Shown here piece after piece: positions 1 through 64,000 of a DNA stretch of 64,000 nt (the first letter of the stretch is position 1; each line of letters begins with the position of its first letter). The stretch is from Halopelagius inordinatus. GTDB lineage: Archaea; Halobacteriota; Halobacteria; Halobacteriales; Haloferacaceae. Below the pieces are notes generated by a model. It saw only the letters and a list, made by a program, of their open reading frames with translations. It made no database searches and was not told where the DNA came from. The position numbers were made by a program, and so were the translations under genes. Location: the NCBI RefSeq assembly GCF_900113245.1, contig NZ_FOOQ01000004.1, positions 1-64,000 of the forward strand. The letters run 5' to 3'.

Positions 1-543
1 CTCATCGAGGACGCCGCGGAGACGGAGAACCTCGCACGTTCTGTGGACTCGACGGACGGCGTCTACTTCGTCCCGGCGTTCACCGGCCTCGGCGCGCCTC
101 ACTGGGACCAACGCGCCCGCGGCACCATCGTCGGCATGACGCGCGGCACGCGGCGCGAGCATATCGTCCGCGCCGCACTGGAGTCCATCGCGTTCCAAAC
201 GCGCGACGTGGCCGAGGCGATGGAGTCCGATTCGGGCATCGAACTCACCGACCTCCGCGTCGACGGCGGTGCGGTGAAGAACAACTTCCTCTGTCAGCTT
301 CAGTCGAACATCGTCGGCACCGACATCGTCCGTCCCGTCGTCGACGAGACGACGGCGCTCGGGTCCGCGTACGCCGCGGGCCTCGCAGTCGGCTACTGGG
401 AGACGGCGGACGAACTCCGCGACAACTGGCAGATAGACAGAGAGTTCGAACCCGAGAGTCCGGGCGACGTCGAACAGCGCTACGGTCGCTGGACGGATGC
501 CGTCGAGCGGTCTCTCGACTGGGCGCGCGACGGGGGTGAGTGA
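1..543 (+). CDS. glpK: Glycerol kinase, C-terminal part (5' truncated by window)
   Basis: Phosphorylates glycerol to glycerol 3-phosphate with ATP in the cytoplasm; this is the entry point of glycerol catabolism, a main carbon source for haloarchaea. The reading frame is open from base 1 and ends at 543, giving the last 180 residues. Visible FGGY-family features are the block [10 protein letters not shown], the stretch [10 protein letters not shown] and the ATP-site region [12 protein letters not shown] followed by [11 protein letters not shown]. The upstream two thirds lie outside the window. It is followed within 3 nt by a membrane protein gene and then by an HPr gene on the same strand, which fits a glycerol/dihydroxyacetone operon. 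Identification is secure; only the 5' end is missing. Confidence 0.97.
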
Positions 544-545
544 GC

Positions 546-1592
546 ATGGCACTCGCCGAACTCTGGGCCATCGACATGCTCATCGCCGCCTTCGCGGGCG
601 GAGCGTTCGGGGCCGCACTCGGCGCGCTTCCGGCGTTCGTCTTCACCGGCTTCATGGTCATCGCGGGCGAAGCGGCCGCAATCGCGAACGCCGACGCCGG
701 GTCCATCACGGGATCGGTCGCGTTCGGCGCGCCGTTCTCGCCCGCCATCAGTTTCGCCGGCGGCGCCGCCGCCGCCGCGTACGCCGCGAAACGCGGCTAC
801 ATGCAGTCTGGCTTCGACTATCACAACGCAAAGGACATCACCTTCGCACTCGGGACGAAACCCGACGTGCTCGCGGTCGGGGGGGCGTTCGGCATCCTCG
901 GCTACTGGCTGACGGTGCTTTCGGCCACGTTCGCCCTGCCGTACGACTCGATCGCGATGGGCGTCGTGCTCTCTGCGCTCCTCCACCGAGTCGCCTTCGG
1001 CTATCCGATAATCGGGACGGTCCACGGCGACGGCATCCTCGACATGACGCCGTTCGAACGCGAAGAGATGCGTCCCGCCGGAGGAGGGACGGTCACGGAG
1101 GGAGGTCAGACGCCCACCGACGGCGGCGCGGTGAACCGTCTGGCGGTCGAACCGTGGCTTCCCCAGCAGTACGAGTGGGGGAACGTCGCGGTTATCAGCC
1201 TCGTCGCCGGTCTCATGGGCGGATACATCGCGATGGCGACGGGCAGCGCGTTCCTCGCGTTCGGTATCAGCGCGGCGTCGCTGCTGTTCTTGAACCTCGG
1301 CGTCGAACGGTTCCCCGTCACCCACCACATGACCATCACGGGGAGTGCCGCGGCCCTCGGGGTCAGCGGTGGCGGCGAGGGGTCGCTTCTCGTCGCCCTC
1401 TTGGCCGCGGGCGCGATAGGGACGATATCGGGACTGTTCGGCGAACTGTTCCAGCGCGTCTTCTACGCGCACGGGGACACCCACTGGGACCCGCCCGCGG
1501 CGGCTATCGTCTTCGGGTCGTTCCTCGTGTTCGTCCTGTACGCCGTCGGCATCTTCCCGAGTGCGTCGTACGTCCCGACGCTCGGACTCTGA
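546..1592 (+). CDS. Polytopic membrane protein in glycerol/DHA operon, candidate permease
   Basis: A 348-residue integral membrane protein with roughly eight to nine hydrophobic, Gly/Ala-rich segments and a short polar loop near residues 170-200 (GGGTVTEGGQ). It has no signal peptide and no domain I can name. It starts directly after the glpK stop: a GTG at 540 overlaps that stop, and the ATG at 546 is the start chosen here. Co-location with glpK, HPr and the convergent dhaKLM operon suggests uptake of glycerol or dihydroxyacetone, but that is inferred from position only. From memory, haloarchaeal genomes keep a gene of this kind next to glpK. It is not a recognisable MIP/GlpF channel, since no NPA motifs are present. 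Confidence 0.85.
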   Translation: MALAELWAIDMLIAAFAGGAFGAALGALPAFVFTGFMVIAGEAAAIANADAGSITGSVAFGAPFSPAISFAGGAAAAAYAAKRGYMQSGFDYHNAKDITFALGTKPDVLAVGGAFGILGYWLTVLSATFALPYDSIAMGVVLSALLHRVAFGYPIIGTVHGDGILDMTPFEREEMRPAGGGTVTEGGQTPTDGGAVNRLAVEPWLPQQYEWGNVAVISLVAGLMGGYIAMATGSAFLAFGISAASLLFLNLGVERFPVTHHMTITGSAAALGVSGGGEGSLLVALLAAGAIGTISGLFGELFQRVFYAHGDTHWDPPAAAIVFGSFLVFVLYAVGIFPSASYVPTLGL

Positions 1593-1602
1593 GGACGGCC
1601 TC

Positions 1603-1618
1603 TTCTCTCTATTTTGTG
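1603..1618 (+). terminator. Pyrimidine/T-rich stretch after the membrane protein gene
   Basis: A C/T-rich run, ending in ATTTT, lies 10-25 nt after the stop at 1592 and before the HPr gene. Archaeal terminators are often simple T-rich tracts, so this may give partial termination. No hairpin is evident. Weak call. Confidence 0.25.
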
Positions 1619-1659
1619 CGTATCGGTAGTCGTTTAGTCGTCCACTCGGAACGTCCTTT

Positions 1660-1926
1660 ATGGAACGAACTGTCACCATCGTCCCTGAAGCAGGCCTGCA
1701 CGCCCGTCCGGCCTCGAAGTTCGTCGAGACGGCAAACGAGTTCGACGCGGACGTGACGGTCGGCCCCCCGGACGGGGACCGAGTCGACGCCCGGAGCATG
1801 CTCGCGGTGACGGGACTCGGCGCGGGACACGGCGACGACGTCGTCCTCACCGCCGAGGGCGACGACGCGGAAGACGCACTCGACGCTCTCGAAGCGGTCC
1901 TCACGACGCCCGAAGACGGCGAGTGA
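1660..1926 (+). CDS. ptsH: HPr phosphocarrier protein
   Basis: An 88-residue HPr of the phosphotransferase system. It accepts phosphate from enzyme I on a histidine and passes it to EIIA-type domains. The active-site motif GLHARPAS places the phosphorylated residue at His14, and Ser46 sits at the position of the bacterial regulatory serine. Its gene is 67 nt after the membrane protein gene, behind a possible TATA-like TTTAG near 1633, and converges on dhaM with a 27-nt gap. The likely partner is DhaM, which lacks its own HPr domain here. No enzyme I gene is in the window, so phosphate must come from an enzyme I encoded elsewhere. Confidence 0.96.
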   Translation: MERTVTIVPEAGLHARPASKFVETANEFDADVTVGPPDGDRVDARSMLAVTGLGAGHGDDVVLTAEGDDAEDALDALEAVLTTPEDGE

Positions 1927-1953
1927 GAGCCGGAATCTCGGAGCCGACCCGTC

Positions 1954-2340
1954 TCAGTCCACCTTGTGGTAGTCGCGGGCGTCTTCCGCAGAGGAGATAA
2001 CCGAGTCGAGCGTCGCCTTCGTGCTCGTCGATTCGACGGCGGCGTTGAGCGTGCCCTCCAAGACGGGCGCGTCGGCTATCTGCGCGTCCACGTCGGTCAT
2101 CTCGAACGCGAGTTCCGCGTTCATGACGGCGCTTCCCAAATCGACGAGGACGACGACGCCGTCGCCGTCGTCGGCCGACTCTATGGCCTCCCGAATCGCG
2201 TTCGGGTCGGTTCCGATGCCGCCGTCCACGTCGCCGCCCGCGACTTCGATTCGTGCCTTGCCGCCGCCCATCTGGCCGGCGATGTCGCGGATACCCTCGG
2301 CGGCCTTCGAACTGTGCGAGACGACGACGAGTCCGATCAT
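1954..2340 (-). CDS. dhaM: DhaM, EIIA-type phosphotransfer subunit of dihydroxyacetone kinase
   Basis: 128 residues forming only the EIIA-Man-like domain of DhaM; it relays phosphate from HPr to the ADP bound in DhaL. The phosphoacceptor is His9 in VVSHSSKAAEG, and the block VVVLVDLGSAVMNAELA is typical of the fold. Bacterial DhaM of E. coli also carries HPr- and EI-like domains; these are absent here and HPr is encoded separately next door. The start codon overlaps the dhaL stop (ATGA at 2337-2340), so translation is probably coupled. An in-frame extension upstream exists but is arginine-rich shadow sequence within dhaL and was excluded. Confidence 0.95.
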   Translation of the reverse strand: MIGLVVVSHSSKAAEGIRDIAGQMGGGKARIEVAGGDVDGGIGTDPNAIREAIESADDGDGVVVLVDLGSAVMNAELAFEMTDVDAQIADAPVLEGTLNAAVESTSTKATLDSVISSAEDARDYHKVD

Positions 2341-3047
2341 GGCTCCTCCTCGGGAGTCTCGTCGGGCACCGTCTCCGCGACCGCTTGCGCGTCGGCGTCG
2401 CCGTCGAGGTACTCCTCTGCGGTCTTCAGAATCTCCTCCATGATGATGAGCGTGCTCGTCGCGCCCGGGTCCCTGTGGCCGACGGACCGCCACCCGAGAA
2501 ACGAGGCGCGGCCCTTCATCGCCTTGATGGGGACGGTGAACTCGACGCCGCGTTCGGCGGCGTCTACGGCCTTCGCGAACGCCGTCAACGGCGAGAGGTC
2601 GTCGTGTTCGATGGACTTCTTGTAGGTGTGGACCGCGGGCGTGAGTGCGTCCACCATCGTCTTCGCGCCGACGGGCGCGTCGCCTCGGTCTTTCACCTTC
2701 TCTAAGTACGCCTCCGCGAACGCCACGGACGTCTCCGCCGTAATTCCGTCTTCGAGTTCCTGACTCGCGGTCATGAGCGACCCGCCGTAGAGCGGTCCCG
2801 CCGCGCCGCCGACGTTTCCGATGATGGTCGTTCCCACCGTCTTGACGATGTCGCCGGGCGACATCTCCTCGAACTCGTCGGTCTTCTCTGCGACGGCCTG
2901 GAACCCGCGGTTCATGTTGTTACCGTGGTCGGCGTCGCCGATGGCGGAGTCCAGTTCCGTCAGGTAGGATTTCTCGTCCTCGATTCGCGCCGCGACGTTT
3001 TCGACGGCCGCGACGAGCGCCTCGCGTTGAACGGATTCGTCAGCCAT
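2337..3047 (-). CDS. dhaL: DhaL, ADP-binding subunit of PTS-dependent dihydroxyacetone kinase
   Basis: 236-residue DhaL, an all-helical domain that holds ADP as a permanent coenzyme and phosphorylates the dihydroxyacetone bound to DhaK. The Mg-binding aspartates are in LDSAIGDADHGNNM (D33, D38, D40), followed by the nucleotide-binding GGAAGPLYGG region and the GAKTMVDAL motif. The C-terminal 30 residues are acidic and extend a little beyond the usual core. It is the middle gene of dhaK-dhaL-dhaM; 69 nt separate it from dhaK upstream and it overlaps dhaM by 4 nt. Function is well supported by motifs and by the complete operon. Confidence 0.96.
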   Translation of the reverse strand: MADESVQREALVAAVENVAARIEDEKSYLTELDSAIGDADHGNNMNRGFQAVAEKTDEFEEMSPGDIVKTVGTTIIGNVGGAAGPLYGGSLMTASQELEDGITAETSVAFAEAYLEKVKDRGDAPVGAKTMVDALTPAVHTYKKSIEHDDLSPLTAFAKAVDAAERGVEFTVPIKAMKGRASFLGWRSVGHRDPGATSTLIIMEEILKTAEEYLDGDADAQAVAETVPDETPEEEP

Positions 3048-3116
3048 AGGTTCGAGGACGAACGCCGGCGGCTTGAAACTACGCCGTCCGTCGATGTGCC
3101 GCCGAGTCGGGTCGGC

Positions 3117-4112
3117 TCAGCGTTTCAGCGCGGGCGTGTCCACGTCGGCTTCGAGGAGGCCCTTCAGTTCGTCGTCGAGGCGGAGGACGGTGATCGAACA
3201 GCCCTCCATGTCGAGGGAGGTCATGTAGTCGCCGACCCACGTGTCCCACACGTCGAGTCCGCGGTCCGAAACCACGTCCTGTACTTTCTTGTTGACGATG
3301 AACAGTTCCGAGAGGGGCGTTCCGCCCATGCCGTTGACCATGACGACGACTTCCTCTCCGTCTTCGACCGCCAAGTCGTCGAGGACGTTCGTCGTGAGGT
3401 GTTCCGCCACCTCGTCTGCGCTCATGTGGTCTGTCCGTTCGGTGCCGGGTTCGCCGTGGATGCCGATGCCGAGTTCTATCTCGTCGTCGCCCAGGTCGAA
3501 CGTCTCCTCGCCCTTCTCGGGGGTGATACACGAGGTCAGAGCCATCCCCATCGTCCGCACGTTGTCGATGGCCTTCTCTGCGACGTCTCTGACCTCTTCG
3601 AGGCTACCGCCTTCCGCCGCCTTCGCGCCCGCGATTTTGTGGACGAAGATGGTGCCCGCGACGCCGCGACGGCCGGAGGTGTACAGGGAGTCTTCGACCG
3701 CCACGTCGTCGTTGACGACCACCTGCGCGACGTCTACGTCCTCCATCTCTGCCATCTCCGCGGCCGTGTCGAAGTTCATCACGTCGCCCTCGTAGTTTTT
3801 CACCACGCAGAGGACGCCCTCGCCCGCGTCGGCGGCCCGCACCATCTCGTCGAGTTCGTTCGCCGTCGGCGAGGTGAACACCTCGCCCGCCGCCGCGCCG
3901 TCCAACATCCCGTCGCCGATGAATCCGGCGTGCGTCGGTTCGTGACCGCTCCCGCCCCCGGAGACGACGGCGACTTTCCCCTCTACCGGACCGTCGGCGC
4001 GAACCAACACCTTCGTCCCGTCGAGACGCCGGACTCTGTCGGGGTACGCCGCCACCATACCGTCCAACATCTCGTCGACGTAGTCGGACGGGTCGTTGAT
4101 GAGTTTCTTCAT
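3117..4112 (-). CDS. dhaK: DhaK, dihydroxyacetone-binding subunit of dihydroxyacetone kinase
   Basis: 331-residue DhaK. It binds dihydroxyacetone covalently as a hemiaminal on a histidine, here His219 in GIGIHGEPG, and hands it to DhaL for phosphorylation to DHAP. The N-terminal substrate region shows SGGGSGHEPTHAGF and the following GEVFTSPTAN. Length matches the family (about 330). It is the first gene of the dha operon. The start ATG lies inside a TTCATA-N9-TATGAA inverted repeat, and an AT-rich stretch lies about 30 nt upstream, so transcription probably starts at or close to the start codon and may be repressed there. Confidence 0.97.
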   Translation of the reverse strand: MKKLINDPSDYVDEMLDGMVAAYPDRVRRLDGTKVLVRADGPVEGKVAVVSGGGSGHEPTHAGFIGDGMLDGAAAGEVFTSPTANELDEMVRAADAGEGVLCVVKNYEGDVMNFDTAAEMAEMEDVDVAQVVVNDDVAVEDSLYTSGRRGVAGTIFVHKIAGAKAAEGGSLEEVRDVAEKAIDNVRTMGMALTSCITPEKGEETFDLGDDEIELGIGIHGEPGTERTDHMSADEVAEHLTTNVLDDLAVEDGEEVVVMVNGMGGTPLSELFIVNKKVQDVVSDRGLDVWDTWVGDYMTSLDMEGCSITVLRLDDELKGLLEADVDTPALKR

Positions 4113-4128
4113 AGTGCATGATTATGAA
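4108..4128 (-). promoter_or_regulatory. Inverted repeat over the dhaK start codon, candidate operator
   Basis: TTCATA at 4108-4113 and TATGAA at 4123-4128 form a perfect 6-bp inverted repeat with a 9-nt spacer, covering the dhaK start codon (4110-4112). About 15 nt further upstream is a T-rich core (ATTTTT on the minus strand near 4141-4148) that could be the TATA box. A repressor bound here would block the transcription start. The symmetry is seen directly; the role is inferred. Confidence 0.4.
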
Positions 4129-4214
4129 TGCTAGAAGACGACAAAAATGTTCGTGAGGTAACGTGAACAGCGCGTCGCGGAAATCGGGGGCGACTCCGCC
4201 TCGAACGGCGGCGC

Positions 4215-7200
4215 TTACCGAGCGGTCGGTTCGGTTTCGAGTCGGTCGATGCCGATGGTGACGGCGACGCCCTCGACGGTCCACTCTTCGACGAGGTCCA
4301 TCTGGTCGTCCTCGGCGACGTACTCCGCGGTCCGCGTCTCCTCGGCGACGTACTCGCGGTGACGGTCCACGAGTTCGGCGATTCTGTCGTCGGCCACGTC
4401 GATGCTCGTCCGAATCTCCTCTTCGACGTCTAAGTCGAGTTGCTTTCGCATCTCTTGGACGCGGCGGATGACGTCTCGGGCGTACCCCTCGGCTTCGATG
4501 TCCTCGGTGAGGGCGGTATCGACGTACACCGCCCCGTTTTCGAACTCGGCTTCCGAGACGTCTTCCGGGGGTTCCGCGACGTACTCGACCATCTCGTCTG
4601 TGAGGTCGTACGTCTCGCCGTCGACGTCGACGCCGGATTCGACCTCCGCGCGACGCAGGCCGCGGACGGCTTCCATCACCTTCTGGGCGTCCGCGCCGAA
4701 CTCGGGGCCGATGACGCCCATCTGCGGTTCGGCGTGTTCGACCAGTTCGTCGAACGCCTCGACCACCTGCAGGTCGCGGGCGTTCACCCGTTCCGTCAGG
4801 AGGTCAGAGAGGGCTTCGACCGCCTCTCTGACCCCGTCGTCCTCGGTGGCGACGACGACGCGCGAGACGGGCCACCGGAGTTTCCGACCGCCCTGTTGGC
4901 GGGCGTTCGCTGCCGCCTCCTCGACGTCCCGGAGGACGGCCATGTGGCGTTCGAGTTCCTCGTCGCGCCACTCCTCGTCGACCGTCGGGTAGTCGAGAGC
5001 GTGAACCGTCGTCTCTCGACCGTCGAGTATCTGGTACATGCGCTCTGCGAGGTACGGAGTGAACGGAGCGACGAGACGCACCGTCTCCTGCAACACGGTC
5101 GAGAGCGTCGCGTACGCGCCGCGCTTCGAGTCCGAGTCCTCTTCCTCCCACATCCGTTCGCGGATGGCCTTCACGTAGAAGCGCGAGACGTCCTGCGTGA
5201 CGAACTCCAAGACGGCGTTGAGAGCGTCGTGGACCTCGTAGTCGTCCCACGCCGCTTCGACGTCCGCTTTCACGGTCTGAAGGCGCGACAGCACCCACTC
5301 GTCGACGACCGAGAGGTCACCCGCAGACAGGTCGGCGTCCGCGGGGTCGTAGTCGTCTAACTCCATGTAGGGAAGCGGGAAGCGGAAGACGTTCCAGAAG
5401 ATGTTGAGAGACGACTGCGTGTCGCCGAGGCCGTCCCACTCGAACGAGAGGTCGGTCCCCTGTTGGTCGTGGCTGAGGAGGTACGCGCGGAGGGGGTCTC
5501 TCCCCGCCCGGTCGATGGCCTCCTCGGGCGTGACGATGTTGCCGAGGGACTTCGACATCTTCCGGCCGTTCTCGTCGTTGGCGAACCCGTGCATGAGAAC
5601 CTCGTTGTAGGGGCTCTCTCCCGTCGCCGCGGTGGACATGCCGAGTTGCGACCAGAACCACCCGCGGGTCTGGTCGTGCGCCTCGACGATGAGGTCCGCG
5701 GGCCACAACTCCTCGTAGGCCTCCTCTCGACTCGGGTAGTCGAGCGTTCCCCACGTCGCGACGGAGGAGTCTATCCACACGTCGAACACGTCCGGGACGC
5801 GTTCGTACGTCGTGCCGTCCTCGGTGATGGTTATCGGGTCCACCGACGGGCGGTGCAAGTCGAGTTCCTCGGGGTTTACGTCTTGGTCGGCGCGTTCCGC
5901 GAGTTCCTCGCGCGTGCCCACGACGACGAACTCGCCGTCGTCGGCCTGCCAGATGGGAAGCGGGATGCCCCAGTATCGCTGCCGGGAGATGTTCCAGTCG
6001 GGCGCGTCGGAGACGAAGTCGCGAAAGCGGTTGTCGCGCGCCCACTGCGGGTGCCATTCGGACTCCTCGATGTTGTCGAGGAGTTCCTCTTTGATGTCGG
6101 TGACCGTGATGAACCACTGGTCGGTGGCGAGGAAGATGATGTCCGTGTCGCACCGCCAACAGTGCCCGTAGCGGTGTTGGTGTTCGCCCGAGTGGAGCAG
6201 ATATCCCTCGGACCGCAAGTCCTCGATTATCTCCGGGTTCGCGTCGCGGACGAACGTACCGGCGTACTCGCCGGCCTCCTCGGTGAACTCGCCGCGTTGG
6301 TCGACCGGGACGAACACGTCGAGTCCGAGTTCCTGCCCGCGGGCGAAGTCCTCCTGCCCGTGGCCGGGCGCGGAGTGGACGAGCCCCGTCCGGTCGGCTT
6401 CGACGTACTCCGCGGTGTACACCTCGCCCGCGCCCTCGAAGTCGGCGTAGGCGTCGAGTTTCGCGGCCAGCGGGTGGTCGTACTCCCAGCCCACCATCTC
6501 GTCGCCGGAAACCTCCTCTAGGACCTCGTAGTCGTCGTACCGGCCCTTCTTCAGCACGTCTTCGACGCACGGTTCCGCGAGGTAGAGCACCTCGCTTTCG
6601 CCGTCTTTCTCGGCACGGACCGCTTGGTACGTCATCTCGCCGTCGACGGCGACGAACGTGTTCGCGGGGACGGTCCACGGCGTCGTCGTCCAGATGACGA
6701 GGCTCCCCTCTCTGTCGGCGAGGGGGAATTTCACGTAGATGGAGGGCGACTCTATCTGGTCGTACTCGACCTCGTTCGCGGCGATTGCGGTCTGACACCG
6801 CGGGCAGTAGTTGACCGAGCGTTTGCCCTGCTCGACGAGTCCGCGGTCGTTCACCTGTTGGAACGCCCACCACGCCGCCTCCATGTACTCGGGCGAGAGC
6901 GTCTGGTAGGGGTCGTCCCAGTCCATCCACACGCCGATGGACTGGAAGTCGTCGTCCATCGCCTCGCGGTTGCGGACGGCGAACTCCTTACAGCGGTCGA
7001 TGAACGGTTCCATCCCGTACTCCTCTATGTCCCGTTTGGTCTCGAAGCCGAGTTCCTCCTCGACTTTGACCTCGATGGGGAGGCCGTGCATGTCGTATCC
7101 GGGACGGTCGGTGACCCGGTGGCCCGTCATGCGCTTGTGGCGGATGATGGCGTCTTTCAGCGTCTTGTTCCACGCCGTCCCGAGGTGCATCTGCCCCGAC

Positions 7201-7346
7201 GTGTACGGCGGCCCGTCGACGAAGAAGAAGGCCGGGTCGTCGGCGTGGGCCTCCTTCGTCGCCTCGTAGGCGTCGTTCTCGTCCCAGTACTCCCCGACGG
7301 TGGACTCTACGTCCTCGGGCGTGTACTGGTCTTCGACTTCGTCCAT
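4215..7346 (-). CDS. ileS: Isoleucyl-tRNA synthetase
   Basis: 1043-residue class I aminoacyl-tRNA synthetase that charges tRNA-Ile. The HIGH-type motif is HLGTA starting at His54, preceded by DGPPYTSGQ; the KMSKS loop KMSKSLGN is near residue 596. The connective editing (CP1) domain is present between them, with the editing-site block around GLVHSAPGHGQEDF. A CxxC...CxxC zinc pair is visible (YCPRCQT and HCWRCDT). The C-terminal anticodon-binding part is intact. The start at 7346 gives the conserved beginning MDEVEDQYTP; the longer frame upstream runs into the lipoprotein gene and was rejected. The upstream neighbour on the same strand ends 47 nt away. Confidence 0.97.
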   Translation of the reverse strand: MDEVEDQYTPEDVESTVGEYWDENDAYEATKEAHADDPAFFFVDGPPYTSGQMHLGTAWNKTLKDAIIRHKRMTGHRVTDRPGYDMHGLPIEVKVEEELGFETKRDIEEYGMEPFIDRCKEFAVRNREAMDDDFQSIGVWMDWDDPYQTLSPEYMEAAWWAFQQVNDRGLVEQGKRSVNYCPRCQTAIAANEVEYDQIESPSIYVKFPLADREGSLVIWTTTPWTVPANTFVAVDGEMTYQAVRAEKDGESEVLYLAEPCVEDVLKKGRYDDYEVLEEVSGDEMVGWEYDHPLAAKLDAYADFEGAGEVYTAEYVEADRTGLVHSAPGHGQEDFARGQELGLDVFVPVDQRGEFTEEAGEYAGTFVRDANPEIIEDLRSEGYLLHSGEHQHRYGHCWRCDTDIIFLATDQWFITVTDIKEELLDNIEESEWHPQWARDNRFRDFVSDAPDWNISRQRYWGIPLPIWQADDGEFVVVGTREELAERADQDVNPEELDLHRPSVDPITITEDGTTYERVPDVFDVWIDSSVATWGTLDYPSREEAYEELWPADLIVEAHDQTRGWFWSQLGMSTAATGESPYNEVLMHGFANDENGRKMSKSLGNIVTPEEAIDRAGRDPLRAYLLSHDQQGTDLSFEWDGLGDTQSSLNIFWNVFRFPLPYMELDDYDPADADLSAGDLSVVDEWVLSRLQTVKADVEAAWDDYEVHDALNAVLEFVTQDVSRFYVKAIRERMWEEEDSDSKRGAYATLSTVLQETVRLVAPFTPYLAERMYQILDGRETTVHALDYPTVDEEWRDEELERHMAVLRDVEEAAANARQQGGRKLRWPVSRVVVATEDDGVREAVEALSDLLTERVNARDLQVVEAFDELVEHAEPQMGVIGPEFGADAQKVMEAVRGLRRAEVESGVDVDGETYDLTDEMVEYVAEPPEDVSEAEFENGAVYVDTALTEDIEAEGYARDVIRRVQEMRKQLDLDVEEEIRTSIDVADDRIAELVDRHREYVAEETRTAEYVAEDDQMDLVEEWTVEGVAVTIGIDRLETEPTAR

Positions 7347-7393
7347 ACAGGAGGTCAACCGGCGGACGTATATCAAATCCGTGGAACCGCGCC

Positions 7394-7990
7394 TCAGTCC
7401 GACGACCACGCCTCCGCGACGGCGGACCCGCCGCGTCGGTTCCCCTCTTCGTCGTAGAGTTCGACGTCGGCCGTAGACGGCGCGCGGTCGGATTCGTAGT
7501 ACGCGACGACGATGGCGACGAGTTCCTCCGCCGCCCGTTCGTCCTCGTCGAGACGCGACTCGTCGTACCGGGACATCTCCATCGGAAGCGTCGCCCGGTC
7601 CCATCCCGTCCACTTCGCGTCCGCGGTACTCCGCGGAAGCGCGACGAACGCCTCCTCTGCGGACATCTTCACCTCGCAGAGGAGCGTGAATCCGTTCTCG
7701 TAGTTCTCGTTCAGTATCTCGTTCTCGAAGGAGTGCTCCTCACGCGGATACGCGTCGGTGAACAGGTCGGCGTCCCGCGGCGGTGCTTCGGGAAACAGGA
7801 CGGCGCGGGCGTACTCATCCGTCTCGGCGGACAGACCACCGACGACCCACCGTTCGTCCGCCGGGCGGAGCGTCGCACTACCGTGTCGGGCGAGAATCCG
7901 TCCATCGAGTTCTCTACGCGCGTCCGCGAGACATCCCGACAGGGCGACGGTGCTCGCTGCGACGGCCGAGAGGAGGGCTCTGCGGCGCAT
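7394..7990 (-). CDS. Tat-type lipoprotein, unknown function
   Basis: 198-residue exported protein. The N-terminus has a twin-arginine start (MRRRALLSAV), a short hydrophobic run and the lipobox ALSGC with Cys20 as the lipid-anchored residue, so it should sit on the outer face of the membrane. The mature part is rich in acidic residues and has no domain I recognise; a conserved-looking block DAKWTGWDRATLPMEMSRYD is near residues 125-145. It lies just upstream of ileS in the same orientation but is unlikely to share its role. Divergent from the regulator gene at 8170. Confidence 0.85.
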   Translation of the reverse strand: MRRRALLSAVAASTVALSGCLADARRELDGRILARHGSATLRPADERWVVGGLSAETDEYARAVLFPEAPPRDADLFTDAYPREEHSFENEILNENYENGFTLLCEVKMSAEEAFVALPRSTADAKWTGWDRATLPMEMSRYDESRLDEDERAAEELVAIVVAYYESDRAPSTADVELYDEEGNRRGGSAVAEAWSSD

Positions 7991-8126
7991 TGTCGGTACT
8001 GCCGTTCGCGGGACCTTAACTCTCTAGTGGACAGAAGGGAATCGACGGAGAGACGCCACCGTCCGGCCGCGCTCGGACCCAGAACTCGCGCGGAGAGATG
8101 GTGTCAACGATACATTATATGCGGCG

Positions 8127-8134
8127 TTTTATAT
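8127..8134 (+). promoter_or_regulatory. TATA box for the regulator gene at 8170
   Basis: TTTTATAT lies about 40 nt upstream of the chosen ATG at 8170. A second AT-rich element, ATTATAT, is at 8113-8119. With a usual 25-27 nt TATA-to-start spacing, the transcript would begin near 8155-8160 and have a leader of about 10-15 nt containing GGGTGAG just before the ATG. Confidence 0.5.
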
Positions 8135-8169
8135 CTGAACTAACACATACGTACCGCCGGGTGGGTGAG

Positions 8170-8964
8170 ATGGTCTATCAAGACGAGCTCCAAGAGATCG
8201 AGTTCATCGCTCGCTCGGAGAATCGGGTACAGATCCTCGAAGAGTTGCGGAAAGCCGGGACGCTGAGTAAGGAGGAGCTTCGGGGCACGAGCGAGGTTGC
8301 GCGGACGACTCTCGTTCGAAACGCCGATGCGCTCGTCGAACGCGGGTGGATAGAGAACAGCAACAACCAGTACTCTATCACCCCGTGTGGCGAACTACTG
8401 GTCGAGGAGTTGACCGGCCTGTTGGAGACCGTCCGCGAGGCAAAGCGGCTACAGCCGTTTTTCCAGTGGATGCCTCCCGCCGCGTTCGGACTGAGCGTCG
8501 AGGTGCTTTTGGACGCCGACGTGACGGTTTCGACGTCCGAAAACCCGTACGCGCCGGTCAACAGACACGTCGAGACCCTCGCGTCGGCCGAACGGGCGCG
8601 GTGTCTCCTCCCGGCGGTCGATCCACAGGGGATGCGGACCGTCGAACGCCGCTTTGCGGCCCGAGACGGAGGAGGGGACCACGAACTCATCGTCACCGAG
8701 AACGTCGCCGAAACGCTTCGGACGGACCCCGCTTTGGACGAGACGATAGACGCACTGTTGTCGACCGACGGCATCGCCGTCCGCGTCTCCCCGAGAGACG
8801 TGCCGTACTACGCGGGTATTCTCGACGGAGTCGTACAGATCGGCGCCTCGGACGGGAAGGGAGTCCCGCAGGCCCTCTTGGAGACCGACGCCGACGAGGC
8901 CCGAGAGTGGGTGAGGGCTCTCTACCGCGACTACCGGGCCCAATCGACGGCGTTCGACAGGTAG
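8170..8964 (+). CDS. Winged-helix regulator with C-terminal FilR1/DUF1724-like domain
   Basis: 264-residue predicted DNA-binding protein. Residues about 10-80 form a winged helix (ARSENRVQILEELRKAGTLSK, then RTTLVRNADALVERGWIE as the recognition helix and following strand). The rest resembles the middle domain named after methanogenesis regulator FilR1 (DUF1724), common in haloarchaeal regulators and thought to sense a small molecule. The ATG at 8170 was preferred over the in-frame start at 8098 because the TATA box lies between them. It is the gene directly upstream of the VWA/Kelch pair, with a perfect palindrome in the intervening 133 nt, so it is the obvious candidate to control them. That link is inference. 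Confidence 0.88.
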   Translation: MVYQDELQEIEFIARSENRVQILEELRKAGTLSKEELRGTSEVARTTLVRNADALVERGWIENSNNQYSITPCGELLVEELTGLLETVREAKRLQPFFQWMPPAAFGLSVEVLLDADVTVSTSENPYAPVNRHVETLASAERARCLLPAVDPQGMRTVERRFAARDGGGDHELIVTENVAETLRTDPALDETIDALLSTDGIAVRVSPRDVPYYAGILDGVVQIGASDGKGVPQALLETDADEAREWVRALYRDYRAQSTAFDR

Positions 8965-9024
8965 CCGAACGCCCTCCCGTCGCTCTCTCCGTGCGGGCCT
9001 CCGATTCACGTTAATAGGTACCGA

Positions 9025-9041
9025 TGTGCACGGTATGCACA
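9025..9041 (+). promoter_or_regulatory. Perfect palindrome upstream of the VWA/Kelch operon, candidate operator
   Basis: TGTGCA, 5-nt spacer CGGTA, TGCACA: a perfect 6+6 inverted repeat 17 nt long. It lies 61 nt after the regulator stop and 56 nt before the VWA start. A weak TATA-like TTAATAGG at 9011-9018 would place transcription initiation inside the palindrome, the position of a repressor site. No second copy is seen upstream of the regulator gene itself. Confidence 0.5.
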
Positions 9042-9086
9042 GCGGGCACGAGGTAGCGTCATATGCGATGGCGAAGAAGTGAAATC

Positions 9087-9093
9087 GAGGTGA
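9087..9093 (+). promoter_or_regulatory. Shine-Dalgarno site for the VWA protein gene
   Basis: GAGGTGA ends 4 nt before the ATG at 9098. It matches the archaeal anti-SD target (GGAGGTGA) in 7 positions. This marks the ATG at 9098 as the start and implies a leadered transcript, unlike many genes in this window that look leaderless. Confidence 0.65.
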
Positions 9094-9097
9094 AATA

Positions 9098-10963
9098 ATG
9101 TCAGATGGCCTCGCAGGTTCGGGCGACAGAGTCGAACGGGGGAGAGAGGAGTCGGGCGGCGTACTCGGGCGGATACCGAGGCGAACCGTACTGAAATCCG
9201 CGGTCCTCGGGGTCGGACTGCACGGGTTCTCCGCTCGGGCGGCGGCGCAGTCCGATTCGACGGCGGGGTTCGTGGACGTGTTGAGTGCGGACCCGAGTAA
9301 CTACCCCTCGATTCTCGTCAACGTGAGCGTCGACACGGACGCGGGGCGGAACGGGAACCTCTCGCGGGAGGACTTCCAGATAACGGAGGCGGGCGTCGAG
9401 AAAGCGATCCAGAGCTTCAGATTCACCAGCGCGAGCGCCGACATCGTCTTTCTGTTCGACGACACGGGGAGCATGGACGGAGAGATAGCGGACATGCAAG
9501 CGGGAGTCAAAGGCCTCACAGACGAGATAGAGGCGGCGGGTATCGACGCGAGATACTCTCTCGTGACGTTCAAAGACTCGGTCGAGACCGACCTCGAGTT
9601 CACCGACGACGCCAGCGCGTTGAAGTCGCGAACCGACAGACTCACCGCGAGTGCGGGCGGCGACGGACCGGAGGACAACTTCGACGCGATAGTCCGAGCG
9701 CTCGGTCTCGACTTCAGGCCCGAGGCTCAGAAAATCGTCGTGGACATCACCGACAGCGTCTCTCACTACCGCGGCGACGGAAGCGGCGTCTCCGATTACA
9801 CCATCGACGAAGTCCAGACGATGGTGGAGGAAAGCGGCGTCGCGTACGTCGCCGTCGCCCCCGCGACGACCGCACCCGAATCGAGCAAACGGGCGCTCGC
9901 GGAGCGAACGGGCGGACTCTGGATGGAGATCCGAAGCGCCGACTTCAGCCGGATTCTCGAACGCATCGAGCGACTCGTCGTGACCACGTACGTGGTCGAG
10001 TACCTCACGGACACGGCTCCGAACGAGAGCAACGACCTCACGGTGACCGTCACCGACCCCGACAGAGGGACCGGGAGCGACGAAACCACCGTGGACGTTC
10101 CCTCGGGGAAAGTGGACCGGGACGCACTCGTGAGGAGTACCGGCGACACCCGAGCGTTCTACGAGATGGCCGTCACCGGAGAGATGAGACTCGGAGAGAA
10201 CTCGGACCCAAAAGACGCCGAGTTCCCCGATTCAGTCGAGGGGTCGACCGCGATAGGGTCGGTCGCGGGGGGCGGAACGGACGGGCTCCGGTTCTCGGGG
10301 GAGGTCACCAACGTCCGCGTGGGCGGACCGGCGGAGTTCGAGATAGACGGCGAGTCCGTGGGCGGCGACACAGTCGAGTCGATGAACACGATTGCGATTT
10401 CGAGCACCGAGGACCGACGAGCGTACTACGACGTTCGCGCCAGCGACCGCATCTATCCCGGCGAGCGCGCGGACGTAGAGAAGATGGAGTCCCCCGAACC
10501 GTTCCCCGGCAGCGAGGTTACGGGGTCGGTCGCCGAACGCGGTACCGACGAGTTCTACTTCACCGGTCGAATCGACCACTTCTCTCTCGACGGACCGGCG
10601 GACGTGTCGGTGAACGGCGAACGGGTCGACCCCTCCGAGGTGACCTCCGACGACGAGTCGGACTCCAACGGCGGCGACGACTCCGGCGGCGGGGAACTCG
10701 ACGACGAACTGAGAATCGTCAGCACCGCCGACGAACGCGCGTTCTACGAGATTACCGTCGACGGTGAAATCGAACCGGGAGACAGAGCAAATCTCACCGG
10801 AGCCGACTATCCGGACTCCGTCGAGGGACGCACGGCGTCCGGTTCCGTGGCGAAGGGAGGGATAGACAGCTTCCGGTTCTCGGGGGAGATACTCGACGTT
10901 CGACTGGACGGTCCGGCGGACGTCCTCGTCAACGGAGACCGGTACACCTCCGGTGGTGCCTGA
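9098..10963 (+). CDS. Tat-exported VWA-domain protein with three C-terminal repeats
   Basis: 621-residue secreted protein. A long Tat signal has RRTVLKSAVLGVG at residues 28-40 and a likely cleavage after ARAAA near 50. The von Willebrand factor A domain (about 113-300) has the metal-binding DDTGSMD (D121, T123, S125), and HYRGDG follows further in. After a short linker come three imperfect repeats of about 85 residues (about 341-425, 429-513, 537-621), each with a D/E-x-R-A-F/Y-Y-E/D motif, a V-x-G-S-V-A element and an F/Y-x-F/Y-[ST]-G strand, ending in G-P-A-[DE]. Repeats 2 and 3 are separated by an acidic Ser/Gly linker. VWA domains usually bind protein ligands. No membrane anchor is visible. 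It is 3 nt ahead of the Kelch gene, so the two are co-translated. Confidence 0.9.
   Translation: MSDGLAGSGDRVERGREESGGVLGRIPRRTVLKSAVLGVGLHGFSARAAAQSDSTAGFVDVLSADPSNYPSILVNVSVDTDAGRNGNLSREDFQITEAGVEKAIQSFRFTSASADIVFLFDDTGSMDGEIADMQAGVKGLTDEIEAAGIDARYSLVTFKDSVETDLEFTDDASALKSRTDRLTASAGGDGPEDNFDAIVRALGLDFRPEAQKIVVDITDSVSHYRGDGSGVSDYTIDEVQTMVEESGVAYVAVAPATTAPESSKRALAERTGGLWMEIRSADFSRILERIERLVVTTYVVEYLTDTAPNESNDLTVTVTDPDRGTGSDETTVDVPSGKVDRDALVRSTGDTRAFYEMAVTGEMRLGENSDPKDAEFPDSVEGSTAIGSVAGGGTDGLRFSGEVTNVRVGGPAEFEIDGESVGGDTVESMNTIAISSTEDRRAYYDVRASDRIYPGERADVEKMESPEPFPGSEVTGSVAERGTDEFYFTGRIDHFSLDGPADVSVNGERVDPSEVTSDDESDSNGGDDSGGGELDDELRIVSTADERAFYEITVDGEIEPGDRANLTGADYPDSVEGRTASGSVAKGGIDSFRFSGEILDVRLDGPADVLVNGDRYTSGGA
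10118..10960 (+). repeat. Three coding repeats of about 255 nt within the VWA gene
   Basis: Protein-level repeats encoded at about 10118-10372, 10382-10636 and 10706-10960. Aligned by eye the first and third are closest (DSVEGSTAIGSVAGGGTD versus DSVEGRTASGSVAKGGID); the second has diverged. The pattern suggests duplication of a beta-rich domain. Boundaries are approximate. Confidence 0.8.
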
Positions 10964-10966
10964 CCG

Positions 10967-12109
10967 ATGTACTCTCGCCGAGCGTATCTGCGCCTCGTCG
11001 GTACCGGGGTCGGAGCGACGATGGCCGCGGCCGGGGGAGCGTCGGCCGAAGTCGAGCGACTGCCGCCCGAGGCGGCAGAATCCGGTTCGTGGGGCGAACG
11101 AGAGCCGTTGCCGGTGCTCCAGAGCGACGCCGGTGGCGGCGTACTCGACGGAGAGCTCTACTACTTCGGAGGGTTCGAGACCGGAACGGGACTCGACGCG
11201 GTGCGGCGAACGCTCGTCTTCGACCCGGAGGCGGACGACGGTGACGGTTGGAGAGAGGTCGAACCGATGCCGAGAGCGCTCTGGGCACCCTGCGGAGTCG
11301 CGTCGGAGAGGAAACTGTTTAGCTTCGGCGGCGCGCCGTCGAACGGCCCCTACGGCGGCGAGAACCCGCCGTCGGACGTCGTCTTTCGGTACACGCCCGA
11401 CGACGGGTGGACGAACCTCACCGAGGCGGCGGGCGTGCGCTGTCCGTATCCGAACTGGGGGATGAAGGGCGCGTACAACCCGGACGACGGACTCGTGTAC
11501 TGCGTCGGCGGCGGAACGAACGTCACCGACCGAGAGAGCGCCTCGAACCACGGCGCCGATAGCCGCACGCCCGGCACCTTCGACGAGAGCCGAATCTGGG
11601 CGTTCGACCCGAAGCGCGAGACGGTCGCTGACCCGGACTTAGCGCGGATGCCCGAAGCCAAACGGTGGCCGGCGGTCGCACTCGTCGCGAGCGGTGGAAG
11701 GCAGTTCCTCCACGCCATCGCCGGGAGACGCGGCGGGGCCGGACCGACGGCGTCCAACTACCGGTACGATTTCGACCGACACGAGTGGTCCGAGATGACG
11801 CCCGCGCCGCGAGGCGGAAACTACGGGACGACGGACAACCCGGTCGTCGACAACGACGTCTACCTCTCGCACGGCATCTTCTGGTCGCCCGGCGACGACC
11901 TCTCTACGGACATCTACGGGACGGTCTGTCACCAGTACGACCCCGAGGAGGACGCGTTCCGTCGGCTGTCGTCGCCGCGATACCCTCGCACCGGGCCCGT
12001 AGACGCCGTCATCGACGGGACGCTCTACGTCGTCGGCGGACACGTGAAACGCTACGACGAGGACGGCCTCCACGAGTGCGTCGAACACAACGAGACGTTC
12101 TCCGTGTAG
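10967..12109 (+). CDS. Tat-exported Kelch-repeat protein
   Basis: 380-residue exported protein. The signal MYSRRAYLRLVGTGVGATMA has a twin-arginine motif and is cleaved probably after GGASA. The body carries Kelch-type repeats typical of a beta-propeller: GGVLDGELYYFGG, ERKLFSFGG, DDGLVYCVGGG and IDGTLYVVGGHVKRYD. There are about five to six blades, with no catalytic galactose-oxidase residues that I can assign. The gene is 3 nt after the VWA gene, so both are likely made together and may act as one cell-surface or secreted complex. Ligand is unknown. No lipobox or transmembrane anchor is present. Confidence 0.88.
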   Translation: MYSRRAYLRLVGTGVGATMAAAGGASAEVERLPPEAAESGSWGEREPLPVLQSDAGGGVLDGELYYFGGFETGTGLDAVRRTLVFDPEADDGDGWREVEPMPRALWAPCGVASERKLFSFGGAPSNGPYGGENPPSDVVFRYTPDDGWTNLTEAAGVRCPYPNWGMKGAYNPDDGLVYCVGGGTNVTDRESASNHGADSRTPGTFDESRIWAFDPKRETVADPDLARMPEAKRWPAVALVASGGRQFLHAIAGRRGGAGPTASNYRYDFDRHEWSEMTPAPRGGNYGTTDNPVVDNDVYLSHGIFWSPGDDLSTDIYGTVCHQYDPEEDAFRRLSSPRYPRTGPVDAVIDGTLYVVGGHVKRYDEDGLHECVEHNETFSV

Positions 12110-12191
12110 GTCGGCGTCGTCCGTCGAAACGTCTTCGCCCGAGGCGGAGTGGCCCGCGATTCCGTCCGCGCTTCGAACCGGGAAATCGCTC

Positions 12192-12650
12192 TCAGAACTC
12201 CGGCAAGTCGTCCGGCGCGTCGTACTCGGACTCCCACGTGATGTAGTCGTCTTTCAGCACCTCGCAGACGAGTTGGCCGAACTCGGTGAGTCCGGCGTTG
12301 ATGCTCGAAACCTCCTTCCACGACGCCAAGTCGGGATGGACCTCCCGCACCTTCCAGTCCTCGGGGATACCCGGCGCGTGGTAGCCGACTCTGTCGGCGA
12401 AGTCGTCCCAGAAGAAGTCGAACTGCGAGACGAGGTCGAGTTCCGTGACGATGCGCCACTCGTCTTCGGTCATCGACGTCTCCTCGGCCCACATCTCGAA
12501 CGCCTCCTCCCACGCTCCCTCACGGAGGAGAGTCGAGAGTTGGCCCCGTCGGTAGTCGTCGTCTGCCGAGACGGTCGTGTCGTCGTACTCGTTTGGGTCC
12601 ACCGCGGACTTCAACGTCGGCGGCGAGGGCGTCTCCACGTCGAGGGTCAT
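12192..12650 (-). CDS. Haloarchaeal conserved protein of unknown function
   Basis: 152 residues, acidic, soluble, no signal or membrane segment. It contains the tryptophan-rich helical block REGAWEEAFEMWAEETSMTE and later ELDLVSQFDFFWDDFADRVGY. I recall similar short proteins across haloarchaea but know no function. Start at 12650 gives MTLDVETPSP; a second ATG at 12677 adds nine residues and cannot be excluded. It is divergent from the HtrA gene, with about 80 nt shared between them. Confidence 0.75.
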   Translation of the reverse strand: MTLDVETPSPPTLKSAVDPNEYDDTTVSADDDYRRGQLSTLLREGAWEEAFEMWAEETSMTEDEWRIVTELDLVSQFDFFWDDFADRVGYHAPGIPEDWKVREVHPDLASWKEVSSINAGLTEFGQLVCEVLKDDYITWESEYDAPDDLPEF

Positions 12651-12730
12651 GGGCGGACGTTCGTCGTCGCGAGGCATAAGCCCCGTCACCCGCCAGCGCT
12701 TTTTCCCGCCACCGGACAAAAGGTGGTAAC

Positions 12731-13885
12731 ATGGACCACGACGGGAGCGCAGAGCGGACGGGGTACGAGGGCGGACTACCGAGACGGGCGGTGCTCGCCG
12801 GGGCGGCGACGCTTCTCGCGGGATGTTCGGCGTCGCAGTCCGAGGGCGAGACGGTCGGTTCGGACGGGAACGACGACGCCGGACGGACCGAGGCGGGGAC
12901 GGGCGCGACGGCGTTCGCGTCCGACCCGCCGGCACGGGTTCGACAGCGCGGAGGCCAGTACGTCTCCGTCTACGAGGCGGTCATCCCCTCCGTGGCGTTC
13001 ATCCGCGTCTCGACGGCGCGCGGCGACGCGCAGGGTTCTGGGTGGGTGTACGACGGCGACTACGTCGTCACGAACGCCCACGTCGTCTCCGGAGGAGACG
13101 ACATCACGGTGGAGTTCCGCGAGGGCGACTGGTCGCGCGCGGAGGTGGTCGGGAGCGACACCCGAACCGACCTCGCGGTTCTCTCAGTCGAACGCGTCCC
13201 CTCCTACGCGGAACCGTTGTCGCTCGTCGACGAGGAACCGCCGGTCGGAACCAAGGTGATGGCTCTCGGCGCGCCGTTCTCGCTTTCGGGGTCCGCCTCC
13301 GCGGGCATCGTCAGCGGCCTCGACCGGTCGATACGAACTCGGACCGGATTTCTCGTCGCCGACGGAATCCAGACGGACGCCGCGGTGAACCCCGGCAACT
13401 CCGGCGGGCCGTTGGTGGACCTCGACGGGCGCGTCGTCGGCGTCATCAACTCCGGCGGCGGCGACAACGTGGCGTTCGCCGTCTCCGCCGCCGTCGTAGA
13501 CGACGTCGTGCCGTCTCTCGTCGAGGACGGGCGTCACCGAGCGGCCTACATCGGAATCCGCGCGCAGTCCGTGACCCCCGCCGTCGCCTCCGTCTACGGG
13601 TTCGAGGAGGCGAGCGGGGTTCTCGTCGCGGACGTCGTCTCCGGGAGTCCGGCCGACGGCGTCCTCCGCGGCGCGACGGGCACTCGAAGCAGTCTCGGCG
13701 ATACGGTGCCGACCGGTGCGGACGTGATTCGCGCCGTCGAAGACACGCCCATCGAGACGGAGGACGACCTGTCGTCGTACCTCGCGGCCGAGGCGCAACC
13801 GAACGAGACGGCGACGTTCGAGGTGTGGCGCGACGGCGAACTCGTCGAACTGGAGTTGACGTTCGGCACCGCGCCGGACCGGTGA
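12731..13885 (+). CDS. HtrA/DegP-family serine protease, Tat lipoprotein
   Basis: 384-residue trypsin-fold protease placed on the outer face of the membrane. The signal has LPRRAVLAGAATLLAGC, i.e. a twin-arginine motif and a lipobox with Cys32. The catalytic triad is His117 (VVTNAHVVS), Asp147 (RTDLAVLSV) and Ser224 (NPGNSGGPLVD). A C-terminal PDZ domain (about residues 275-375) includes the GVLVADVVSGSPADG binding region. This architecture fits quality control or cleavage of exported proteins. Substrates are unknown. An Asp/Gly/Thr-rich spacer of about 30 residues follows the lipidated cysteine, common in haloarchaeal lipoproteins. Confidence 0.94.
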   Translation: MDHDGSAERTGYEGGLPRRAVLAGAATLLAGCSASQSEGETVGSDGNDDAGRTEAGTGATAFASDPPARVRQRGGQYVSVYEAVIPSVAFIRVSTARGDAQGSGWVYDGDYVVTNAHVVSGGDDITVEFREGDWSRAEVVGSDTRTDLAVLSVERVPSYAEPLSLVDEEPPVGTKVMALGAPFSLSGSASAGIVSGLDRSIRTRTGFLVADGIQTDAAVNPGNSGGPLVDLDGRVVGVINSGGGDNVAFAVSAAVVDDVVPSLVEDGRHRAAYIGIRAQSVTPAVASVYGFEEASGVLVADVVSGSPADGVLRGATGTRSSLGDTVPTGADVIRAVEDTPIETEDDLSSYLAAEAQPNETATFEVWRDGELVELELTFGTAPDR

Positions 13886-13959
13886 CGGGCGTCGAGGACG
13901 CCCCCTCCGGAACTCCGACGGGCAGTACGCTCATCCCCTCCGCGCGACAAGGCGCATCC

Positions 13960-14421
13960 ATGACAGACCTGATGGACACCTACATCGAGAACCGCCAACT
14001 CGTCCAACCGAACCACACGAACAACTACGACATGGCTCACGGGGGCAACGTCATGAAGTGGATGGACATCGTCGGCGCGCTTTCGGCGATGCGCTTTGCG
14101 GGCGAGACGTGCGTCACCGCCCGGATGAACCAAGTCGACTTCGTCCAGCCGATTCCCCGCGGCGACACGGCGCTGATCCAGTCGTACGTCTACGACGCCG
14201 GGCGGACGAGCGTCAAAGTCCGACTGAAAACGTTCCGCGAGGACCCACAGACCGGAGAGAGAGAACCGACGACGGAGTCGTACTTCGTCTACGTCGCCAT
14301 AGACGACGTGCGGGAACCGACGCCCGTCCCCGACCTGACCGTGGACACGGAGGAGGGAGAACGCCTCCGCGACGAGGCACTCGCGGGCGAAACGGGCCGA
14401 ACCGCGTCCGAGACGAACTGA
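13960..14421 (+). CDS. Hotdog-fold acyl-CoA thioesterase
   Basis: 153 residues of the hotdog thioesterase family that hydrolyses acyl-CoA. The helix start NHTNNYDMAHGGNVMKWMDIVGALSAMRF contains the typical N-x(5-7)-G-G-x-[ILV]-[ML]-x-[WL]-[MI]-D motif of the BFIT/YciA-type acyl-CoA hydrolases, followed by strands with VDFVQPIPRGD. The ATG at 13960 was chosen because the longer in-frame extension is arginine-rich antisense-like sequence inside HtrA. It ends 4 nt from the convergent BFN gene. Substrate chain length cannot be told. Confidence 0.9.
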   Translation: MTDLMDTYIENRQLVQPNHTNNYDMAHGGNVMKWMDIVGALSAMRFAGETCVTARMNQVDFVQPIPRGDTALIQSYVYDAGRTSVKVRLKTFREDPQTGEREPTTESYFVYVAIDDVREPTPVPDLTVDTEEGERLRDEALAGETGRTASETN

Positions 14422-14425
14422 CCGG

Positions 14426-14890
14426 TTACAGCTCGAACTCGTCGTCGCCCGCCGACTCGCCGAGGTCGAACTTCTCGGGCGGTTGCCCCGCGTCGTCTAT
14501 CACCTCGTCGGAGACGAGGATGGGACAGTCCACCCGAACCGCGAGTGCCACGGCGTCGCTGGGTCGAGCGTCGAAGACGAACTTCCGCGGTTCGCCGTCC
14601 TCGTAGCGTTCGGCGTCTATCTTCGCGTAGAACGTCCCGTCGGCCAAGTCGTCGATTCGGATGGTGTCGATCGCGCCGCCGAACTCGGTTATCATCTCCA
14701 CGAGCAGGTCGTGAGTCAGCGGTCGCTCGAACGGTTCGCCCGACAGCGACAGTTGGATGGCCTGCGCTTGGTCGGTGGTGATGATGATGGGGAGATACTC
14801 CTCTCGCACCCGCAAAATGACCGCCGGGACGTTCCCTCCCTCGGAGTCCATTCCGACGCCGATTCCTTTCACCTCGGCCCGGTGATTCAT
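14426..14890 (-). CDS. Bifunctional nuclease (BFN/DUF151) domain protein
   Basis: 154-residue protein of the DUF151 family, called bifunctional nuclease because a plant member cleaves both RNA and DNA. The signature is clear: LRVREEYLPIIITTDQAQAI, then PLTHDLL, and FDARPSDAVALAVRVDCPI. The acidic tail after residue 130 is a halophilic extension. Orientation puts it downstream of the membrane HTH gene region but with 73 nt between them. Real activity in archaea is not established to my knowledge, so only the family is assigned. Confidence 0.93.
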   Translation of the reverse strand: MNHRAEVKGIGVGMDSEGGNVPAVILRVREEYLPIIITTDQAQAIQLSLSGEPFERPLTHDLLVEMITEFGGAIDTIRIDDLADGTFYAKIDAERYEDGEPRKFVFDARPSDAVALAVRVDCPILVSDEVIDDAGQPPEKFDLGESAGDDEFEL

Positions 14891-14963
14891 ACCGTAACGT
14901 TCGTCGCCCGGGTATGAATACCTACCCCAGCGGTCGAACGTAGCGAGCCGAAAATCGCCGCCG

Positions 14964-15569
14964 TTACTCGGTTCTGAGGTACCGGATGCCGTACAGAACG
15001 AGCAGAACGGTCAGGCCGCCGAGGAAAAAGAGCAGTCCCGGCGGCAGACCGGACGCCGCGGCGGAAGATGCCGCTCGCGCCGCCTCGGTCCCGGCGTCTC
15101 CGGCGGACGTCGCGACGGTTCCGCCCGCGTTCGTTCCCGCGGTGGCGACCCACTGAACGAGGAGACTCGCCGCGCCGACGAGTCCGACGGCCGCGAGCAA
15201 CCGCCGAAGCGACGCGACGAGTCCGGTCGTCTCCGCCGAGTCCGTGGCGACGACGACGAGCGGTTTGTCCGACGGGGCGTACACCTTCATCTCTCTGCCT
15301 TTCTCGGAGTAAACGGTGTCTACCACGGCGACCGCGCCAGCGTCCTCTAGCCGTCCGAGATGGTACTGGACGTTCTGGAGGGAGGTGCCCACCTCGTCTG
15401 CGAGGGCGGCGGCGTTGGCGGGGTCCTCGTGAAGCGTCGCGAGTATGCGACGCGCCGTCGCCGAGGAGAGCACCGACAGTATCTCGTCGGCGTCCTCGTC
15501 GTCTAAACCGATGACGCGGGGACTCGCGTCGTCGTCGGCGTCCGACGCGTCACGCAACAGGGGGGCCAT
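14964..15569 (-). CDS. Membrane-anchored winged-helix (ArsR-type) regulator
   Basis: 201 residues. Residues about 28-105 form an ArsR-like winged helix: LSSATARRILATLHEDPANAAALADEVGTSLQNVQYHLGRLEDAGAV, then the wing VVDTVYSEKGREMKVYAPS. Two hydrophobic helices follow, at about 124-144 and 176-195, with a Gly/Ala/Thr-rich loop between them, and the protein ends in IRYLRTE. It should therefore sit in the membrane with its DNA-binding part inside. The loop between helices would face outward and could sense an external cue; that is inference. Divergent promoters are unlikely, since the next gene ends only 49 nt upstream. Confidence 0.88.
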   Translation of the reverse strand: MAPLLRDASDADDDASPRVIGLDDEDADEILSVLSSATARRILATLHEDPANAAALADEVGTSLQNVQYHLGRLEDAGAVAVVDTVYSEKGREMKVYAPSDKPLVVVATDSAETTGLVASLRRLLAAVGLVGAASLLVQWVATAGTNAGGTVATSAGDAGTEAARAASSAAASGLPPGLLFFLGGLTVLLVLYGIRYLRTE

Positions 15570-15618
15570 GACAGCGCCTACGACGTACTGGGATACAAAC
15601 TTGTTGTCACCGGAGTCG

Positions 15619-16971
15619 TCACGTCTCTTCGGCGTCGGAACCCTCGTCGCCCGCCACCACGACCACCCGCAGGTCGTTGACGTTCGTCCCCGTCGGGCCG
15701 GTTCGAACCAGCGCGTTCCGCGCTCGGAGGTACGGGAGCGCGTCGTTGTCGGCGAGTGCCGCCGCCGCCTCGTCTCCGGATTCGACCGTCCGGTCGTCCA
15801 CCACCGCCCCCGCCACGTCGGTGCCGCCGTCCTCGCCGTCGCTATCGACGGCGGCGACCACCGCCGCGGTTTCGAGTTCGCGGGCCGCCGAGAGGCAGAA
15901 CTCCAGGTTCGGGCCGCCCTCGCCGTCGCCGCGAACGGTGACGGTGCACTCCCCGCCCGAGAGGACGACTGCGGGCGGCGAGACGGGGTCGCCCGTGGCC
16001 GCGATCTCCTCTGCGATGGCGTCGTGGGTCTTGGCCGCCTCTCGCGCCTCGCCGCGGACGCGAGACGAGAGGACGAACGCGTCGTACCCTCGCTCTCGGG
16101 CGGTCTCTCTCGCGGCCGAGAGCGCCGTGTGGCCGTCCGCGAGGACGTGGTTCCGCACGCTTTCGAAGACCGGGTCGCCCCGAGTCGGCGTCTCCGGGAG
16201 GTCACCCTCGGCCCCGCGTTCGAGTCTGTCGCGGACCGAGTCGGGCACCGAGAGGTCGTAGCGGTCCAGAACCGACAGCGCGTCGCCGTACGTCGTCTCG
16301 TCTGGGGCCGTCGGCCCGGAGGCGATGACGCCCAAATCGTTCCCGACAACGTCGCTGAACACCAGTCCCACCACCGTCGCGGGGGCGGCGCGGCGGGCGA
16401 GTCCCCCGCCTTTGAGCGTCGAGAGATGTTTGCGAACGGCGTTGAGTTCGGAGATATCCGCGCCCGACCGGAGGAGTTCGTCGGTGGTCGCCCGCAGGTC
16501 CGACAGCGAGACGCCCTCGGCTGGCGTCGGTATCACCGCGCTTGCACCGCCGGTGACGACGGCGAGAACGAGTGTGTCCTCGTCGGCGTCGTCGAGGAGT
16601 TCCACGAGTCTCCGTGCGCTCTCGACGCCGCGTTCGGAGGGGACGGGGTGGTCGCCCGGCAGTCGCTCGATTCGGCCGCCCTCGCCGGGCGTGGGCGTGA
16701 CGACGGCACCGGCGTCGATTCGGTCGCCGAGGACCGCTTCGAGGGCGTCCGCGACGCCGTCTGCGGCCTTTCCGCCCCCGACGACGACGACGCGTTCGAA
16801 CTCGGAGAGGTCGTAGGACTCCTCGCCTATCGCGAGGGTGTCGCCGCGGAGCGACACCGAATCGCGGACGACTCGGTCCGGAAGCACCGCGTCGATTGCG
16901 TCTCCGAGGCAGGCCGCGGCCGTCCGGTGCGCCGACGTGGGCGTGTCGGCGTCCAGCGTGACGTTGCGCAT
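15619..16971 (-). CDS. Glycerate 2-kinase, GckA/MOFRL family
   Basis: 450 residues of the DUF4147-MOFRL glycerate kinase family, which phosphorylates D-glycerate to 2-phosphoglycerate with ATP. The N-terminal half has VVVVGGGKAADGVADALEA and TGGASAVIPTPAEGVSL; the C-terminal MOFRL domain has VLSGGECTVTVRGDGEGGPNLEFCLSAA and TGPTGTNVNDL. Length fits the family. The start at 16971 was chosen because the extension beyond it overlaps the divergent TraB gene. It could feed glycerate from serine or sugar-acid pathways into glycolysis; no pathway neighbours are nearby. Confidence 0.92.
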   Translation of the reverse strand: MRNVTLDADTPTSAHRTAAACLGDAIDAVLPDRVVRDSVSLRGDTLAIGEESYDLSEFERVVVVGGGKAADGVADALEAVLGDRIDAGAVVTPTPGEGGRIERLPGDHPVPSERGVESARRLVELLDDADEDTLVLAVVTGGASAVIPTPAEGVSLSDLRATTDELLRSGADISELNAVRKHLSTLKGGGLARRAAPATVVGLVFSDVVGNDLGVIASGPTAPDETTYGDALSVLDRYDLSVPDSVRDRLERGAEGDLPETPTRGDPVFESVRNHVLADGHTALSAARETARERGYDAFVLSSRVRGEAREAAKTHDAIAEEIAATGDPVSPPAVVLSGGECTVTVRGDGEGGPNLEFCLSAARELETAAVVAAVDSDGEDGGTDVAGAVVDDRTVESGDEAAAALADNDALPYLRARNALVRTGPTGTNVNDLRVVVVAGDEGSDAEET

Positions 16972-17024
16972 ACGTGCGACACGCTCCGACAAGGGTAAAA
17001 AGCGTGCCCCGAAATCGGTGTGCA

Positions 17025-18695
17025 ATGAGTCAGGAAGCGGCCGGAGAGGGTCGCGTCCGGGTCGTGGGAACCGCCCACGTCTCCGCCGACAGCATCCGCG
17101 AGGTCGAAGACGCAATCGAAGAGGACCGTCCCGACGTCGTCGCCGTCGAACTCGACGAGGGGCGCTACCGGTCGATGAAGGGCGGGACGCCCGACGACAT
17201 CGAACCCGGCGACCTGCTCCGCGGGAACACGGTGTTTCAGTTCATCGCCTACTGGATGCTCTCGTACGTCCAAGCGCAGTTGGGCGAACGGTTCGACGTC
17301 GAACCCGGCGCGGACATGCTCGCCGCCGTCGAGACGGCCGAGAAACTCGGCATCGACGTGGCTCTCGTGGACCGCGACATCCAAGAGACGATGCAGCGGT
17401 TCTGGTCGCGGATGAGTCTGCTAGAGAAACTGCGGATGGTCGGCGGCCTCGCCTTCGGACTCGGCGACGCCCGGGGCGTCGGCGTCGTCCTCGGCGTGTT
17501 CTTGGGCTTTCTCATCGGACCGCTGGTGGCCGTCTTCGGCGGCAGTCTCGGCGTCGGACTCCCGATTTTGGCCCGCATCACCGGCGGCGTCGTCGTCGCC
17601 GTCGCCGCGGGTGCCGTCGTCTGGACGCTCGGCGCGGCGGCGTTAGACGCCGAGGAACGCGCAATCGCCGCAGTCGGCGTCGGCGTCGCGGCCGGTGCCA
17701 TCGCCGGATTCGGACTCGGAGTCGCCGATTCGGTCGTGGCGTCGTTCAGCCCGTTTCTCGTCCGCATCGTCGGGAGCATGGCCATCGGACTCCTGACCGG
17801 CGTGGTTCTCGGAGCCACCGTCGGCGTCGTCGCCAACGCGTTCGGCGGCGGTACCGACGGCGGCGCCGAGGAGATTGACATGTCGAAGATGACCGACACG
17901 GACGTGGTCAGCGCGATGATGGAGGAGTTCCGCGAGTTCTCTCCCGGCGGCGCGGAGGCCCTCATCGACGAACGGGACGCGTACATCGCACACCAACTCG
18001 TCGGCCTCCGGCAGTCGGGCGCGAACGTCGTCGCCGTCGTCGGCGCGGGTCACAGAGAGGGTATCGAACGGTATCTCGAACACCCCGAACAACTCCCGCC
18101 GATGTCGTCGCTCACGGGGACCACGTCGGGACGCTTTCCGTGGGGCAAGATAGTCGGGTCGGCCATCTCGCTTTTCGTCGTGCTGTCGTTCGTCCTGTTG
18201 GCGCTCTCTACGGTGGGCAACGACGCGCTCATCGAACTGTTCGCGGCGTGGTTCCTCATCAACGGCGTCTTCGCCGCCGGACTCGCGAAGGCCGCCGGGG
18301 CGCGGTGGCTCTCTGCGCTCGTCGGCGGCGGCGTCGCGTGGATGACCTCCATCAACCCCTTGCTGGCACCGGGGTGGTTCACGGGCTACATGGAACTTCG
18401 CCGCACGCCGGTGAACGTCACCGACATCGGTCGGCTGAACGACCTGATGGCCGACGAGGAGAGACCGCTCGGCGAGTTGGTCCCGGAGATGTTCGACGTT
18501 CCGCTGTTTCGCCTCATCATGGTCGTCGCGGCGACGAACGTCGGAAGCATCGTCGCCTCGGCGCTTTTCGTCGCGTACGTCCTCCCGCTTTTCGCGCTCG
18601 ACTTAGGCGGCGCGGAGGGCGTCACGCGGCTGATGTTGGAGGGAGCGCGCAACGGGTGGAACATCGTCTGGGGCGCACTGGCGGGCGGCGCGTAA
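17025..18695 (+). CDS. TraB/PrgY family membrane protein
   Basis: 556 residues. The N-terminal domain (about 1-130) and a returning segment (about 285-365) form the TraB fold, with VRVVGTAHVSADSIREVEDAI, VVAVELDEGRY and VVAVVGAGHREGIERYL; the conserved GxxH and ExD/E residues resemble a metal-dependent hydrolase of the Tiki/TraB/gumN superfamily. Membrane segments occur in a central block (about residues 145-280) and in the C-terminal part (about 375-550). PrgY in Enterococcus limits sex pheromone activity; the archaeal function is unknown. The ATG at 17025 avoids an N-terminal extension overlapping the divergent glycerate kinase. Confidence 0.9.
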   Translation: MSQEAAGEGRVRVVGTAHVSADSIREVEDAIEEDRPDVVAVELDEGRYRSMKGGTPDDIEPGDLLRGNTVFQFIAYWMLSYVQAQLGERFDVEPGADMLAAVETAEKLGIDVALVDRDIQETMQRFWSRMSLLEKLRMVGGLAFGLGDARGVGVVLGVFLGFLIGPLVAVFGGSLGVGLPILARITGGVVVAVAAGAVVWTLGAAALDAEERAIAAVGVGVAAGAIAGFGLGVADSVVASFSPFLVRIVGSMAIGLLTGVVLGATVGVVANAFGGGTDGGAEEIDMSKMTDTDVVSAMMEEFREFSPGGAEALIDERDAYIAHQLVGLRQSGANVVAVVGAGHREGIERYLEHPEQLPPMSSLTGTTSGRFPWGKIVGSAISLFVVLSFVLLALSTVGNDALIELFAAWFLINGVFAAGLAKAAGARWLSALVGGGVAWMTSINPLLAPGWFTGYMELRRTPVNVTDIGRLNDLMADEERPLGELVPEMFDVPLFRLIMVVAATNVGSIVASALFVAYVLPLFALDLGGAEGVTRLMLEGARNGWNIVWGALAGGA

Positions 18696-18747
18696 CCCAC
18701 AAGGCCCAACTCCCCACCCTCCTAACGTCCGACGAGATACCACACTC

Positions 18748-19386
18748 ATGAGTACGAACTCGACACTCAGATTCAGCTCTCGCGAACTCCGCGACCTGCT
18801 TTTCGCGTGGGTGGCGCTCGGTCTGGCGTTCGCCATCTTCTTCGCCGGGGGCGGCCAACGCGCCGTCGCGACCGTACTGAGCGGTGGCGTCGTCGGTCCG
18901 CTTCTCGTCAGTCTCCTCACCGCCGGGGTGGGCTTTCTCCTCCACGAACTCGCGCACAAAGTCGTCGCCGTTCGGTTCGGACAGGTGGCGGAGTTCCGCG
19001 CCGACTACGGCATGCTGTTTTTGGCGATAATGAGCGCGCTCGTCGGATTCATCTTCGCTGCGCCCGGTGCCGTGTACCACCGCGGCAGACTCACGGAGCG
19101 TCAACACGGCCTCATCGCCCTCGCGGGACCGGTGACGAACCTCCTTTTGGCCGCCGTCTTCCTCCCTCTCGTCGTCGGCGGCGTCGTCGTGGGGTCCGAG
19201 TTTCTCACCTTCCTCGGGAGCCGCGGACTCCTCATCAATCTCTTTCTTGCGGCGTTCAACATGCTCCCGTTCGGCTCTCTCGACGGGAAGACGGTGTTCG
19301 GCTGGAGCAAGACCGTGTTTCTGGCCGTGTTCGCCCTCTCGGTCGTTCTGACCGCCGGGGCGTTCGTCTCGGGACTCGGCTTCTGA
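18748..19386 (+). CDS. M50-family (site-2 protease-like) membrane metalloprotease
   Basis: 212-residue integral membrane protein with about five to six hydrophobic helices. Zinc ligands are visible in LLHELAHKVVA (His66, Glu67, His70) and in the third-ligand motif NMLPFGSLDGKTVFGWS (Asp179). The family cleaves substrates within the membrane, often anti-sigma factors or transcription regulators in bacteria. No PDZ or CBS domain is attached. It is 52 nt after TraB on the same strand and may be co-transcribed. Substrate unknown. Confidence 0.93.
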   Translation: MSTNSTLRFSSRELRDLLFAWVALGLAFAIFFAGGGQRAVATVLSGGVVGPLLVSLLTAGVGFLLHELAHKVVAVRFGQVAEFRADYGMLFLAIMSALVGFIFAAPGAVYHRGRLTERQHGLIALAGPVTNLLLAAVFLPLVVGGVVVGSEFLTFLGSRGLLINLFLAAFNMLPFGSLDGKTVFGWSKTVFLAVFALSVVLTAGAFVSGLGF

Positions 19387-19515
19387 CCCGGTCGTAGCCG
19401 TCGACTCTTCGTGGAAGTGAACGGAGAGACGAGGAGGGCAGAGAAAGACCGAAAGCCGAGAGAGATTGGAGGGAGAGTCGCGGATTCGGTGGGAGGGCCG
19501 ACGTCAGCGAACTCC

Positions 19516-19764
19516 TCACTCGCGGCCGTGGTCGTGGCCGACGACGAGTGCGAAGACGTTCGCGGCGACGAACGCGGTGAAGACCAACTGCTCACCCTCG
19601 CCGAGTCCGCCCAAGAGGAGAGGGAGGTAGGCGAAGGGTAGCAGAACTGCCGCCCAAAAGGTGACTGCCTCCATGGACCGGAGACCCATCTTGGCGGCGG
19701 TACTGGCGACGCCGATGCTTCGGCGAAGGGGCGTTTCGTTGTGTTGGGAAGAGACGCTTGACAT
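19516..19764 (-). CDS. Small membrane protein, unknown
   Basis: 82 residues with two hydrophobic segments (about 33-52 and 60-76) and a polar, positively charged N-terminus containing TPLRRSIG. It ends in VVGHDHGRE, a possible metal-binding His/Asp tail. A TATA-like element sits 37-46 nt upstream of the ATG. I do not recognise the family. It converges with the M50 protease gene, 129 nt away. Reality is supported by the promoter and a sensible membrane topology. Confidence 0.7.
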   Translation of the reverse strand: MSSVSSQHNETPLRRSIGVASTAAKMGLRSMEAVTFWAAVLLPFAYLPLLLGGLGEGEQLVFTAFVAANVFALVVGHDHGRE

Positions 19765-20055
19765 AGTTGGGAACCGTCATCCTATCCAACGGGTCGGGGC
19801 TACATATAGGGGCACGAGCGTTGGCCTGAATTTCTGACTATTCACGGAAAACGGACGTTTCACCGACCGTTCATCGACCGCTGAGAAGTCGTTAGAAGTT
19901 TCACGGAGCTTTCTAACGTATCAGAGCGCTTCAAACCGCCGGCGTATTCTGGAGGTGAAATATCCACCAGTTAGCGGCGACCGAAGCCGACGTAGGCGAG
20001 GCCAAACCGGAGACGGACCGAGCATCTTTTGCTCTGCCACCGCGCGGGTTCGCAC
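19765..20055. other. Divergent intergenic region before purM
   Basis: 291 nt without a supported gene. It holds the TATA element at 19801-19810, an inverted repeat GTTAGAA (19891-19897) / TTCTAAC (19911-19917) with a 13-nt spacer, and a T-rich CATCTTTT near 20023-20030 that is about 28 nt upstream of the purM ATG and could act as its TATA box. The function of the inverted repeat is not known. Confidence 0.6.
19801..19810 (-). promoter_or_regulatory. TATA box for the small membrane protein at 19764
   Basis: On the minus strand CCTATATGTA lies 37-46 nt upstream of the ATG, so a short leader of about 10-15 nt is expected. Confidence 0.5.
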
Positions 20056-21060
20056 ATGACTGGTACCGGCGCGGGTGAAGACCCCGTCGAAGACGAGGAG
20101 ACGGACGAACTGACCTACGCCGACGCGGGCGTGGACATCGACGCGAGCGAGGCGGCGACGGCCGCACTCGTCTCGGCCGTCGGCGAGAGCGAGGGCGACT
20201 ACGCCGGACTGCTCGACATCGGCGACCGGTATCTCGCTCTCGCGACGGACGGCGTCGGAACGAAACTCGTCGTCGCGGAGGCTCTCTCCGACTACTCGAC
20301 CGTCGGTATCGACTGCATCGCGATGAACGTGAACGACCTGGTCGCGGCGGGCGTCCGGCCCGTCGCGTTCGTCGACTACCTCGCCGTGGACGAACCCGAC
20401 GAGACGTTCGCACAGCAGGTCGGCGAGGGCCTCTCCGCCGGTGCCGAGGAGGCCGAGATGGAACTCGTCGGCGGCGAGACGGCGGTGATGCCGGAGGTCA
20501 TCAAGGGACTTGACCTCGCGGGCACCTGCGCCGGACTCGCGCGCAAAGACGCCATCTTCCCGGGAGAGGCGAAAGCGGGCGACGCACTCGTCGGGTTCCG
20601 CTCGTCGGGCATCCACTCGAACGGTCTCACCCTCGCGCGGAAGGCGGCGACGAGAGACCACGAGTACACCGACGACTGCCCGTTCGAGGGGTACGAGACG
20701 GTCGGCGAGGCGCTCTTGGAACCGACGCGAATCTACACCCACCTGTTGGACCCGATGCGGGAACACGGCGTCCACGCCGCGGCGCACGTCACGGGCGGCG
20801 GATGGACGAACCTCTCGCGGATGGGCGATTTCCGGTACGTCGTAGAGGACGCGTTCGACCCCCACCCGGTGTTCGAGTTCGTCCGATCGGAGGGCAACGT
20901 CTCCGAGGAGGAGATGTACCGCACGTTCAACATGGGAACGGGGTTCGTCGCGGCACTCCCGCCCGAGGACGCCGAAGCACTCGCCGCCGAGACGGAGGGC
21001 CGAGTCATCGGACGCATAGAGGACGGGGAGGGCGTCTCCGTCCGCGGTCTGGAACTGTAG
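20056..21060 (+). CDS. purM: Phosphoribosylformylglycinamidine cyclo-ligase (AIR synthetase)
   Basis: 334 residues. Catalyses ATP-dependent ring closure of FGAM to aminoimidazole ribonucleotide, step five of purine synthesis. Typical motifs are TYADAGVDID at the start, LATDGVGTKL, IDCIAMNVNDLVAAGVRPVAFVDY, GGETAVMPEV, SSGIHSNGLTL and HVTGGGWTNLSRM. Length fits. The ATG at 20056 is preferred over an upstream in-frame codon at 20029 because it lies about 28 nt downstream of a TATA-like element, consistent with a leaderless transcript. Confidence 0.97.
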   Translation: MTGTGAGEDPVEDEETDELTYADAGVDIDASEAATAALVSAVGESEGDYAGLLDIGDRYLALATDGVGTKLVVAEALSDYSTVGIDCIAMNVNDLVAAGVRPVAFVDYLAVDEPDETFAQQVGEGLSAGAEEAEMELVGGETAVMPEVIKGLDLAGTCAGLARKDAIFPGEAKAGDALVGFRSSGIHSNGLTLARKAATRDHEYTDDCPFEGYETVGEALLEPTRIYTHLLDPMREHGVHAAAHVTGGGWTNLSRMGDFRYVVEDAFDPHPVFEFVRSEGNVSEEEMYRTFNMGTGFVAALPPEDAEALAAETEGRVIGRIEDGEGVSVRGLEL

Positions 21061-21195
21061 CGGAGGGCCGACGTCGAGGAGTCCGACTAACTCAGACGTG
21101 CGCGTCGCCCGCGCGGTAGCGCGACGTTCGCCGGTCACGCGCGGCGGCGAGAGAAAGCGAACCGACCCGCGGCGGTGCGACCCCGCAGTGGACCG

Positions 21196-21735
21196 TTACA
21201 GATGGGCAGCCACGTCCGCTTCGGTGACGATACCGACCGTCTGGCCGCCCTCGACGACGAGGATGGCGGCGTTGTGGTCGAGGTAGGCGTCTATCTCTTC
21301 GAGCGTCGCCGTCGGTTCGACCGTGGTATAGGACTCGCGCATCACCTCCGCGACGGGCAGTTCGCCGACGTTCTCCTCCTGGACGTGTCGGATGTCGCTG
21401 TTCGAGATGATGCCGACCGGCGACCCGTCGCGGATGACCGGCAGTTGGGAGAACCCCTCGTCGAGCATCCTGTCTCGGGCGTGGCGGACGGAGTCGTCCG
21501 GCGAGATGCTCACGACGGACTCGTTCATCAGGTCGCGGGCGCGGACGACGCTTCCCTCCGCTTCGTCGAGGGCGTTGACGATTCGGCGGAGCGTCGACAG
21601 TCGCGGGTCGACGTCACCGCCCTCGATGCGGGCGATGAGCGGTTGCGACACGCCCGCCATCTCGGCGAGACTGCTCTGGGTCAAGTCGAGCGCCTTCCGG
21701 CGTTCGCGTAAGTCCTGCGGGGTCGGAAGTTCCAT
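21196..21735 (-). CDS. HTH (Xre-type) and paired CBS domain regulator
   Basis: 179 residues. Residues about 6-58 are a Cro/CI-type helix-turn-helix (RRKALDLTQSSLAEMAGVSQPLIARIEGGDVDPRLSTL). Residues about 66-179 contain two CBS motifs (ARDLMNESVVSISPDDSV and VAEVMRESYTTVEPTATLEE, each followed by a GIIS/GIVTEADV strand). CBS pairs bind adenine nucleotides such as AMP, ATP or SAM, so this is probably a regulator responding to energy or purine state. It converges with purM across 135 nt. A link to purine control is suggestive only. Confidence 0.93.
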   Translation of the reverse strand: MELPTPQDLRERRKALDLTQSSLAEMAGVSQPLIARIEGGDVDPRLSTLRRIVNALDEAEGSVVRARDLMNESVVSISPDDSVRHARDRMLDEGFSQLPVIRDGSPVGIISNSDIRHVQEENVGELPVAEVMRESYTTVEPTATLEEIDAYLDHNAAILVVEGGQTVGIVTEADVAAHL

Positions 21736-21786
21736 ATCTCCTGATTACCGGAGGTTATACGAAAAGGTTTCGGGGACCGAGCTACC

Positions 21787-22149
21787 TCACTCCGAACTGT
21801 CGTCGTCTTCGGTTTCGACGACCTCGATGATGTCGAGGGGGACGTCGCGGAGTGCGCCGCCGACTTCGCTCTTTGCGATGCGGGAGGCGTGTTTTTCGCC
21901 GTCGGCGTTGAACACGTCGATTTCGAGGAGGAGGCCGACGAGCGCCGTGTTCGCCGCGATGAACGCGGAGTCGAACGGTTCGCCGCAGGCGGGACACGGC
22001 GTCGCGCCGACTTCCACCTCGACGTACTCTTTGTTCTTGTCGTTCAGACGCTTGCCCGCTTCGCTGACTGCCACGCCGATGGCGTCGTCGATTCCGTCTA
22101 CGTCCCGGACGAGCCAAGCGGCTTCCATGGCCACGAGATAGTTGCTCAT
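21787..22149 (-). CDS. UPF0212/DUF555 family protein
   Basis: 120-residue protein of an archaea-specific conserved family. It has CPACGEPFDSAFIAANTALVGLL near the middle, with a single CxxC that may bind metal with another subunit. The start ATG at 22149 gives MSNYLVAMEAAWLVRDV, the family's usual beginning; the in-frame extension to 22317 is alanine/arginine-rich and looks non-coding. The function of the family is unknown to me. It lies 51 nt upstream of the HTH-CBS gene on the same strand. Confidence 0.92.
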   Translation of the reverse strand: MSNYLVAMEAAWLVRDVDGIDDAIGVAVSEAGKRLNDKNKEYVEVEVGATPCPACGEPFDSAFIAANTALVGLLLEIDVFNADGEKHASRIAKSEVGGALRDVPLDIIEVVETEDDDSSE

Positions 22150-22495
22150 ACTACGTCCTGACGCCGCGGGGTTTCGTGTCTTGTGGTTCGCCCGCGCGAG
22201 AAACAGCGTCGCCCCCGCCCTCTTCCTCGTCGTCCGCGCTTCGGCCGCGATTCCGCCCTCGGCGAGGGACTGCCGCGCGTGCCCGGCGAATGCGGATGCG
22301 ACCGGAATCGTCGCCATAACTTATGCAGACGAGCGGGACGGCTAACCGAACTCCTACCGAGTGAGACGCCCGAACCCCAGTACAGTTGTTCGATAGACAA
22401 GTCCGGTTTAATCGCCAGACGTCATCGGTGTCGGAGTCGAGAGCGACGGAGAAGGTTTATATAGCGGCGTCTCCGCTCGCTCGATAGACAGCGCG
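22150..22495. other. Intergenic region between UPF0212 and the small DUF7535-like gene
   Basis: 346 nt. It contains the start-proximal DNA of both divergent genes. Open frames cross it on both strands but their composition is arginine/alanine-rich without any recognisable feature. A clear TATA box for the right-hand gene is at 22456-22463. Nothing else is evident. Confidence 0.6.
22456..22463 (+). promoter_or_regulatory. TATA box for the small membrane protein at 22496
   Basis: TTTATATA, one of the best TATA matches in the window, with purine-rich GAAGG just upstream as possible BRE. It is 33-40 nt from the ATG at 22496. Confidence 0.65.
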
Positions 22496-22687
22496 ATGAT
22501 ACACGCAATGCACAGGGGCGTTACGTTCGTCCTCTATCAGCTCACCCTGATGCTCGGAATCCTCATGATGCCAGTCGCCCTCTTCACGCGGCGACTCGGC
22601 GTCACCCTCCCCGTCAACCGACTCGTCGACGCCGCCGGGACGGCGTACGAACGCGCGAGCGCCGGAGCCCACGCACAGTCGAACTGA
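22496..22687 (+). CDS. Small membrane protein (DUF7535-like)
   Basis: 63 residues with one long hydrophobic stretch (about 8-29, VTFVLYQLTLMLGILMMPVA) followed by a basic segment FTRRLG and an amphipathic tail. I recall short proteins of this kind next to psmB in haloarchaea, named DUF7535, but cannot verify that here. A strong TATA box upstream supports expression. An alternative ATG at 22508 would remove four residues. Confidence 0.75.
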   Translation: MIHAMHRGVTFVLYQLTLMLGILMMPVALFTRRLGVTLPVNRLVDAAGTAYERASAGAHAQSN

Positions 22688-22820
22688 ACCACCGCTCCGT
22701 TCTCCGAACTCCACACTCGACCACCGAGAGCGACGGCAGTCGCGTCGGCGCTCCGTCGTGCGGTTTCTTCGCTCGCGTGTGCCGACAGACGAAACGGGCA
22801 ACAGCGGGGGTAAGGGTTGC

Positions 22821-22827
22821 ATTTATC
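22821..22827 (+). promoter_or_regulatory. psmB TATA box and overlapping inverted repeat
   Basis: ATTTATC is 25-31 nt upstream of the psmB ATG at 22852, placing the transcription start at the start codon (leaderless). TTATCAG at 22823-22829 and CTGATAA at 22846-22852 form a perfect 7-bp inverted repeat with 16 nt between, joining TATA box and start codon. Confidence 0.6.
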
Positions 22828-22851
22828 AGCGCAGGGCTGTAAGGTCTGATA

Positions 22852-23580
22852 ATGCGAACTCCGAGCGACGATATCTCTGGCCGCCTCGACCCGCTGAACG
22901 GCGACCACTCCAACGTGTTCGCGCCGGAACTCGGCGAGTTTCCCAACGCGAACGAACGAGCAAGTGAGATGGGCGACAAAGAGACGAAGACGGGGACGAC
23001 CACCGTCGGCCTGAAGACGGACGACGGCGTCGTCCTCGCGACGGACATGCGCGCGAGTCTGGGCCGCATGGTCTCCTCGAAGGACGTCCAGAAGGTCGAA
23101 GAGATTCACCCGACGGGCGCGTTGACCATCGCCGGATCCGTCTCGGCGGCGCAGTCTCTCATCCGGTCTATCCGCGCGGAAGTGCGCCTCTACGAGTCGC
23201 GCCGCGGCGAGGACATGAGCATGCAGGCGCTTTCGACGCTCCTCGGGAACTTCCTGCGCTCGGGAGCGTTCTACATCGTCCAGCCCATCCTCGGCGGCGT
23301 CGACTCCGAGGGTGCGCACATCTACAGCATCGACCCCGCGGGTTCCATCCTCGAAGAGGAGTACACCGTCACCGGGTCGGGCAGTCAGTACGCGCTGGGT
23401 GTGCTCGAACAAGAGTACGACGACGACCTGAGCGTCGACGAGGCCAAGACGGTGGCCGCCCGCGCCATCCAGAGCGCCGTCGAACGCGACCTGGCGTCCG
23501 GCAACGGCATCAACGTCGCCGTCGTCACCGAGGACGGCGTCGACATCACGCGGCACAAAGACTTCGAAGACCTCCTGTAA
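22852..23580 (+). CDS. psmB: Proteasome beta subunit
   Basis: 242-residue precursor of the catalytic 20S proteasome subunit. A 48-residue propeptide is removed between Gly48 and Thr49 (KTGTTTVGL), and Thr49 becomes the active-site N-terminal nucleophile. The block GVVLATDMRASLGRMVSSKD and Lys in the conserved position support activity, as does the GSGSQYALGVLE element. A TATA box 25-31 nt before the ATG indicates a leaderless mRNA. The gene is alone on its strand; a PAC2-type assembly chaperone is encoded at 58377-59120 in the same window. Confidence 0.97.
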   Translation: MRTPSDDISGRLDPLNGDHSNVFAPELGEFPNANERASEMGDKETKTGTTTVGLKTDDGVVLATDMRASLGRMVSSKDVQKVEEIHPTGALTIAGSVSAAQSLIRSIRAEVRLYESRRGEDMSMQALSTLLGNFLRSGAFYIVQPILGGVDSEGAHIYSIDPAGSILEEEYTVTGSGSQYALGVLEQEYDDDLSVDEAKTVAARAIQSAVERDLASGNGINVAVVTEDGVDITRHKDFEDLL

Positions 23581-23616
23581 GTCGGCCCGCCGCCGAAGAC
23601 CCGCAGTCGCTCTCTT

Positions 23617-25149
23617 CTACAACCAGTCCGCGAACGACCCGTCGACGAGCGTCTCGCTTTGCCGTCCGATGTACTCCCGTTGCATCGAGGTGACTGCGTC
23701 CTCGAACGACGCGCCGTCCGCGAGTTCCTCTCGAACCCGCGTCACCTTCCACGACGCGGGCGTACAGCCCGCATCGAGGCGGGCGCGGAGCGGTTCGATG
23801 TACCGGTCGGCCTCCTCCTCGGAACAGCCGGCCGACCGAAGTCCGTCCGCGGCGTGGGCCAACAGGTCCTCGTAGACGCGTTCTCGGTCCACCGTCTCCT
23901 CGCCGGCGTTCGTTATCCAGCGCTGTCCGCCGTCGAGACCGTCTCGCATCGCCGAGTAGAAGTTCTCGCGTGCGGTCTCCCAGTTCTGGTCGATGACCGG
24001 GTGTTCGCGCTTCGTGAGGCTCTCCATCAACCCCGCGAAGGCCGCTTGGAACGCGACGGAGTCGCGGACCGTCGGTTGCGCCGCGACGGGGCGGAACTCG
24101 ATTCGCGCGTTCGCGGAGGACTTCGTCGCCCCCTCGAACACCGGCCGAACCCACCGCCAGAAGGTTCCGTGTTTCCGGCGCAGAGTGGCGAACTGGTCGT
24201 CGAACCGGTCGCCGCGGGGGACGGGCATCGGAACCGTGGTCGCGTCCTGTGCGACCCGGTCGACCGCCTCCTCTATGCCCGAGAGGTCCTCCGGGAAGCG
24301 AACTTTCTCGGTGTCGCCGGTGTTGAGGACCGATTCGAAGACGGCGATGCGGTTCTCCATGTGGCTATCTTCGAGAATCTCCTGTGCGTCCGCGTCGTCG
24401 TAGAGGTCGGGCGGGAAGAACGGCGAGTTCACGCCGAGTGCGAGAAGCGGTCCGGCCACGCGGAGCGCGTAGTTGAAGTAAAGCGGGAGGTCGGCGGCGT
24501 GTGCGACCTGATAGTGCGGTTGGATGGAGGTGATGAGAGACTCGGGCATCACCGTGTCCGCTTCGAGTTCGACGTGCGGCGCTTCGATGCTCATCGTGTC
24601 CGGCACGTTCGGCCCGTTTGCCATCGCGTGGTACCGCACGGAGTCGCTCATGTTCGTCGCCATCCGCACGTCGTCGAAACTGACGCTGTCGGTGAGATAC
24701 TCGCGGGCGGTCTCTCCGGCCGGGGGGATGGTCCACAGACCGTCGCTGACGAGACGTATCCCCTCGGCGTTCGTACAGTCGAGTGCGGCAGAGAGGCGAG
24801 ACCGAATCTCGGACTCTTGGGCGCGGAGGCCGTGGGGGTTCAACGGTTGGGGACTCGTCGTCATCTCGGCGTTGTGAAGCCCCAACTCCTTTTCGAAGCC
24901 CATGAGTTCGAGGAGTCGCCTCGGAACCCGCATGAGAGCGTGGACGCCGTCGTCTTCGCTCGCGGTCCACCGGCCGTCGGCGACGGCGTAAAACTCGTAC
25001 TCGAACCCGACGATGGACTGGTAGTTGTCGAACGTTCCGGCGGCCAGTTCCGACTTCACGACGTCGGCGTCGGCCTCCGCTTGCGCCTCGTACTCCTCCG
25101 GGTCCACGGAGAGTACGTCCCGCACGCGCGCCGCGAGGTCGTCGCTCAT
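23617..25149 (-). CDS. GCS2-like carboxylate-amine ligase of unknown substrate
   Basis: 510 residues with the fold of glutamate-cysteine ligase family 2. Conserved elements are FEYEFYAVADGRW near residue 50, the substrate/metal block SIQPHYQVAHAADLPLYFNYALR near 215-235 and ALGVNSPFFPPDL, then RIEFRPVAAQPT. The family couples glutamate's gamma-carboxyl to an amine with ATP. Haloarchaea use gamma-glutamylcysteine, but the enzyme I recall as GshA in Haloferax is a shorter protein, so this larger relative may have another substrate. It converges with psmB (36 nt) and diverges from ligA. Confidence 0.85.
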   Translation of the reverse strand: MSDDLAARVRDVLSVDPEEYEAQAEADADVVKSELAAGTFDNYQSIVGFEYEFYAVADGRWTASEDDGVHALMRVPRRLLELMGFEKELGLHNAEMTTSPQPLNPHGLRAQESEIRSRLSAALDCTNAEGIRLVSDGLWTIPPAGETAREYLTDSVSFDDVRMATNMSDSVRYHAMANGPNVPDTMSIEAPHVELEADTVMPESLITSIQPHYQVAHAADLPLYFNYALRVAGPLLALGVNSPFFPPDLYDDADAQEILEDSHMENRIAVFESVLNTGDTEKVRFPEDLSGIEEAVDRVAQDATTVPMPVPRGDRFDDQFATLRRKHGTFWRWVRPVFEGATKSSANARIEFRPVAAQPTVRDSVAFQAAFAGLMESLTKREHPVIDQNWETARENFYSAMRDGLDGGQRWITNAGEETVDRERVYEDLLAHAADGLRSAGCSEEEADRYIEPLRARLDAGCTPASWKVTRVREELADGASFEDAVTSMQREYIGRQSETLVDGSFADWL

Positions 25150-25311
25150 AGGCACCCCTGTGGAGTCGAACGGCTTGAATCCCGTGGCTGCACCGCGTAT
25201 TGCCACCGAACGGCACCCACGGGGGACGTTCACAAACGCCCATCGGTCGCCGCGTCGCCCCGCCGAACCGAGTCGGCGGACTTTTTCGCTCCGGGCGGGT
25301 ACGTCGGGCCG

Positions 25312-27111
25312 ATGGAGTTCGCCGAGTTCGCCGCCCGAGCGTCGGAGATGGAAGCAGAGCCCGCGGATTTGGCCACCGTGGCGCTGGTCCGTAACCTGTT
25401 TCGCGACGCGGGCGATGACCTCCCCGTCGTCGTCCGTTTCGTGCAAGGCCGGGTGTTCCCGGCGTGGGATTCGACCACGCTCGACGTCGGGCCGCGCCTC
25501 CTCCACGAGGCCATCGCCCGGGCGGCGGGGACGAACGTCACCGCCGACGACGTGGAGGACGAACTCGCGGACGTGGGCGAAATCGGGGCCGTCGCGGAGG
25601 GGTACGACTTCGGCGGGCAACGGGGACTCGCCGCGTTCGCCGGCGGCACGGACGGACTCACCGTCGCCGAGGTGGACGAGACGCTTCGCGAACTCGCCGC
25701 CGCCGACGGCGAGGGGAGCGAAGACAGGAAGCTCAACACCCTGTTCGGTCTGTTCAACCGGTGTTCGCCCGAGGAGGCGAAGTTCCTCGCGCGACTCGTC
25801 CTCTCCGAGATGCGAATCGGCGTCGGCGAGGGAACCGTCCGCGACGCCGTCGCCGAAGCGTTCCTGGCCGACGCCGCCGACGGCGACGGGGCGGGCGCGG
25901 ACGAATCGGCGGACACGGACGACGGCGATGCGGACGAAGCGACGGGGGCGGACGGTACCGACGAGGAGGCAGACGAGAGAGAGGATCCGACGATTCTCGC
26001 GACCGACGACGAACTCGAAGCGGTCGAACGCGCCCTGCAGGTGTCGAACGACTACGGGATGGTGGCGACGGTGGCCCGCGCCGACGGGGAGTCCGGACTC
26101 GCCGGGGTGCACCTCGAAGTCGGCCGCCCGGTGCAGGCGATGTTGGCGCAGGCGGGCACCGTCACGGACGCCGTAGACGCGTGGGACGAGGCGGCGGTCG
26201 AAACGAAGTTCGACGGCGCGCGCGTCCAAGTCCACTACGACGAGGCGGCGGGCGAGGTGTCTCTGTTCTCGCGGAACATGGACGACGTGACCGACCCCCT
26301 TCCGGAAGTGGTCGAGTTCGTCGAGGCGAACGTCGACCGGTCGGTCATCGTGGACGGCGAAGTCGTCGCCGTAGACGACGAGGGCGACCCCCTGCCGTTT
26401 CAGGAGATTCTCCGCCGCTTCCGCCGCAAACACGACGTGAGTCGGATGCGCGAGGAAGTGCGCGTCGAATTCTGCGCGTTCGACTGCCTGCACGACGACG
26501 GCGAGGACCTGTTGGACGCGCCGTTGACCGCCCGGCACGACCGATTGACCGACGTTCTCGGCGATTCCGGCGCCGTCTCGGAACTGCTTGTCTCGTCGGA
26601 CGCAGACGAGATAGCCGCTTTCGAAGAGCGCGCGTTGGAGGCGGGACACGAAGGAATCATGCTGAAGAACCCCGACTCGACGTACTCGCCCGGGAACCGG
26701 GGGAAAAACTGGCTGAAACGAAAGCCCGACGTGGAGACGTTGGACCTCGTCGTCACGGGCGCCGAGTGGGGCGAGGGTCGGCGCGCGGAGTTCCTCGGCA
26801 CCTTCCTGCTCTCGGCGCGGACGGACGAGGGCTACGAGACCATCGGGAAGGTGGCGACGGGCATCACGGACGAGAGACTCGCGGACCTGACCGACCTGCT
26901 CGAACCGGAGATACGGGCCGAAGACGGCCAAGAGGTGGACCTGCGGCCGTCTGTCGTCTTCGAGGTGGGCTACGAGGAGATACAGGAGTCGCCGACGTAC
27001 TCCTCGGGATACGCCCTGCGATTCCCGCGATTCGTCTCCGTCCGCGGAGACAAAGACCCCGAAGACGCGGACTCTCTCGAACGCGTCGAACGCCTCGCCG
27101 ACGCCCAGTAG
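25312..27111 (+). CDS. lig: ATP-dependent DNA ligase
   Basis: 599-residue replicative DNA ligase that seals nicks using ATP. The adenylated lysine is Lys299 in motif I (ETKFDGARVQVHYD). Further motifs are FSRNMDDVTDPLPEV, VDGEVVAVDDEGDPLPFQ, EGIMLKNPDSTYSPGNRGKNWLKRKPD and a C-terminal OB fold ending with VRGDKDPEDADSLERV. An N-terminal DNA-binding domain precedes it. An acidic low-complexity insertion of about 45 residues (about 185-230) separates DNA-binding and catalytic domains, which explains the position of the active lysine further down than usual. The ATG at 25312 is preceded by a T-rich CTTTTTCG about 25 nt upstream. Confidence 0.96.
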   Translation: MEFAEFAARASEMEAEPADLATVALVRNLFRDAGDDLPVVVRFVQGRVFPAWDSTTLDVGPRLLHEAIARAAGTNVTADDVEDELADVGEIGAVAEGYDFGGQRGLAAFAGGTDGLTVAEVDETLRELAAADGEGSEDRKLNTLFGLFNRCSPEEAKFLARLVLSEMRIGVGEGTVRDAVAEAFLADAADGDGAGADESADTDDGDADEATGADGTDEEADEREDPTILATDDELEAVERALQVSNDYGMVATVARADGESGLAGVHLEVGRPVQAMLAQAGTVTDAVDAWDEAAVETKFDGARVQVHYDEAAGEVSLFSRNMDDVTDPLPEVVEFVEANVDRSVIVDGEVVAVDDEGDPLPFQEILRRFRRKHDVSRMREEVRVEFCAFDCLHDDGEDLLDAPLTARHDRLTDVLGDSGAVSELLVSSDADEIAAFEERALEAGHEGIMLKNPDSTYSPGNRGKNWLKRKPDVETLDLVVTGAEWGEGRRAEFLGTFLLSARTDEGYETIGKVATGITDERLADLTDLLEPEIRAEDGQEVDLRPSVVFEVGYEEIQESPTYSSGYALRFPRFVSVRGDKDPEDADSLERVERLADAQ

Positions 27112-27203
27112 CCGGTGACGGCGGACGCTCGCGGTTCGTACGGGCGTCCCGGGTCGGTGACGCTTCCGCAATCGGTTACTACGAGCGGTCTGTAGGGCAC
27201 GGT

Positions 27204-27920
27204 ATGACCGTTCGACACCGCGACCTCTCGGTTTCGTGGCTCGGCTACGCCACCGTCCGCATCGAGACGCCCGACGGCTTCGTCGCCTACCTCGACCCCG
27301 GCCGGTACGGCGTCCTCGACGGCTACTACCCCCGAGACGGCGACGTCGTCTGTATCACGCACGACCACCACTACGACTCCGACGCCGTCGAACAGGTGGC
27401 GAGCGAGGACGCCACCGTCGTCGCGTACGAGGCCATCGACGCCGCGAACATCGACCGCGACGTGACGCCCGTCGAGGACCTCCCGTACGAGACGGTTCGC
27501 GTGGGCGACGAAGACCACCTCGCCGTGGGTCCGGCGGACGTCTGGAGCGTTCCGGCGTACAACGAACCCGACGGCCCCCACGCGAACGACGACGGGAGCG
27601 TCACTCACCCCGAGGGGTTCGGCTGCGGTTTCCGCCTCTCGGTGGACGGCACCGCCTTCTTTTGGCCCGGCGACTCCGACGCCCTCGACGGCTTCGAACG
27701 CCTCTCTGCGGACGTGTTCCTCGCCAACATCGGCGGAAGCGTCGTGATGGACCGCCACGAGGCGGCCGACTTGGCGGAGGCGCTCGACCCCGAACTCGTC
27801 GTTCCGATTCACTACGACACCATCGACCTCCTCACCGCCGACCCGAAGGCGTTCGCGGCGGACGTGGCGTCCCGCGGCGTCCCCGTCGTCATCGACGACC
27901 CCGAAGAACGACCGGCCTGA
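27204..27920 (+). CDS. Metallo-beta-lactamase-fold hydrolase (UlaG/RomA-like)
   Basis: 238 residues. The metal motif is ITHDHHYDSDAVE (His53, His55, His56 and Asp58), followed by GDSDALDGFERL with a metal aspartate and a late VPIHYDTIDLL histidine. This matches the single-domain MBL group related to UlaG, often annotated as metal-dependent hydrolase. Substrate not predictable. It starts 92 nt after ligA on the same strand and is followed after 65 nt by an alpha/beta hydrolase. Confidence 0.92.
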   Translation: MTVRHRDLSVSWLGYATVRIETPDGFVAYLDPGRYGVLDGYYPRDGDVVCITHDHHYDSDAVEQVASEDATVVAYEAIDAANIDRDVTPVEDLPYETVRVGDEDHLAVGPADVWSVPAYNEPDGPHANDDGSVTHPEGFGCGFRLSVDGTAFFWPGDSDALDGFERLSADVFLANIGGSVVMDRHEAADLAEALDPELVVPIHYDTIDLLTADPKAFAADVASRGVPVVIDDPEERPA

Positions 27921-27985
27921 GTCGCCTCCCCGGACCTGCGAACCGCGGAAAGGACTTTGCGCCGCCGGGCCGTGGTGGCCGGTAG

Positions 27986-28810
27986 ATGATACAACCGGCG
28001 ACTGCCCCGACCGACTCCGGGTTTATCGACGGACGCGTCCCCTACTACCGCACCGGCGACGGCCCGCAGACGCTTCTTTTCGTGCCCGGTCTGAGCGAGG
28101 CGTTCGACAGGCACCCGAACTGGCGACTCGCGCAGATGCTCGGGCGGACGTACGACGGATTGACCGACGACTACACCGTTTGGACCGTTCCCCGACCCGA
28201 CGGCATGGACCCGGGGACGACCACCCGAGATATGGCCGGGACGTACGCCACGGTCCTCGACGAACTCGGCGGCGGGCACGTCGTCGGCTACTCTATGGGA
28301 GGGTTCGTCGCCCAACATCTCGCCGCGGACTACCCCGAACTGGTAGACCGACTCGTCGTCGGGGCGGCGGCGGACAGACTCGGCGAGGGGGGCGTCTCCA
28401 TCGTCGAAGCGTGGCGCGAGTTGGCCGAGAACGGCGAGTGGAGTCGCCTCTACGGTTCGACCACCCGCCACTCCTACGTCGGGTGGCGAAAGAGCGTCTA
28501 CGCGCCGGTGGCCCGGGCGTTCGGCGCGGTGTCCGCCCCGCCGGTTCCGTCCGACGTCGTCGTCTCCTGCGACGCCTGTCTCGAACACGACGCGAGCGAC
28601 GTCCTCGGAGATATCGACGTTCCGACGCTCGTCGTCGGCGGGTCCGAAGACCGACTGTTCCCGGAGTCTCGCCTCCGCGCGACTAAAGAGGCGGTTCCCG
28701 GTGCGAAACTCGCGCTCCTCCGCGGGGCGGGGCACGCCGCGATGGACGAACATCGCGGGCAGTTCGTCGATGTCGTGCGGCGGTTCCTCCGGGACGAACC
28801 CCTCCGGTGA
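27986..28810 (+). CDS. Alpha/beta-fold hydrolase
   Basis: 274 residues. The nucleophile elbow is GYSMGG with Ser103; the acid is likely Asp in VGGSEDRLFPES and the base His in RGAGHAAMDEHRG. The block TLLFVPGLSEAF is the oxyanion-hole region. The cap region between Ser103 and the acid is helical. The family covers esterases, lactonases and epoxide hydrolases, and the substrate cannot be told. Same strand as the MBL protein before and the CDGSH protein after (41-nt gap). Confidence 0.92.
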   Translation: MIQPATAPTDSGFIDGRVPYYRTGDGPQTLLFVPGLSEAFDRHPNWRLAQMLGRTYDGLTDDYTVWTVPRPDGMDPGTTTRDMAGTYATVLDELGGGHVVGYSMGGFVAQHLAADYPELVDRLVVGAAADRLGEGGVSIVEAWRELAENGEWSRLYGSTTRHSYVGWRKSVYAPVARAFGAVSAPPVPSDVVVSCDACLEHDASDVLGDIDVPTLVVGGSEDRLFPESRLRATKEAVPGAKLALLRGAGHAAMDEHRGQFVDVVRRFLRDEPLR

Positions 28811-28851
28811 GACCGGGAACATCTACCTTCGCCCGCCGAGTAGACGCGGCC

Positions 28852-29109
28852 ATGCCACGAGAGGTTCGCCACGACGCGACCGGCCCGACGAAACTCGACG
28901 AAGACGACGTCGACGAGCAGAAAGGCGATATCGCCGTCTGTCGCTGCGGGCTCTCGTCGGACCGACCGTTCTGCGACGGGTCGCACAGAGCGACCGAAGA
29001 CGAAGACGAGGAGACGGTGTACAAGTACGAGGGCGACGACGACGAAAAGCCGCGGCGCGAGATAGCCGAGATAGTGTACGTAGACGAGGAGTCGAGCGAC
29101 GGCGACTGA
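28852..29109 (+). CDS. CDGSH-type iron-sulfur protein
   Basis: 85 residues with one CDGSH motif: CRCGLSSDRPFCDGSH, in which three cysteines and one histidine bind a 2Fe-2S cluster. The rest is acidic. Proteins of this family carry electrons or iron-sulfur clusters; this one lacks membrane anchors, so it is cytoplasmic. The ATG at 28852 gives a compact start MPREVRHDATGPTKL. It ends 27 nt before the convergent top6A. Confidence 0.94.
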   Translation: MPREVRHDATGPTKLDEDDVDEQKGDIAVCRCGLSSDRPFCDGSHRATEDEDEETVYKYEGDDDEKPRREIAEIVYVDEESSDGD

Positions 29110-29136
29110 GGCGACGGAGAGGAGACGGGGCCGTCC

Positions 29137-30231
29137 TCAGATGACGCCCATCTCGTCGAGGCGGGTGGGGAGATACTCGTCGGTCACGAAGTCCAGTCCG
29201 CGAGAGGCGAGCGCCTGCTGTTCCGCTTTCTTCTCGATATCGAGTTGGAGCTCTATCTGCTCCGTCCAGTAGTCGGACTGGAAGCGCGGGTCGTCGAGTT
29301 CAGACTGGAGGGCGTTCACGTCAGAGTCCGCGAGGGGGTCGGTCGGCAGGTCGTACTCGACGATATCCTCGGGTTGGATGCCGACGAACTGCGCCTCGGG
29401 CGTCGCGAGATACTCCGAGAGGTGCGCCGACTTGATGGACCCGTACGCGACGGAACCGTAGATGCGGTACGACCACGGGTCGCCGTCGGTAAAGACCACG
29501 ACCGGCAGGTCGAGTTCGTCGTGCAGGCGCTTTGTGATGCGTCGCGTCGCGCGGGCGGGTTGTCCCTTCAGGTGGACGATGAGGCAGTTGTACTGGGTGT
29601 CGAAGCCGTTCTCGATGAGTCGGTCGCGCATCCCGCCGGTTTCGACGCAGAGGATGAAGTCGATGTCGTGGTCGATGAACTCGATGGTGTCTGGGTTGTT
29701 CGGAATCTGGTAGCCCCCCTCGCCGACGTCCTCTTGGCAGTGAATCTCGCGCTCGCCGCGGCGCGTCTGTTCGCGGAGTTTCAGCGGTCCCATGAGCGTC
29801 GCGCCGGACTCCTCGGGGCGCATGTGGAAGTCCTCGCGGGTGACCTTCGAGACGATTTCGAGGTCCTCTATGAGTTGGTTCGACTCGTCTTGGTCGTTGA
29901 AGTGCGCCTCTTCTGCGTCCCACGACTCGGAGAGGTAGTACAGTTCACGCAGCGTCGAAGAGCGGTTCTCTTCGAGTTGGCGGACGAGGAACTCGATTGC
30001 GTACGTCGCTTTCAGGAGTTTCCGCGCGCCGCGAACGCTGTTCGCGGAACGGGTGGATTTCCGGTCGCCGTACACCCACACCTTCGAGTCCTCGTCGAAG
30101 ACGATGTTGCTCTTCGTCCGCGTGGGGATGTCCATGTGGGGGATGTCCCCCTCGTCGAACTGGTCGTAGAACTTCACCGCGAGGTCGATGAGACGTTCGC
30201 GCGCGAGTTCGTCGTCTGATTTCGTGCTCAT
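29137..30231 (-). CDS. top6A: DNA topoisomerase VI subunit A
   Basis: 364-residue catalytic subunit of the type IIB topoisomerase, the archaeal relative of Spo11. It cuts both DNA strands through a tyrosine; the pair Tyr98-Tyr99 in [12 protein letters not shown] holds it. The Toprim domain shows CVETGG and FTDGDPWS, which coordinate Mg. It follows top6B on the same strand with a 4-nt gap, so the subunits are co-translated. Function is to relax and decatenate DNA with ATP through Top6B. Confidence 0.97.
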
Positions 30232-30235
30232 TTGT

Positions 30236-32656
30236 TTAGGTGTTGATGGTCAGTTTCTCCGTCTCGACGCCGTCGACGTTGATGTCGAACGACGCGTCCG
30301 ATACGACGGTGTAGGTGAGTTCGGCCGTCTCGCCGGCGGAGACAGAGGGGTTCCACTTGACGAACCACTCGCCGTCTAAGTCCACGACGGTGGCGTCGTC
30401 GGGCACGTCAGCCGGTTCCGCCGAGACGATGTCGGTGATGTCGGGGTTCTCCGTCCGGTCCGAGTGGTTCTCGACGCTCAGAGTGACGGTGTCGCCGTCG
30501 ACGACGCGTTCGACGCCGACGTTGTTCATGATGCGCGCCAACGCCCCGTCGATGTTCGGCCGTTGTCGGCCCGTCACTTCCGAGAGTTTGTCGGCCATGT
30601 CGGGCAGAATCTTCCCGAGGACGTCCTGTTTCTTCCGCCGTTTCTGCATCGACCGCCGCTTGTTGAGGTAGGACTTCAGTTCGCGGGCGGCCTCTCGGAT
30701 GGCGAGTTCTATCTCGTCTTCGATGGCCGGGATGTTCGCGAGGGCGTCTTTCGATTCGCTCGTGAACGGCACGTTCGTCGAGGCGACGTGGACCATGATG
30801 ACCGCCGGGCCGTTCGGCATCCCCGACCCGCCGGGTTGGTCGAGGCCGTAGTTCCGCCAACCGATCTGTTTTACCACGTCCGTCGTGGCGCAGGCCCCGC
30901 GTTGGTAGACGAGGGGAACGCGGTTGGCGAACCGAAGCAGGTCCACCGACCCGCCGTCCGCGAGTTCGCCGCCGTAGGCGATGCCCGCCTCGACGATGAA
31001 CGGGTCGCCGCCGTGGACGTCCGCGTCGCGCGTCGCCGCGGCGTAGAAGTCGGCGTCGTACTCCTTGCGGAGGCCCGCCTCGACGAGTTCGGCGGTGATG
31101 GGCGACAGGCAGTTCGTCGGCGGCGCGAGGATGTCGGTCTCTCGCATCGCCTCCAACAGTTCCGAGGCGGTGTCTCTGTCACCGGCCACCTCCGAGACTT
31201 TCGGAACCTCGTCGGGGACGGTCCGCATCGCGGACCAGACCGCCTCGACGACGTTCTCGCGGGCCGTCTCGCCGATGGAGAGCCCGTCGTTCGCAGAGAC
31301 GAGAACGTCCGCGGACCGATCGACGTACTCGCGCACCTGCGACTTCGTCGCGCGGTGTCGCGCCGGGCCGTCGGCGAACTTCTCGCCGATTCGCGCCGCG
31401 AGTCCCGACACCGTCTCGTCGTCCTTCCGAGTGCTCGTCGCGTCGTCGACGAGGCCGTAGAGGTCGGCGGTCACGTCGGCGGTGAGAGCGCCCCACGCCG
31501 CTTCGACAGCGTTCTCCCGCACCGTCTCGCCGAAGGTGACGTCGTGGTCCTCACCGACGTCTTCCGCGACGGTGGCGACGATAGATTCGAGTTCGGCGTG
31601 GGCGGTCCGGTCGCGGTTCCGCAGGGTGTCCGCGACGCGGGCGGCGAACTCGGACGTCGCCGCCGCGCCCTTGTTGACGACGGCGTCCTCGATCGCGTTT
31701 TCGAGGTCCGTCTCCGCCTCCGCTCTCGGTTCGGCGGCGCGCCACGCCATCTCCCGGCCGAAGTGCCGGTCGCGGAAGTTGTTCAACACCTTCTGGGACG
31801 TCTTCGCGCCGACGCGGGTGAACTCCTCTTGCAGGAAGCCCGAAACCGAGTACGACTCAGTCGCCCCGAGCATCTTGATGAGCGTCCCGAGTTCGACGCC
31901 GTGGGGGTGGGGTCGAATCTCCTCTGTCTCTTTCGGGAGACTCGCGCCCTCGACGCGTTCGTACCGGCGCGCTTCGTCGAGGCCGGGTTCGTCGAGGGTG
32001 AGTCGCGCGTGGGGGTTGACGACCGCCGTGTGTTTCACGTAGTCGTGTAGTTGCTGGCGGGCGCGCATGTTCGCCTCCATCTCGACTTCGATTCTGGTGC
32101 CGTGGGTCGGCGACAGTTCCGACTCCGCGGGCGAACGCTCCTCTTCGACCTGAATCTCGGGTTCGTTCGTGTCCGTGTCGATGATGAGTTCGAAGTACTG
32201 AGCGGTCTCGGACCCCTGCGTTCGACTCGTCACCTTCGCGGGCTTGCCGGACGTGAGTTGCGCGTAGAGAACCGCCGCGGAGATACCGATACCCTGCTGA
32301 CCGCGGGACTGTTCGCGGGCGTGGAAACGAGAGCCGTAGAGCAGTTTCCCGAATACTTTCGGAATCTGTTCGCGCGTTATTCCGGGGCCGTTGTCTTCGA
32401 CGACGAGCGTGTAGTAGTCGCCCGACTCGCGAATCTCGATGGAGATGTCGGGCATGATTCCGGCTTCCTCGGTCGCGTCGAGGGCGTTGTCCACCGCTTC
32501 CTTGACGGCGGTCACCATCCCTCTGGCGCCCGAATCGAAGCCGAGCATGTGCTTGTTCTTCTCGAAGAACTCGGCGATGGAGATTGCTCGCTGGCTCTCC
32601 GCCAGCTCCTCGGCGATCCCCGCCTCTTCGCCGAGCGTCGACTGGAACGAGGTCAT
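30236..32656 (-). CDS. top6B: DNA topoisomerase VI subunit B
   Basis: 806-residue ATPase subunit. The GHKL nucleotide site has [44 protein letters not shown] and the [10 protein letters not shown] lid; the transducer domain follows. Residues about 310-480 contain a long alanine/acid-rich insertion (with [17 protein letters not shown] and repeated ENVVEA / ENAVEA blocks) that is not in Sulfolobus Top6B as I recall, making this form about 250 residues longer. The C-terminus has an Ig-like fold typical of halophilic and methanogen members. The start lies 28-34 nt downstream of TTTTAACT. Confidence 0.96.
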
Positions 32657-32683
32657 TCTGTGCCGAGAAGTTCCCGATGGACA

Positions 32684-32690
32684 GTTAAAA
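32684..32690 (-). promoter_or_regulatory. top6B TATA-like element
   Basis: TTTTAAC on the minus strand, 28-34 nt upstream of the top6B ATG at 32656, giving a leaderless or nearly leaderless start. Confidence 0.5.
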
Positions 32691-32710
32691 CGTGTTCGGG
32701 AGCGGAGTGA

Positions 32711-32810
32711 AAGTGAACGCGACGGCGCGCCGAGAACCTGTCGAGCGAGCGAGAGAAAATCGCGGTACCGAGACGGGGTGGGCGGTACCCACAGTACGGT
32801 ATGTTCACTT
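32711..32810. promoter_or_regulatory. Divergent top6B/gyrB control region with inverted repeat
   Basis: AAGTGAAC at 32711-32718 and GTTCACTT at 32803-32810 are perfect inverted copies with 84 nt between. Between them, GCGGTACC occurs twice (about 32762 and 32782). The distance suggests paired binding of a dimer at each end or two half-sites of one factor. Role inferred only. Confidence 0.35.
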
Positions 32811-32832
32811 ACGCGCGCCCGCGTACGAGGGG

Positions 32833-32838
32833 TTTAAG
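32833..32838 (+). promoter_or_regulatory. gyrB TATA-like element
   Basis: TTTAAG, 32-37 nt upstream of the gyrB ATG at 32870, preceded by GAGGGG. Confidence 0.45.
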
Positions 32839-32854
32839 GGCGGAGATGGCTTAG

Positions 32855-34783
<1,929 letters not shown>

Positions 34784-34784
34784 T

Positions 34785-37436
34785 ATGAGTTCGGACGCAC
34801 CAGACGAATTCGAACCCGGGTCGGGCATCGCCGCGACAGTCGAGAACGCCCGCATCGAACAGGAGATGGAGCAGTCGTACATCGACTACGCGATGTCCGT
34901 CATCGCGGGGCGCGCACTGCCGGACGTCCGCGACGGACTCAAGCCCGTCCACCGGCGCATCCTCTATGCGATGCACGAGGCGGGGGTCACCCCCCGGACC
35001 TCTCACCGGAAGTCCTCCTCCATCGTCGGCGAGACGATGGGTGACTACCACCCGCACGGCGACTCGGCCATCTACGACGCCCTCGCCCGGATGGCGCAGG
35101 ACTTCTCGATGCGATACCCCCTCGTCGACGGACAGGGGAACTTCGGGTCCATCGACGGCGACCCGCCGGCCGCGATGCGGTACACCGAGGCGCGGATGGA
35201 CTCCATCACGCAGGAACTCCTCGCCGACATCGACAAAGACACCGTCGACTTCCAACCGAACTACGACGACCGGAAACGGGAACCGTCGGTGCTGCCCGCT
35301 TCGTTCCCGAACCTGCTCGTCAACGGCTCTTCGGGTATCGCAGTCGGGATGTCGACGAACATCCCGCCACACAACCTCGGAGAGGTCATCGACGCGACGG
35401 TCCACCTCATCCACAACCCCGACTGTACGGTCGAGGACCTGATGGAGCACGTGAAGGGACCGGACTTCCCGACTGGCGCGAACATCGTCGGACGCAACGC
35501 CGTCCACAAGGCGTACAAGACCGGACGCGGGCGCGTCCGCGTTCGCGCCGAGTTCGAAGTCGAAGACGACGACCGAATCGTCATCACGGAACTGCCTTAC
35601 CAGACGAACAAGGCGCGCCTCATCGAACGCATCGCTGACAACGTAAACGAGGGGAAGATAGAGGGAATCCGCGACCTGCGCGACGAGTCAGACCGCGACG
35701 GCATCCGCGTCGTCGTCGAACTCAAGCGCGGCGCGAACGCCGAGGTGGTGAAGAACCAACTGCTCGAACACCACCTCGAATCCACGTTCGGCGTCATCAA
35801 CCTCGCCCTCGTGGACGGCCAACCCCGGGTTCTCACGCTGAAAGAGACGCTCGCGGAGTATCTCGACCACCGGCGGACGGTCGTGCGCCGTCGCTCCGAG
35901 TACGAACTCGCCGAGGCGGAAGACAGAGCGCACATCCTCGAAGGCCGACTCACAGCACTCGACAACATCGACGCGGTGGTCGAGACCATCCGCAACTCCG
36001 AGAGTCGAGACGACGCGAAGGCCGCACTCCGCGGCGAACAGGTCGCGGAAGTCGACGGCGAACCGCTTCCGACGTTCGAGTTCTCCGAGGACCAAGCGGA
36101 CCACATCGTCGCGATGCAACTCGGCTCTCTGACCTCGATGGAGGCGGCCGAGATTCAGTCCGAGTACGAGGACGTGCAGGCGCGAATCGACCGCCTCAAC
36201 GAGATTCTCTCGGACACCTCCGAACTCGACGCCGTCATAGAGGAGGAACTCCTCGACATCAAAGACCAGTACGCCGACGAACGCCGCACCTCGTTCATCG
36301 AGGACACGGGTAACGTCACCCACGAGGACCTCATCGCCGAAGAGGACACCGTCGTCGTCGTCACCGAGGAAGACTACATAAAGCGGATGTCCCTCGACAG
36401 GTTCCGCGCCCAACGGCGCGGCGGGAAGGGGATTATCGGCACCGAACTCAAAGAGGGCGACCGAGTCTCCTCGGTGTTCGTCGCCAGTACCCACGACTAC
36501 CTGCTTTACTTCACGAACCACGGGCAGGTGTACCAACTGAAGACGTACCAGATTCCGGAGATGAGTCGGACCGCCCGCGGCAAGTCCGCGGTGAACCTGT
36601 TGGACTTGGACGACGGCGAGGAGATTACCGCCGTCGTCAACTGCACCGACATCGAAGACGAGACGGACAAGTTCCTCACGATGGTCACCCGCGAGGGGTA
36701 CATCAAGCGGACGAGCGTCGATAACTTCCAGAACATCCTCTCTACCGGCATCATCGCCACCACGCTAGACGAGGGCGACGAACTCGAAGACGTGGAGGTG
36801 ACGGACGGCGAACGCGACCTGATACTCGCCACCCGAGAGGGGATGTCCATCCGCTTCCACGAGGACGAGGTGCGCCCGATGGGTCGGTCCGCCCGGGGCG
36901 TCCGAGGCATCAAACTCGAAGGCGACGACACGGTGGCGGGCGTCGCCGCCGTCGACGAGGAGATACACAACTGGGTGTTGACCGTCACGAAGAACGGGTA
37001 CGGAAAGCGCACCGATATCGAGAACTACCGCCCGCAGTCGCGCAACGGGAAGGGTCTGATAGACATCAAGACGAACGAACGCAACGGCCCCGTCTGCGCG
37101 ATGGAGACTGTCGGATACGGCGACCACCTGTTCGTCATGAGTTCCGACGGCCAGATCGTCCGCACGCCCGTCGAGGACGTCTCCACCGTCGGGCGGAACA
37201 CGATGGGCGTCATCGTGATGGACTTAGACGCCGGCGACGCCGTCGCGTCCGTGGACGTCTACAACGAGGAGCGTTCGACGGCCGTAGACGCCGACGCCGA
37301 CGCCGACGCGGAGGCGGACGACGACGCCGAGACGGACGGAGAAGCCGACACCGTCGAACTCGAAGAGATAGACGAAGACGACGTCGGAGACATCACCACG
37401 GAAGGTCTCGAAGACGGCGAACTCGGCGCCGAGTAA
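34785..37436 (+). CDS. gyrA: DNA gyrase subunit A
   Basis: 883-residue DNA-cleaving subunit. The active-site tyrosine is Tyr133 in [11 protein letters not shown] (equivalent to E. coli Tyr122). The GyrA box QRRGGKG, needed for DNA wrapping and supercoiling, is near residues 542-548 and marks the start of the C-terminal beta-pinwheel. The last 60 residues are an extremely acidic tail encoded by a GAC/GCC repeat-like stretch at about 37286-37345. It should be a true supercoiling enzyme since the GyrA box is intact. Co-transcribed with gyrB. Confidence 0.98.
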
Positions 37437-37574
37437 GCCCCCCGCGGTCTCTTTTCGCGTCTCCGCCTCACCCGACAAAGAGCGCGTTCGTTCACCGGAA
37501 ACGAGGTGTGGGGCGGTTTCGTATCGCCCGCGTCGAGAACCGGTGAAAACGAAAGTGCGGTGCGCGTCGGAGCG

Positions 37575-38483
37575 TCAGAGGATGCGCTGTCCGAGTGCGC
37601 TCGCGGCGAGTTCGGTCGCGAGCGACGCCGTCTCGTTCTGTTCGTCGAGGATGGGGTTGACTTCGACGAGTTCCAGAGAGCGGAGCGAACCGCTCTCTGC
37701 GACGGTTTCCAACGCGGAGTGCGCCTCGCGGTAGGTGACGCCGCCGCGGACGGGCGTCCCGACGCCGGGCGCTTCCCGGGGGTCGAGCCAGTCCAAATCG
37801 AGGCTCACGTGGATGCCGTCGGTGCCCGCCGTCGCGACGTCGAGTGCCTCCTCTACGACGGCCGTAATTCCCTCCTCGTCGATGTCGGACATGGTGAAGG
37901 CGGTCACGTCGCTGTCGCGAATCGCCGCCCGTTCCGCGGCGTCGAGAGAGCGCAGGCCGACGATGGCGACGTTCTCCTCGCGGAGTCCGGCGGCGTTCGC
38001 CCACTCGACGCCCGCGAAGTCGCCGACGCCGAGGAGGGCGGCAAGCGGCATCCCGTGGACGTTGCCCGACGGCGACGTGGCCGGGGTGTTGAAGTCGCCG
38101 TGGGCGTCGAACCAGACGGCACCGATGTCGGCGTCGCGGGCGCTTCCGGTGACGGACCCGATGGCGATGGAGTGGTCACCGCCGAGGACGAGAGGCAACT
38201 CGTCCGACGAGAGCGTCTCCGCGACGCGGTCCGCGAGCGACGTACACACCGCCTTGGTCTCGCGGAGGAACTTCGCTCTGCCCTCCGTCGGCATCTCGGC
38301 CTCCGGGTCGCGTTCCTCCGCGCGGGGTGCCCGAACGTCTCCGTCGTCGACGACGGAGACGCCCGCGCCTTCCAGTTTCGCCGCGAGTCCGCCGTAGCGG
38401 ATGGCAGACGGCCCCATGTCCACGCCGCGTCGGTTCGCTCCGTAGTCGATGGGAGCGCCGATGATTCGGGTTGGTCGCGTCAT
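37575..38483 (-). CDS. rocF: Arginase (ureohydrolase family)
   Basis: 302 residues that hydrolyse arginine to ornithine and urea with two Mn ions. Metal ligands: His in VLGGDHSIAIGSV, the AVWFDAHGDFNT aspartates/histidine, and HVSLDLDWLDP; the loop SGNVHGMPLAALLG is the arginase-type substrate region, which favours arginase over agmatinase or formiminoglutamase. Arginine specificity is likely but agmatinase cannot be fully ruled out. It is convergent with gyrA across 138 nt and 39 nt upstream of the DUF389 gene's stop on the same strand. Confidence 0.9.
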   Translation of the reverse strand: MTRPTRIIGAPIDYGANRRGVDMGPSAIRYGGLAAKLEGAGVSVVDDGDVRAPRAEERDPEAEMPTEGRAKFLRETKAVCTSLADRVAETLSSDELPLVLGGDHSIAIGSVTGSARDADIGAVWFDAHGDFNTPATSPSGNVHGMPLAALLGVGDFAGVEWANAAGLREENVAIVGLRSLDAAERAAIRDSDVTAFTMSDIDEEGITAVVEEALDVATAGTDGIHVSLDLDWLDPREAPGVGTPVRGGVTYREAHSALETVAESGSLRSLELVEVNPILDEQNETASLATELAASALGQRIL

Positions 38484-38522
38484 ACCTCGAACTGCCGGGA
38501 GTAGACGTGTAGTGGTTGCGAT

Positions 38523-39923
38523 TCACCGAGCGACGCGTCCGGCGACCGAGTCGGCCGCCGCGCCGAACAGGTCGGAGACCCACTGCGAAGCGGTCGAGAG
38601 CCAGCGGTCGACGAGGTCGGTCTCTACGCTCTCCGGGGCGGTCGAACGACGGTAGTCGAGGACGCGCACCTCGACTGTCACCCCCCGTCCGGCCCGTTCT
38701 TGCACCCGTTCGCGGACGTCGTCGGCGAGTTCCGGGTAGGCCCGGTCGGCGTCGCTGACGACGGTGACGGTGACGCTCTCGGTCGAACCGATGAGTCCCG
38801 CGTCGTCGTACTGGGTCCGGACGCCGACGAGTTCGAGGTTCCCGTAGTCGTCCTCCGAGAGCGTCGTCTGGACGCCGGCGTTGACGTCCTGTTCGAAGGC
38901 GATGTGAGAGTAGGTCGCGGCGGCAGTCGCCGCCGTCACCGCGACGAAGACGACGACGACGAGGGCGTACGCGCCGATGCGAAGGCTCGGCCCGAGGTCG
39001 TTCCACGTGTCGGCGACGACGGACGACCGGTAGCCCATCGCCACCAACGCGACGTACGCGGAGATGTTGATGAACACGATGTTCATGAACAGAAGCACTA
39101 CCGCGCCGAGTACGAGAATCGGGCGAGACCAGACCGTCCCGATGGCCGCCGCGGCGACGGACGGAACGATGGCCGCGGCGACGGCGACGCCGGCGATGGA
39201 GACGGGGAGGTCCGAGGCCAACGCCAACGCGCCCGCCGCACCGGCGGCGATAGCGATAGCGAGAGCGAGAAGCGTCGGCGTTATGAAGAACCCGACCTGT
39301 TCGACGCGCGAGACGGCGAGTGCGGCGGAGACGAAGAACGTCTCGCGAACGGCGTAACTGACGAAAACGGCGCTGGCGTAGGCGACGGCGAGGCCGAGCG
39401 TCTGGGAGACGACGCTCCGAATCAACATCCCGCGGTCGTCGATGACCGCACCGACCGACGCCGACAGCGCCGACCCGGCGAACGGCGCGATGACCATCGC
39501 GCCGACGATGACGATGGCCGAGTTCAACAGCAACCCGGCGGTGGCGAGAGTCGCAGAGAGCATCGCGAACGCGAGGTACGTCACCCGTTCGGGTCGCAGG
39601 TCGTCGGCGCGTTCGCGTATCTCGGGGTGCGAGATACCTCGGTCGCCGACGGGGCCTTCGACGAACCGTTCGGTGAGGTTCTCGTTGACCGGTTCGGAGC
39701 GGTCGGCATCGACGACGACGGTGTACGCGTCGCGGTCGAGTCCGCTGTCGTGGAGATGAGCGAGGACGGGGTCGACGGCGCCGTCCGCGACCGGTACTTC
39801 GACGAACGCGCTGTCGACGCGTTCGCCGTCGGGTAAGACGGCGTACGTCGCCTCCAACCCGTCGAGGGCGCCGATGACTGCGTCCCGCGCGTCGTCGTCC
39901 ACGCGGACACGTATGAGTCGCAC
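38523..39923 (-). CDS. DUF389/TIGR00341 membrane protein (paralogue 1)
   Basis: 466 residues. The first 80 or so residues (MRLIRVRVDDDARDAVIGAL...) form a soluble domain resembling an ACT-like or ferredoxin-like fold; about eight membrane segments follow, with LNSAIVIVGAMVIAPFAGSALSASVGAVIDDR as the most conserved part, then a C-terminal soluble domain. The family (TIGR00341) is uncharacterised. A paralogue lies head-to-head at 40065. Function unknown; an ion channel or transporter role is only a guess. Confidence 0.9.
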   Translation of the reverse strand: MRLIRVRVDDDARDAVIGALDGLEATYAVLPDGERVDSAFVEVPVADGAVDPVLAHLHDSGLDRDAYTVVVDADRSEPVNENLTERFVEGPVGDRGISHPEIRERADDLRPERVTYLAFAMLSATLATAGLLLNSAIVIVGAMVIAPFAGSALSASVGAVIDDRGMLIRSVVSQTLGLAVAYASAVFVSYAVRETFFVSAALAVSRVEQVGFFITPTLLALAIAIAAGAAGALALASDLPVSIAGVAVAAAIVPSVAAAAIGTVWSRPILVLGAVVLLFMNIVFINISAYVALVAMGYRSSVVADTWNDLGPSLRIGAYALVVVVFVAVTAATAAATYSHIAFEQDVNAGVQTTLSEDDYGNLELVGVRTQYDDAGLIGSTESVTVTVVSDADRAYPELADDVRERVQERAGRGVTVEVRVLDYRRSTAPESVETDLVDRWLSTASQWVSDLFGAAADSVAGRVAR

Positions 39924-40064
39924 GAGGGGAGGACACGGCCTCGAAAGTTTAGCATTCCGGCCGAAACGTCGCCGTCACCGGGACGGAAACGGCGCACTGT
40001 AGCGAGTTGCGCGCGACGCCATCGCCCAGTACCCTGAAGGCGGCGACAGTCGTTTACCGGGTAG

Positions 40065-41456
40065 ATGCGGCTGATAAAGCTCCTCGTCTCCGAGGAGTCG
40101 CGGACGACGGTCATCGATATCTTGCGGGCCGAAAACATCGACTTCGTCGTCACGAAAGACGCGGCAGAACGAGGAGACCACGTACTCGTCGAGTTCCCGC
40201 TTCCGACGCAGGCGGTGGAGTTCGTCATGAACGAACTCCAAGAGGCGGGGATAGACGACCACGAGTACACGATCATCTCGAGTGCGGAGACGGCGAAGAC
40301 GCGGAACTATCACGAACTCGAAGACCGGTTCGTCGCGGGCGTCGAAGAGGACGACGCGGTCGCTCCCGAGGAGATTCGCGCGAAGGCGCTCGACATGCAC
40401 CGGAACAAACTGACGTACTACTCGCTGACTCTCTTCAGCGCCATCGTCGCGGCGGCGGGACTACTGTTGGACTCGCCCGCCGTCGTCGTCGGTGCGATGG
40501 TCATCGCCCCGCAGGTCGGCTCCGCGCTCATCGCCAGCGTCGGCATCTCCCTGAACGACCGTCGGATGATCCGCATGGGGTTCGGACAGCAACTGTTCGG
40601 ATTCGGTGCGGCCATCGCGGGGTCGTTCGTTCTCGGAGTGGCGATACAGTCCGGACAGATAGTCACCGCCGTCCTCGACGTATCGACCATCGGTCAGATA
40701 TCGAAGCGGATATCGCCCGGACTGCTCTCGGTGTTGGTCGCGCTCTGTGCCGGCGGCGCGGGCGCGTTCGGCCTGGCGACGGCGCTCCCCGTCTCGCTCG
40801 TCGGCGTGATGATCGCGGCGGCGCTCATCCCCGCGGCCGCCGCCGTCGGTATCGGACTGGCGTGGGGACTCCCGAGCGTCGCTCTCGGTGCGATTCTCCT
40901 CCTCGTGGTGAACGCCGTCGCCGTCAACGTCGCCGCGTTTCTGGTCCTTTGGTATCTCGGATACCGTCCGCAAGAGTGGTCCGAGGGCAGAACCGAGATA
41001 ACGAACGGCGACGTAGAGTCCGACGACGACGGACTCGCGAGGTACGTCCCGGCGGCCGCCGCCCTCGCCGTCCTCCTGGCCGTCTTCGTCGGCGCGGGCG
41101 GTCTGTTGATGGGACAGATAGCCTTCGACAACTCCGTCAACGACGCCGTCGAGGACGCGATAGAACAGGACCGGTTCGCCGAACTCCAACTCGAATCGGT
41201 CAGTACCGAGGTCGGTATGGTCAGGTTCGTCGACCGGACGCCGGAGGTGAGCATCGTGGTCAGACGACCCGTCGACACGCCCTACCCCGACCTCGCGGAG
41301 ACGGTTCGGCGACAGATCCAAGAGGAGACGGACCGGGAGGTGAGCGTCTCCGTCGAGTTCGTCGAGGGACAACGGGCCGGTGACCAACGGACGCGCATAC
41401 GACCGCAGGCCGCCGTCTCGAACCCGGCCGCCGCGAACGCCGCCTACTCCGTGTAG
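40065..41456 (+). CDS. DUF389/TIGR00341 membrane protein (paralogue 2)
   Basis: 463 residues, same architecture as the neighbour: soluble MRLIKLLVSEESRTTVIDIL domain, central hydrophobic block with LLLDSPAVVVGAMVIAPQVGSALIASVGISLNDRRM, and a C-terminal soluble domain (VRRQIQEETDREVSVSVEFVEGQ). By eye, the pair share most in the first membrane segments and differ in loops, so they are an old duplication. The genes are divergent with 141 nt between them. The 3' end overlaps the convergent epimerase gene by 13 nt. Confidence 0.9.
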   Translation: MRLIKLLVSEESRTTVIDILRAENIDFVVTKDAAERGDHVLVEFPLPTQAVEFVMNELQEAGIDDHEYTIISSAETAKTRNYHELEDRFVAGVEEDDAVAPEEIRAKALDMHRNKLTYYSLTLFSAIVAAAGLLLDSPAVVVGAMVIAPQVGSALIASVGISLNDRRMIRMGFGQQLFGFGAAIAGSFVLGVAIQSGQIVTAVLDVSTIGQISKRISPGLLSVLVALCAGGAGAFGLATALPVSLVGVMIAAALIPAAAAVGIGLAWGLPSVALGAILLLVVNAVAVNVAAFLVLWYLGYRPQEWSEGRTEITNGDVESDDDGLARYVPAAAALAVLLAVFVGAGGLLMGQIAFDNSVNDAVEDAIEQDRFAELQLESVSTEVGMVRFVDRTPEVSIVVRRPVDTPYPDLAETVRRQIQEETDREVSVSVEFVEGQRAGDQRTRIRPQAAVSNPAAANAAYSV

Positions 41457-42361
41457 GGCGCACACACCCGCCCGACGCCCTCCTCGAAGGAAATCTGGGG
41501 CTCCCAGCCGGTGGCGTCTCGCATCTTCGAGGCGTCCGCCTTCGTGTCGTGGACGTAGACGTCGAGGGGGTTTTCGACGTACGTGGGGTCGATATCCGTT
41601 CCGAGTTCCTCGTTTATCATCTCGACCATCGTGTTGAAGTCGTAGCTCTCGCCGGTGCCGAGGTTGTAGATGCCTTGGAGTTCGTGTTCCCCGGCGAGTT
41701 CGATTCCGCGGACGATGTCGTCGACGTGCGTGAAATCGCGGGTCTGAGAGCCGTCACCGAACAGTTCGGGGCGTTCTCCGTTCGCAATCTGGTGGGCGAA
41801 CTGCGCGACCGTGTTCGCGTACTCGCCTTTGTGCTCTTCGGCCCCGCCGTACCCCTGATAGACGGAGAAAAAGCGGAGACCGGCGAGCGTCATGTCGTAG
41901 TGGTGGTGGAAGTACTCGCCGTACTGTTCGCGGGCGAGTTTCGACGCCTCGTAGCAGGTTCGGGCCTCCACCGGCATATCCTCGGGCGACGGGTCGGTCC
42001 GCGACCCGTAGATGGAGGAGGTGGTGGCGTAGACGACGGTGTCACAGCCGTCTTCGCGCGCTTGTTCGACGGCGTTGACGAAACCTTCGACGTTCACGCG
42101 CGTCGCCTCGCGTTTGTTCTCCTCGGCCATCGTGTACGAGGAGTACGCCGCGAGGTGGAACAACACGTCCACGCCGTCGGTCGGTAAGTCGTCGTCGAGG
42201 ACGCTGGCGTCGACGAACTCGACGTCGTCGTTCAAGTTCTCGGGCGTCCCGAGGTGAAGGTCGTCGACGGCGACGACGTCGTTCTCCGCTGCGAGGTGGT
42301 TCGCGAGATTCGATCCGATGAACCCGGCACCCCCGGTGACGAGGACCCGCTTTCCGTTCAT
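41444..42361 (-). CDS. NAD-dependent sugar-nucleotide epimerase/dehydratase
   Basis: 305-residue extended short-chain dehydrogenase. The Rossmann start RVLVTGGAGFIGSNLA binds NAD, HLAAYSSYTMAEENKREATRVNVEGFVN is typical, and the catalytic residues are Ser/Thr in YATTSSIYG with YEASK (Tyr-x3-Lys). It probably makes UDP-glucose/galactose-type sugars for S-layer glycosylation or the cell envelope; exact substrate not set. No glycosyltransferase is near. It overlaps the DUF389 gene at its 3' end and is divergent from the HTH gene at 42535. Confidence 0.92.
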   Translation of the reverse strand: MNGKRVLVTGGAGFIGSNLANHLAAENDVVAVDDLHLGTPENLNDDVEFVDASVLDDDLPTDGVDVLFHLAAYSSYTMAEENKREATRVNVEGFVNAVEQAREDGCDTVVYATTSSIYGSRTDPSPEDMPVEARTCYEASKLAREQYGEYFHHHYDMTLAGLRFFSVYQGYGGAEEHKGEYANTVAQFAHQIANGERPELFGDGSQTRDFTHVDDIVRGIELAGEHELQGIYNLGTGESYDFNTMVEMINEELGTDIDPTYVENPLDVYVHDTKADASKMRDATGWEPQISFEEGVGRVCAPYTE

Positions 42362-42433
42362 GGCTACCAAACTGTAACCGGCGAGTAAATTAGTGTCGGG
42401 ACGAGACGCGAAAGGTCGCATCGGGACTCCATT

Positions 42434-42476
42434 TGTGAAAATATCACACGTCTCGGCCCGAAAATTGTCAGACGTG
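42434..42476. promoter_or_regulatory. Two inverted repeats in the epimerase/HTH divergent region
   Basis: TGTGA (42434-42438) AAATA TCACA (42444-42448) is a perfect 5-bp inverted repeat. Overlapping its right end, CACGTCT (42447-42453) and AGACGTG (42470-42476) form a 7-bp inverted repeat with 16 nt between. They lie 73-115 nt from the epimerase start and 59-101 nt from the HTH start, so they could serve either gene. Function inferred. Confidence 0.4.
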
Positions 42477-42503
42477 ACCGAGTTTCGACCGTTCATCCAT
42501 CGC

Positions 42504-42510
42504 ATTTAAG
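42504..42510 (+). promoter_or_regulatory. TATA box for the HTH gene at 42535
   Basis: ATTTAAG, 25-31 nt upstream of the ATG at 42535, implying a leaderless mRNA. The following GGAGGT at 42510-42515 is too far from the ATG (about 19 nt) to act as a Shine-Dalgarno site. Confidence 0.55.
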
Positions 42511-42534
42511 GAGGTATACTTCGAACGAATTACC

Positions 42535-43068
42535 ATGTCATCAATCGAATTGACTTCGAGTCAGAAAACCATCCTCACGGCGCTGATAAACCTCTATCGG
42601 CAGAGTGAGGACGCCGTCAAGGGTGAGGACATCGCAGAAGAGGTAAACCGGAACCCGGGCACCATCCGCAACCAGATGCAGAGTCTGAAGGCGCTTCAAC
42701 TCGTCGAGGGCGTCCCCGGACCGAAGGGCGGCTACAAACCGACGGCGAACGCCTACGAGGCACTCGACGTCGACCAGATGGACGAACCCGCCTCGGTCCC
42801 CCTCACGCACAACGGTGAGACGGTGACGGGCGTCAACGTCGACGGGATAGACCTCTCGTCGGTTCACCACCCGGAACTCTGCCGCGCCGAGATTCACGTC
42901 CAAGGCTCCGTCCGAGACTTCCACGAGGGCGACGAGGTGAAAGTCGGTCCGACCCCCCTCTCGAAACTCGTCGTCGAGGGTATCGTCGACGGCAAAGACG
43001 ACACCAGCAACATCCTCATCCTCCGCATCGACGACATGCGCGCGCCCGTCGGCGAGCCGAACCACTGA
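42535..43068 (+). CDS. Winged-helix (HTH) protein with C-terminal beta-rich domain
   Basis: 177 residues. Residues about 10-75 are a winged helix: QKTILTALINLYRQSEDAVKGEDIAEEVNRNPGTIRNQMQSLKALQLVEGVPGPKGGYKPT. The rest (about 85-175) is a beta-rich domain with CRAEIHVQGSVRDFHEGDEVKVGPTPLSKLVVEG. I recall this as a widespread haloarchaeal regulator type, but no target is known to me. A TATA box suggests leaderless expression. It is convergent with the NADH dehydrogenase gene. Confidence 0.88.
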   Translation: MSSIELTSSQKTILTALINLYRQSEDAVKGEDIAEEVNRNPGTIRNQMQSLKALQLVEGVPGPKGGYKPTANAYEALDVDQMDEPASVPLTHNGETVTGVNVDGIDLSSVHHPELCRAEIHVQGSVRDFHEGDEVKVGPTPLSKLVVEGIVDGKDDTSNILILRIDDMRAPVGEPNH

Positions 43069-43091
43069 CGCTCTCTTCGCGCTCGTTACCG

Positions 43092-43111
43092 CTCTTCTCT
43101 CTGTTTCTACC
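43092..43111 (+). terminator. Pyrimidine-rich stretch after the HTH gene
   Basis: C/T-rich run with short T stretches 24-43 nt after the HTH stop, between convergent genes. Possible archaeal-type terminator; no hairpin seen. Confidence 0.25.
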
Positions 43112-43218
43112 CACGCAGCGTCAGCGTTCGCGTCGTAGCGACGGCGCGTCCGTCGTCGCCACTCGAACGGTCGTCCGTCGGAAAAGAACCGCGCGTCGGG
43201 TTCGCGTCGGGGACTATC

Positions 43219-44409
43219 TCACATGTCGCCCCACGCCTCGAACGCGCGGCGGGGGGAGGTGATGTCCGCAATCCAGCGGGTCGCGACGCTCTTTTTCAGC
43301 GTCCGGGCGGCGGGGCCGCCGAACACGTTGATGGGCACGTCGCCGAACATCGGCAGTTTCACGCCGTGGGCGACGGCGTCGTCGCCGACGGAGATGAGCG
43401 TCCCCTTGTCCTCGTGGTTCCAGGTCTTCAGCGGTTGGCCCTTGACGGCGCGGGAGACGTTCTCGCCCGCCACGTCGGCGGCCTGCCAGGCGGCTTGCGC
43501 CGTCGGCGGGGCGACGGAGTCCGTCCCCTGTTCGACGAGAGCGGAGTCGCCGAGAGAGAACACCCGGTCGTCGCTCGTCTGGAAGTCCGCGTCCGCGTAG
43601 ATGCGGTTCGAACGCTCGTCTTTGTCGATGTCGGCCTCTGCGACCTCTTTTTGGCCCGTAATTCCGCCGGTCCAGATGAGGACGTCGTAATCGAGCGTGT
43701 CGGGTTCTTCGTCCTCGCCGCCGCCGAGGTAGATGTTCTCCTCGTCGACTTTCGAGATGAAGTCGCCCGTCAGGATATCGATGTCCTTGTTGACGAGGCG
43801 CTTTCGGAGCGCACCCTGCAGTTCGGGGTCGTTACCGGGGAACACCTCGTCGAGGCCCTCGACGATGGTGATGTCGATGGGCGCGCGGTGGATGTCGCGG
43901 TACTCGGCTATCTCGCCCGCCGATTGGATTCCCGACAGGCCCGCACCGCCGACGATGACCTGTGCGGGGTCGTCGCGGGAGGCGTCTTCGGCGGCCGATT
44001 TGATGGCGGTGTGAATCTCGCGTGCGTCGTCGAGGCCCTTCAGTTCGTAGGAGTACTCTTCGAGGCCTTCGATGCCGTAGAACGCGGTGGCGGAGCCGAG
44101 ACAGACGAGGAGGTAGTCGTAGTCGACTTCGTCGTCGTCGAGTTCGACGACGCGTTCGTCGACGTCGACGTTCTCGACGTGGCCTTTGACGAACTTCGTC
44201 TCGGGCGCTTTGATGTCGTCGACGGGGAGCGCGATTTTCGACTCGACGCTCGGGTCGCGGATGCACCGGTGCGCCTCGTGGAGGACGAGGTGGTAGTCGT
44301 TCTCCGAGACCCACGTCAGTTCAGCGTCCGAGCCGAGTTCTTCTTCGAGGCGTTTGACGGCACCGGTACCCGCATAGCCGGAGCCGAGGACGACGACCTG
44401 CGTGCTCAT
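43219..44409 (-). CDS. NADH dehydrogenase, type II-like (FAD pyridine nucleotide oxidoreductase)
   Basis: 396 residues. The N-terminal FAD motif is VVVLGSGYAGTGAVKRLEEEL, and a second nucleotide-binding motif is QVIVGGAGLSGIQSAGEIAEY. The late FAD element VFSLGDSALVEQG and the amphipathic C-terminal part support a membrane-associated NDH-2-like enzyme that passes electrons from NADH to quinone without pumping protons. Haloarchaea have a complex I lacking the NADH input module, so such enzymes can supply that step. Sulfide:quinone reductase is the alternative, but its cysteine pair is not seen. Confidence 0.9.
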   Translation of the reverse strand: MSTQVVVLGSGYAGTGAVKRLEEELGSDAELTWVSENDYHLVLHEAHRCIRDPSVESKIALPVDDIKAPETKFVKGHVENVDVDERVVELDDDEVDYDYLLVCLGSATAFYGIEGLEEYSYELKGLDDAREIHTAIKSAAEDASRDDPAQVIVGGAGLSGIQSAGEIAEYRDIHRAPIDITIVEGLDEVFPGNDPELQGALRKRLVNKDIDILTGDFISKVDEENIYLGGGEDEEPDTLDYDVLIWTGGITGQKEVAEADIDKDERSNRIYADADFQTSDDRVFSLGDSALVEQGTDSVAPPTAQAAWQAADVAGENVSRAVKGQPLKTWNHEDKGTLISVGDDAVAHGVKLPMFGDVPINVFGGPAARTLKKSVATRWIADITSPRRAFEAWGDM

Positions 44410-44542
44410 ATCAGAGTTCTCGTAGGCATCAGATAAAGGGCCTTTGAAACGAACAGACCGGAAACCGCCCGCAGGCGGCGATAGCTGCCACGCAGTCGCA
44501 TGCAGTGAGATAGAGCGCCCGACCGTTCTCAACAGACGACAG

Positions 44543-45361
44543 TCAGTCGAGCGAGAGTCCGGCGTGCCAACGGTCGACGCCCGCCTCGCGCTTGACTTCG
44601 TCCATGCGCGCGAGGAGGTGGACGGCGAGACTCGCCGTCTTCGCCGCGCGCGACTCGCCCTCCGTTCGGAACTCCCCGGTGACGCGGTTCGCGTAGACGG
44701 TACAGACCGCGCCCGCCCGGAGGCCGTAGACGTTCGCGACGGTCAGAAGCGTCGCCGCCTCCATCTCGATGTTCTTGACGTTCGCCTCGCGGAGGTCCTC
44801 GACCAGCGAATCCGACCCCGCGGCCTCGAACCCCTCGAACCCGGGGCGGCCCTGCCCCGCGTAAAAGGAGTCCGCGCTCATCGTCAGTCCGACGTGGTAG
44901 TCGTAGCCGAGGCGTTCGGCGGCGGCGACGAGTGCGCAGACGACTTCGTGGTCCGCGACGGCCGGGTAATCCTCGCGGACGTACTCTTTCGAGGTGCCCT
45001 CCTGTCGAACCGCGCCGGACGTGATGACGAGGTCACCGACGTCCATCTCGGGTTGAATCGCGCCGCAGGAACCGACGCGGACGAACGTGTCCGCGCCGAC
45101 GCGGGCGAGTTCCTCGGCGGCGATGGCCGCGGAGGGACCGCCGATGCCCGTCGAGGTGACCGAGATGGGCGTCCCCTCGTACTCGCCCGTGGCGGTGCGG
45201 TACTCGCGGTGGGAGGCGCGTTCTTCGAACTCGTCCCAGAGGGCGGTTATCTTGTCCACTCGCTCGGGGTTCCCGGGGAGAAGGACGGTGTCTGCGACGT
45301 CTTCGGGTCCGACTTCGATGTGGTACTGGACCTCGTCGTTCGGGTCCTCGCTGTCGCTCAT
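44543..45361 (-). CDS. udp: Uridine phosphorylase (PNP/UDP family)
   Basis: 272 residues. Cleaves uridine with phosphate to uracil and ribose 1-phosphate. Family motifs: VLLPGNPERVDKI at the start, VTSTGIGGPSAAIAAEELARVGADTFVRVGSCGAIQ for phosphate binding, and NIEMEAATLLTVANVYGLRAGAV for the ribose site. The start at 45361 is the conserved-looking one; a few extra codons upstream are possible. It sits 76 nt downstream of the cytidine deaminase gene on the same strand, so the pair would salvage pyrimidine nucleosides: cytidine to uridine, then uracil. Confidence 0.94.
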   Translation of the reverse strand: MSDSEDPNDEVQYHIEVGPEDVADTVLLPGNPERVDKITALWDEFEERASHREYRTATGEYEGTPISVTSTGIGGPSAAIAAEELARVGADTFVRVGSCGAIQPEMDVGDLVITSGAVRQEGTSKEYVREDYPAVADHEVVCALVAAAERLGYDYHVGLTMSADSFYAGQGRPGFEGFEAAGSDSLVEDLREANVKNIEMEAATLLTVANVYGLRAGAVCTVYANRVTGEFRTEGESRAAKTASLAVHLLARMDEVKREAGVDRWHAGLSLD

Positions 45362-45437
45362 GACGGATGTGCGGCCGCCCGACAAAAATAATCACCCCTT
45401 CGAACGGACGCGACGGACGCCCACCGAAGTCCCCGAG

Positions 45438-45857
45438 TTACGCGTCCTCGCGCGCGTCCGCCGCGGCGTTCAGCGTGTCCAACGAGATGGTGTCCGGCAG
45501 GAGTTCGCCGAGGGTGTACTCCGTCGTCTCCTCGCCGCCCTCGTCGCAGACGACGACGAGGCTCTCGTCTGCGAACTCCGCGAGCGTCTGGCGGCACATC
45601 CCGCAGGGGGTGACGCCGTCTTTCGCGCCCGAGGTGACGGCGAGGCGGTCGAACTCCGTCGACCCGCTTTTCACCGCGTCCGCGACGGCGACTTCCTCGG
45701 CGTGGAGACTGTTCGAGTAGTTCGCGTTCTCGATGTTGCATCCGACGTACACCTCGCCGTCCGCGGTTCGAAGCGCGGCACCGACCGTGTACTCAGAGTA
45801 CGGGACGTAGGCGTCGTCGAGGGCGGCGCGGGCGCGAGTGAGAAGTTCCTCTGGCAT
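45438..45857 (-). CDS. cdd: Cytidine deaminase
   Basis: 139 residues. Deaminates cytidine or deoxycytidine to (deoxy)uridine. Zinc-site motifs are NSLHAEEVAVADAV (the Cys/His ligand region with catalytic Glu) and TPCGMCRQTLAEF. Here the first ligand is His rather than Cys of the short bacterial type; NIENANYSNSLHAEE keeps the substrate-binding residues. The start at 45857 gives the standard length. It is divergent from the small membrane protein at 45949 and upstream of udp. Confidence 0.95.
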   Translation of the reverse strand: MPEELLTRARAALDDAYVPYSEYTVGAALRTADGEVYVGCNIENANYSNSLHAEEVAVADAVKSGSTEFDRLAVTSGAKDGVTPCGMCRQTLAEFADESLVVVCDEGGEETTEYTLGELLPDTISLDTLNAAADAREDA

Positions 45858-45948
45858 CGCCTCACGGTTCCCGAGGGAACCGCTTGTAGTTTCCGTCCGG
45901 CGGGACGGAAGGGCAAGCGCCAAACCGACGGCGGCCGTAGAGAACGGC

Positions 45949-46248
45949 GTGTCAGCAGAACCCGACTCGGCGAACGACGCGGACGCGCCACCCGGCCGCC
46001 CCGGACTCGGCCGGCGTATCCTGCTTTTCGTGGGAGCCGTCGTCGTCGCCCTCGCGGGGATGGTCGGCTTTTTCGTCGGGAGCAACGGGGCCGAGTCCGT
46101 CCCGGAGGTGCCGTTGCTCGGCGGTCTGGTGACGGTGCCGACGACGCCGCTCTCGATGACGCTGTACGCCGCCCTCCTCGCGACGGCGATACTCGCGACG
46201 TTGTTCGGTCTGGTCGCTCTCGCCTCGCGGTACGAAGACGCCGCGTGA
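45949..46248 (+). CDS. Small membrane protein (DUF7520-like), GTG start
   Basis: 99 residues from a GTG start at 45949. The N-terminal 27 residues are acidic, Pro/Ala-rich and soluble, followed by two hydrophobic helices (about 25-48 and 65-90) with SNGAESVPEVPLLGGLVTVPTTP between. It ends in ASRYEDAA. I recall a haloarchaeal family called DUF7520 of this form, not verified. The in-frame ATG at 45838 would overlap cdd and give an arginine-rich start, so the GTG is preferred. Confidence 0.75.
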   Translation: MSAEPDSANDADAPPGRPGLGRRILLFVGAVVVALAGMVGFFVGSNGAESVPEVPLLGGLVTVPTTPLSMTLYAALLATAILATLFGLVALASRYEDAA

Positions 46249-46297
46249 CCGAGAGTCAGGCGCGTCGCTTTTGTCGCTGGACGCCCGCAGTTCCGGT

Positions 46298-46564
46298 ATG
46301 GCCGCGTCCGCTACGTCTCCAGACGACGAGTCGGAGACAGACGAGTTCGAGGAACCGCTTCAACCCGAGACCGGCGGGAAGAACCGACGGCGGGCGGTGT
46401 TGGCGGTGCTTCCGTTCCTCGCTATCGGTCTCGGAAACGTCGTCCTCATCGTCGGCATGGGCACCGAACCGCTCTGGGGGTTCGCCATCCTCCCGCCCGT
46501 CCTCTTCTGTTCGGTGCTCGCGTACATCGTCTTCAGCACCGACTTCCTCGACGACCGGACGTGA
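46298..46564 (+). CDS. Small membrane protein, unknown
   Basis: 88 residues: an acidic N-terminus (about 25 residues), then KNRRRA and two membrane helices (about 33-53 and 60-80). It ends TDFLDDRT. No family recognised. It begins 49 nt after the preceding small membrane protein and ends 6 nt before the convergent GNAT gene. The pair of small two-helix proteins may be co-transcribed. Confidence 0.75.
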   Translation: MAASATSPDDESETDEFEEPLQPETGGKNRRRAVLAVLPFLAIGLGNVVLIVGMGTEPLWGFAILPPVLFCSVLAYIVFSTDFLDDRT

Positions 46565-46570
46565 CTCTCG

Positions 46571-47185
46571 CTACCCGGTGTCGTATTTGTAGGTGACCTC
46601 GTCGGGGTCGATCCCGAAGTCCTCGGCCGTCTCCTCGACGGAGACGCCGTCCGCGTCGTCGCCGGGCGTAGCGTTCTTGAATCTATCTCTGAGTCGCGAC
46701 GGCATCTCGAACTCCCCGACGGCCACGCGGACGGCGATGGCGTCGTCGCCGCGTTCCTCGCGGACGGCGGACAGTCGGTCCGCGATGGGCGAGGGGAGTC
46801 TCTCGCTGTCGACCGGAGAGAACCCGAACTGGAGGAGATACTCCGGTTGCGCCGCGACGGCGTAGACGTCGTCGAACCCCGCGTCGCCCGCCTTCGTGAC
46901 CAGTCGTTCGACGACGTGCGCTCCGACGCCCTGTCCGCGCCAGCGTTCCGGCGTCGCGACGAGGGCGAGTTCGCAGAACTCCGCGTCGGCGTCGTCCGCA
47001 TCGTCCGTGTCGTCCGCGCCGTCCCGGTGAACGCGGATACGACCGAGTCCCGCCCGTTGGCCGGTTTCTTCGTCCAGAGCGACGACGTAGTCACGAGAGC
47101 GGAACGCGGGGTCTGTGAGGTCCATCTCCTCGATTCGGTCGAGCAACCAGACCTCGTCTCGGTTCTTGGCGTCCCGGACGTACAT
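46571..47185 (-). CDS. GNAT-family N-acetyltransferase
   Basis: 204 residues with the acetyl-CoA motif A CELALVATPERWRGQGVGAHVVERLVTKAGDAGF (R/Q-x-x-G-x-G/A present as RGQGVGA). An acidic insertion of about 14 residues (GADDTDDADDADAEF) interrupts the strand before it. Residues after about 165 form an extra helical tail with VSVEETAEDFGIDPDEVTYKYD. Substrate unknown. The start at 47185 gives MYVRDAKNRDEV. Divergent from acs. Confidence 0.9.
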   Translation of the reverse strand: MYVRDAKNRDEVWLLDRIEEMDLTDPAFRSRDYVVALDEETGQRAGLGRIRVHRDGADDTDDADDADAEFCELALVATPERWRGQGVGAHVVERLVTKAGDAGFDDVYAVAAQPEYLLQFGFSPVDSERLPSPIADRLSAVREERGDDAIAVRVAVGEFEMPSRLRDRFKNATPGDDADGVSVEETAEDFGIDPDEVTYKYDTG

Positions 47186-47314
47186 GCGACCACGTAAGAC
47201 CCGAGCGCGAAAAAGTATTCTGCGAGACGGGGCGGAAATCCCCCGCCCGCCCGGTCGTTCTGCACCATCGTTCGGGTAAGTTACTTCGTGGGGGCCGCGC
47301 AAGGAACGGACGAT

Positions 47315-49297
47315 ATGGAGGTACCCGATACCGACGAGGTGGTCCACCGGCCGTCCCCGGAGTTCGCGGAGGCGACGAACGTCCGGGCGTTCATGCGGGA
47401 GTACGGCATCGAGGACTACGAGTCGCTGATAGACCGGACCTGTTCGGACGTCGAGTGGTTCTGGGACGAACTCGTAGACTACCTCGGAATCGAGTTCTAC
47501 GAGGAGTACGACGCGGTGCGAGACGACGCGGAGGGACCGCAGTTCACGGAGTGGTACCCCGGCGGGAGAATAAACATCGCGCACAACGTCCTCGACAGAC
47601 ACGGTGCGGTCGATAGTCCGGACCGAAACCGGGTCGCGTGCATCTGGGAGGGCGAACCCGGCGACACGCGGCAGGTGACCTATCACGACGTCTACCGCGA
47701 GGCCAACCGGGTGGCGAACCTGCTCGAATCGTACGGCGTCGAGACGGGCGATACGGTCGGTCTCTACATGCCGATGGTGCCGGAGGTCATCTCCATTCTC
47801 TACGGCTGTTTCAAAGTCGGGGCCATCGCCGTGCCCATCTTCTCGGGGTTCGGCGTGGACGCGACGGCGACGCGAATCGAGGACTCGGGCTGTTCCGTGC
47901 TGTTTACGGCCGACGGCTTCTACCGCCGGGGAAGCGAAATCACCCTGAAAGACGCCGCCGACGAGGCGATATCGGAGGTGGGCGGCGTCGAACACACCGT
48001 CGTCTACGACCGTCTGGGTATCGCCGACAGCGACGACAAGACGATCAGGTGGACCGCCCGCGACGACTGGTGGGACGAGGCGGTGGGCGAGGCGTCGCCG
48101 GAGTACGAGACGAAGGAACTCGACGCGAGTCAGGAGTCGATGTTGCTCTACTCGTCGGGGACGACCGGCGAACCGAAAGGTATCGTCCACACCCACGCCG
48201 GACTCCAGATGCAGTGTGCAAAAGAGATCTACTTCGGCTTCGACCACAAACCCGAGGACCGCTTCTTTTGGGTGTCCGACATCGGGTGGATGATGGGGCC
48301 GTGGACGCTCGTCGGCAACCACACGTTCGGCGGCACCACCTTCATGTACGAGGGCGCGCCCGACTACCCGAACCCCGACAGGTTCTGGGAGATGATAGAC
48401 CGCCACGGCCTGACGGTGTTCGGCATCTCGCCGACGGCCGTCAGAGCGCTCAGAAAACACGGCGACGAGTGGGTGGAGAAACACGACCTGTCGTCGCTTC
48501 GCTTGCTCGGGTCGACGGGCGAACCGTGGGACCCCGAATCGTGGATGTGGTTCTACGACCGAATCGGTGGCCGGGAAGCGCCCGTGTTGAACATCTCCGG
48601 CGGCACCGAAATCTGCGGCTGTTTCCTCATGCCGATGCCGGACCAACCGCTGAAGCCGTGCAGTCTCGGCGGCCCCGGACTGGGGATGGACGTAGACATC
48701 GTAGACGCCGACGGGAGAAGCGTCGCGGACGACCACGAACGCGGCTACCTCGTCGCCCGCGACTCCTGTCCGTCGATGACGAAGTCGCTTTGGTCGGGCG
48801 ACGACCGCTACCTGGAGGCGTACTGGAGTACGTTCGAAGAGCCGCCGCTTTGGAACCACGGCGACTGGGCGCAGAAAGACGAAGACGGCTTTTGGTTCCT
48901 CCACGGGCGCGCCGACGACGCTCTCAACGTCGCCGGACGGAAAGTCGGCCCCGCCGAGATAGAGGGCGTCCTCGTCGAACACGACGCGGTGAATCAGGCG
49001 GCCGTCGTCGGCGTCGACGACGAGACGACCGGAACTGCCGTCGTCGCCTACGTCGTCCTCGAAGCCGACGCCGAACCGTCCGACGAACTCCGCGAGGAAC
49101 TCCGCGAACTCGTCGGCGAAAAGCAGGGCAAGCCGTTCCGACCGCGAGAACTGCGCTTCGTCTCGGAGTTCCCGAAGACGCAGTCGGGGAAGGTCATCCG
49201 GCGCGCCATCGCGGCGGTCCACGAGGGAGCGGACGTCGGCGACACGAGCAGTATCGAGAACCCCGCCGCCCTCGACGAACTCCGCGAGGCGCGGTAA
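47315..49297 (+). CDS. acs: Acetyl-CoA synthetase (AMP-forming)
   Basis: 660 residues of the adenylate-forming superfamily. The phosphate-binding motif SSGTTGEPKGIVHTHAG is near residue 280; GGTEICGCF and the A5-type region follow; the C-terminal catalytic lysine is Lys626 in KTQSGKVIRRAI. The whole enzyme resembles Acs, which activates acetate to acetyl-CoA, though propionate is possible. The ATG at 47315 was chosen; an in-frame GTG at 47288 would add nine residues. The shortened homologue at 49322-50068 is encoded convergently 24 nt away. Confidence 0.93.
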   Translation: MEVPDTDEVVHRPSPEFAEATNVRAFMREYGIEDYESLIDRTCSDVEWFWDELVDYLGIEFYEEYDAVRDDAEGPQFTEWYPGGRINIAHNVLDRHGAVDSPDRNRVACIWEGEPGDTRQVTYHDVYREANRVANLLESYGVETGDTVGLYMPMVPEVISILYGCFKVGAIAVPIFSGFGVDATATRIEDSGCSVLFTADGFYRRGSEITLKDAADEAISEVGGVEHTVVYDRLGIADSDDKTIRWTARDDWWDEAVGEASPEYETKELDASQESMLLYSSGTTGEPKGIVHTHAGLQMQCAKEIYFGFDHKPEDRFFWVSDIGWMMGPWTLVGNHTFGGTTFMYEGAPDYPNPDRFWEMIDRHGLTVFGISPTAVRALRKHGDEWVEKHDLSSLRLLGSTGEPWDPESWMWFYDRIGGREAPVLNISGGTEICGCFLMPMPDQPLKPCSLGGPGLGMDVDIVDADGRSVADDHERGYLVARDSCPSMTKSLWSGDDRYLEAYWSTFEEPPLWNHGDWAQKDEDGFWFLHGRADDALNVAGRKVGPAEIEGVLVEHDAVNQAAVVGVDDETTGTAVVAYVVLEADAEPSDELREELRELVGEKQGKPFRPRELRFVSEFPKTQSGKVIRRAIAAVHEGADVGDTSSIENPAALDELREAR

Positions 49298-49321
49298 TCG
49301 ACGCTCCGGGCCGCGTCTGAC

Positions 49322-50068
49322 TCACTCGCCGTCGAAAACCGTCCGAGGGTCGATACGCCGACGCTCCGGGCCGTCGCCGCCGACTCGAACGTCGCCGACG
49401 GTGTCGTCGTCGGGGAACCGTATCGTCGCGCCGACGAGCAACGGCGCGACCACTCCGGCGGCGACGACGCCCGGGTCCGACAGAGAGGCGCGAACGACGA
49501 CGTCGTCGCCCGGTTCGATGTCGGCGGCGCCGACGGCGCCGGCCGCGGCCGAGAGAACGTCCGCGTGGGTGTACGTCCGGTCCGCATCGAGTAGGGCGTC
49601 CGAAGGCGACACCGACGCGGGGTGGACCGCCGGGTTCTCGCTCCAGACTTCTTTCTCCCAGTGCGTCGTCGTCGGGTTCTCCGGCGGGCCGCCGTAGACG
49701 GCGAGTTTGCTCCCCGGTTCGGGAGCGAACGCCGGTTCCCGCGACTGCGGAACGACGGTGGCGCGCGGCCTCTCCGACCCGCCGGGGTCGAACGAGACGA
49801 CAGCACCCAACTGCGCCGCACCGTAGAACGTCAACACCGGTTCCGGGAGGGGGTCCGGTTCTATCTCCACTCGGTCGCCCCCTCGAACGCCCAGATACCG
49901 GAGGACGTTCCCGGCTTTGTACGACGTGGTGACGAAGTCGTGATAGCTGTACGACCGACCCGGCGCGTCCGCGCGAAGTGCGGGCGAGGGCGCGCGCCGG
50001 TCACGCGACACCACGTCGCCGAGGATATCGGGGTCGGTCACCGGTTCGGGTCCGGCGTTGGCGGTCAT
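49322..50068 (-). CDS. Shortened AMP-ligase-like protein without catalytic motifs
   Basis: 248 residues that follow the AMP-ligase N-domain but lack its chemistry. Residues about 38-95 (YSYHDFVTTSYKAGNVLRYLGVRGGDRVEI, then FYGAAQLGAVVSFDP) match the usual start of the family. Residues about 165-225 (RTYTHADVLSAAAGAVGAADIEPGDDVVVRA, then GVVAAGVVAPLLVGATI) match what normally follows the P-loop. The P-loop SGTTGxPK itself, the A5/A7 motifs and the C-terminal lysine domain are absent. It may be a regulatory or scaffold relic, or a decayed gene; the frame is open for 248 codons, which argues against simple decay. Confidence 0.75.
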   Translation of the reverse strand: MTANAGPEPVTDPDILGDVVSRDRRAPSPALRADAPGRSYSYHDFVTTSYKAGNVLRYLGVRGGDRVEIEPDPLPEPVLTFYGAAQLGAVVSFDPGGSERPRATVVPQSREPAFAPEPGSKLAVYGGPPENPTTTHWEKEVWSENPAVHPASVSPSDALLDADRTYTHADVLSAAAGAVGAADIEPGDDVVVRASLSDPGVVAAGVVAPLLVGATIRFPDDDTVGDVRVGGDGPERRRIDPRTVFDGE

Positions 50069-50212
50069 GTCCGAGACGACGCACTCCGCGGTCAAAATCC
50101 CGTCGTCGCCTCGCTGTCGCCGTCCGAAAACGGGCAAAAATAGCCGGAAGGGACGGGGTTGGCAAAACGAAATGATAATTTGATAACAAAGGAAGTGACA
50201 GTCTATTTTGTA

Positions 50213-50219
50213 TTTAAAA
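50213..50219 (+). promoter_or_regulatory. TATA-like element in an AT-rich stretch before the ADH gene
   Basis: ATTTAAAAT-type box at about 50212-50220, with a second (ATATATTT) at about 50222-50229, 40-55 nt upstream of the ATG at 50270. GAGGT at 50254-50258 could serve as a weak ribosome site. The stretch 50160-50235 is far more AT-rich than its surroundings. Confidence 0.55.
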
Positions 50220-50269
50220 TGATATATTTGACGGCCGCACCCACAGATGGGTAGAGGTACCAAGTAACA

Positions 50270-51436
50270 ATGCGCGCAGTAGTTTATCAGGGGCCAAAGG
50301 ACGTGGCCGTAGAGGACGTGGACGAACCGGAGATTCAACACCCGAACGACGTGGTCATCGACATCACGACGACTGCCATCTGCGGGTCCGACCTGCACAT
50401 GTACGAGGGCCGAACGGACGCGGACCCGGGCCTCGTGTTCGGACACGAGAACATGGGCGTCGTCACCGAAGTGGGCGACGGAGTCAGCACACTAGAGGAG
50501 GGCGACAGAGTCGTCGCCCCGTTCAACGTCGCCTGCGGATTCTGTCGGAACTGCGAGAACGGCTATACGGGGTTCTGTACCAACGTCAACCCCGGGTTCG
50601 CCGGCGGGGCCTACGGCTACGTGGCGATGGGACCGTATCAGGGCGGACAGGCGGAGCAACTCCGCATCCCGTACGCGGACTTCAACGCCCTGAAACTCCC
50701 CGAGGGCAACGAACACGAGGACGCGTTCGCGATGCTGGCGGACATCTTCCCGACGGGGTGGCACGGCACCGAACTGGCGAACCTAAAACCGGGCGAGTCG
50801 ATAGCCATCTACGGCGCGGGACCGGTCGGACTGATGGCCGCCTACAGCGCGGATATCAAGGGGGCCTCGGAGATATACGTCGTCGACCGAGTCGAGAGTC
50901 GCCTCGACCTCGCGGAGGAACACGCGAACGCGACGGCCATCAACTTCCAAGAGGGCGACCCGGTAGACCAGATAAAGGACGCACACGGCGGCGGCGTCGA
51001 TAAGGGCGTAGACGCCGTCGGCTATCAGGCCGTCGACCCCGAATCGGTGCGGGAGAACCCCGACGAACCGTACGACCCCGCGAGGGAGAACCCGGCCGTG
51101 GTTCTCAACCAACTGGTCCAGACGGTTCGACCGACGGGCCAAATCGGCGTCCCCGGCCTGTACGTTCCCTCGGACCCCGGCGCGCCCGACGACATGGCCG
51201 CGCAGGGCCGTCTCGGAATCGACTTCGGGAAACTGTTCGAGAAGGGCCACAAGTTCGGAACCGGCCAGTGTAACGTCAAAGAGTACAACCGGGAACTGCG
51301 CGACCTGATAATCGAGGGCAAAGCCGACCCGAGTTGGGTCGTCTCCGACCGCGTCAGTCTCGACGACGCGCCCGAGATGTACGAACGGTTCGACCAACGC
51401 GAAGAAGGCGTGACGAAAGTCGTCCTCGAACCGTAA
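50270..51436 (+). CDS. Zinc-dependent alcohol dehydrogenase, glutathione-independent formaldehyde dehydrogenase type
   Basis: 388 residues of the medium-chain dehydrogenase family. Catalytic zinc ligands are Cys38 (TAICGSDLHMYEGR) and His60 (VFGHENMG) with Glu61; the structural zinc site has the four cysteines of CGFCRNCENGYTGFC. The NAD fold has IAIYGAGPVGLMAAYSA. The insert VDAVGYQAVDPES and the Gly-rich GGVDKGVDAVGYQ resemble formaldehyde dismutase/dehydrogenase from Pseudomonas. It should oxidise an aldehyde or alcohol; formaldehyde is the best guess. It has its own AT-rich promoter. Confidence 0.9.
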   Translation: MRAVVYQGPKDVAVEDVDEPEIQHPNDVVIDITTTAICGSDLHMYEGRTDADPGLVFGHENMGVVTEVGDGVSTLEEGDRVVAPFNVACGFCRNCENGYTGFCTNVNPGFAGGAYGYVAMGPYQGGQAEQLRIPYADFNALKLPEGNEHEDAFAMLADIFPTGWHGTELANLKPGESIAIYGAGPVGLMAAYSADIKGASEIYVVDRVESRLDLAEEHANATAINFQEGDPVDQIKDAHGGGVDKGVDAVGYQAVDPESVRENPDEPYDPARENPAVVLNQLVQTVRPTGQIGVPGLYVPSDPGAPDDMAAQGRLGIDFGKLFEKGHKFGTGQCNVKEYNRELRDLIIEGKADPSWVVSDRVSLDDAPEMYERFDQREEGVTKVVLEP

Positions 51437-51449
51437 TCGAGGCGGCGAC

Positions 51450-51605
51450 TCAGGACCGCACCCACGCGGTCGGATGTTCGCCCCGGAGGTGGTCCTGATA
51501 CATCTTCACCATCTCGGTGTACGAGGTGGCGAGCGCTTCCCACTCGCAGTGGTCGCACCGACCGGAGACGGTTGCTCGGAATCCCGACATCATCTTTCTT
51601 GCCAT
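51450..51605 (-). CDS. Small zinc-finger protein
   Basis: 51 residues from the ATG at 51605, chosen because a TATATT-type element (TATTATA on the + strand, 51627-51633) sits 22-28 nt upstream, giving a leaderless start. The body has CDHCEWEALATSYTEMVKMYQDHLRGEH: a C-x2-C followed by H-x4-H, which is a C2H2-like zinc-binding arrangement. An ATG at 51647 gives a 65-residue form but would put the TATA box inside the coding region. Small zinc proteins of this kind are frequent in haloarchaea. The convergent ADH ends 13 nt away. Confidence 0.72.
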   Translation of the reverse strand: MARKMMSGFRATVSGRCDHCEWEALATSYTEMVKMYQDHLRGEHPTAWVRS

Positions 51606-51626
51606 CGTGAGGGTCTTGGTAGCACG

Positions 51627-51633
51627 TATTATA
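51627..51633 (-). promoter_or_regulatory. TATA element for the small zinc-finger gene
   Basis: TATAATA on the minus strand, 22-28 nt upstream of the ATG at 51605. It decides between the two in-frame starts. Confidence 0.5.
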
Positions 51634-51701
51634 GTCTTTTCTAGCATGATGTAATCCGCTCGAAACGATTATGACGCTACGCGGGCAGAATATCGGTACC
51701 G

Positions 51702-51872
51702 ATGTGTCTCTACTGCGCCATGCGGGATTCGGGGTGGGAGCAACTACTGGACTACGACGACGTGTACCAAGAGGCTCTCGCCGCCGCGGAGGCCGAACGG
51801 TCGAACTACGGGTTCGACGAGTCGTGGGACGACCTGAAAGAGCAGGTCACTCCGACGGGAACGGGTCGCTGA
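51702..51872 (+). CDS. Tiny CxxC protein of unknown function
   Basis: 56 residues beginning MCLYCAMRDSGW, with a CxxC that could bind zinc or be redox-active, then an acidic helical part (LLDYDDVYQEALAAAEAERS and SWDDLKEQ). The last 26 nt overlap the 3' end of the convergent cobW-like gene. Haloarchaea have many such microproteins; I do not know this family's role. It is 96 nt from the divergent zinc-finger gene. The composition (acidic, sensible helical periodicity) supports a real gene. Confidence 0.65.
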   Translation: MCLYCAMRDSGWEQLLDYDDVYQEALAAAEAERSNYGFDESWDDLKEQVTPTGTGR

Positions 51873-52983
51873 GTTCGCCCGCGTCTTCGAGTTCCGCCTC
51901 CGTCGTCAGACAGTCGTCGAGAGCGCTCCGAACCGACTCCTCGGGGACGTCCCTGCCGATGAAGACGAGTCGCGTCCGCCTGTCGTCGCCCTCACCCCAC
52001 CGACCGATGGGACCGGCGGTGACCGACGGCCCCGCGCGGTTCAACCCCATCACCGTCTCCGGGCGCGTGGCGAGTCGGAAGAATCCCTTCGCCCTGACGA
52101 CGCCGTCGGGCCACTCGGTCAGGTAGTCGTCGAGGCGTCCGGGGTGAAACGGCCGGTCGGACTCGTAGAGAAACGAGGTGACGCCGTGCGCCGCGGCGTG
52201 GTCGTGGTCCGCGTGGTCGTGGCCCTCGTGGCTCTCTCCGCCGTGGCCCTCATCGCCGTCACCCTCTCTGAGACGGCGTTTCCACCCGCTGGAGCGACTC
52301 ACCTCCTCGTAGTCGAACAGTCCGGTCGCGAGAACCGCGTCCGGACTCACGTCGGCGTACGTCTCCCGGTAGACGGTCGCGCGCGGTTGGAGTTCTCGGA
52401 CGACGCGTTCCATCTCGTCGAGTTCGTCGTCGGGGACGAGGTCACACTTGTTCAACACCAACACGTCGCAGAACTCCACTTGGTCGACGAGGACGTCCGC
52501 GAGGGTTCGGCCCGGGGCGTCCAACTCCGCGGGCCTCTCGGCGTCGGGGTCGAACTCCTTCCAGAACCCGTAGGCGTCGACGACGCTGACGACCGTATCC
52601 AGCCGATAGTGGGCAGTCGGGTCCTCGCCGTCCGCCGTGTCGCCGAGGAACGTCCGAGCGACGGGGACGGGGTCGCTGATTCCCGACGCCTCGACGAGGA
52701 GAACGTCGAACGACCGCTCTCTGGCCAACCGGTTCACCTCCGAGACCAGGTCACCCTGCAACTGACAGCAGATACAGCCGTTCGTGAGGTCTATCACGTC
52801 GTCGTCGGCGGACCCGGCGATGAGTTCCGCGTCGATGTTCACCTCGCCCATGTCGTTGACGAGAACCGCCACGTCGTACTCTCCGGCGTTCCTGAGCACG
52901 TTGTTCACGAGCGTCGTCTTCCCCGCGCCGAGCGTTCCGCTGACGAGTGTGACCGGGATTCTATCGTCCTCCAACTGTGGCAT
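51847..52983 (-). CDS. CobW/ZNG-type GTPase, putative metallochaperone
   Basis: 378 residues. G-domain motifs: Walker A GTLGAGKTTLVNN (Gly16-Thr23), the metal-binding CxCC in TNGCICCQLQGDL (Cys70, Cys72, Cys73), and LNKCDLVPDDEL for guanine specificity. A histidine-rich stretch (GHGGESHEGHDHADHDHAAAHG) at about residues 245-275 should bind Zn, Co or Ni. The C-terminal CobW domain follows. Members deliver zinc or cobalt to target enzymes when metal is scarce. Neighbouring tiny Cys/His proteins and a zinc-dependent dehydrogenase give a metal theme, but regulation by zinc is not shown. Confidence 0.93.
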   Translation of the reverse strand: MPQLEDDRIPVTLVSGTLGAGKTTLVNNVLRNAGEYDVAVLVNDMGEVNIDAELIAGSADDDVIDLTNGCICCQLQGDLVSEVNRLARERSFDVLLVEASGISDPVPVARTFLGDTADGEDPTAHYRLDTVVSVVDAYGFWKEFDPDAERPAELDAPGRTLADVLVDQVEFCDVLVLNKCDLVPDDELDEMERVVRELQPRATVYRETYADVSPDAVLATGLFDYEEVSRSSGWKRRLREGDGDEGHGGESHEGHDHADHDHAAAHGVTSFLYESDRPFHPGRLDDYLTEWPDGVVRAKGFFRLATRPETVMGLNRAGPSVTAGPIGRWGEGDDRRTRLVFIGRDVPEESVRSALDDCLTTEAELEDAGELSDPFPSE

Positions 52984-53050
52984 TGCCTCTCGTACTCGTT
53001 CGCGGAGGATAATCTCTGCGAACTGTCAGATTCGGTGAAAGGACCGCGAC

Positions 53051-53371
53051 TCAGGGCGCGCCGGCGAGGACGAACGTGCTCTCGACAGACCCGTTCTCTA
53101 GTTGGCGCGTCGCCTCCGGGGGAATTCTGACCGCCTCGCCCGCTTTCATCCGAACCTCGTCGCCGTCGACGGTCAGCGTCGCTTCGCCGTCTACGAGGAA
53201 GTACACCTCTTCTTGGCCGTCTTCGGCGTGGTCGTGTTCCTTGCCGACCCATCCCGGGTCGGCTTCCAGAACCGAGAACCCGAGGTTCTCGCAGTCGAGT
53301 TCGTCGCGGAGGAAGTGCAGTCCCCCGCCGACCGGATCGACGTCTTCGTAAGCGACAGTCGTGTGCGACAT
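53051..53371 (-). CDS. Cupin-domain protein
   Basis: 106-residue single cupin barrel. The first motif is KEHDHAEDGQEEVYFLVDGEATLTVDGDEVRM, with His residues and Glu as probable metal ligands; the second is weaker (EAVRIPPEATRQLENGS) and lacks a clear histidine, so metal binding may be incomplete. The family includes isomerases, dioxygenases and sugar-binding proteins. The ATG at 53371 follows the usual short start MSHTTVAYEDV. It lies 81 nt downstream of dnaJ on the same strand. Confidence 0.88.
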   Translation of the reverse strand: MSHTTVAYEDVDPVGGGLHFLRDELDCENLGFSVLEADPGWVGKEHDHAEDGQEEVYFLVDGEATLTVDGDEVRMKAGEAVRIPPEATRQLENGSVESTFVLAGAP

Positions 53372-53452
53372 ACGCGGACCATCGGTCGGGACGCGAATCA
53401 AACTAGGGGCGAACGAGGCGACCGAAACGCGAGTGGGGACTTCGCCGGGGGC

Positions 53453-54592
53453 TCAGAAGGAGCTTTTTATCTTCTCGAAGAAGCCTTTCTTGACGTCTAC
53501 CTCTTCGCCGCCCGCCTCGGCGAACGCTTCGAGGGCGTCTCTCTGTTCCTCGTTGAGTTGCTCGGGCGTGACCACCTGCATCTGTACGTACAGGTCGCCG
53601 CTTCCGCGTCCGCGGAGGTGGGGCATGCCCTTCCCCTTCAGGCGGAACGTCTCGCCGCTTTGGGTTCCGGCGGGCACGTCGACCTCCGCCTCGCCGTCCA
53701 CCGTCGGCACCGTGACGGTGTCGCCGAAGACGGCCTGCGGGAACGAAAGCGGGTGGTGGTGGTGTAGGTCGTCGCCCTCGCGGTCGAACTCAGCGTGGTC
53801 GCGGATGTTGACGTCGATGAGGAGGTCACCTTTCGGCCCGCCGTTCTCGCCGGGCGCGCCCTCGCGTTCCATCCGGAGGGTCTGCCCGTCGCGGATACCC
53901 GCGGGGATGTCCACCGACAGTTTCGCGTCGTTTCGGACGGTGCCGTCGCCGTTACACTCCGGGCAGGACTCGCTGTACGTCTGCCCCTCGCCGCCGCAGG
54001 CGCGACACGTCTGGGTCTGCTGGACGCGGCCGAGCGGCGTGTCGCGGACGGTGGTCTGTTGGCCTTGGCCGTTACACTGCGGGCAGGTGTTCACGTCGGC
54101 GTCGGGCGGGTGGCCCTCGCCGTCGCACTCCGGACACCGTTCGGGTCGCGTGACGGTGAACTTCTTTTCGACGCCGTCGTACGCCTCTTCGAGGTCCAAC
54201 GATACCCGCGTGCGGATGTTCTGTCCCTGCCGGGGTTGGTTGCGACTCCGGCCCTGTCCGCCGCCGCCGAAGAACTGGCTGAAGATGTCCTCGAAGGGGT
54301 TTCCGCCGCCGCCCATCCCGCCCATGCCGCCGCGTCCGGCACCGCCGCCGACGCCGCCGCGTTTCTCGGCTTGCTCGAAGCGGTCGTGGCCCATCTGGTC
54401 GTACATCTGGCGCTTCTCGTCGTCCGAGAGCACCTCCTTTGCCTTCTGGACCTTCTTGAACTTCTCTTCTGCGTCGGGGTCGTCGGAGACGTCCGGGTGG
54501 TACTCTGCGGCCTTCTTTCGATACGCATTCTTTATCTCGTCCTCGCCGGCGTCCCGGGAGACCCCGAGCACGTCGTAGAAGTCCTCACTCAT
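53453..54592 (-). CDS. dnaJ: DnaJ (Hsp40) chaperone
   Basis: 379 residues. J domain with HPD at 32-34 (AEYHPDVSDDPDAE), which stimulates DnaK ATPase. A Gly/Phe-rich region with [10 protein letters not shown] follows, then four CxxCxGxG zinc repeats (CPECDGEG, CPQCNGQG, CRACGGEG, CPECNGDG) and the C-terminal substrate-binding domain. Full type I DnaJ. Downstream of dnaK on the same strand with a 137-nt gap; these genes and grpE together form the Hsp70 system. Confidence 0.97.
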   Translation of the reverse strand: MSEDFYDVLGVSRDAGEDEIKNAYRKKAAEYHPDVSDDPDAEEKFKKVQKAKEVLSDDEKRQMYDQMGHDRFEQAEKRGGVGGGAGRGGMGGMGGGGNPFEDIFSQFFGGGGQGRSRNQPRQGQNIRTRVSLDLEEAYDGVEKKFTVTRPERCPECDGEGHPPDADVNTCPQCNGQGQQTTVRDTPLGRVQQTQTCRACGGEGQTYSESCPECNGDGTVRNDAKLSVDIPAGIRDGQTLRMEREGAPGENGGPKGDLLIDVNIRDHAEFDREGDDLHHHHPLSFPQAVFGDTVTVPTVDGEAEVDVPAGTQSGETFRLKGKGMPHLRGRGSGDLYVQMQVVTPEQLNEEQRDALEAFAEAGGEEVDVKKGFFEKIKSSF

Positions 54593-54729
54593 CGGTTACA
54601 CGTCCATAATCCGGCGACCCACTTGAAAATCGCGCCTCGCGGACGACAGGTTTCGTCGAACGAACTCGCTCGTCGGGAGATTACGGCACCGAAACGAAAA
54701 ATGCGGCGTCGGAGCGTCGGGCGCTCAGA

Positions 54730-56646
54730 TTACTGCTCGTCTTCGTCGTCCACGTCCTCGAAGTCGGCGTCGACGTACTCGTCGCCGTCCGCCGCGCCGG
54801 CGTCGGGGCCTGCGCCCGCACCGCCGGGACCGGCACCGCCCATGCCGCCCATTCCGCCGGCACCGGCACCGGCACCGGCGCCGCCTGCGCCCGCTTGGGC
54901 CTGCTCTTGGTACATCTGCTTGCCGATCTCTTGGAGTTCGGTCGAGAGCGCTTCGGTCGCCTCTTCGAGTTCCTCCGTCGTGGCGTCCTCCTCTTCGAGG
55001 AGGTCCTCCACGTCGTCCATCGCCGCTTCCACGTCGGCGACGACGTCGTCTGAGACCTCCTCCTCGTTCTCTTCGAGGAGGGTTTCCGCGCGCTGAACCG
55101 CGCTTTCGGCCTCGTTTCGGGCCTCGATGCGTTCGCGGCGCTGTTGGTCCTCTTCTGCGTGCTGTTCTGCCTCTTCTTGCATCTGTTCTATCTGGTCGTC
55201 GGAGAGGCCGGCGCCGCCTTCGATGGTGATGGATTCTGCGTTACCGGAGCCTTTGTCCTCGGCTTCGACGTTGACGATACCGTTCTCGTCGATGTTGAAT
55301 CCGACCTCGATCTGCGGCGTTCCGGCGGGCGCGGGCGGGATGCCCGTCAGTTGGAACTCGCCGAGCAGTTCGTTCTCCGCGGCGATTTCGCGTTCGCCCT
55401 GGAAGACGCGGACCTGCACGGACGTCTGGTTGTCCGCGGCCGTGGTGAACACCTTCGACTCCTCCGTGGGGATGGTGGTGTTCTTCTCTATGAGACGCTC
55501 GAACAGACCGCCCTTCACCTCGATACCGAGCGAAAGCGGCGTCACGTCGAGCAGGACGATGTCGTCGACTTCGCCGCCGAGGACGCCGCCTTGGATGGCC
55601 GCGCCGAGTGCGACGGCCTCGTCGGGGTTGACGTTCTTCTTCGGCTCCGAGCCGATTATCTCGGACACCTTCTCGTGGACCTGCGGCATCCGTGTGGACC
55701 CGCCGACGAGGATGACCTCGTCGATTTCGTCCTTCGAGTACCCGGCGTCTTCGAGGGCCTGCTCCGTCGGGCCGACGGTCCGTTCGATGAGGTCGGACGT
55801 GAGCGACTCGAACTTCGCGCGCGTCAGTTTCTCTTCGAGGTGGACCGGGCCGGAGTCCGTCGCCGTGATGAACGGCAGGTTGATGGTCGTTTCCTTGCGC
55901 GAGGAGAGCTCTATCTTCGCCTCTTCCGCGGCGTCTTTCAGACGCTGGAGAGCCTGTCGGTCCTCGCGGAGGTCGATGCCGTGGTTGTTCTCGAACTCGT
56001 CTGCGAGCCATTCGATGACCGCGTCGTCCCAGTCGTCGCCGCCGAGGTCGTTGTCCCCGTTCGTCGCGACGACTTCGTAGACGCCGCCGCCGAGGTCAAG
56101 GACCGAGACGTCGAACGTCCCGCCGCCGAGGTCGTAGACGAGGACCGTCTGGTCGGAGTCGTCGTCGAGGCCGTACGCCATCGACGCGGCGGTCGGTTCG
56201 TTGATGATGCGTTCGACCTCGAACCCGGCGATTTCGCCCGCGTCCTTCGTCGCCTGACGCTGGCGGTCGTTGAAGTAGGCGGGCACCGTGATGACGGCCT
56301 TCTCAACATCGTCGCCGAGGTAGTCCTCGGCGTCGCGCTTTATCTTCTGGAGGATCATCGCCGACAACTGCTCCGGCGTGTAGTCCTCGCCGTCTACCTC
56401 GACGGTGTAGTCGTCCTCACCCATGTGGCGCTTGATCGAGCGGATGGTGCGCTCTGGGTTCTGGATGGCCTGGTTCTTCGCCGGTTTGCCCACGAGACGC
56501 TCGTCGTCCTCGGTGAACGCGACCACGGAGGGTGTGGTGCGGTCGCCCTCGGAGTTCACGATGATTTCGGGGTCGCCGCCCTCCATCACCGCGAACGCAC
56601 TATTCGTGGTACCGAGGTCGATACCGAGAATCTTGTTGCTCGCCAT
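54730..56646 (-). CDS. dnaK: DnaK (Hsp70) chaperone
   Basis: 638 residues. ATPase start [19 protein letters not shown], phosphate motif [19 protein letters not shown] and the adenosine motif [14 protein letters not shown] are intact. The substrate-binding domain and helical lid follow. The tail after about residue 585 is a Gly/Ala/Met-rich segment ending in the acidic [14 protein letters not shown], longer than the usual EEVD-like tail. The gene belongs to the grpE-hydrolase-dnaK-dnaJ run. Upstream CTTTAACC at 56673-56680 is a likely TATA box; no heat-shock operator is recognised. Confidence 0.98.
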
Positions 56647-56672
56647 CTTGTTCGCACATACCGGTCTAAATC

Positions 56673-56680
56673 GGTTAAAG
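56673..56680 (-). promoter_or_regulatory. dnaK TATA-like element
   Basis: CTTTAACC on the minus strand, 27-34 nt upstream of the dnaK ATG at 56646. Its presence means dnaK can be transcribed separately from the hydrolase upstream. Confidence 0.5.
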
Positions 56681-56805
56681 GTTACTAGACGGGAGCGTCG
56701 GCGGCGCGACGGCGGGTCGCCGCAGTCTTGCGATTTCCCCCGTTCGGGGGTGAGCGCGTTCGTCAGCGTTTTATCGAACCGCAGACCGTCACATCTGACG
56801 CACTC

Positions 56806-57564
56806 TTACCGACCTCGACGAATCGCGTCGGGGCCGCCTTCGAGTGCCGCGAGGACGTCTTCGAGGACGGACTCGCGCCCGGAGGACGCGAAGAACTCGT
56901 GGCCGCCGTCGTACGGCCGCAGGTTCGCGGCGGGCGTCCGGTCGCCGATTGCACGGACGCTCACGACGCGGTCCGAGAGCGAACAGAACACCGCGTCGTC
57001 GTCGTCGAACGGCGGAAGGCGCGCCTGCGCGCCGCGTATCGTCCGCAAGAACGCGGGCGAGGCGGCGTCCGGAACCGCCTCCTCGAACGCCTCCTCGGAC
57101 ACCAGATCGCCGAGGACCGAGGGGTCCCGGTCGAATCGGAGCAGTCGCCTCGCGGTCGGCAGTCGGAGAAGGACAGGAAGGGCGACGGACTCGACGCCCT
57201 CGACCGGTGCGGTTCCCCACCACGGACTCAAGAAGACGTTTCGCACGTCCGCGTCGGCGGCGAGATGCGCGGCGACGAGTCCCCCGGTGCTGTGACTGAC
57301 GACGAGGCCGATGTCGCGTTCGCGCGCGTACGACCGGACGGGCGCGAGGAGTTGGTCCTCGAAGTCCCACGGGTTCGTCGGAAGCGTCACCGCGTGGACG
57401 CGGTACCCCGCTTCGACCAGCGATTCGAGGAACCACGAGACCGGGTCGTGCTCCGGTCGGTTCCCCCACCCCAGAACGCAAAGCAGGTCCTCGCTTCCGT
57501 CTCCGAAGACGGAGAACTCTATCGTCGGCGTCTCTCGGAATCGGTTTCGGAACGGGAGTCGCAC
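56806..57564 (-). CDS. Alpha/beta-fold hydrolase between grpE and dnaK
   Basis: 252 residues. The nucleophile elbow is VVSHSTGGLVAAHLAA with the Ser of SHSTGG; the base is likely His in PYDGGHEFFASSG. The acid is probably the Asp of SLSDRVVSVRAIGDRTP. An LGWGNRPEHDP loop provides the oxyanion-hole side. Substrate unknown. Its place between grpE (53 nt upstream) and dnaK (159 nt downstream) on the same strand makes a heat-shock connection possible, for example a lipase or esterase made under stress, but this is only position-based. Confidence 0.88.
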   Translation of the reverse strand: MRLPFRNRFRETPTIEFSVFGDGSEDLLCVLGWGNRPEHDPVSWFLESLVEAGYRVHAVTLPTNPWDFEDQLLAPVRSYARERDIGLVVSHSTGGLVAAHLAADADVRNVFLSPWWGTAPVEGVESVALPVLLRLPTARRLLRFDRDPSVLGDLVSEEAFEEAVPDAASPAFLRTIRGAQARLPPFDDDDAVFCSLSDRVVSVRAIGDRTPAANLRPYDGGHEFFASSGRESVLEDVLAALEGGPDAIRRGR

Positions 57565-57617
57565 GCCCTACACCTGTCGGTCGGCGCAGAAAAGCGTGTG
57601 CGAACGAGCGGTGTCGC

Positions 57618-58298
57618 CTACTCGTCGCCGTCGCCGGTGCTGACTGTCACCTGCGCCTCGCGGATGACCTTCTCGGCCATCTCGTAGCCGGGTTGGTAGA
57701 CGTCGGCGACGGTGCCCTCGGGTTGGTCGCTGTCGACGCGCATCATCACCTCGTGGCGCGTCGGGTCCACGTCGGCACCGGGTTCGGGGTCGATGGTCGC
57801 GACGTTCTCCGAAGACAGGATGCGGTCGAACTCTTCGAGAGTCGATTCGACGCCCGGGCGAATGTCGGCGTCCTCGTCCTGTTCGAGTGCCCGAACGAGG
57901 TTGTCGCGCACCGCGACGACGCGCCCGACGAAGTCCTCGGTGGCGCGTTCTCGAATCTGCTCTTGTTTGTTCTTGGCGCGCTTCTTGTAGTTCTGGAAGT
58001 CGGCCTGCGTGCGCTTGAGGCGCGAGGAGAGGTCTTCGACCTGTTCGTTCGAGGCGTCCAGTTCGGATTCGAGGTCCGAGACGCGACGCTGAAGCGACTC
58101 GACGTCCGCCGCGAGTTCCTCGTCGTAGGCGGCCACGCGGGCGGCGAGAGCCTCGTCGGTGGACGGCGCGTCCGCGGCCGCCGCGTCGCCGTTCGTGGTC
58201 GTCTCGTCGGCCGTCTCGTCCGGGGCGTCGGCCGTCTCTTCGGCGCGGTCTGCGTCGGGGTCGGCTTTGCGGTCCGGGTCGACGGAGTCCTCACTCAT
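57618..58298 (-). CDS. grpE: GrpE nucleotide-exchange factor
   Basis: 226 residues. It releases ADP from DnaK. A long acidic and Asp/Thr-rich N-terminus (about 60 residues) precedes a coiled-coil helix (LQRRVSDLESELDASNEQVEDLSSRL) and the conserved RTQADFQNYKKRAKNKQEQ plus FDRILSSENVATI and VYQPGYEMAEKVIREAQVTVS of the beta domain. First gene of the chaperone run on this strand. Confidence 0.96.
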   Translation of the reverse strand: MSEDSVDPDRKADPDADRAEETADAPDETADETTTNGDAAAADAPSTDEALAARVAAYDEELAADVESLQRRVSDLESELDASNEQVEDLSSRLKRTQADFQNYKKRAKNKQEQIRERATEDFVGRVVAVRDNLVRALEQDEDADIRPGVESTLEEFDRILSSENVATIDPEPGADVDPTRHEVMMRVDSDQPEGTVADVYQPGYEMAEKVIREAQVTVSTGDGDE

Positions 58299-58376
58299 GG
58301 ACGGGTGAAGTGGTTGCCCCGGCTTAAGGATGTAGACTGCGGCCGAGCGGTCGAGGAGGTGACCGCTCTCCGTCTC

Positions 58377-59120
58377 CTACTGGTACATCCCGAGCGGTCG
58401 GGCCTGCGTGCTCTCCTCCTCGGCGTTCTGCATGCGCTTTGCCAGTCGCTCCTTGGCCTCGCGGATGTCCTCCGCGTGGTCGACTAAATCGTCGGACGGA
58501 ATCTCGACGCCCGTGAGCGGTTCGATTCCCTCTTTGAGGACGACGCGGGCGGCGGCGGGGTCGGGGAACTTCGGGTCCGACTCGACGACGAGACCCACCG
58601 TGGTCCGTCCGCGTTCGACGGCGTCGTTGAGCAACGCGCCGGTCGGTCCGGAGACGAGGCCCGTCTCTTTCGGTTCGCCGATGTCCGCGTCCGCGAGCAT
58701 CCGGGCTCCCTCGCCGGCGCTGACGCCGTACAGTTCCGGCACGTCGCTCGCTTGCTTCTCCCGGGGGATACCGGAGAGGAAGACTGGGAGAATCGACTCG
58801 TCGTCGAACCAGTTCGAGAGGCAGTCCGCGAGTTCGGCCGCCGAGTCCGGTCGGATGGGCACGTCGCTCTGTAAGACGTAGAGGTCGCGTTCCTCGTCCG
58901 CGTACAGTCTGACCGGCGACCGGAGGGTGGAGTCGCCGTCCTGATACACCGCGACCTGCGGGACGCCGTCGCAGTGGACGTTCGCGTAGTGGGTCATCTC
59001 GAACTCCTCTACGACGTGGTCGGCCGCTATCTTCCCCACCAGCCCGACGCCGGGGAGTCCCTCTATCAGCGTCGGTTCCGAGAGCGACACGTCCTCGGCG
59101 AGCACGTTTATGTGGGCCAT
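58377..59120 (-). CDS. PAC2-family protein, probable proteasome assembly chaperone
   Basis: 247 residues of the PAC2 family, whose members help assemble the 20S proteasome in eukaryotes and some archaea. The signature is LIEGLPGVGLVGKIAADHVVEEFEM near the start, with LPVFLSGIPREKQASDVPELYGVSAGEGARML later. The C-terminal helix (DHAEDIREAKERLAKRM...) is charged, and the protein ends in GMYQ, close to the HbYX-type tail used to dock into proteasome pockets (hydrophobic-Tyr-any). That ending is seen here and fits a proteasome role. It is divergent from the NSUN gene. Confidence 0.9.
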   Translation of the reverse strand: MAHINVLAEDVSLSEPTLIEGLPGVGLVGKIAADHVVEEFEMTHYANVHCDGVPQVAVYQDGDSTLRSPVRLYADEERDLYVLQSDVPIRPDSAAELADCLSNWFDDESILPVFLSGIPREKQASDVPELYGVSAGEGARMLADADIGEPKETGLVSGPTGALLNDAVERGRTTVGLVVESDPKFPDPAAARVVLKEGIEPLTGVEIPSDDLVDHAEDIREAKERLAKRMQNAEEESTQARPLGMYQ

Positions 59121-59248
59121 ACGTGGCGTTCGACCCTTCGGATTGTAAAGCCGGGGTCCGCGTTCACGCGTCTCGGAACGTCGGCGCGTTCGCTGGGGAC
59201 CGGCGGTATCCGAAACCCACAAGCGGAGTCGCGGGGTAGAGTCGGTCG

Positions 59249-60187
59249 ATGAACCCGCTCAAGCGGTACGCACCGCTCGTCGGCGACGAGGAGGCGTTCT
59301 CGGCCGCGTGCGAGCGGCCGCTTCCGTCGGTCGTTCGCGTCAACACCATCGAGACGACGGTGGAACGCGCGCGGACGGCCTTAGACGCCGAGGGCGTCGC
59401 CTACGAACCGACCGAGTGGCACCCCGGCGTCCTGAAACTCGACGAACGCGGCCCCGGCACCTCGTGGCCGTACTACCACGGCTGGCTCCACGGACAAGAG
59501 GAGGTGTCGGCGCTTCCCGCGATAGCGTTGGACCCCGACCCCGGCGACGCCGTCTGGGACGCCTGCGCCGCCCCCGGGAGCAAGACGACGCAACTGGCCG
59601 CTCTGATGGACGACCGAGGCGTCCTCGTCGGCAACGACAACAACCTCGGACGCCTGTCCGCACTCAGACACAACGCCGAACGACTCGGCGTCTCGAACCT
59701 CGTCGTGACGAATCAGGACGCGCGGAACTTCTCGTTCAAGCCGTTCGGCGAGGGGACGGACGACCCCGAGGCGTTCGAGGAGTTCGACGGGGCCCTCGTG
59801 GACGCGCCGTGTTCCTGCGAGGGGACGATTCGGAAGAACCCGGACGCACTCGACAGGTGGACGATGAACCACGTCAAAAGCGTCGCGGGCATCCAGAAAG
59901 GCATCCTCCGCCGCGCGGTGCAGGCGACGCGGGAGGGCGGCACCGTCGTCTACTCCACCTGTACGTTCGCGCCCGAGGAGAACGAGGCCGTCCTCGACCA
60001 CGTCCTCGACGAAGAGGACTGCAGAGTCGTCGAGTGGGACGCCCCCGACGGGTTCGACACCGTCCCCGGCGTCACCGAGTGGGAGGACGACGAGTACGAC
60101 CCGAGCGTCGAACTGGCCCACCGCGTCTATCCGCATCTCAACGACACGGGCGGGTTCTTCTGCGCGAAACTGGAGGTGACCGCATGA
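59249..60187 (+). CDS. NOL1/NOP2/Sun-family RNA m5C methyltransferase (split form)
   Basis: 312 residues. SAM-binding motif WDACAAPGSKTTQLAALMDDRG, motif IV DAPCSCEGTIRKNPDALDRW, and motif VI YSTCTFAPEENEAVLD provide the two active cysteines of RNA cytosine-5 methyltransferases. The protein ends after VYPHLNDTGGFFCAKLEV, where RsmF-type bacterial enzymes continue with C-terminal domains. The missing part seems to be the next gene (see 60184-60723), which overlaps by 4 nt (ATGA). Target could be rRNA or tRNA. Confidence 0.94.
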   Translation: MNPLKRYAPLVGDEEAFSAACERPLPSVVRVNTIETTVERARTALDAEGVAYEPTEWHPGVLKLDERGPGTSWPYYHGWLHGQEEVSALPAIALDPDPGDAVWDACAAPGSKTTQLAALMDDRGVLVGNDNNLGRLSALRHNAERLGVSNLVVTNQDARNFSFKPFGEGTDDPEAFEEFDGALVDAPCSCEGTIRKNPDALDRWTMNHVKSVAGIQKGILRRAVQATREGGTVVYSTCTFAPEENEAVLDHVLDEEDCRVVEWDAPDGFDTVPGVTEWEDDEYDPSVELAHRVYPHLNDTGGFFCAKLEVTA

Positions 60188-60723
60188 GCGACACGGAGAC
60201 CGACGACCGACCGACGAACGACGGACAGCGATTCGACCGCCTGCCCGAGACGGCGGACGGCCGAGTCGTCGCGGGCCGACCCACGCGCGAGGAAGTCGTC
60301 ACGTGGTGGGAGAACCGCTACGGCGTCCCGCCGGAGACGTGGGACGGTCACACGTTCTGGGAGAAGGGCGCGGGCAAGATTTGGGCGTTCGCGGACGACG
60401 TTGTGAGTCCCGCCGACGTGGAGGGACTCGGCCTCAGAATCCTCCGCGCTCGACAGGAGCACTGGAAGCCGTCGACGAACGCCGTCCAACGGTTCGGCGG
60501 CGCGGCGACGAAGAACGTCGTCGAACTCGACGGCGAGGAGGCGACTCGGTTCGTCGCGGGCGAGGACCAAGAGATAGACTGGGACGGCGACTGGGGGTAT
60601 CTCGTCGCCGCGCACGAACTCGCGGGCGAACGCGAACCCATCGGAGTCGGCCTGTTTCTCCACGGCGAACTCCGCTCGACGGTACCGAAAGGCCGCCAAG
60701 AGGACCTGCCGGAGTTAGACTGA
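60184..60723 (+). CDS. PUA-like C-terminal RsmF-type domain protein (DUF7122-like)
   Basis: 179 residues. After an acidic 25-residue start, the block EEVVTWWENRYGVPPETWDGHTFWEKGAGKIWAFADDVV is followed by LGLRILRARQEHWKPSTNAVQRFGG and a region ending ELRSTVPKGRQEDL. By eye this follows the pattern of the PUA-like domain at the C-terminus of RsmF methyltransferases: KPS segment, GE-containing strand, and a final LKNxxPKGxR-like end. Its start overlaps the methyltransferase stop by 4 nt, so the two are co-translated and probably form one enzyme. The homology is judged by eye. Confidence 0.8.
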   Translation: MSDTETDDRPTNDGQRFDRLPETADGRVVAGRPTREEVVTWWENRYGVPPETWDGHTFWEKGAGKIWAFADDVVSPADVEGLGLRILRARQEHWKPSTNAVQRFGGAATKNVVELDGEEATRFVAGEDQEIDWDGDWGYLVAAHELAGEREPIGVGLFLHGELRSTVPKGRQEDLPELD

Positions 60724-60850
60724 AACGCCGAACTGGCGACTCCGAGATGAGAGACGCCACGGACGCCGAGTGAGTCTCGGGCGGGGTGACGGACGCGCAC
60801 GAAAAAATCGCTCACAGGTCGCTCCGCTATCGCTTCCCTCTCGTCGCCGA

Positions 60851-61207
60851 TTACGCCGCCATCTGCCGACAGGTCTCTGCGCACTCCTCCAGAACCTCGG
60901 CGCAGACCTGACAGTGCTCGTCGTCGTGGCGGGCGCACTCTTCGGCGCACTCCTCGCACGCCCCGGCGCAGGCTTGGGCGAGTTGAGTGCTGTAGTTGGA
61001 GTCCCGAGCCATGAACCGCGCGTGAAGGCTCGTCAGGTCGGCGACGTCTCGGCAGAGACGGGCGCACTCGGCCATCTCCTCTCCTTCGCCGATACACTCG
61101 TCTGCGCACCACTCGCAGACTTCCGCGGCCTCGAAGCAGTTCTCGATACAGTCGCGTTGCTCGTCGCTCAGATGGTCGATGTTGGACGCGGTTTCTGTCA
61201 GAGACAT
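60851..61207 (-). CDS. Four-helix-bundle copper-storage-like protein (Csp/DUF326)
   Basis: 118 residues with 15 cysteines, arranged as CxxC and CxxxC on helices (DCIENCFEAAEVCEWCADEC, ACAGACEECAEECARHDDEHCQVC, LEECAETC). This matches the Csp/DUF326 family, four-helix bundles that store Cu(I) on many thiols or carry Cys ligands in a core. The start ATG at 61207 is used; a longer upstream frame adds a lysine-rich piece. A signal peptide is not present, so it is cytosolic. No copper pump or copper regulator is nearby. Confidence 0.9.
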   Translation of the reverse strand: MSLTETASNIDHLSDEQRDCIENCFEAAEVCEWCADECIGEGEEMAECARLCRDVADLTSLHARFMARDSNYSTQLAQACAGACEECAEECARHDDEHCQVCAEVLEECAETCRQMAA

Positions 61208-61355
61208 TCCACTCTCGTCTTGGGCGCGCCCGATTTTCTTTCTTTTGGCGAACAATAGAGAAAAAGTCTACAGAGAGAACGAACGCGCACCGCGGTACCG
61301 GCGTCGCCCTCGTCCGCGAACTACCGGTCAGACACGGCTTCGGGGTCGAGCATCC

Positions 61356-62942
61356 TCACTCCGCGTTCCGGAGTGTTCCGCCGCTGAGACCCTCCCAGAC
61401 CACCTCGTACCCCAACTCCGCGAGCACCGAACTGGTGTCCGTAACGTCCCTCTCGGACAGCACGTCTTCGGCGTCGTCGAGCGACATCCCCGGTTCGAGT
61501 GCGGCGGCGAGTTCCTCCAACAGTTCGGCTCGGACGAGCGTTCGGCCCACGCGCCGGTGGTCGGGAAACGAGACGCCCTCTATTGCGTCCTCGCTCACGC
61601 CGCGTTCGTCGGCCAGTTCCGAGAGCGACACCGCGTCGGCGTCGGGTCGCAACTCGTCGGGGAGGGCGGACGCCGACGCCGTCACCAACCGCTCTTCGTA
61701 CCGGCGGAGGGCGTCGCGAACGTCTTTGATGCGGACCGACCCGGAGTACGGAATCGCCCGGTGGTCGCGCGCCTCGATATCCTCGCTAACGCCGAGGCTC
61801 TCGTCTACGGCGACGAGCATCTCCACCCCGTCGAGCGCGGCCAACTGACCGAGTTTCTTCTCGACGTACTCGGGGGTCCAAAAGCCCATTATCTCGAAGA
61901 ACACCCTGAACTCCGCGAACTCGTAGTCGAACGCGAAGTCGGGAATCATGACGCTCTCGCCGACGGCCAACGGCGCGGGTTCGCGGACCAACTCCCAGTC
62001 CGAATCGACCGACTCGAACCGGGCGGCGAACTCCGCTTCGACGCCGCTGTCGAAACGCGTCTCCGCGGCGGGCCGGGAGGACGAGACTGCCACCGGGTCC
62101 GACTCCGAGAGACGCATCGTCCGTTCGGTGCCCCTATCGTCGATAGTCGCGGTCAGCCGCCACTCCGACGTCTTCGCCACCGTTCGGAGCAGTCGCGCAA
62201 AGCGCGTGCCGTACCGCCGCGTCTTTCGGAACAGCGAGTCCGGCCCCGTCACGACGACGTCCCACTCGCCGTCGTCCGTCCGTATCTCGTACATCAGTTC
62301 GAGCCGTTTGACCGCCGTGACGAGCGTTCGCGGGTCCGAACACCGGATGCGGACCTCGGTAGCGTCGAAAAGCGCGGTCTGAGCGAGAGAGAGGTTGTAG
62401 AGCCGAATCAGGTTCTCCGGGGTGATTCGGACGGCCTCCGCGACGTCTTCGGCGTCCGACCGTTCGAGAGAGACGTCGGAACGTTCGAGCAGTTCGTCGG
62501 GACTCCACCGCGGGTCGAACGACGCGAGCACCTCGTTTACTTCCCTGTCCGCGTACAGCGACGATTCGACCGCAGACCGGTCGGCCGCGAGGCGGTCTGC
62601 GACCCGTTCGAGTGCCGCCTCGCGTTCGTCCGCGGTGACGACGCCGACGGCTTCCGCCTCCTCGAACGCCACCCGTCTGACCCGCTCTGGGGGCAGTTCC
62701 GCCCGCGTCTCGAACGTCGCCTCCCGGTCGGCCAACGCCGCGAACCCGCGGACGAGTTTGAAGTCGTCTGCGTCGTCCTCCAACTCCCCGAGTGCCTCGT
62801 CGAGTCGGTGGCGAGGTTCGCCGACGTGCCCCTGAAACACGCCGATGACGCGGGCAGCGAGGGGCTCTGACTCTCGCCCGGCGAACTTCGGGTGGTATCC
62901 TCCGCCCGCCCGAGAGACGCGCAGGAGGTCTTTCGTCAACAC
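61356..62942 (-). CDS. Bax1-like/DUF790 nuclease, GTG start
   Basis: 528 residues from a GTG at 62942 (first residues M-LTKDLLRVSRAGGGYHPKF). The N-terminal half is the DUF790 region; the C-terminal half has a nuclease-like core with FDSGVEAEFAARFESVDSDWEL, MIPDFAFDYE and RVFFEIMGFWTPEYVEKKLGQL, where Asp, Glu and Lys are the likely catalytic set. Bax1 partners with the XPB helicase in archaeal repair, usually as neighbours; no XPB gene is seen here. A longer frame begins with TTG at 63020, but its first 26 residues lie where the promoter should be. Confidence 0.87.
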   Translation of the reverse strand: MLTKDLLRVSRAGGGYHPKFAGRESEPLAARVIGVFQGHVGEPRHRLDEALGELEDDADDFKLVRGFAALADREATFETRAELPPERVRRVAFEEAEAVGVVTADEREAALERVADRLAADRSAVESSLYADREVNEVLASFDPRWSPDELLERSDVSLERSDAEDVAEAVRITPENLIRLYNLSLAQTALFDATEVRIRCSDPRTLVTAVKRLELMYEIRTDDGEWDVVVTGPDSLFRKTRRYGTRFARLLRTVAKTSEWRLTATIDDRGTERTMRLSESDPVAVSSSRPAAETRFDSGVEAEFAARFESVDSDWELVREPAPLAVGESVMIPDFAFDYEFAEFRVFFEIMGFWTPEYVEKKLGQLAALDGVEMLVAVDESLGVSEDIEARDHRAIPYSGSVRIKDVRDALRRYEERLVTASASALPDELRPDADAVSLSELADERGVSEDAIEGVSFPDHRRVGRTLVRAELLEELAAALEPGMSLDDAEDVLSERDVTDTSSVLAELGYEVVWEGLSGGTLRNAE

Positions 62943-63024
62943 GGCCGTGGATTCGCACCGAGCGGACAAAAGTCGCGCGTCCGAGTAGTACGCGAGAACG
63001 GTCAGGTCACCGGGCCGCAAATTA

Positions 63025-63043
63025 ATATTATCTTATATTCTGC
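63025..63043. promoter_or_regulatory. AT-rich bidirectional promoter between Bax1-like and the 63083 gene
   Basis: AATATTATCTTATATTCTG, a stretch of A and T within GC-rich DNA. It offers TATA-like elements in both directions: CTTATATTC on the plus strand about 40-48 nt before the ATG at 63083 and TTATTAAT-like elements for the minus-strand gene. Confidence 0.5.
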
Positions 63044-63082
63044 CGTAAATTACTCACGTGGGTGACACCAACTACCAATCGC

Positions 63083-63487
63083 ATGGCAAACGAACCACGA
63101 GACGACGACAGAACTCGCGAGGAGAGCACGTTCACGAAAGAGTCCGAGGAGGTGACACAGAACGAAGACGGCGTTCGCACAGAACAACACTACACGAAAG
63201 AGACGGACACCGCCTCCGACGACTACGACGACACCCGGGGCGAACGCTACGACGAGAGACGAGTCGACACCGACGACGACGGCAGTCCGGGGCTGTTGTG
63301 GTTCTCCGTCGCCGGCGCGATAATCATGGGTGCGCTCTGGATTATCGACATCACCGGCCTGTTCGGCCTCACGTGGGCCGTCCTCGGTTCGACGACGACG
63401 CTGGCCATCGCGATTCTCGCGGCGGTCGGAGCGGTGCTGTTCTGGTACGACGACCGGAAGTCGGACCAGACGACCACGACGACGTGA
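63083..63487 (+). CDS. Membrane protein with acidic N-terminal domain, unknown
   Basis: 134 residues. The first 65 residues are strongly charged and disordered-looking (TREESTFTKESEEVTQNED and similar, with two TKE[ST] motifs). Two hydrophobic helices follow (about 70-93 and 97-123) with GLLWFSVAGAIIMGALWIIDI, and the C-terminus ends in KSDQTTTTT. Function unknown. The start at 63083 is chosen over an upstream in-frame codon at 63062. The promoter lies in the AT-rich region before it. Confidence 0.78.
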   Translation: MANEPRDDDRTREESTFTKESEEVTQNEDGVRTEQHYTKETDTASDDYDDTRGERYDERRVDTDDDGSPGLLWFSVAGAIIMGALWIIDITGLFGLTWAVLGSTTTLAIAILAAVGAVLFWYDDRKSDQTTTTT

Positions 63488-63597
63488 GCGGTGCGCCGCG
63501 TCGTCGAAGCGGACCGTCTTTTCTCGGGGCGTCGTCTCGAACGGGTGGCCGGGCTTTCGTCGGAAAGACTCATGAGCGAGTCCGCCGAGTGGCGAGT

Positions 63598-64000
63598 ATG
63601 GAGTTTCGGTCCTCGACGCGACGGCGCGTCCTGCAGGTGGTCGTGGCCGGTCTCTCCGCGGGATGTCTCGGGTCCGCCCCCGGCGCGACCGGTCCGCGTC
63701 GCCCGCCGGGAGCACCCGCCGGAGAACCGCGGACGACGCCGACTCGGCCCGACCTGTACGTGGAGACGTTCGACTTCGGCGCGGCCGACGACGGAGCGCT
63801 CCGCGTGTTCGGCGAGGTGGGGAATCGAGGGGCGGCGGAACGGGTCGGTCGCGTCCGCGTGAGGGTGACGCTCAACGGCGAACGGACCGTCCGCGAGACG
63901 TCCGTGACCGTCGCGCCCGGGAGTTCGGCGGCCTTCGAAGTCGAGTTCGAGGTGACCGAATCCGAATTCCTGAACGGCGGCGAAATCGACGTGAGCGTGA
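63598..64000 (+). CDS. Tat lipoprotein with CARDB/FxLYD-like domain (3' truncated by window)
   Basis: The frame opens at the ATG at 63598 and stays open to the window end (134 codons seen). The signal has STRRRVLQVVVAGLSAGC: a twin-arginine motif and a lipobox LSAGC with Cys23 as the anchor. A Pro/Gly/Thr-rich linker follows (about 25-55), then a beta-rich domain with FDFGAADDGALRVFGEVGNRGAAERV and RVRVTLNGERTV, resembling the CARDB or FxLYD folds of exported archaeal proteins. The stop is beyond base 64000. Confidence 0.8.
   Translation, partial: MEFRSSTRRRVLQVVVAGLSAGCLGSAPGATGPRRPPGAPAGEPRTTPTRPDLYVETFDFGAADDGALRVFGEVGNRGAAERVGRVRVRVTLNGERTVRETSVTVAPGSSAAFEVEFEVTESEFLNGGEIDVSV

Follow-up and report, generated by a model that had tools for sequence, protein, structure and literature searches.

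The gap between a winged-helix regulator gene and a VWA/Kelch gene pair in this DNA of Halopelagius inordinatus (a stretch of 64,000 nucleotides, referred to below as the window) holds a short perfect inverted repeat, and an earlier note on the sequence read regulator, operator and operon in one line as a local control unit. The question raised by this locus is whether the repeat is the operator of the adjacent regulator and, if so, in which direction it would act on the genes behind it.

The regulator, its neighbours and the palindrome

The regulator gene (8170-8964, forward strand) encodes a protein of 264 amino acids. Pfam identifies an N-terminal HVO_A0261_N domain (PF25213, E 5.5e-21; 74.7 bits, above the cut-off of 35) followed by a FilR1_middle domain (PF08350, E 5.5e-26; 91.5 bits, above the cut-off of 27) that runs to residue 258. 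The protein is therefore FilR1-like, as had been proposed, and of the HVO_A0261_N/FilR1_middle type. No model for a C-terminal receiver (REC) domain was matched at E ≤ 0.001, which indicates that this is not FilR1 proper, a two-component response regulator. No TrmB domain was found among the Pfam matches at the same threshold, NCBIfam returned no model at E ≤ 0.001, and MarR (PF01047) reached 20.9 bits, under its gathering cut-off of 24.6. Matches to winged helix-turn-helix proteins of solved structure were only weak (best E 0.005). The start codon at 8170 is preferred over that at 8098, the alignment with homologues beginning at 8170; the sequence TTTTATAT lies between the two candidate starts, at 8127-8134. 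Five matches to such regulators are present in the same genome and seven in one other genome of the genus.

Downstream on the same strand lie a gene for a VWA-domain protein of 621 amino acids (9098-10963; PF25106, PF00092 and PF13519), with a putative Shine-Dalgarno-like GAGGTGA (9087-9093) ahead of its start codon, and a gene for a Kelch-repeat protein of 380 amino acids (10967-12109; PF01344 and other Kelch models). The 3-nt spacing between the two suggests that they form an operon. The VWA protein carries an RRTVLK signal that by eye is of the twin-arginine (Tat) type; a strict Tat pattern was narrowly failed. Shortly past the Kelch gene, at 12731-13885, is a gene for a DegP-type protease with Trypsin-like and PDZ domains.

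The regulator and VWA genes are separated by an intergenic gap of 133 nt (8965-9097) that contains the proposed control element; this gap and the gene order are as the earlier note described them, and so is the perfect 17-nt inverted repeat at 9025-9041, TGTGCACGGTATGCACA. The repeat can be written as TGTGCA-CGGTA-TGCACA or as GTGCAC-N3-ATGCAC. With up to two mismatches to TGTGCA-N5-TGCACA allowed it is the single site in the window, where the chance expectation is a mean of 0.35, with at least one site in 26 of 100 shuffles. With no more than one mismatch it is the single site across the 3,529,311-base (3.53-Mb) genome, in which the exact core GTGCA-N5-TGCAC also occurs once, with 41 further sites at one mismatch. 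Some inverted repeat of 6+6 nt with a spacer of 3-8 was present in 14.5% of 5000 shuffled gaps and in 35% of 954 stretches of 133 nt from the window. Such repeats are too frequent for the palindrome to serve as evidence by itself, and this use of it was rejected; it is the recurrence beside relatives of the regulator that places the 9025-9041 palindrome beyond chance. DNA methylation was also considered, since in a study of a haloarchaeal consortium (PMC11001535) a single genome had methylation at GDGcHC, a motif that covers GTGCAC. This account was set aside, as it leaves the placement beside regulators unexplained.

Recurrence of the site beside related regulators

Homologues of the regulator were sought at E ≤ 1e-50 in 170 genomes of the family. 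Six were found, at 40-43% identity, and all six (6/6) have TGTGCA-N5-TGCACA, with at most two mismatches, no further than about 100 bp from the regulator gene. In five the site follows the gene, and in one (L019) it precedes it, in a gap between divergent genes. Nine regulators were then aligned and used as a profile on 392 genomes of the order, with scoring limited to six candidates in each genome; this gave a match at E ≤ 1e-50 in 120 genomes. From these listed matches a subset was taken and joined with the earlier loci, giving 135 different regulator copies, 131 of them long enough to count. The copies were divided at 225 bits, a cut chosen after the data had been seen. A site with at most two mismatches lies within 300 bp of 51 of the 77 closer relatives, a set that includes the window regulator and those used to build the profile, but of only 1 of the 54 distant paralogs (Fisher p 1.1e-15, uncorrected for relatedness). 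The window site has no mismatches and is likewise less than 300 bp from its regulator gene. Within the same distance the site is absent from 26 of the 77 closer relatives, six of which (L037, L039, L040, L042, L043 and L051) form a group set well apart.

The site also emerges when it is not specified beforehand. All 4096 half-sites were combined with the 13 spacers from 0 to 12, giving 53,248 combinations that were counted within 300 bp of the regulators. The first two ranks near the closer relatives were GTGCAC-N3-GTGCAC (53/77) and TGTGCA-N5-TGCACA (51/77), which are two descriptions of one site; the median combination occurred near 1 of the 77. The best unrelated combination was the GC-rich TCGACG-N1, found near 42/77 closer relatives; as this is also the commonest combination near the distant paralogs (29/54), it is taken to be background.

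When the site, labelled here as the core GTGCA-N5-TGCAC with at most one mismatch, is mapped on a FastTree phylogeny of the 131 regulators, it clusters: 13 changes are required compared with 41 for shuffled labels, and none of 500 shuffles was as low. Site-bearing regulators occur in eight family-level groups (f1, f4, f5, f6, f7, f8, f12 and f17). Moreover, residue 46 of the recognition helix is threonine in 42 of 50 site-bearing closer relatives compared with 6 of 28 siteless ones, and residue 51 is asparagine or serine in 43 of the same 50, isoleucine being commonest (27/50) in the distant ones. Beside a more distant regulator (172 bits; L243, in genome G446) the site reads TGTTCA-CACCG-TGAACA and the next half-site is changed likewise; the variant site precedes a gene resembling one for a Tat lipoprotein. 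Such a symmetric change, although a single case, would be expected of a DNA site bound by a dimer and not of a codon pattern.

Since the palindrome is linked to the closer relatives in eight family-level groups, the reading of regulator, operator and operon as one unit is well founded, and by comparison the regulator-operator link is well supported. The 17-nt palindrome is most likely the switch by which regulators of this little-studied family act on the genes beside them.

A composite element and its TATA-like box

The palindrome is part of a longer element. Half-sites of the window stand at 9026, 9035 and 9044, the last being a third, weaker half-site (GGGCAC, 9044-9049, forward strand) 9 bp past the second, and many related loci show half-sites with a period of 9 or 18 bp. 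In the relatives such an array is followed, usually at a fixed distance, by GGRTA and a TGATA-like box. The equivalent element of the window (9025-9064, forward strand) consists of the operator, GGTA (9052-9055) and the TATA-like TCATAT (9059-9064), 17 nt past the palindrome. A sequence-only model of this arrangement, R1, was built from 23 aligned sites of other genomes with the window excluded; its E-values are rough estimates. In the window R1 matches 9025-9064 without gaps at 18.3 bits, its sole forward match, the other match being the reverse strand of the palindrome. Against the whole genome the E-value is 0.0099, with no further forward match among the 150 of 866 first-look candidates that were scored.

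The place of the box was examined at 44 related sites, again without the window; 19 of them form a close group with an additional conserved block in common. Their AT content, taken in 4-nt steps, peaks at +26 to +37 from the operator (0.51-0.66), the runner-up being +54 to +57 (0.51). A box-like word is present at +31 to +39 in 30/44 sites, and outside the close group at 12/25 compared with 2/25 upstream. TACACTRA was found at 24 sites, 18 of which belong to one group of close relatives; in 23 it stands at +28, the exception lying 18 bp further on. The earlier note had favoured a TATA-like element just upstream of the palindrome, placing the transcription start inside it. The hexamer concerned, TTAATA (9011-9016, forward strand), does exist, but a box at the equivalent place was found in only 3/44 related sites, and the claim is not borne out. 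The TATA of the window is most likely TCATAT, a weak one, and the start of the 9098 gene is predicted near 9085-9090. Because the TATA-like box is conserved downstream of the operator, the operator would occupy a position typical of activators rather than one that blocks the start.

In the reverse direction, R1 was run over the 392 genomes with 16 candidates scored per genome and stricter filters. Of 47 elements listed at E ≤ 1e-3, 38 have a regulator from the profile search within 300 bp; 21 of the 47 are training sites and near a regulator by construction, and among the remaining 26 the figure is 17, many of these being closely related to training sites. Nine elements lie away from a regulator. 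One (G209) adjoins pieces of a broken regulator, one (G258) is 832 bp from a regulator with remnants nearby, and one (G312) is 1.6 kb away; for the other six (G457, G211, G226, G034, G417 and G289) the flanking DNA examined held no regulator or only a weak match. In L230 and L240 fragmented regulator copies stand beside an intact-looking element.

The bare perfect palindrome is found in 108 of the 392 genomes. At 30 such loci (L060-L089) a fragment of the regulator family was nearby in only one; the spacers are AT-rich and a second copy often lies 41 bp away. Three of four loci examined (L073, L076 and L084) have, by eye, a pair of genes for a ribbon-helix-helix antitoxin and a PIN toxin at the perfect TGTGCA-N5-TGCACA; the perfect AT-spacer sites are possibly a widespread haloarchaeal toxin-antitoxin autoregulatory operator. 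As the bare palindrome often marks something other than a family regulator, the composite element is a more specific marker than the 17-mer.

A further feature was seen in the f7/g34 loci (L117, L119, L103 and others), where a conserved block, TGCGGTAGGTGG, stands at a distance of 60-62 bp from the operator, or of 79 bp in a single locus, close to where transcription is predicted to start. Several hundred bases with little conservation then lead to a DUF5795 gene; in L100/L106 the gene after the TGCGGTAGGTGG region is CoA-ligase-like. This region is possibly a leader or a small RNA. Rfam models run on eight f7 loci found no structured RNA at the block, their one match being a sub-gathering hit to HgcC in L119, on the opposite strand and beyond the DUF5795 gene.

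Predicted targets, probable mode of control and known systems

The genes behind the element are varied; their reading frames are our own predictions, some of which are surely wrong. Tat-exported or secreted-looking products include the VWA protein of the window and another in L033, an FG-GAP protein (L019), an alpha/beta hydrolase (L049), a beta-helix protein (L056) and a cellulase-like protein (L232). Pfam identifies DUF7344 targets in L034, L090, L097, L101 and L128, which suggests regulator cascades; in L044 and L046 a DUF7344 gene, recognised by likeness to L034, stands directly behind the element. Further targets are an ATP-grasp/CoA-ligase gene (L227), a DUF5795 gene (L119), an ornithine-cyclodeaminase family gene (L059) and, by Pfam, a SelR-domain gene for methionine sulfoxide reductase B (L017), while Pfam gave no match for several others. 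Related regulators adjoin a SelR-domain gene in both L017, on which Pfam was run, and L052, the next gene being MsrA-like by eye, and these neighbours hint at an oxidative signal. Among 17 loci, targets were examined for seven elements that do not adjoin a regulator; by a crude pattern six precede a Tat-like protein, compared with 15/172 other neighbours. Since four of the six are mutually related, only six of the remaining 33 targets pass the pattern and the VWA protein of the window narrowly fails it, an enrichment of the elements before Tat-exported proteins is suggestive only.

The pairing of regulator and VWA gene was seen in three genomes (the window's own, G016 and G385) and is not general. 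At E ≤ 1e-20, 10 of the 170 family genomes have a homologue of the VWA protein, counting the window's own; seven others were examined with wide flanks and in most the homologue lacks the pairing. Conservation of the site before homologous operons, which the earlier note named as a check, is partial. In G385, of another family (L242), a related regulator and a VWA gene of 53% identity point away from each other, and a one-mismatch operator between the two lies on the VWA-gene side, facing that gene. In G016 (L170), a 52% identical homologue stands beside a regulator but the element is upstream of the regulator and faces away, and the other six of the seven have no regulator beside the VWA gene. 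R1 has no match in L242 at E ≤ 1, so that the TATA-like TGATTAAAA behind its operator is a by-eye reading. In G001, another genome of the genus (L177), a site precedes a Tat gene and then a related regulator, the better R1 match facing away from the Tat gene.

From these comparisons we infer, with a probability of about 0.7, that 9025-9064 is a regulated promoter in a local one-component unit controlled by the 8170 regulator, most likely by activation. The protein, a one-component regulator with a FilR1-type sensor, would bind TGTGCA-N5-TGCACA as a dimer, with half-sites 11 bp apart from centre to centre, and a further subunit may occupy the weaker half-site 9 bp on. Binding would depend on a signal perceived by the FilR1_middle domain. 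By the predicted TATA (R1 and the 44-site comparison) the operator is upstream of the BRE/TATA of the putative VWA-Kelch operon, and because it is directly so the bound regulator would most likely recruit or stabilise TBP/TFB and so activate these genes. The conserved operator-TATA distance fits activation through TBP/TFB contact, and for TrmB-type archaeal regulators a motif upstream of BRE/TATA is described as going with activation and a downstream one with repression (PMC4158304). A genome-wide regulon in this organism was rejected: the exact core occurs once and R1, with 150 of 866 candidates scored, gave no second forward site, so that a local unit is the simplest account. Across the haloarchaea, the chances seem even that one-component FilR1-type regulators form a clade with a uniform module, in which TGTGCA-N5-TGCACA and 9-bp-phased half-sites at a fixed distance upstream of GGRTA-TGATA would activate a neighbouring exported (often Tat) surface protein or DUF7344 regulator. 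This would amount to modular control of the secretome, with paralogue-specific variants such as TGTTCA-N5-TGAACA.

The same regulator and operator could also serve repression, either by keeping TFB/TBP from the promoter or, if TTAATA were the true TATA, by an operator lying over the start. As a hexamer TTAATA resembles a TATA box fairly well and its distance from the palindrome is suitable, and a repressing element directly upstream of the BRE is known from the haloarchaeal (Haloferax) phaRP promoter, as cited in PMC6085418; because of that element the position of the operator is no proof of sign. Against this, boxes at the TTAATA place are rare in the related sites (3/44 versus 30/44 downstream) and the R1 alignment passes through TCATAT in exact register, so that repression is considered unlikely.

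Two accounts would dispense with the regulator as the binding protein. That the palindrome arose by chance or is the operator of another regulator, for instance of toxin-antitoxin genes, draws on the frequency of 6+6 inverted repeats in gaps of this size, on the single family fragment near the 30 perfect-site loci and on the antitoxin/toxin-like pairs at three of them. However, no such pair adjoins 9025, the genes behind it being the VWA and Kelch genes; the toxin-antitoxin class has AT-rich spacers and often the second copy 41 bp away, and the match of the window site to the composite element extends to the TATA-like box. This account is very unlikely. Still less credible is a coding array, in which the palindrome would be the codon by-product of a small Cys-Thr repeat peptide (TGC ACN NNN TGC ACN, or C-T-x-C-T). 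The 9-bp period is three codons, many relatives read CTxCTxCxxYTD in one frame, and the distance to the next conserved block is in-frame at 16/19 loci; the frame in the window reads ATG TGC ACG GTA TGC ACA GCG GGC ACG AGG TAG. Yet an in-frame stop falls within 14 codons at 11 of 45 downstream sites, the window included, the DNA element (GGRTA..TGATA) runs past the stop in the cases examined, and the frame is shifted at 3/19 loci, the distances to the next block being 60, 61, 62 or 79. In addition, some loci have their site upstream of the regulator, in part with reversed orientation, and the half-sites of L243 change symmetrically. On the in-frame stops and frame shifts the coding peptide was rejected, and a promoter controlled by the 8170 regulator is preferred.

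Among known systems, FilR1 of Methanosaeta harundinacea is likewise a winged-helix protein with PF08350 (PMC5847659). It binds promoters in EMSA and ChIP, its phosphorylation by FilI raises promoter affinity, and positive regulation was suggested as possible by its authors (PMC3991700). FilR1 differs in having a C-terminal REC domain (PMC3991700), which the 264-residue 8170 protein lacks. No FilR1 operator was found for comparison, the main text of PMC3991700 containing no palindrome, binding-motif, conserved-motif or footprint terms. The promoter of the Natrinema halolysin gene sptA resembles the present one as a haloarchaeal promoter of an exported protein with semi-palindromic elements upstream of the TATA (PMC6085418), but its elements are GAAAT-N7-ATTTC and TTCTT-N10-AAGAA, and GTGCA/TGCAC is absent from the main text of that paper. 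The antitoxin/toxin-like pairs of L073, L084 and L076 share the perfect TGTGCA-N5-TGCACA, which stands where the pair begins; they differ in their protein families (by eye), in the AT-rich spacer and in the sites often paired 41 bp apart, and no FilR1-type regulator was found at these three loci.

In the literature searched, no operator or ligand study on haloarchaeal PF25213 + PF08350 regulators was found and, by titles and the opening parts of abstracts, no GTGCAC/TGTGCA-type operator in haloarchaea. The palindrome would be a new operator for its regulator family, within a kind of control unit that is already known. TrmB, TrmBL1 and Tgr offer the likeness of short palindromic operators beside local target operons and of the activation from upstream of BRE/TATA that is proposed here, although they belong to another protein family and use the operators TACT-N3-AGTA and TGM (PMC4158304). 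Each haloarchaeal genome has several paralogues of the PF25213 + PF08350 regulators. With an operator defined, its position next to the TATA given and a set of targets predicted, this family becomes testable and the prediction of targets in other genomes is helped, and the present locus could add a case to the archaeal activators with a defined promoter geometry.
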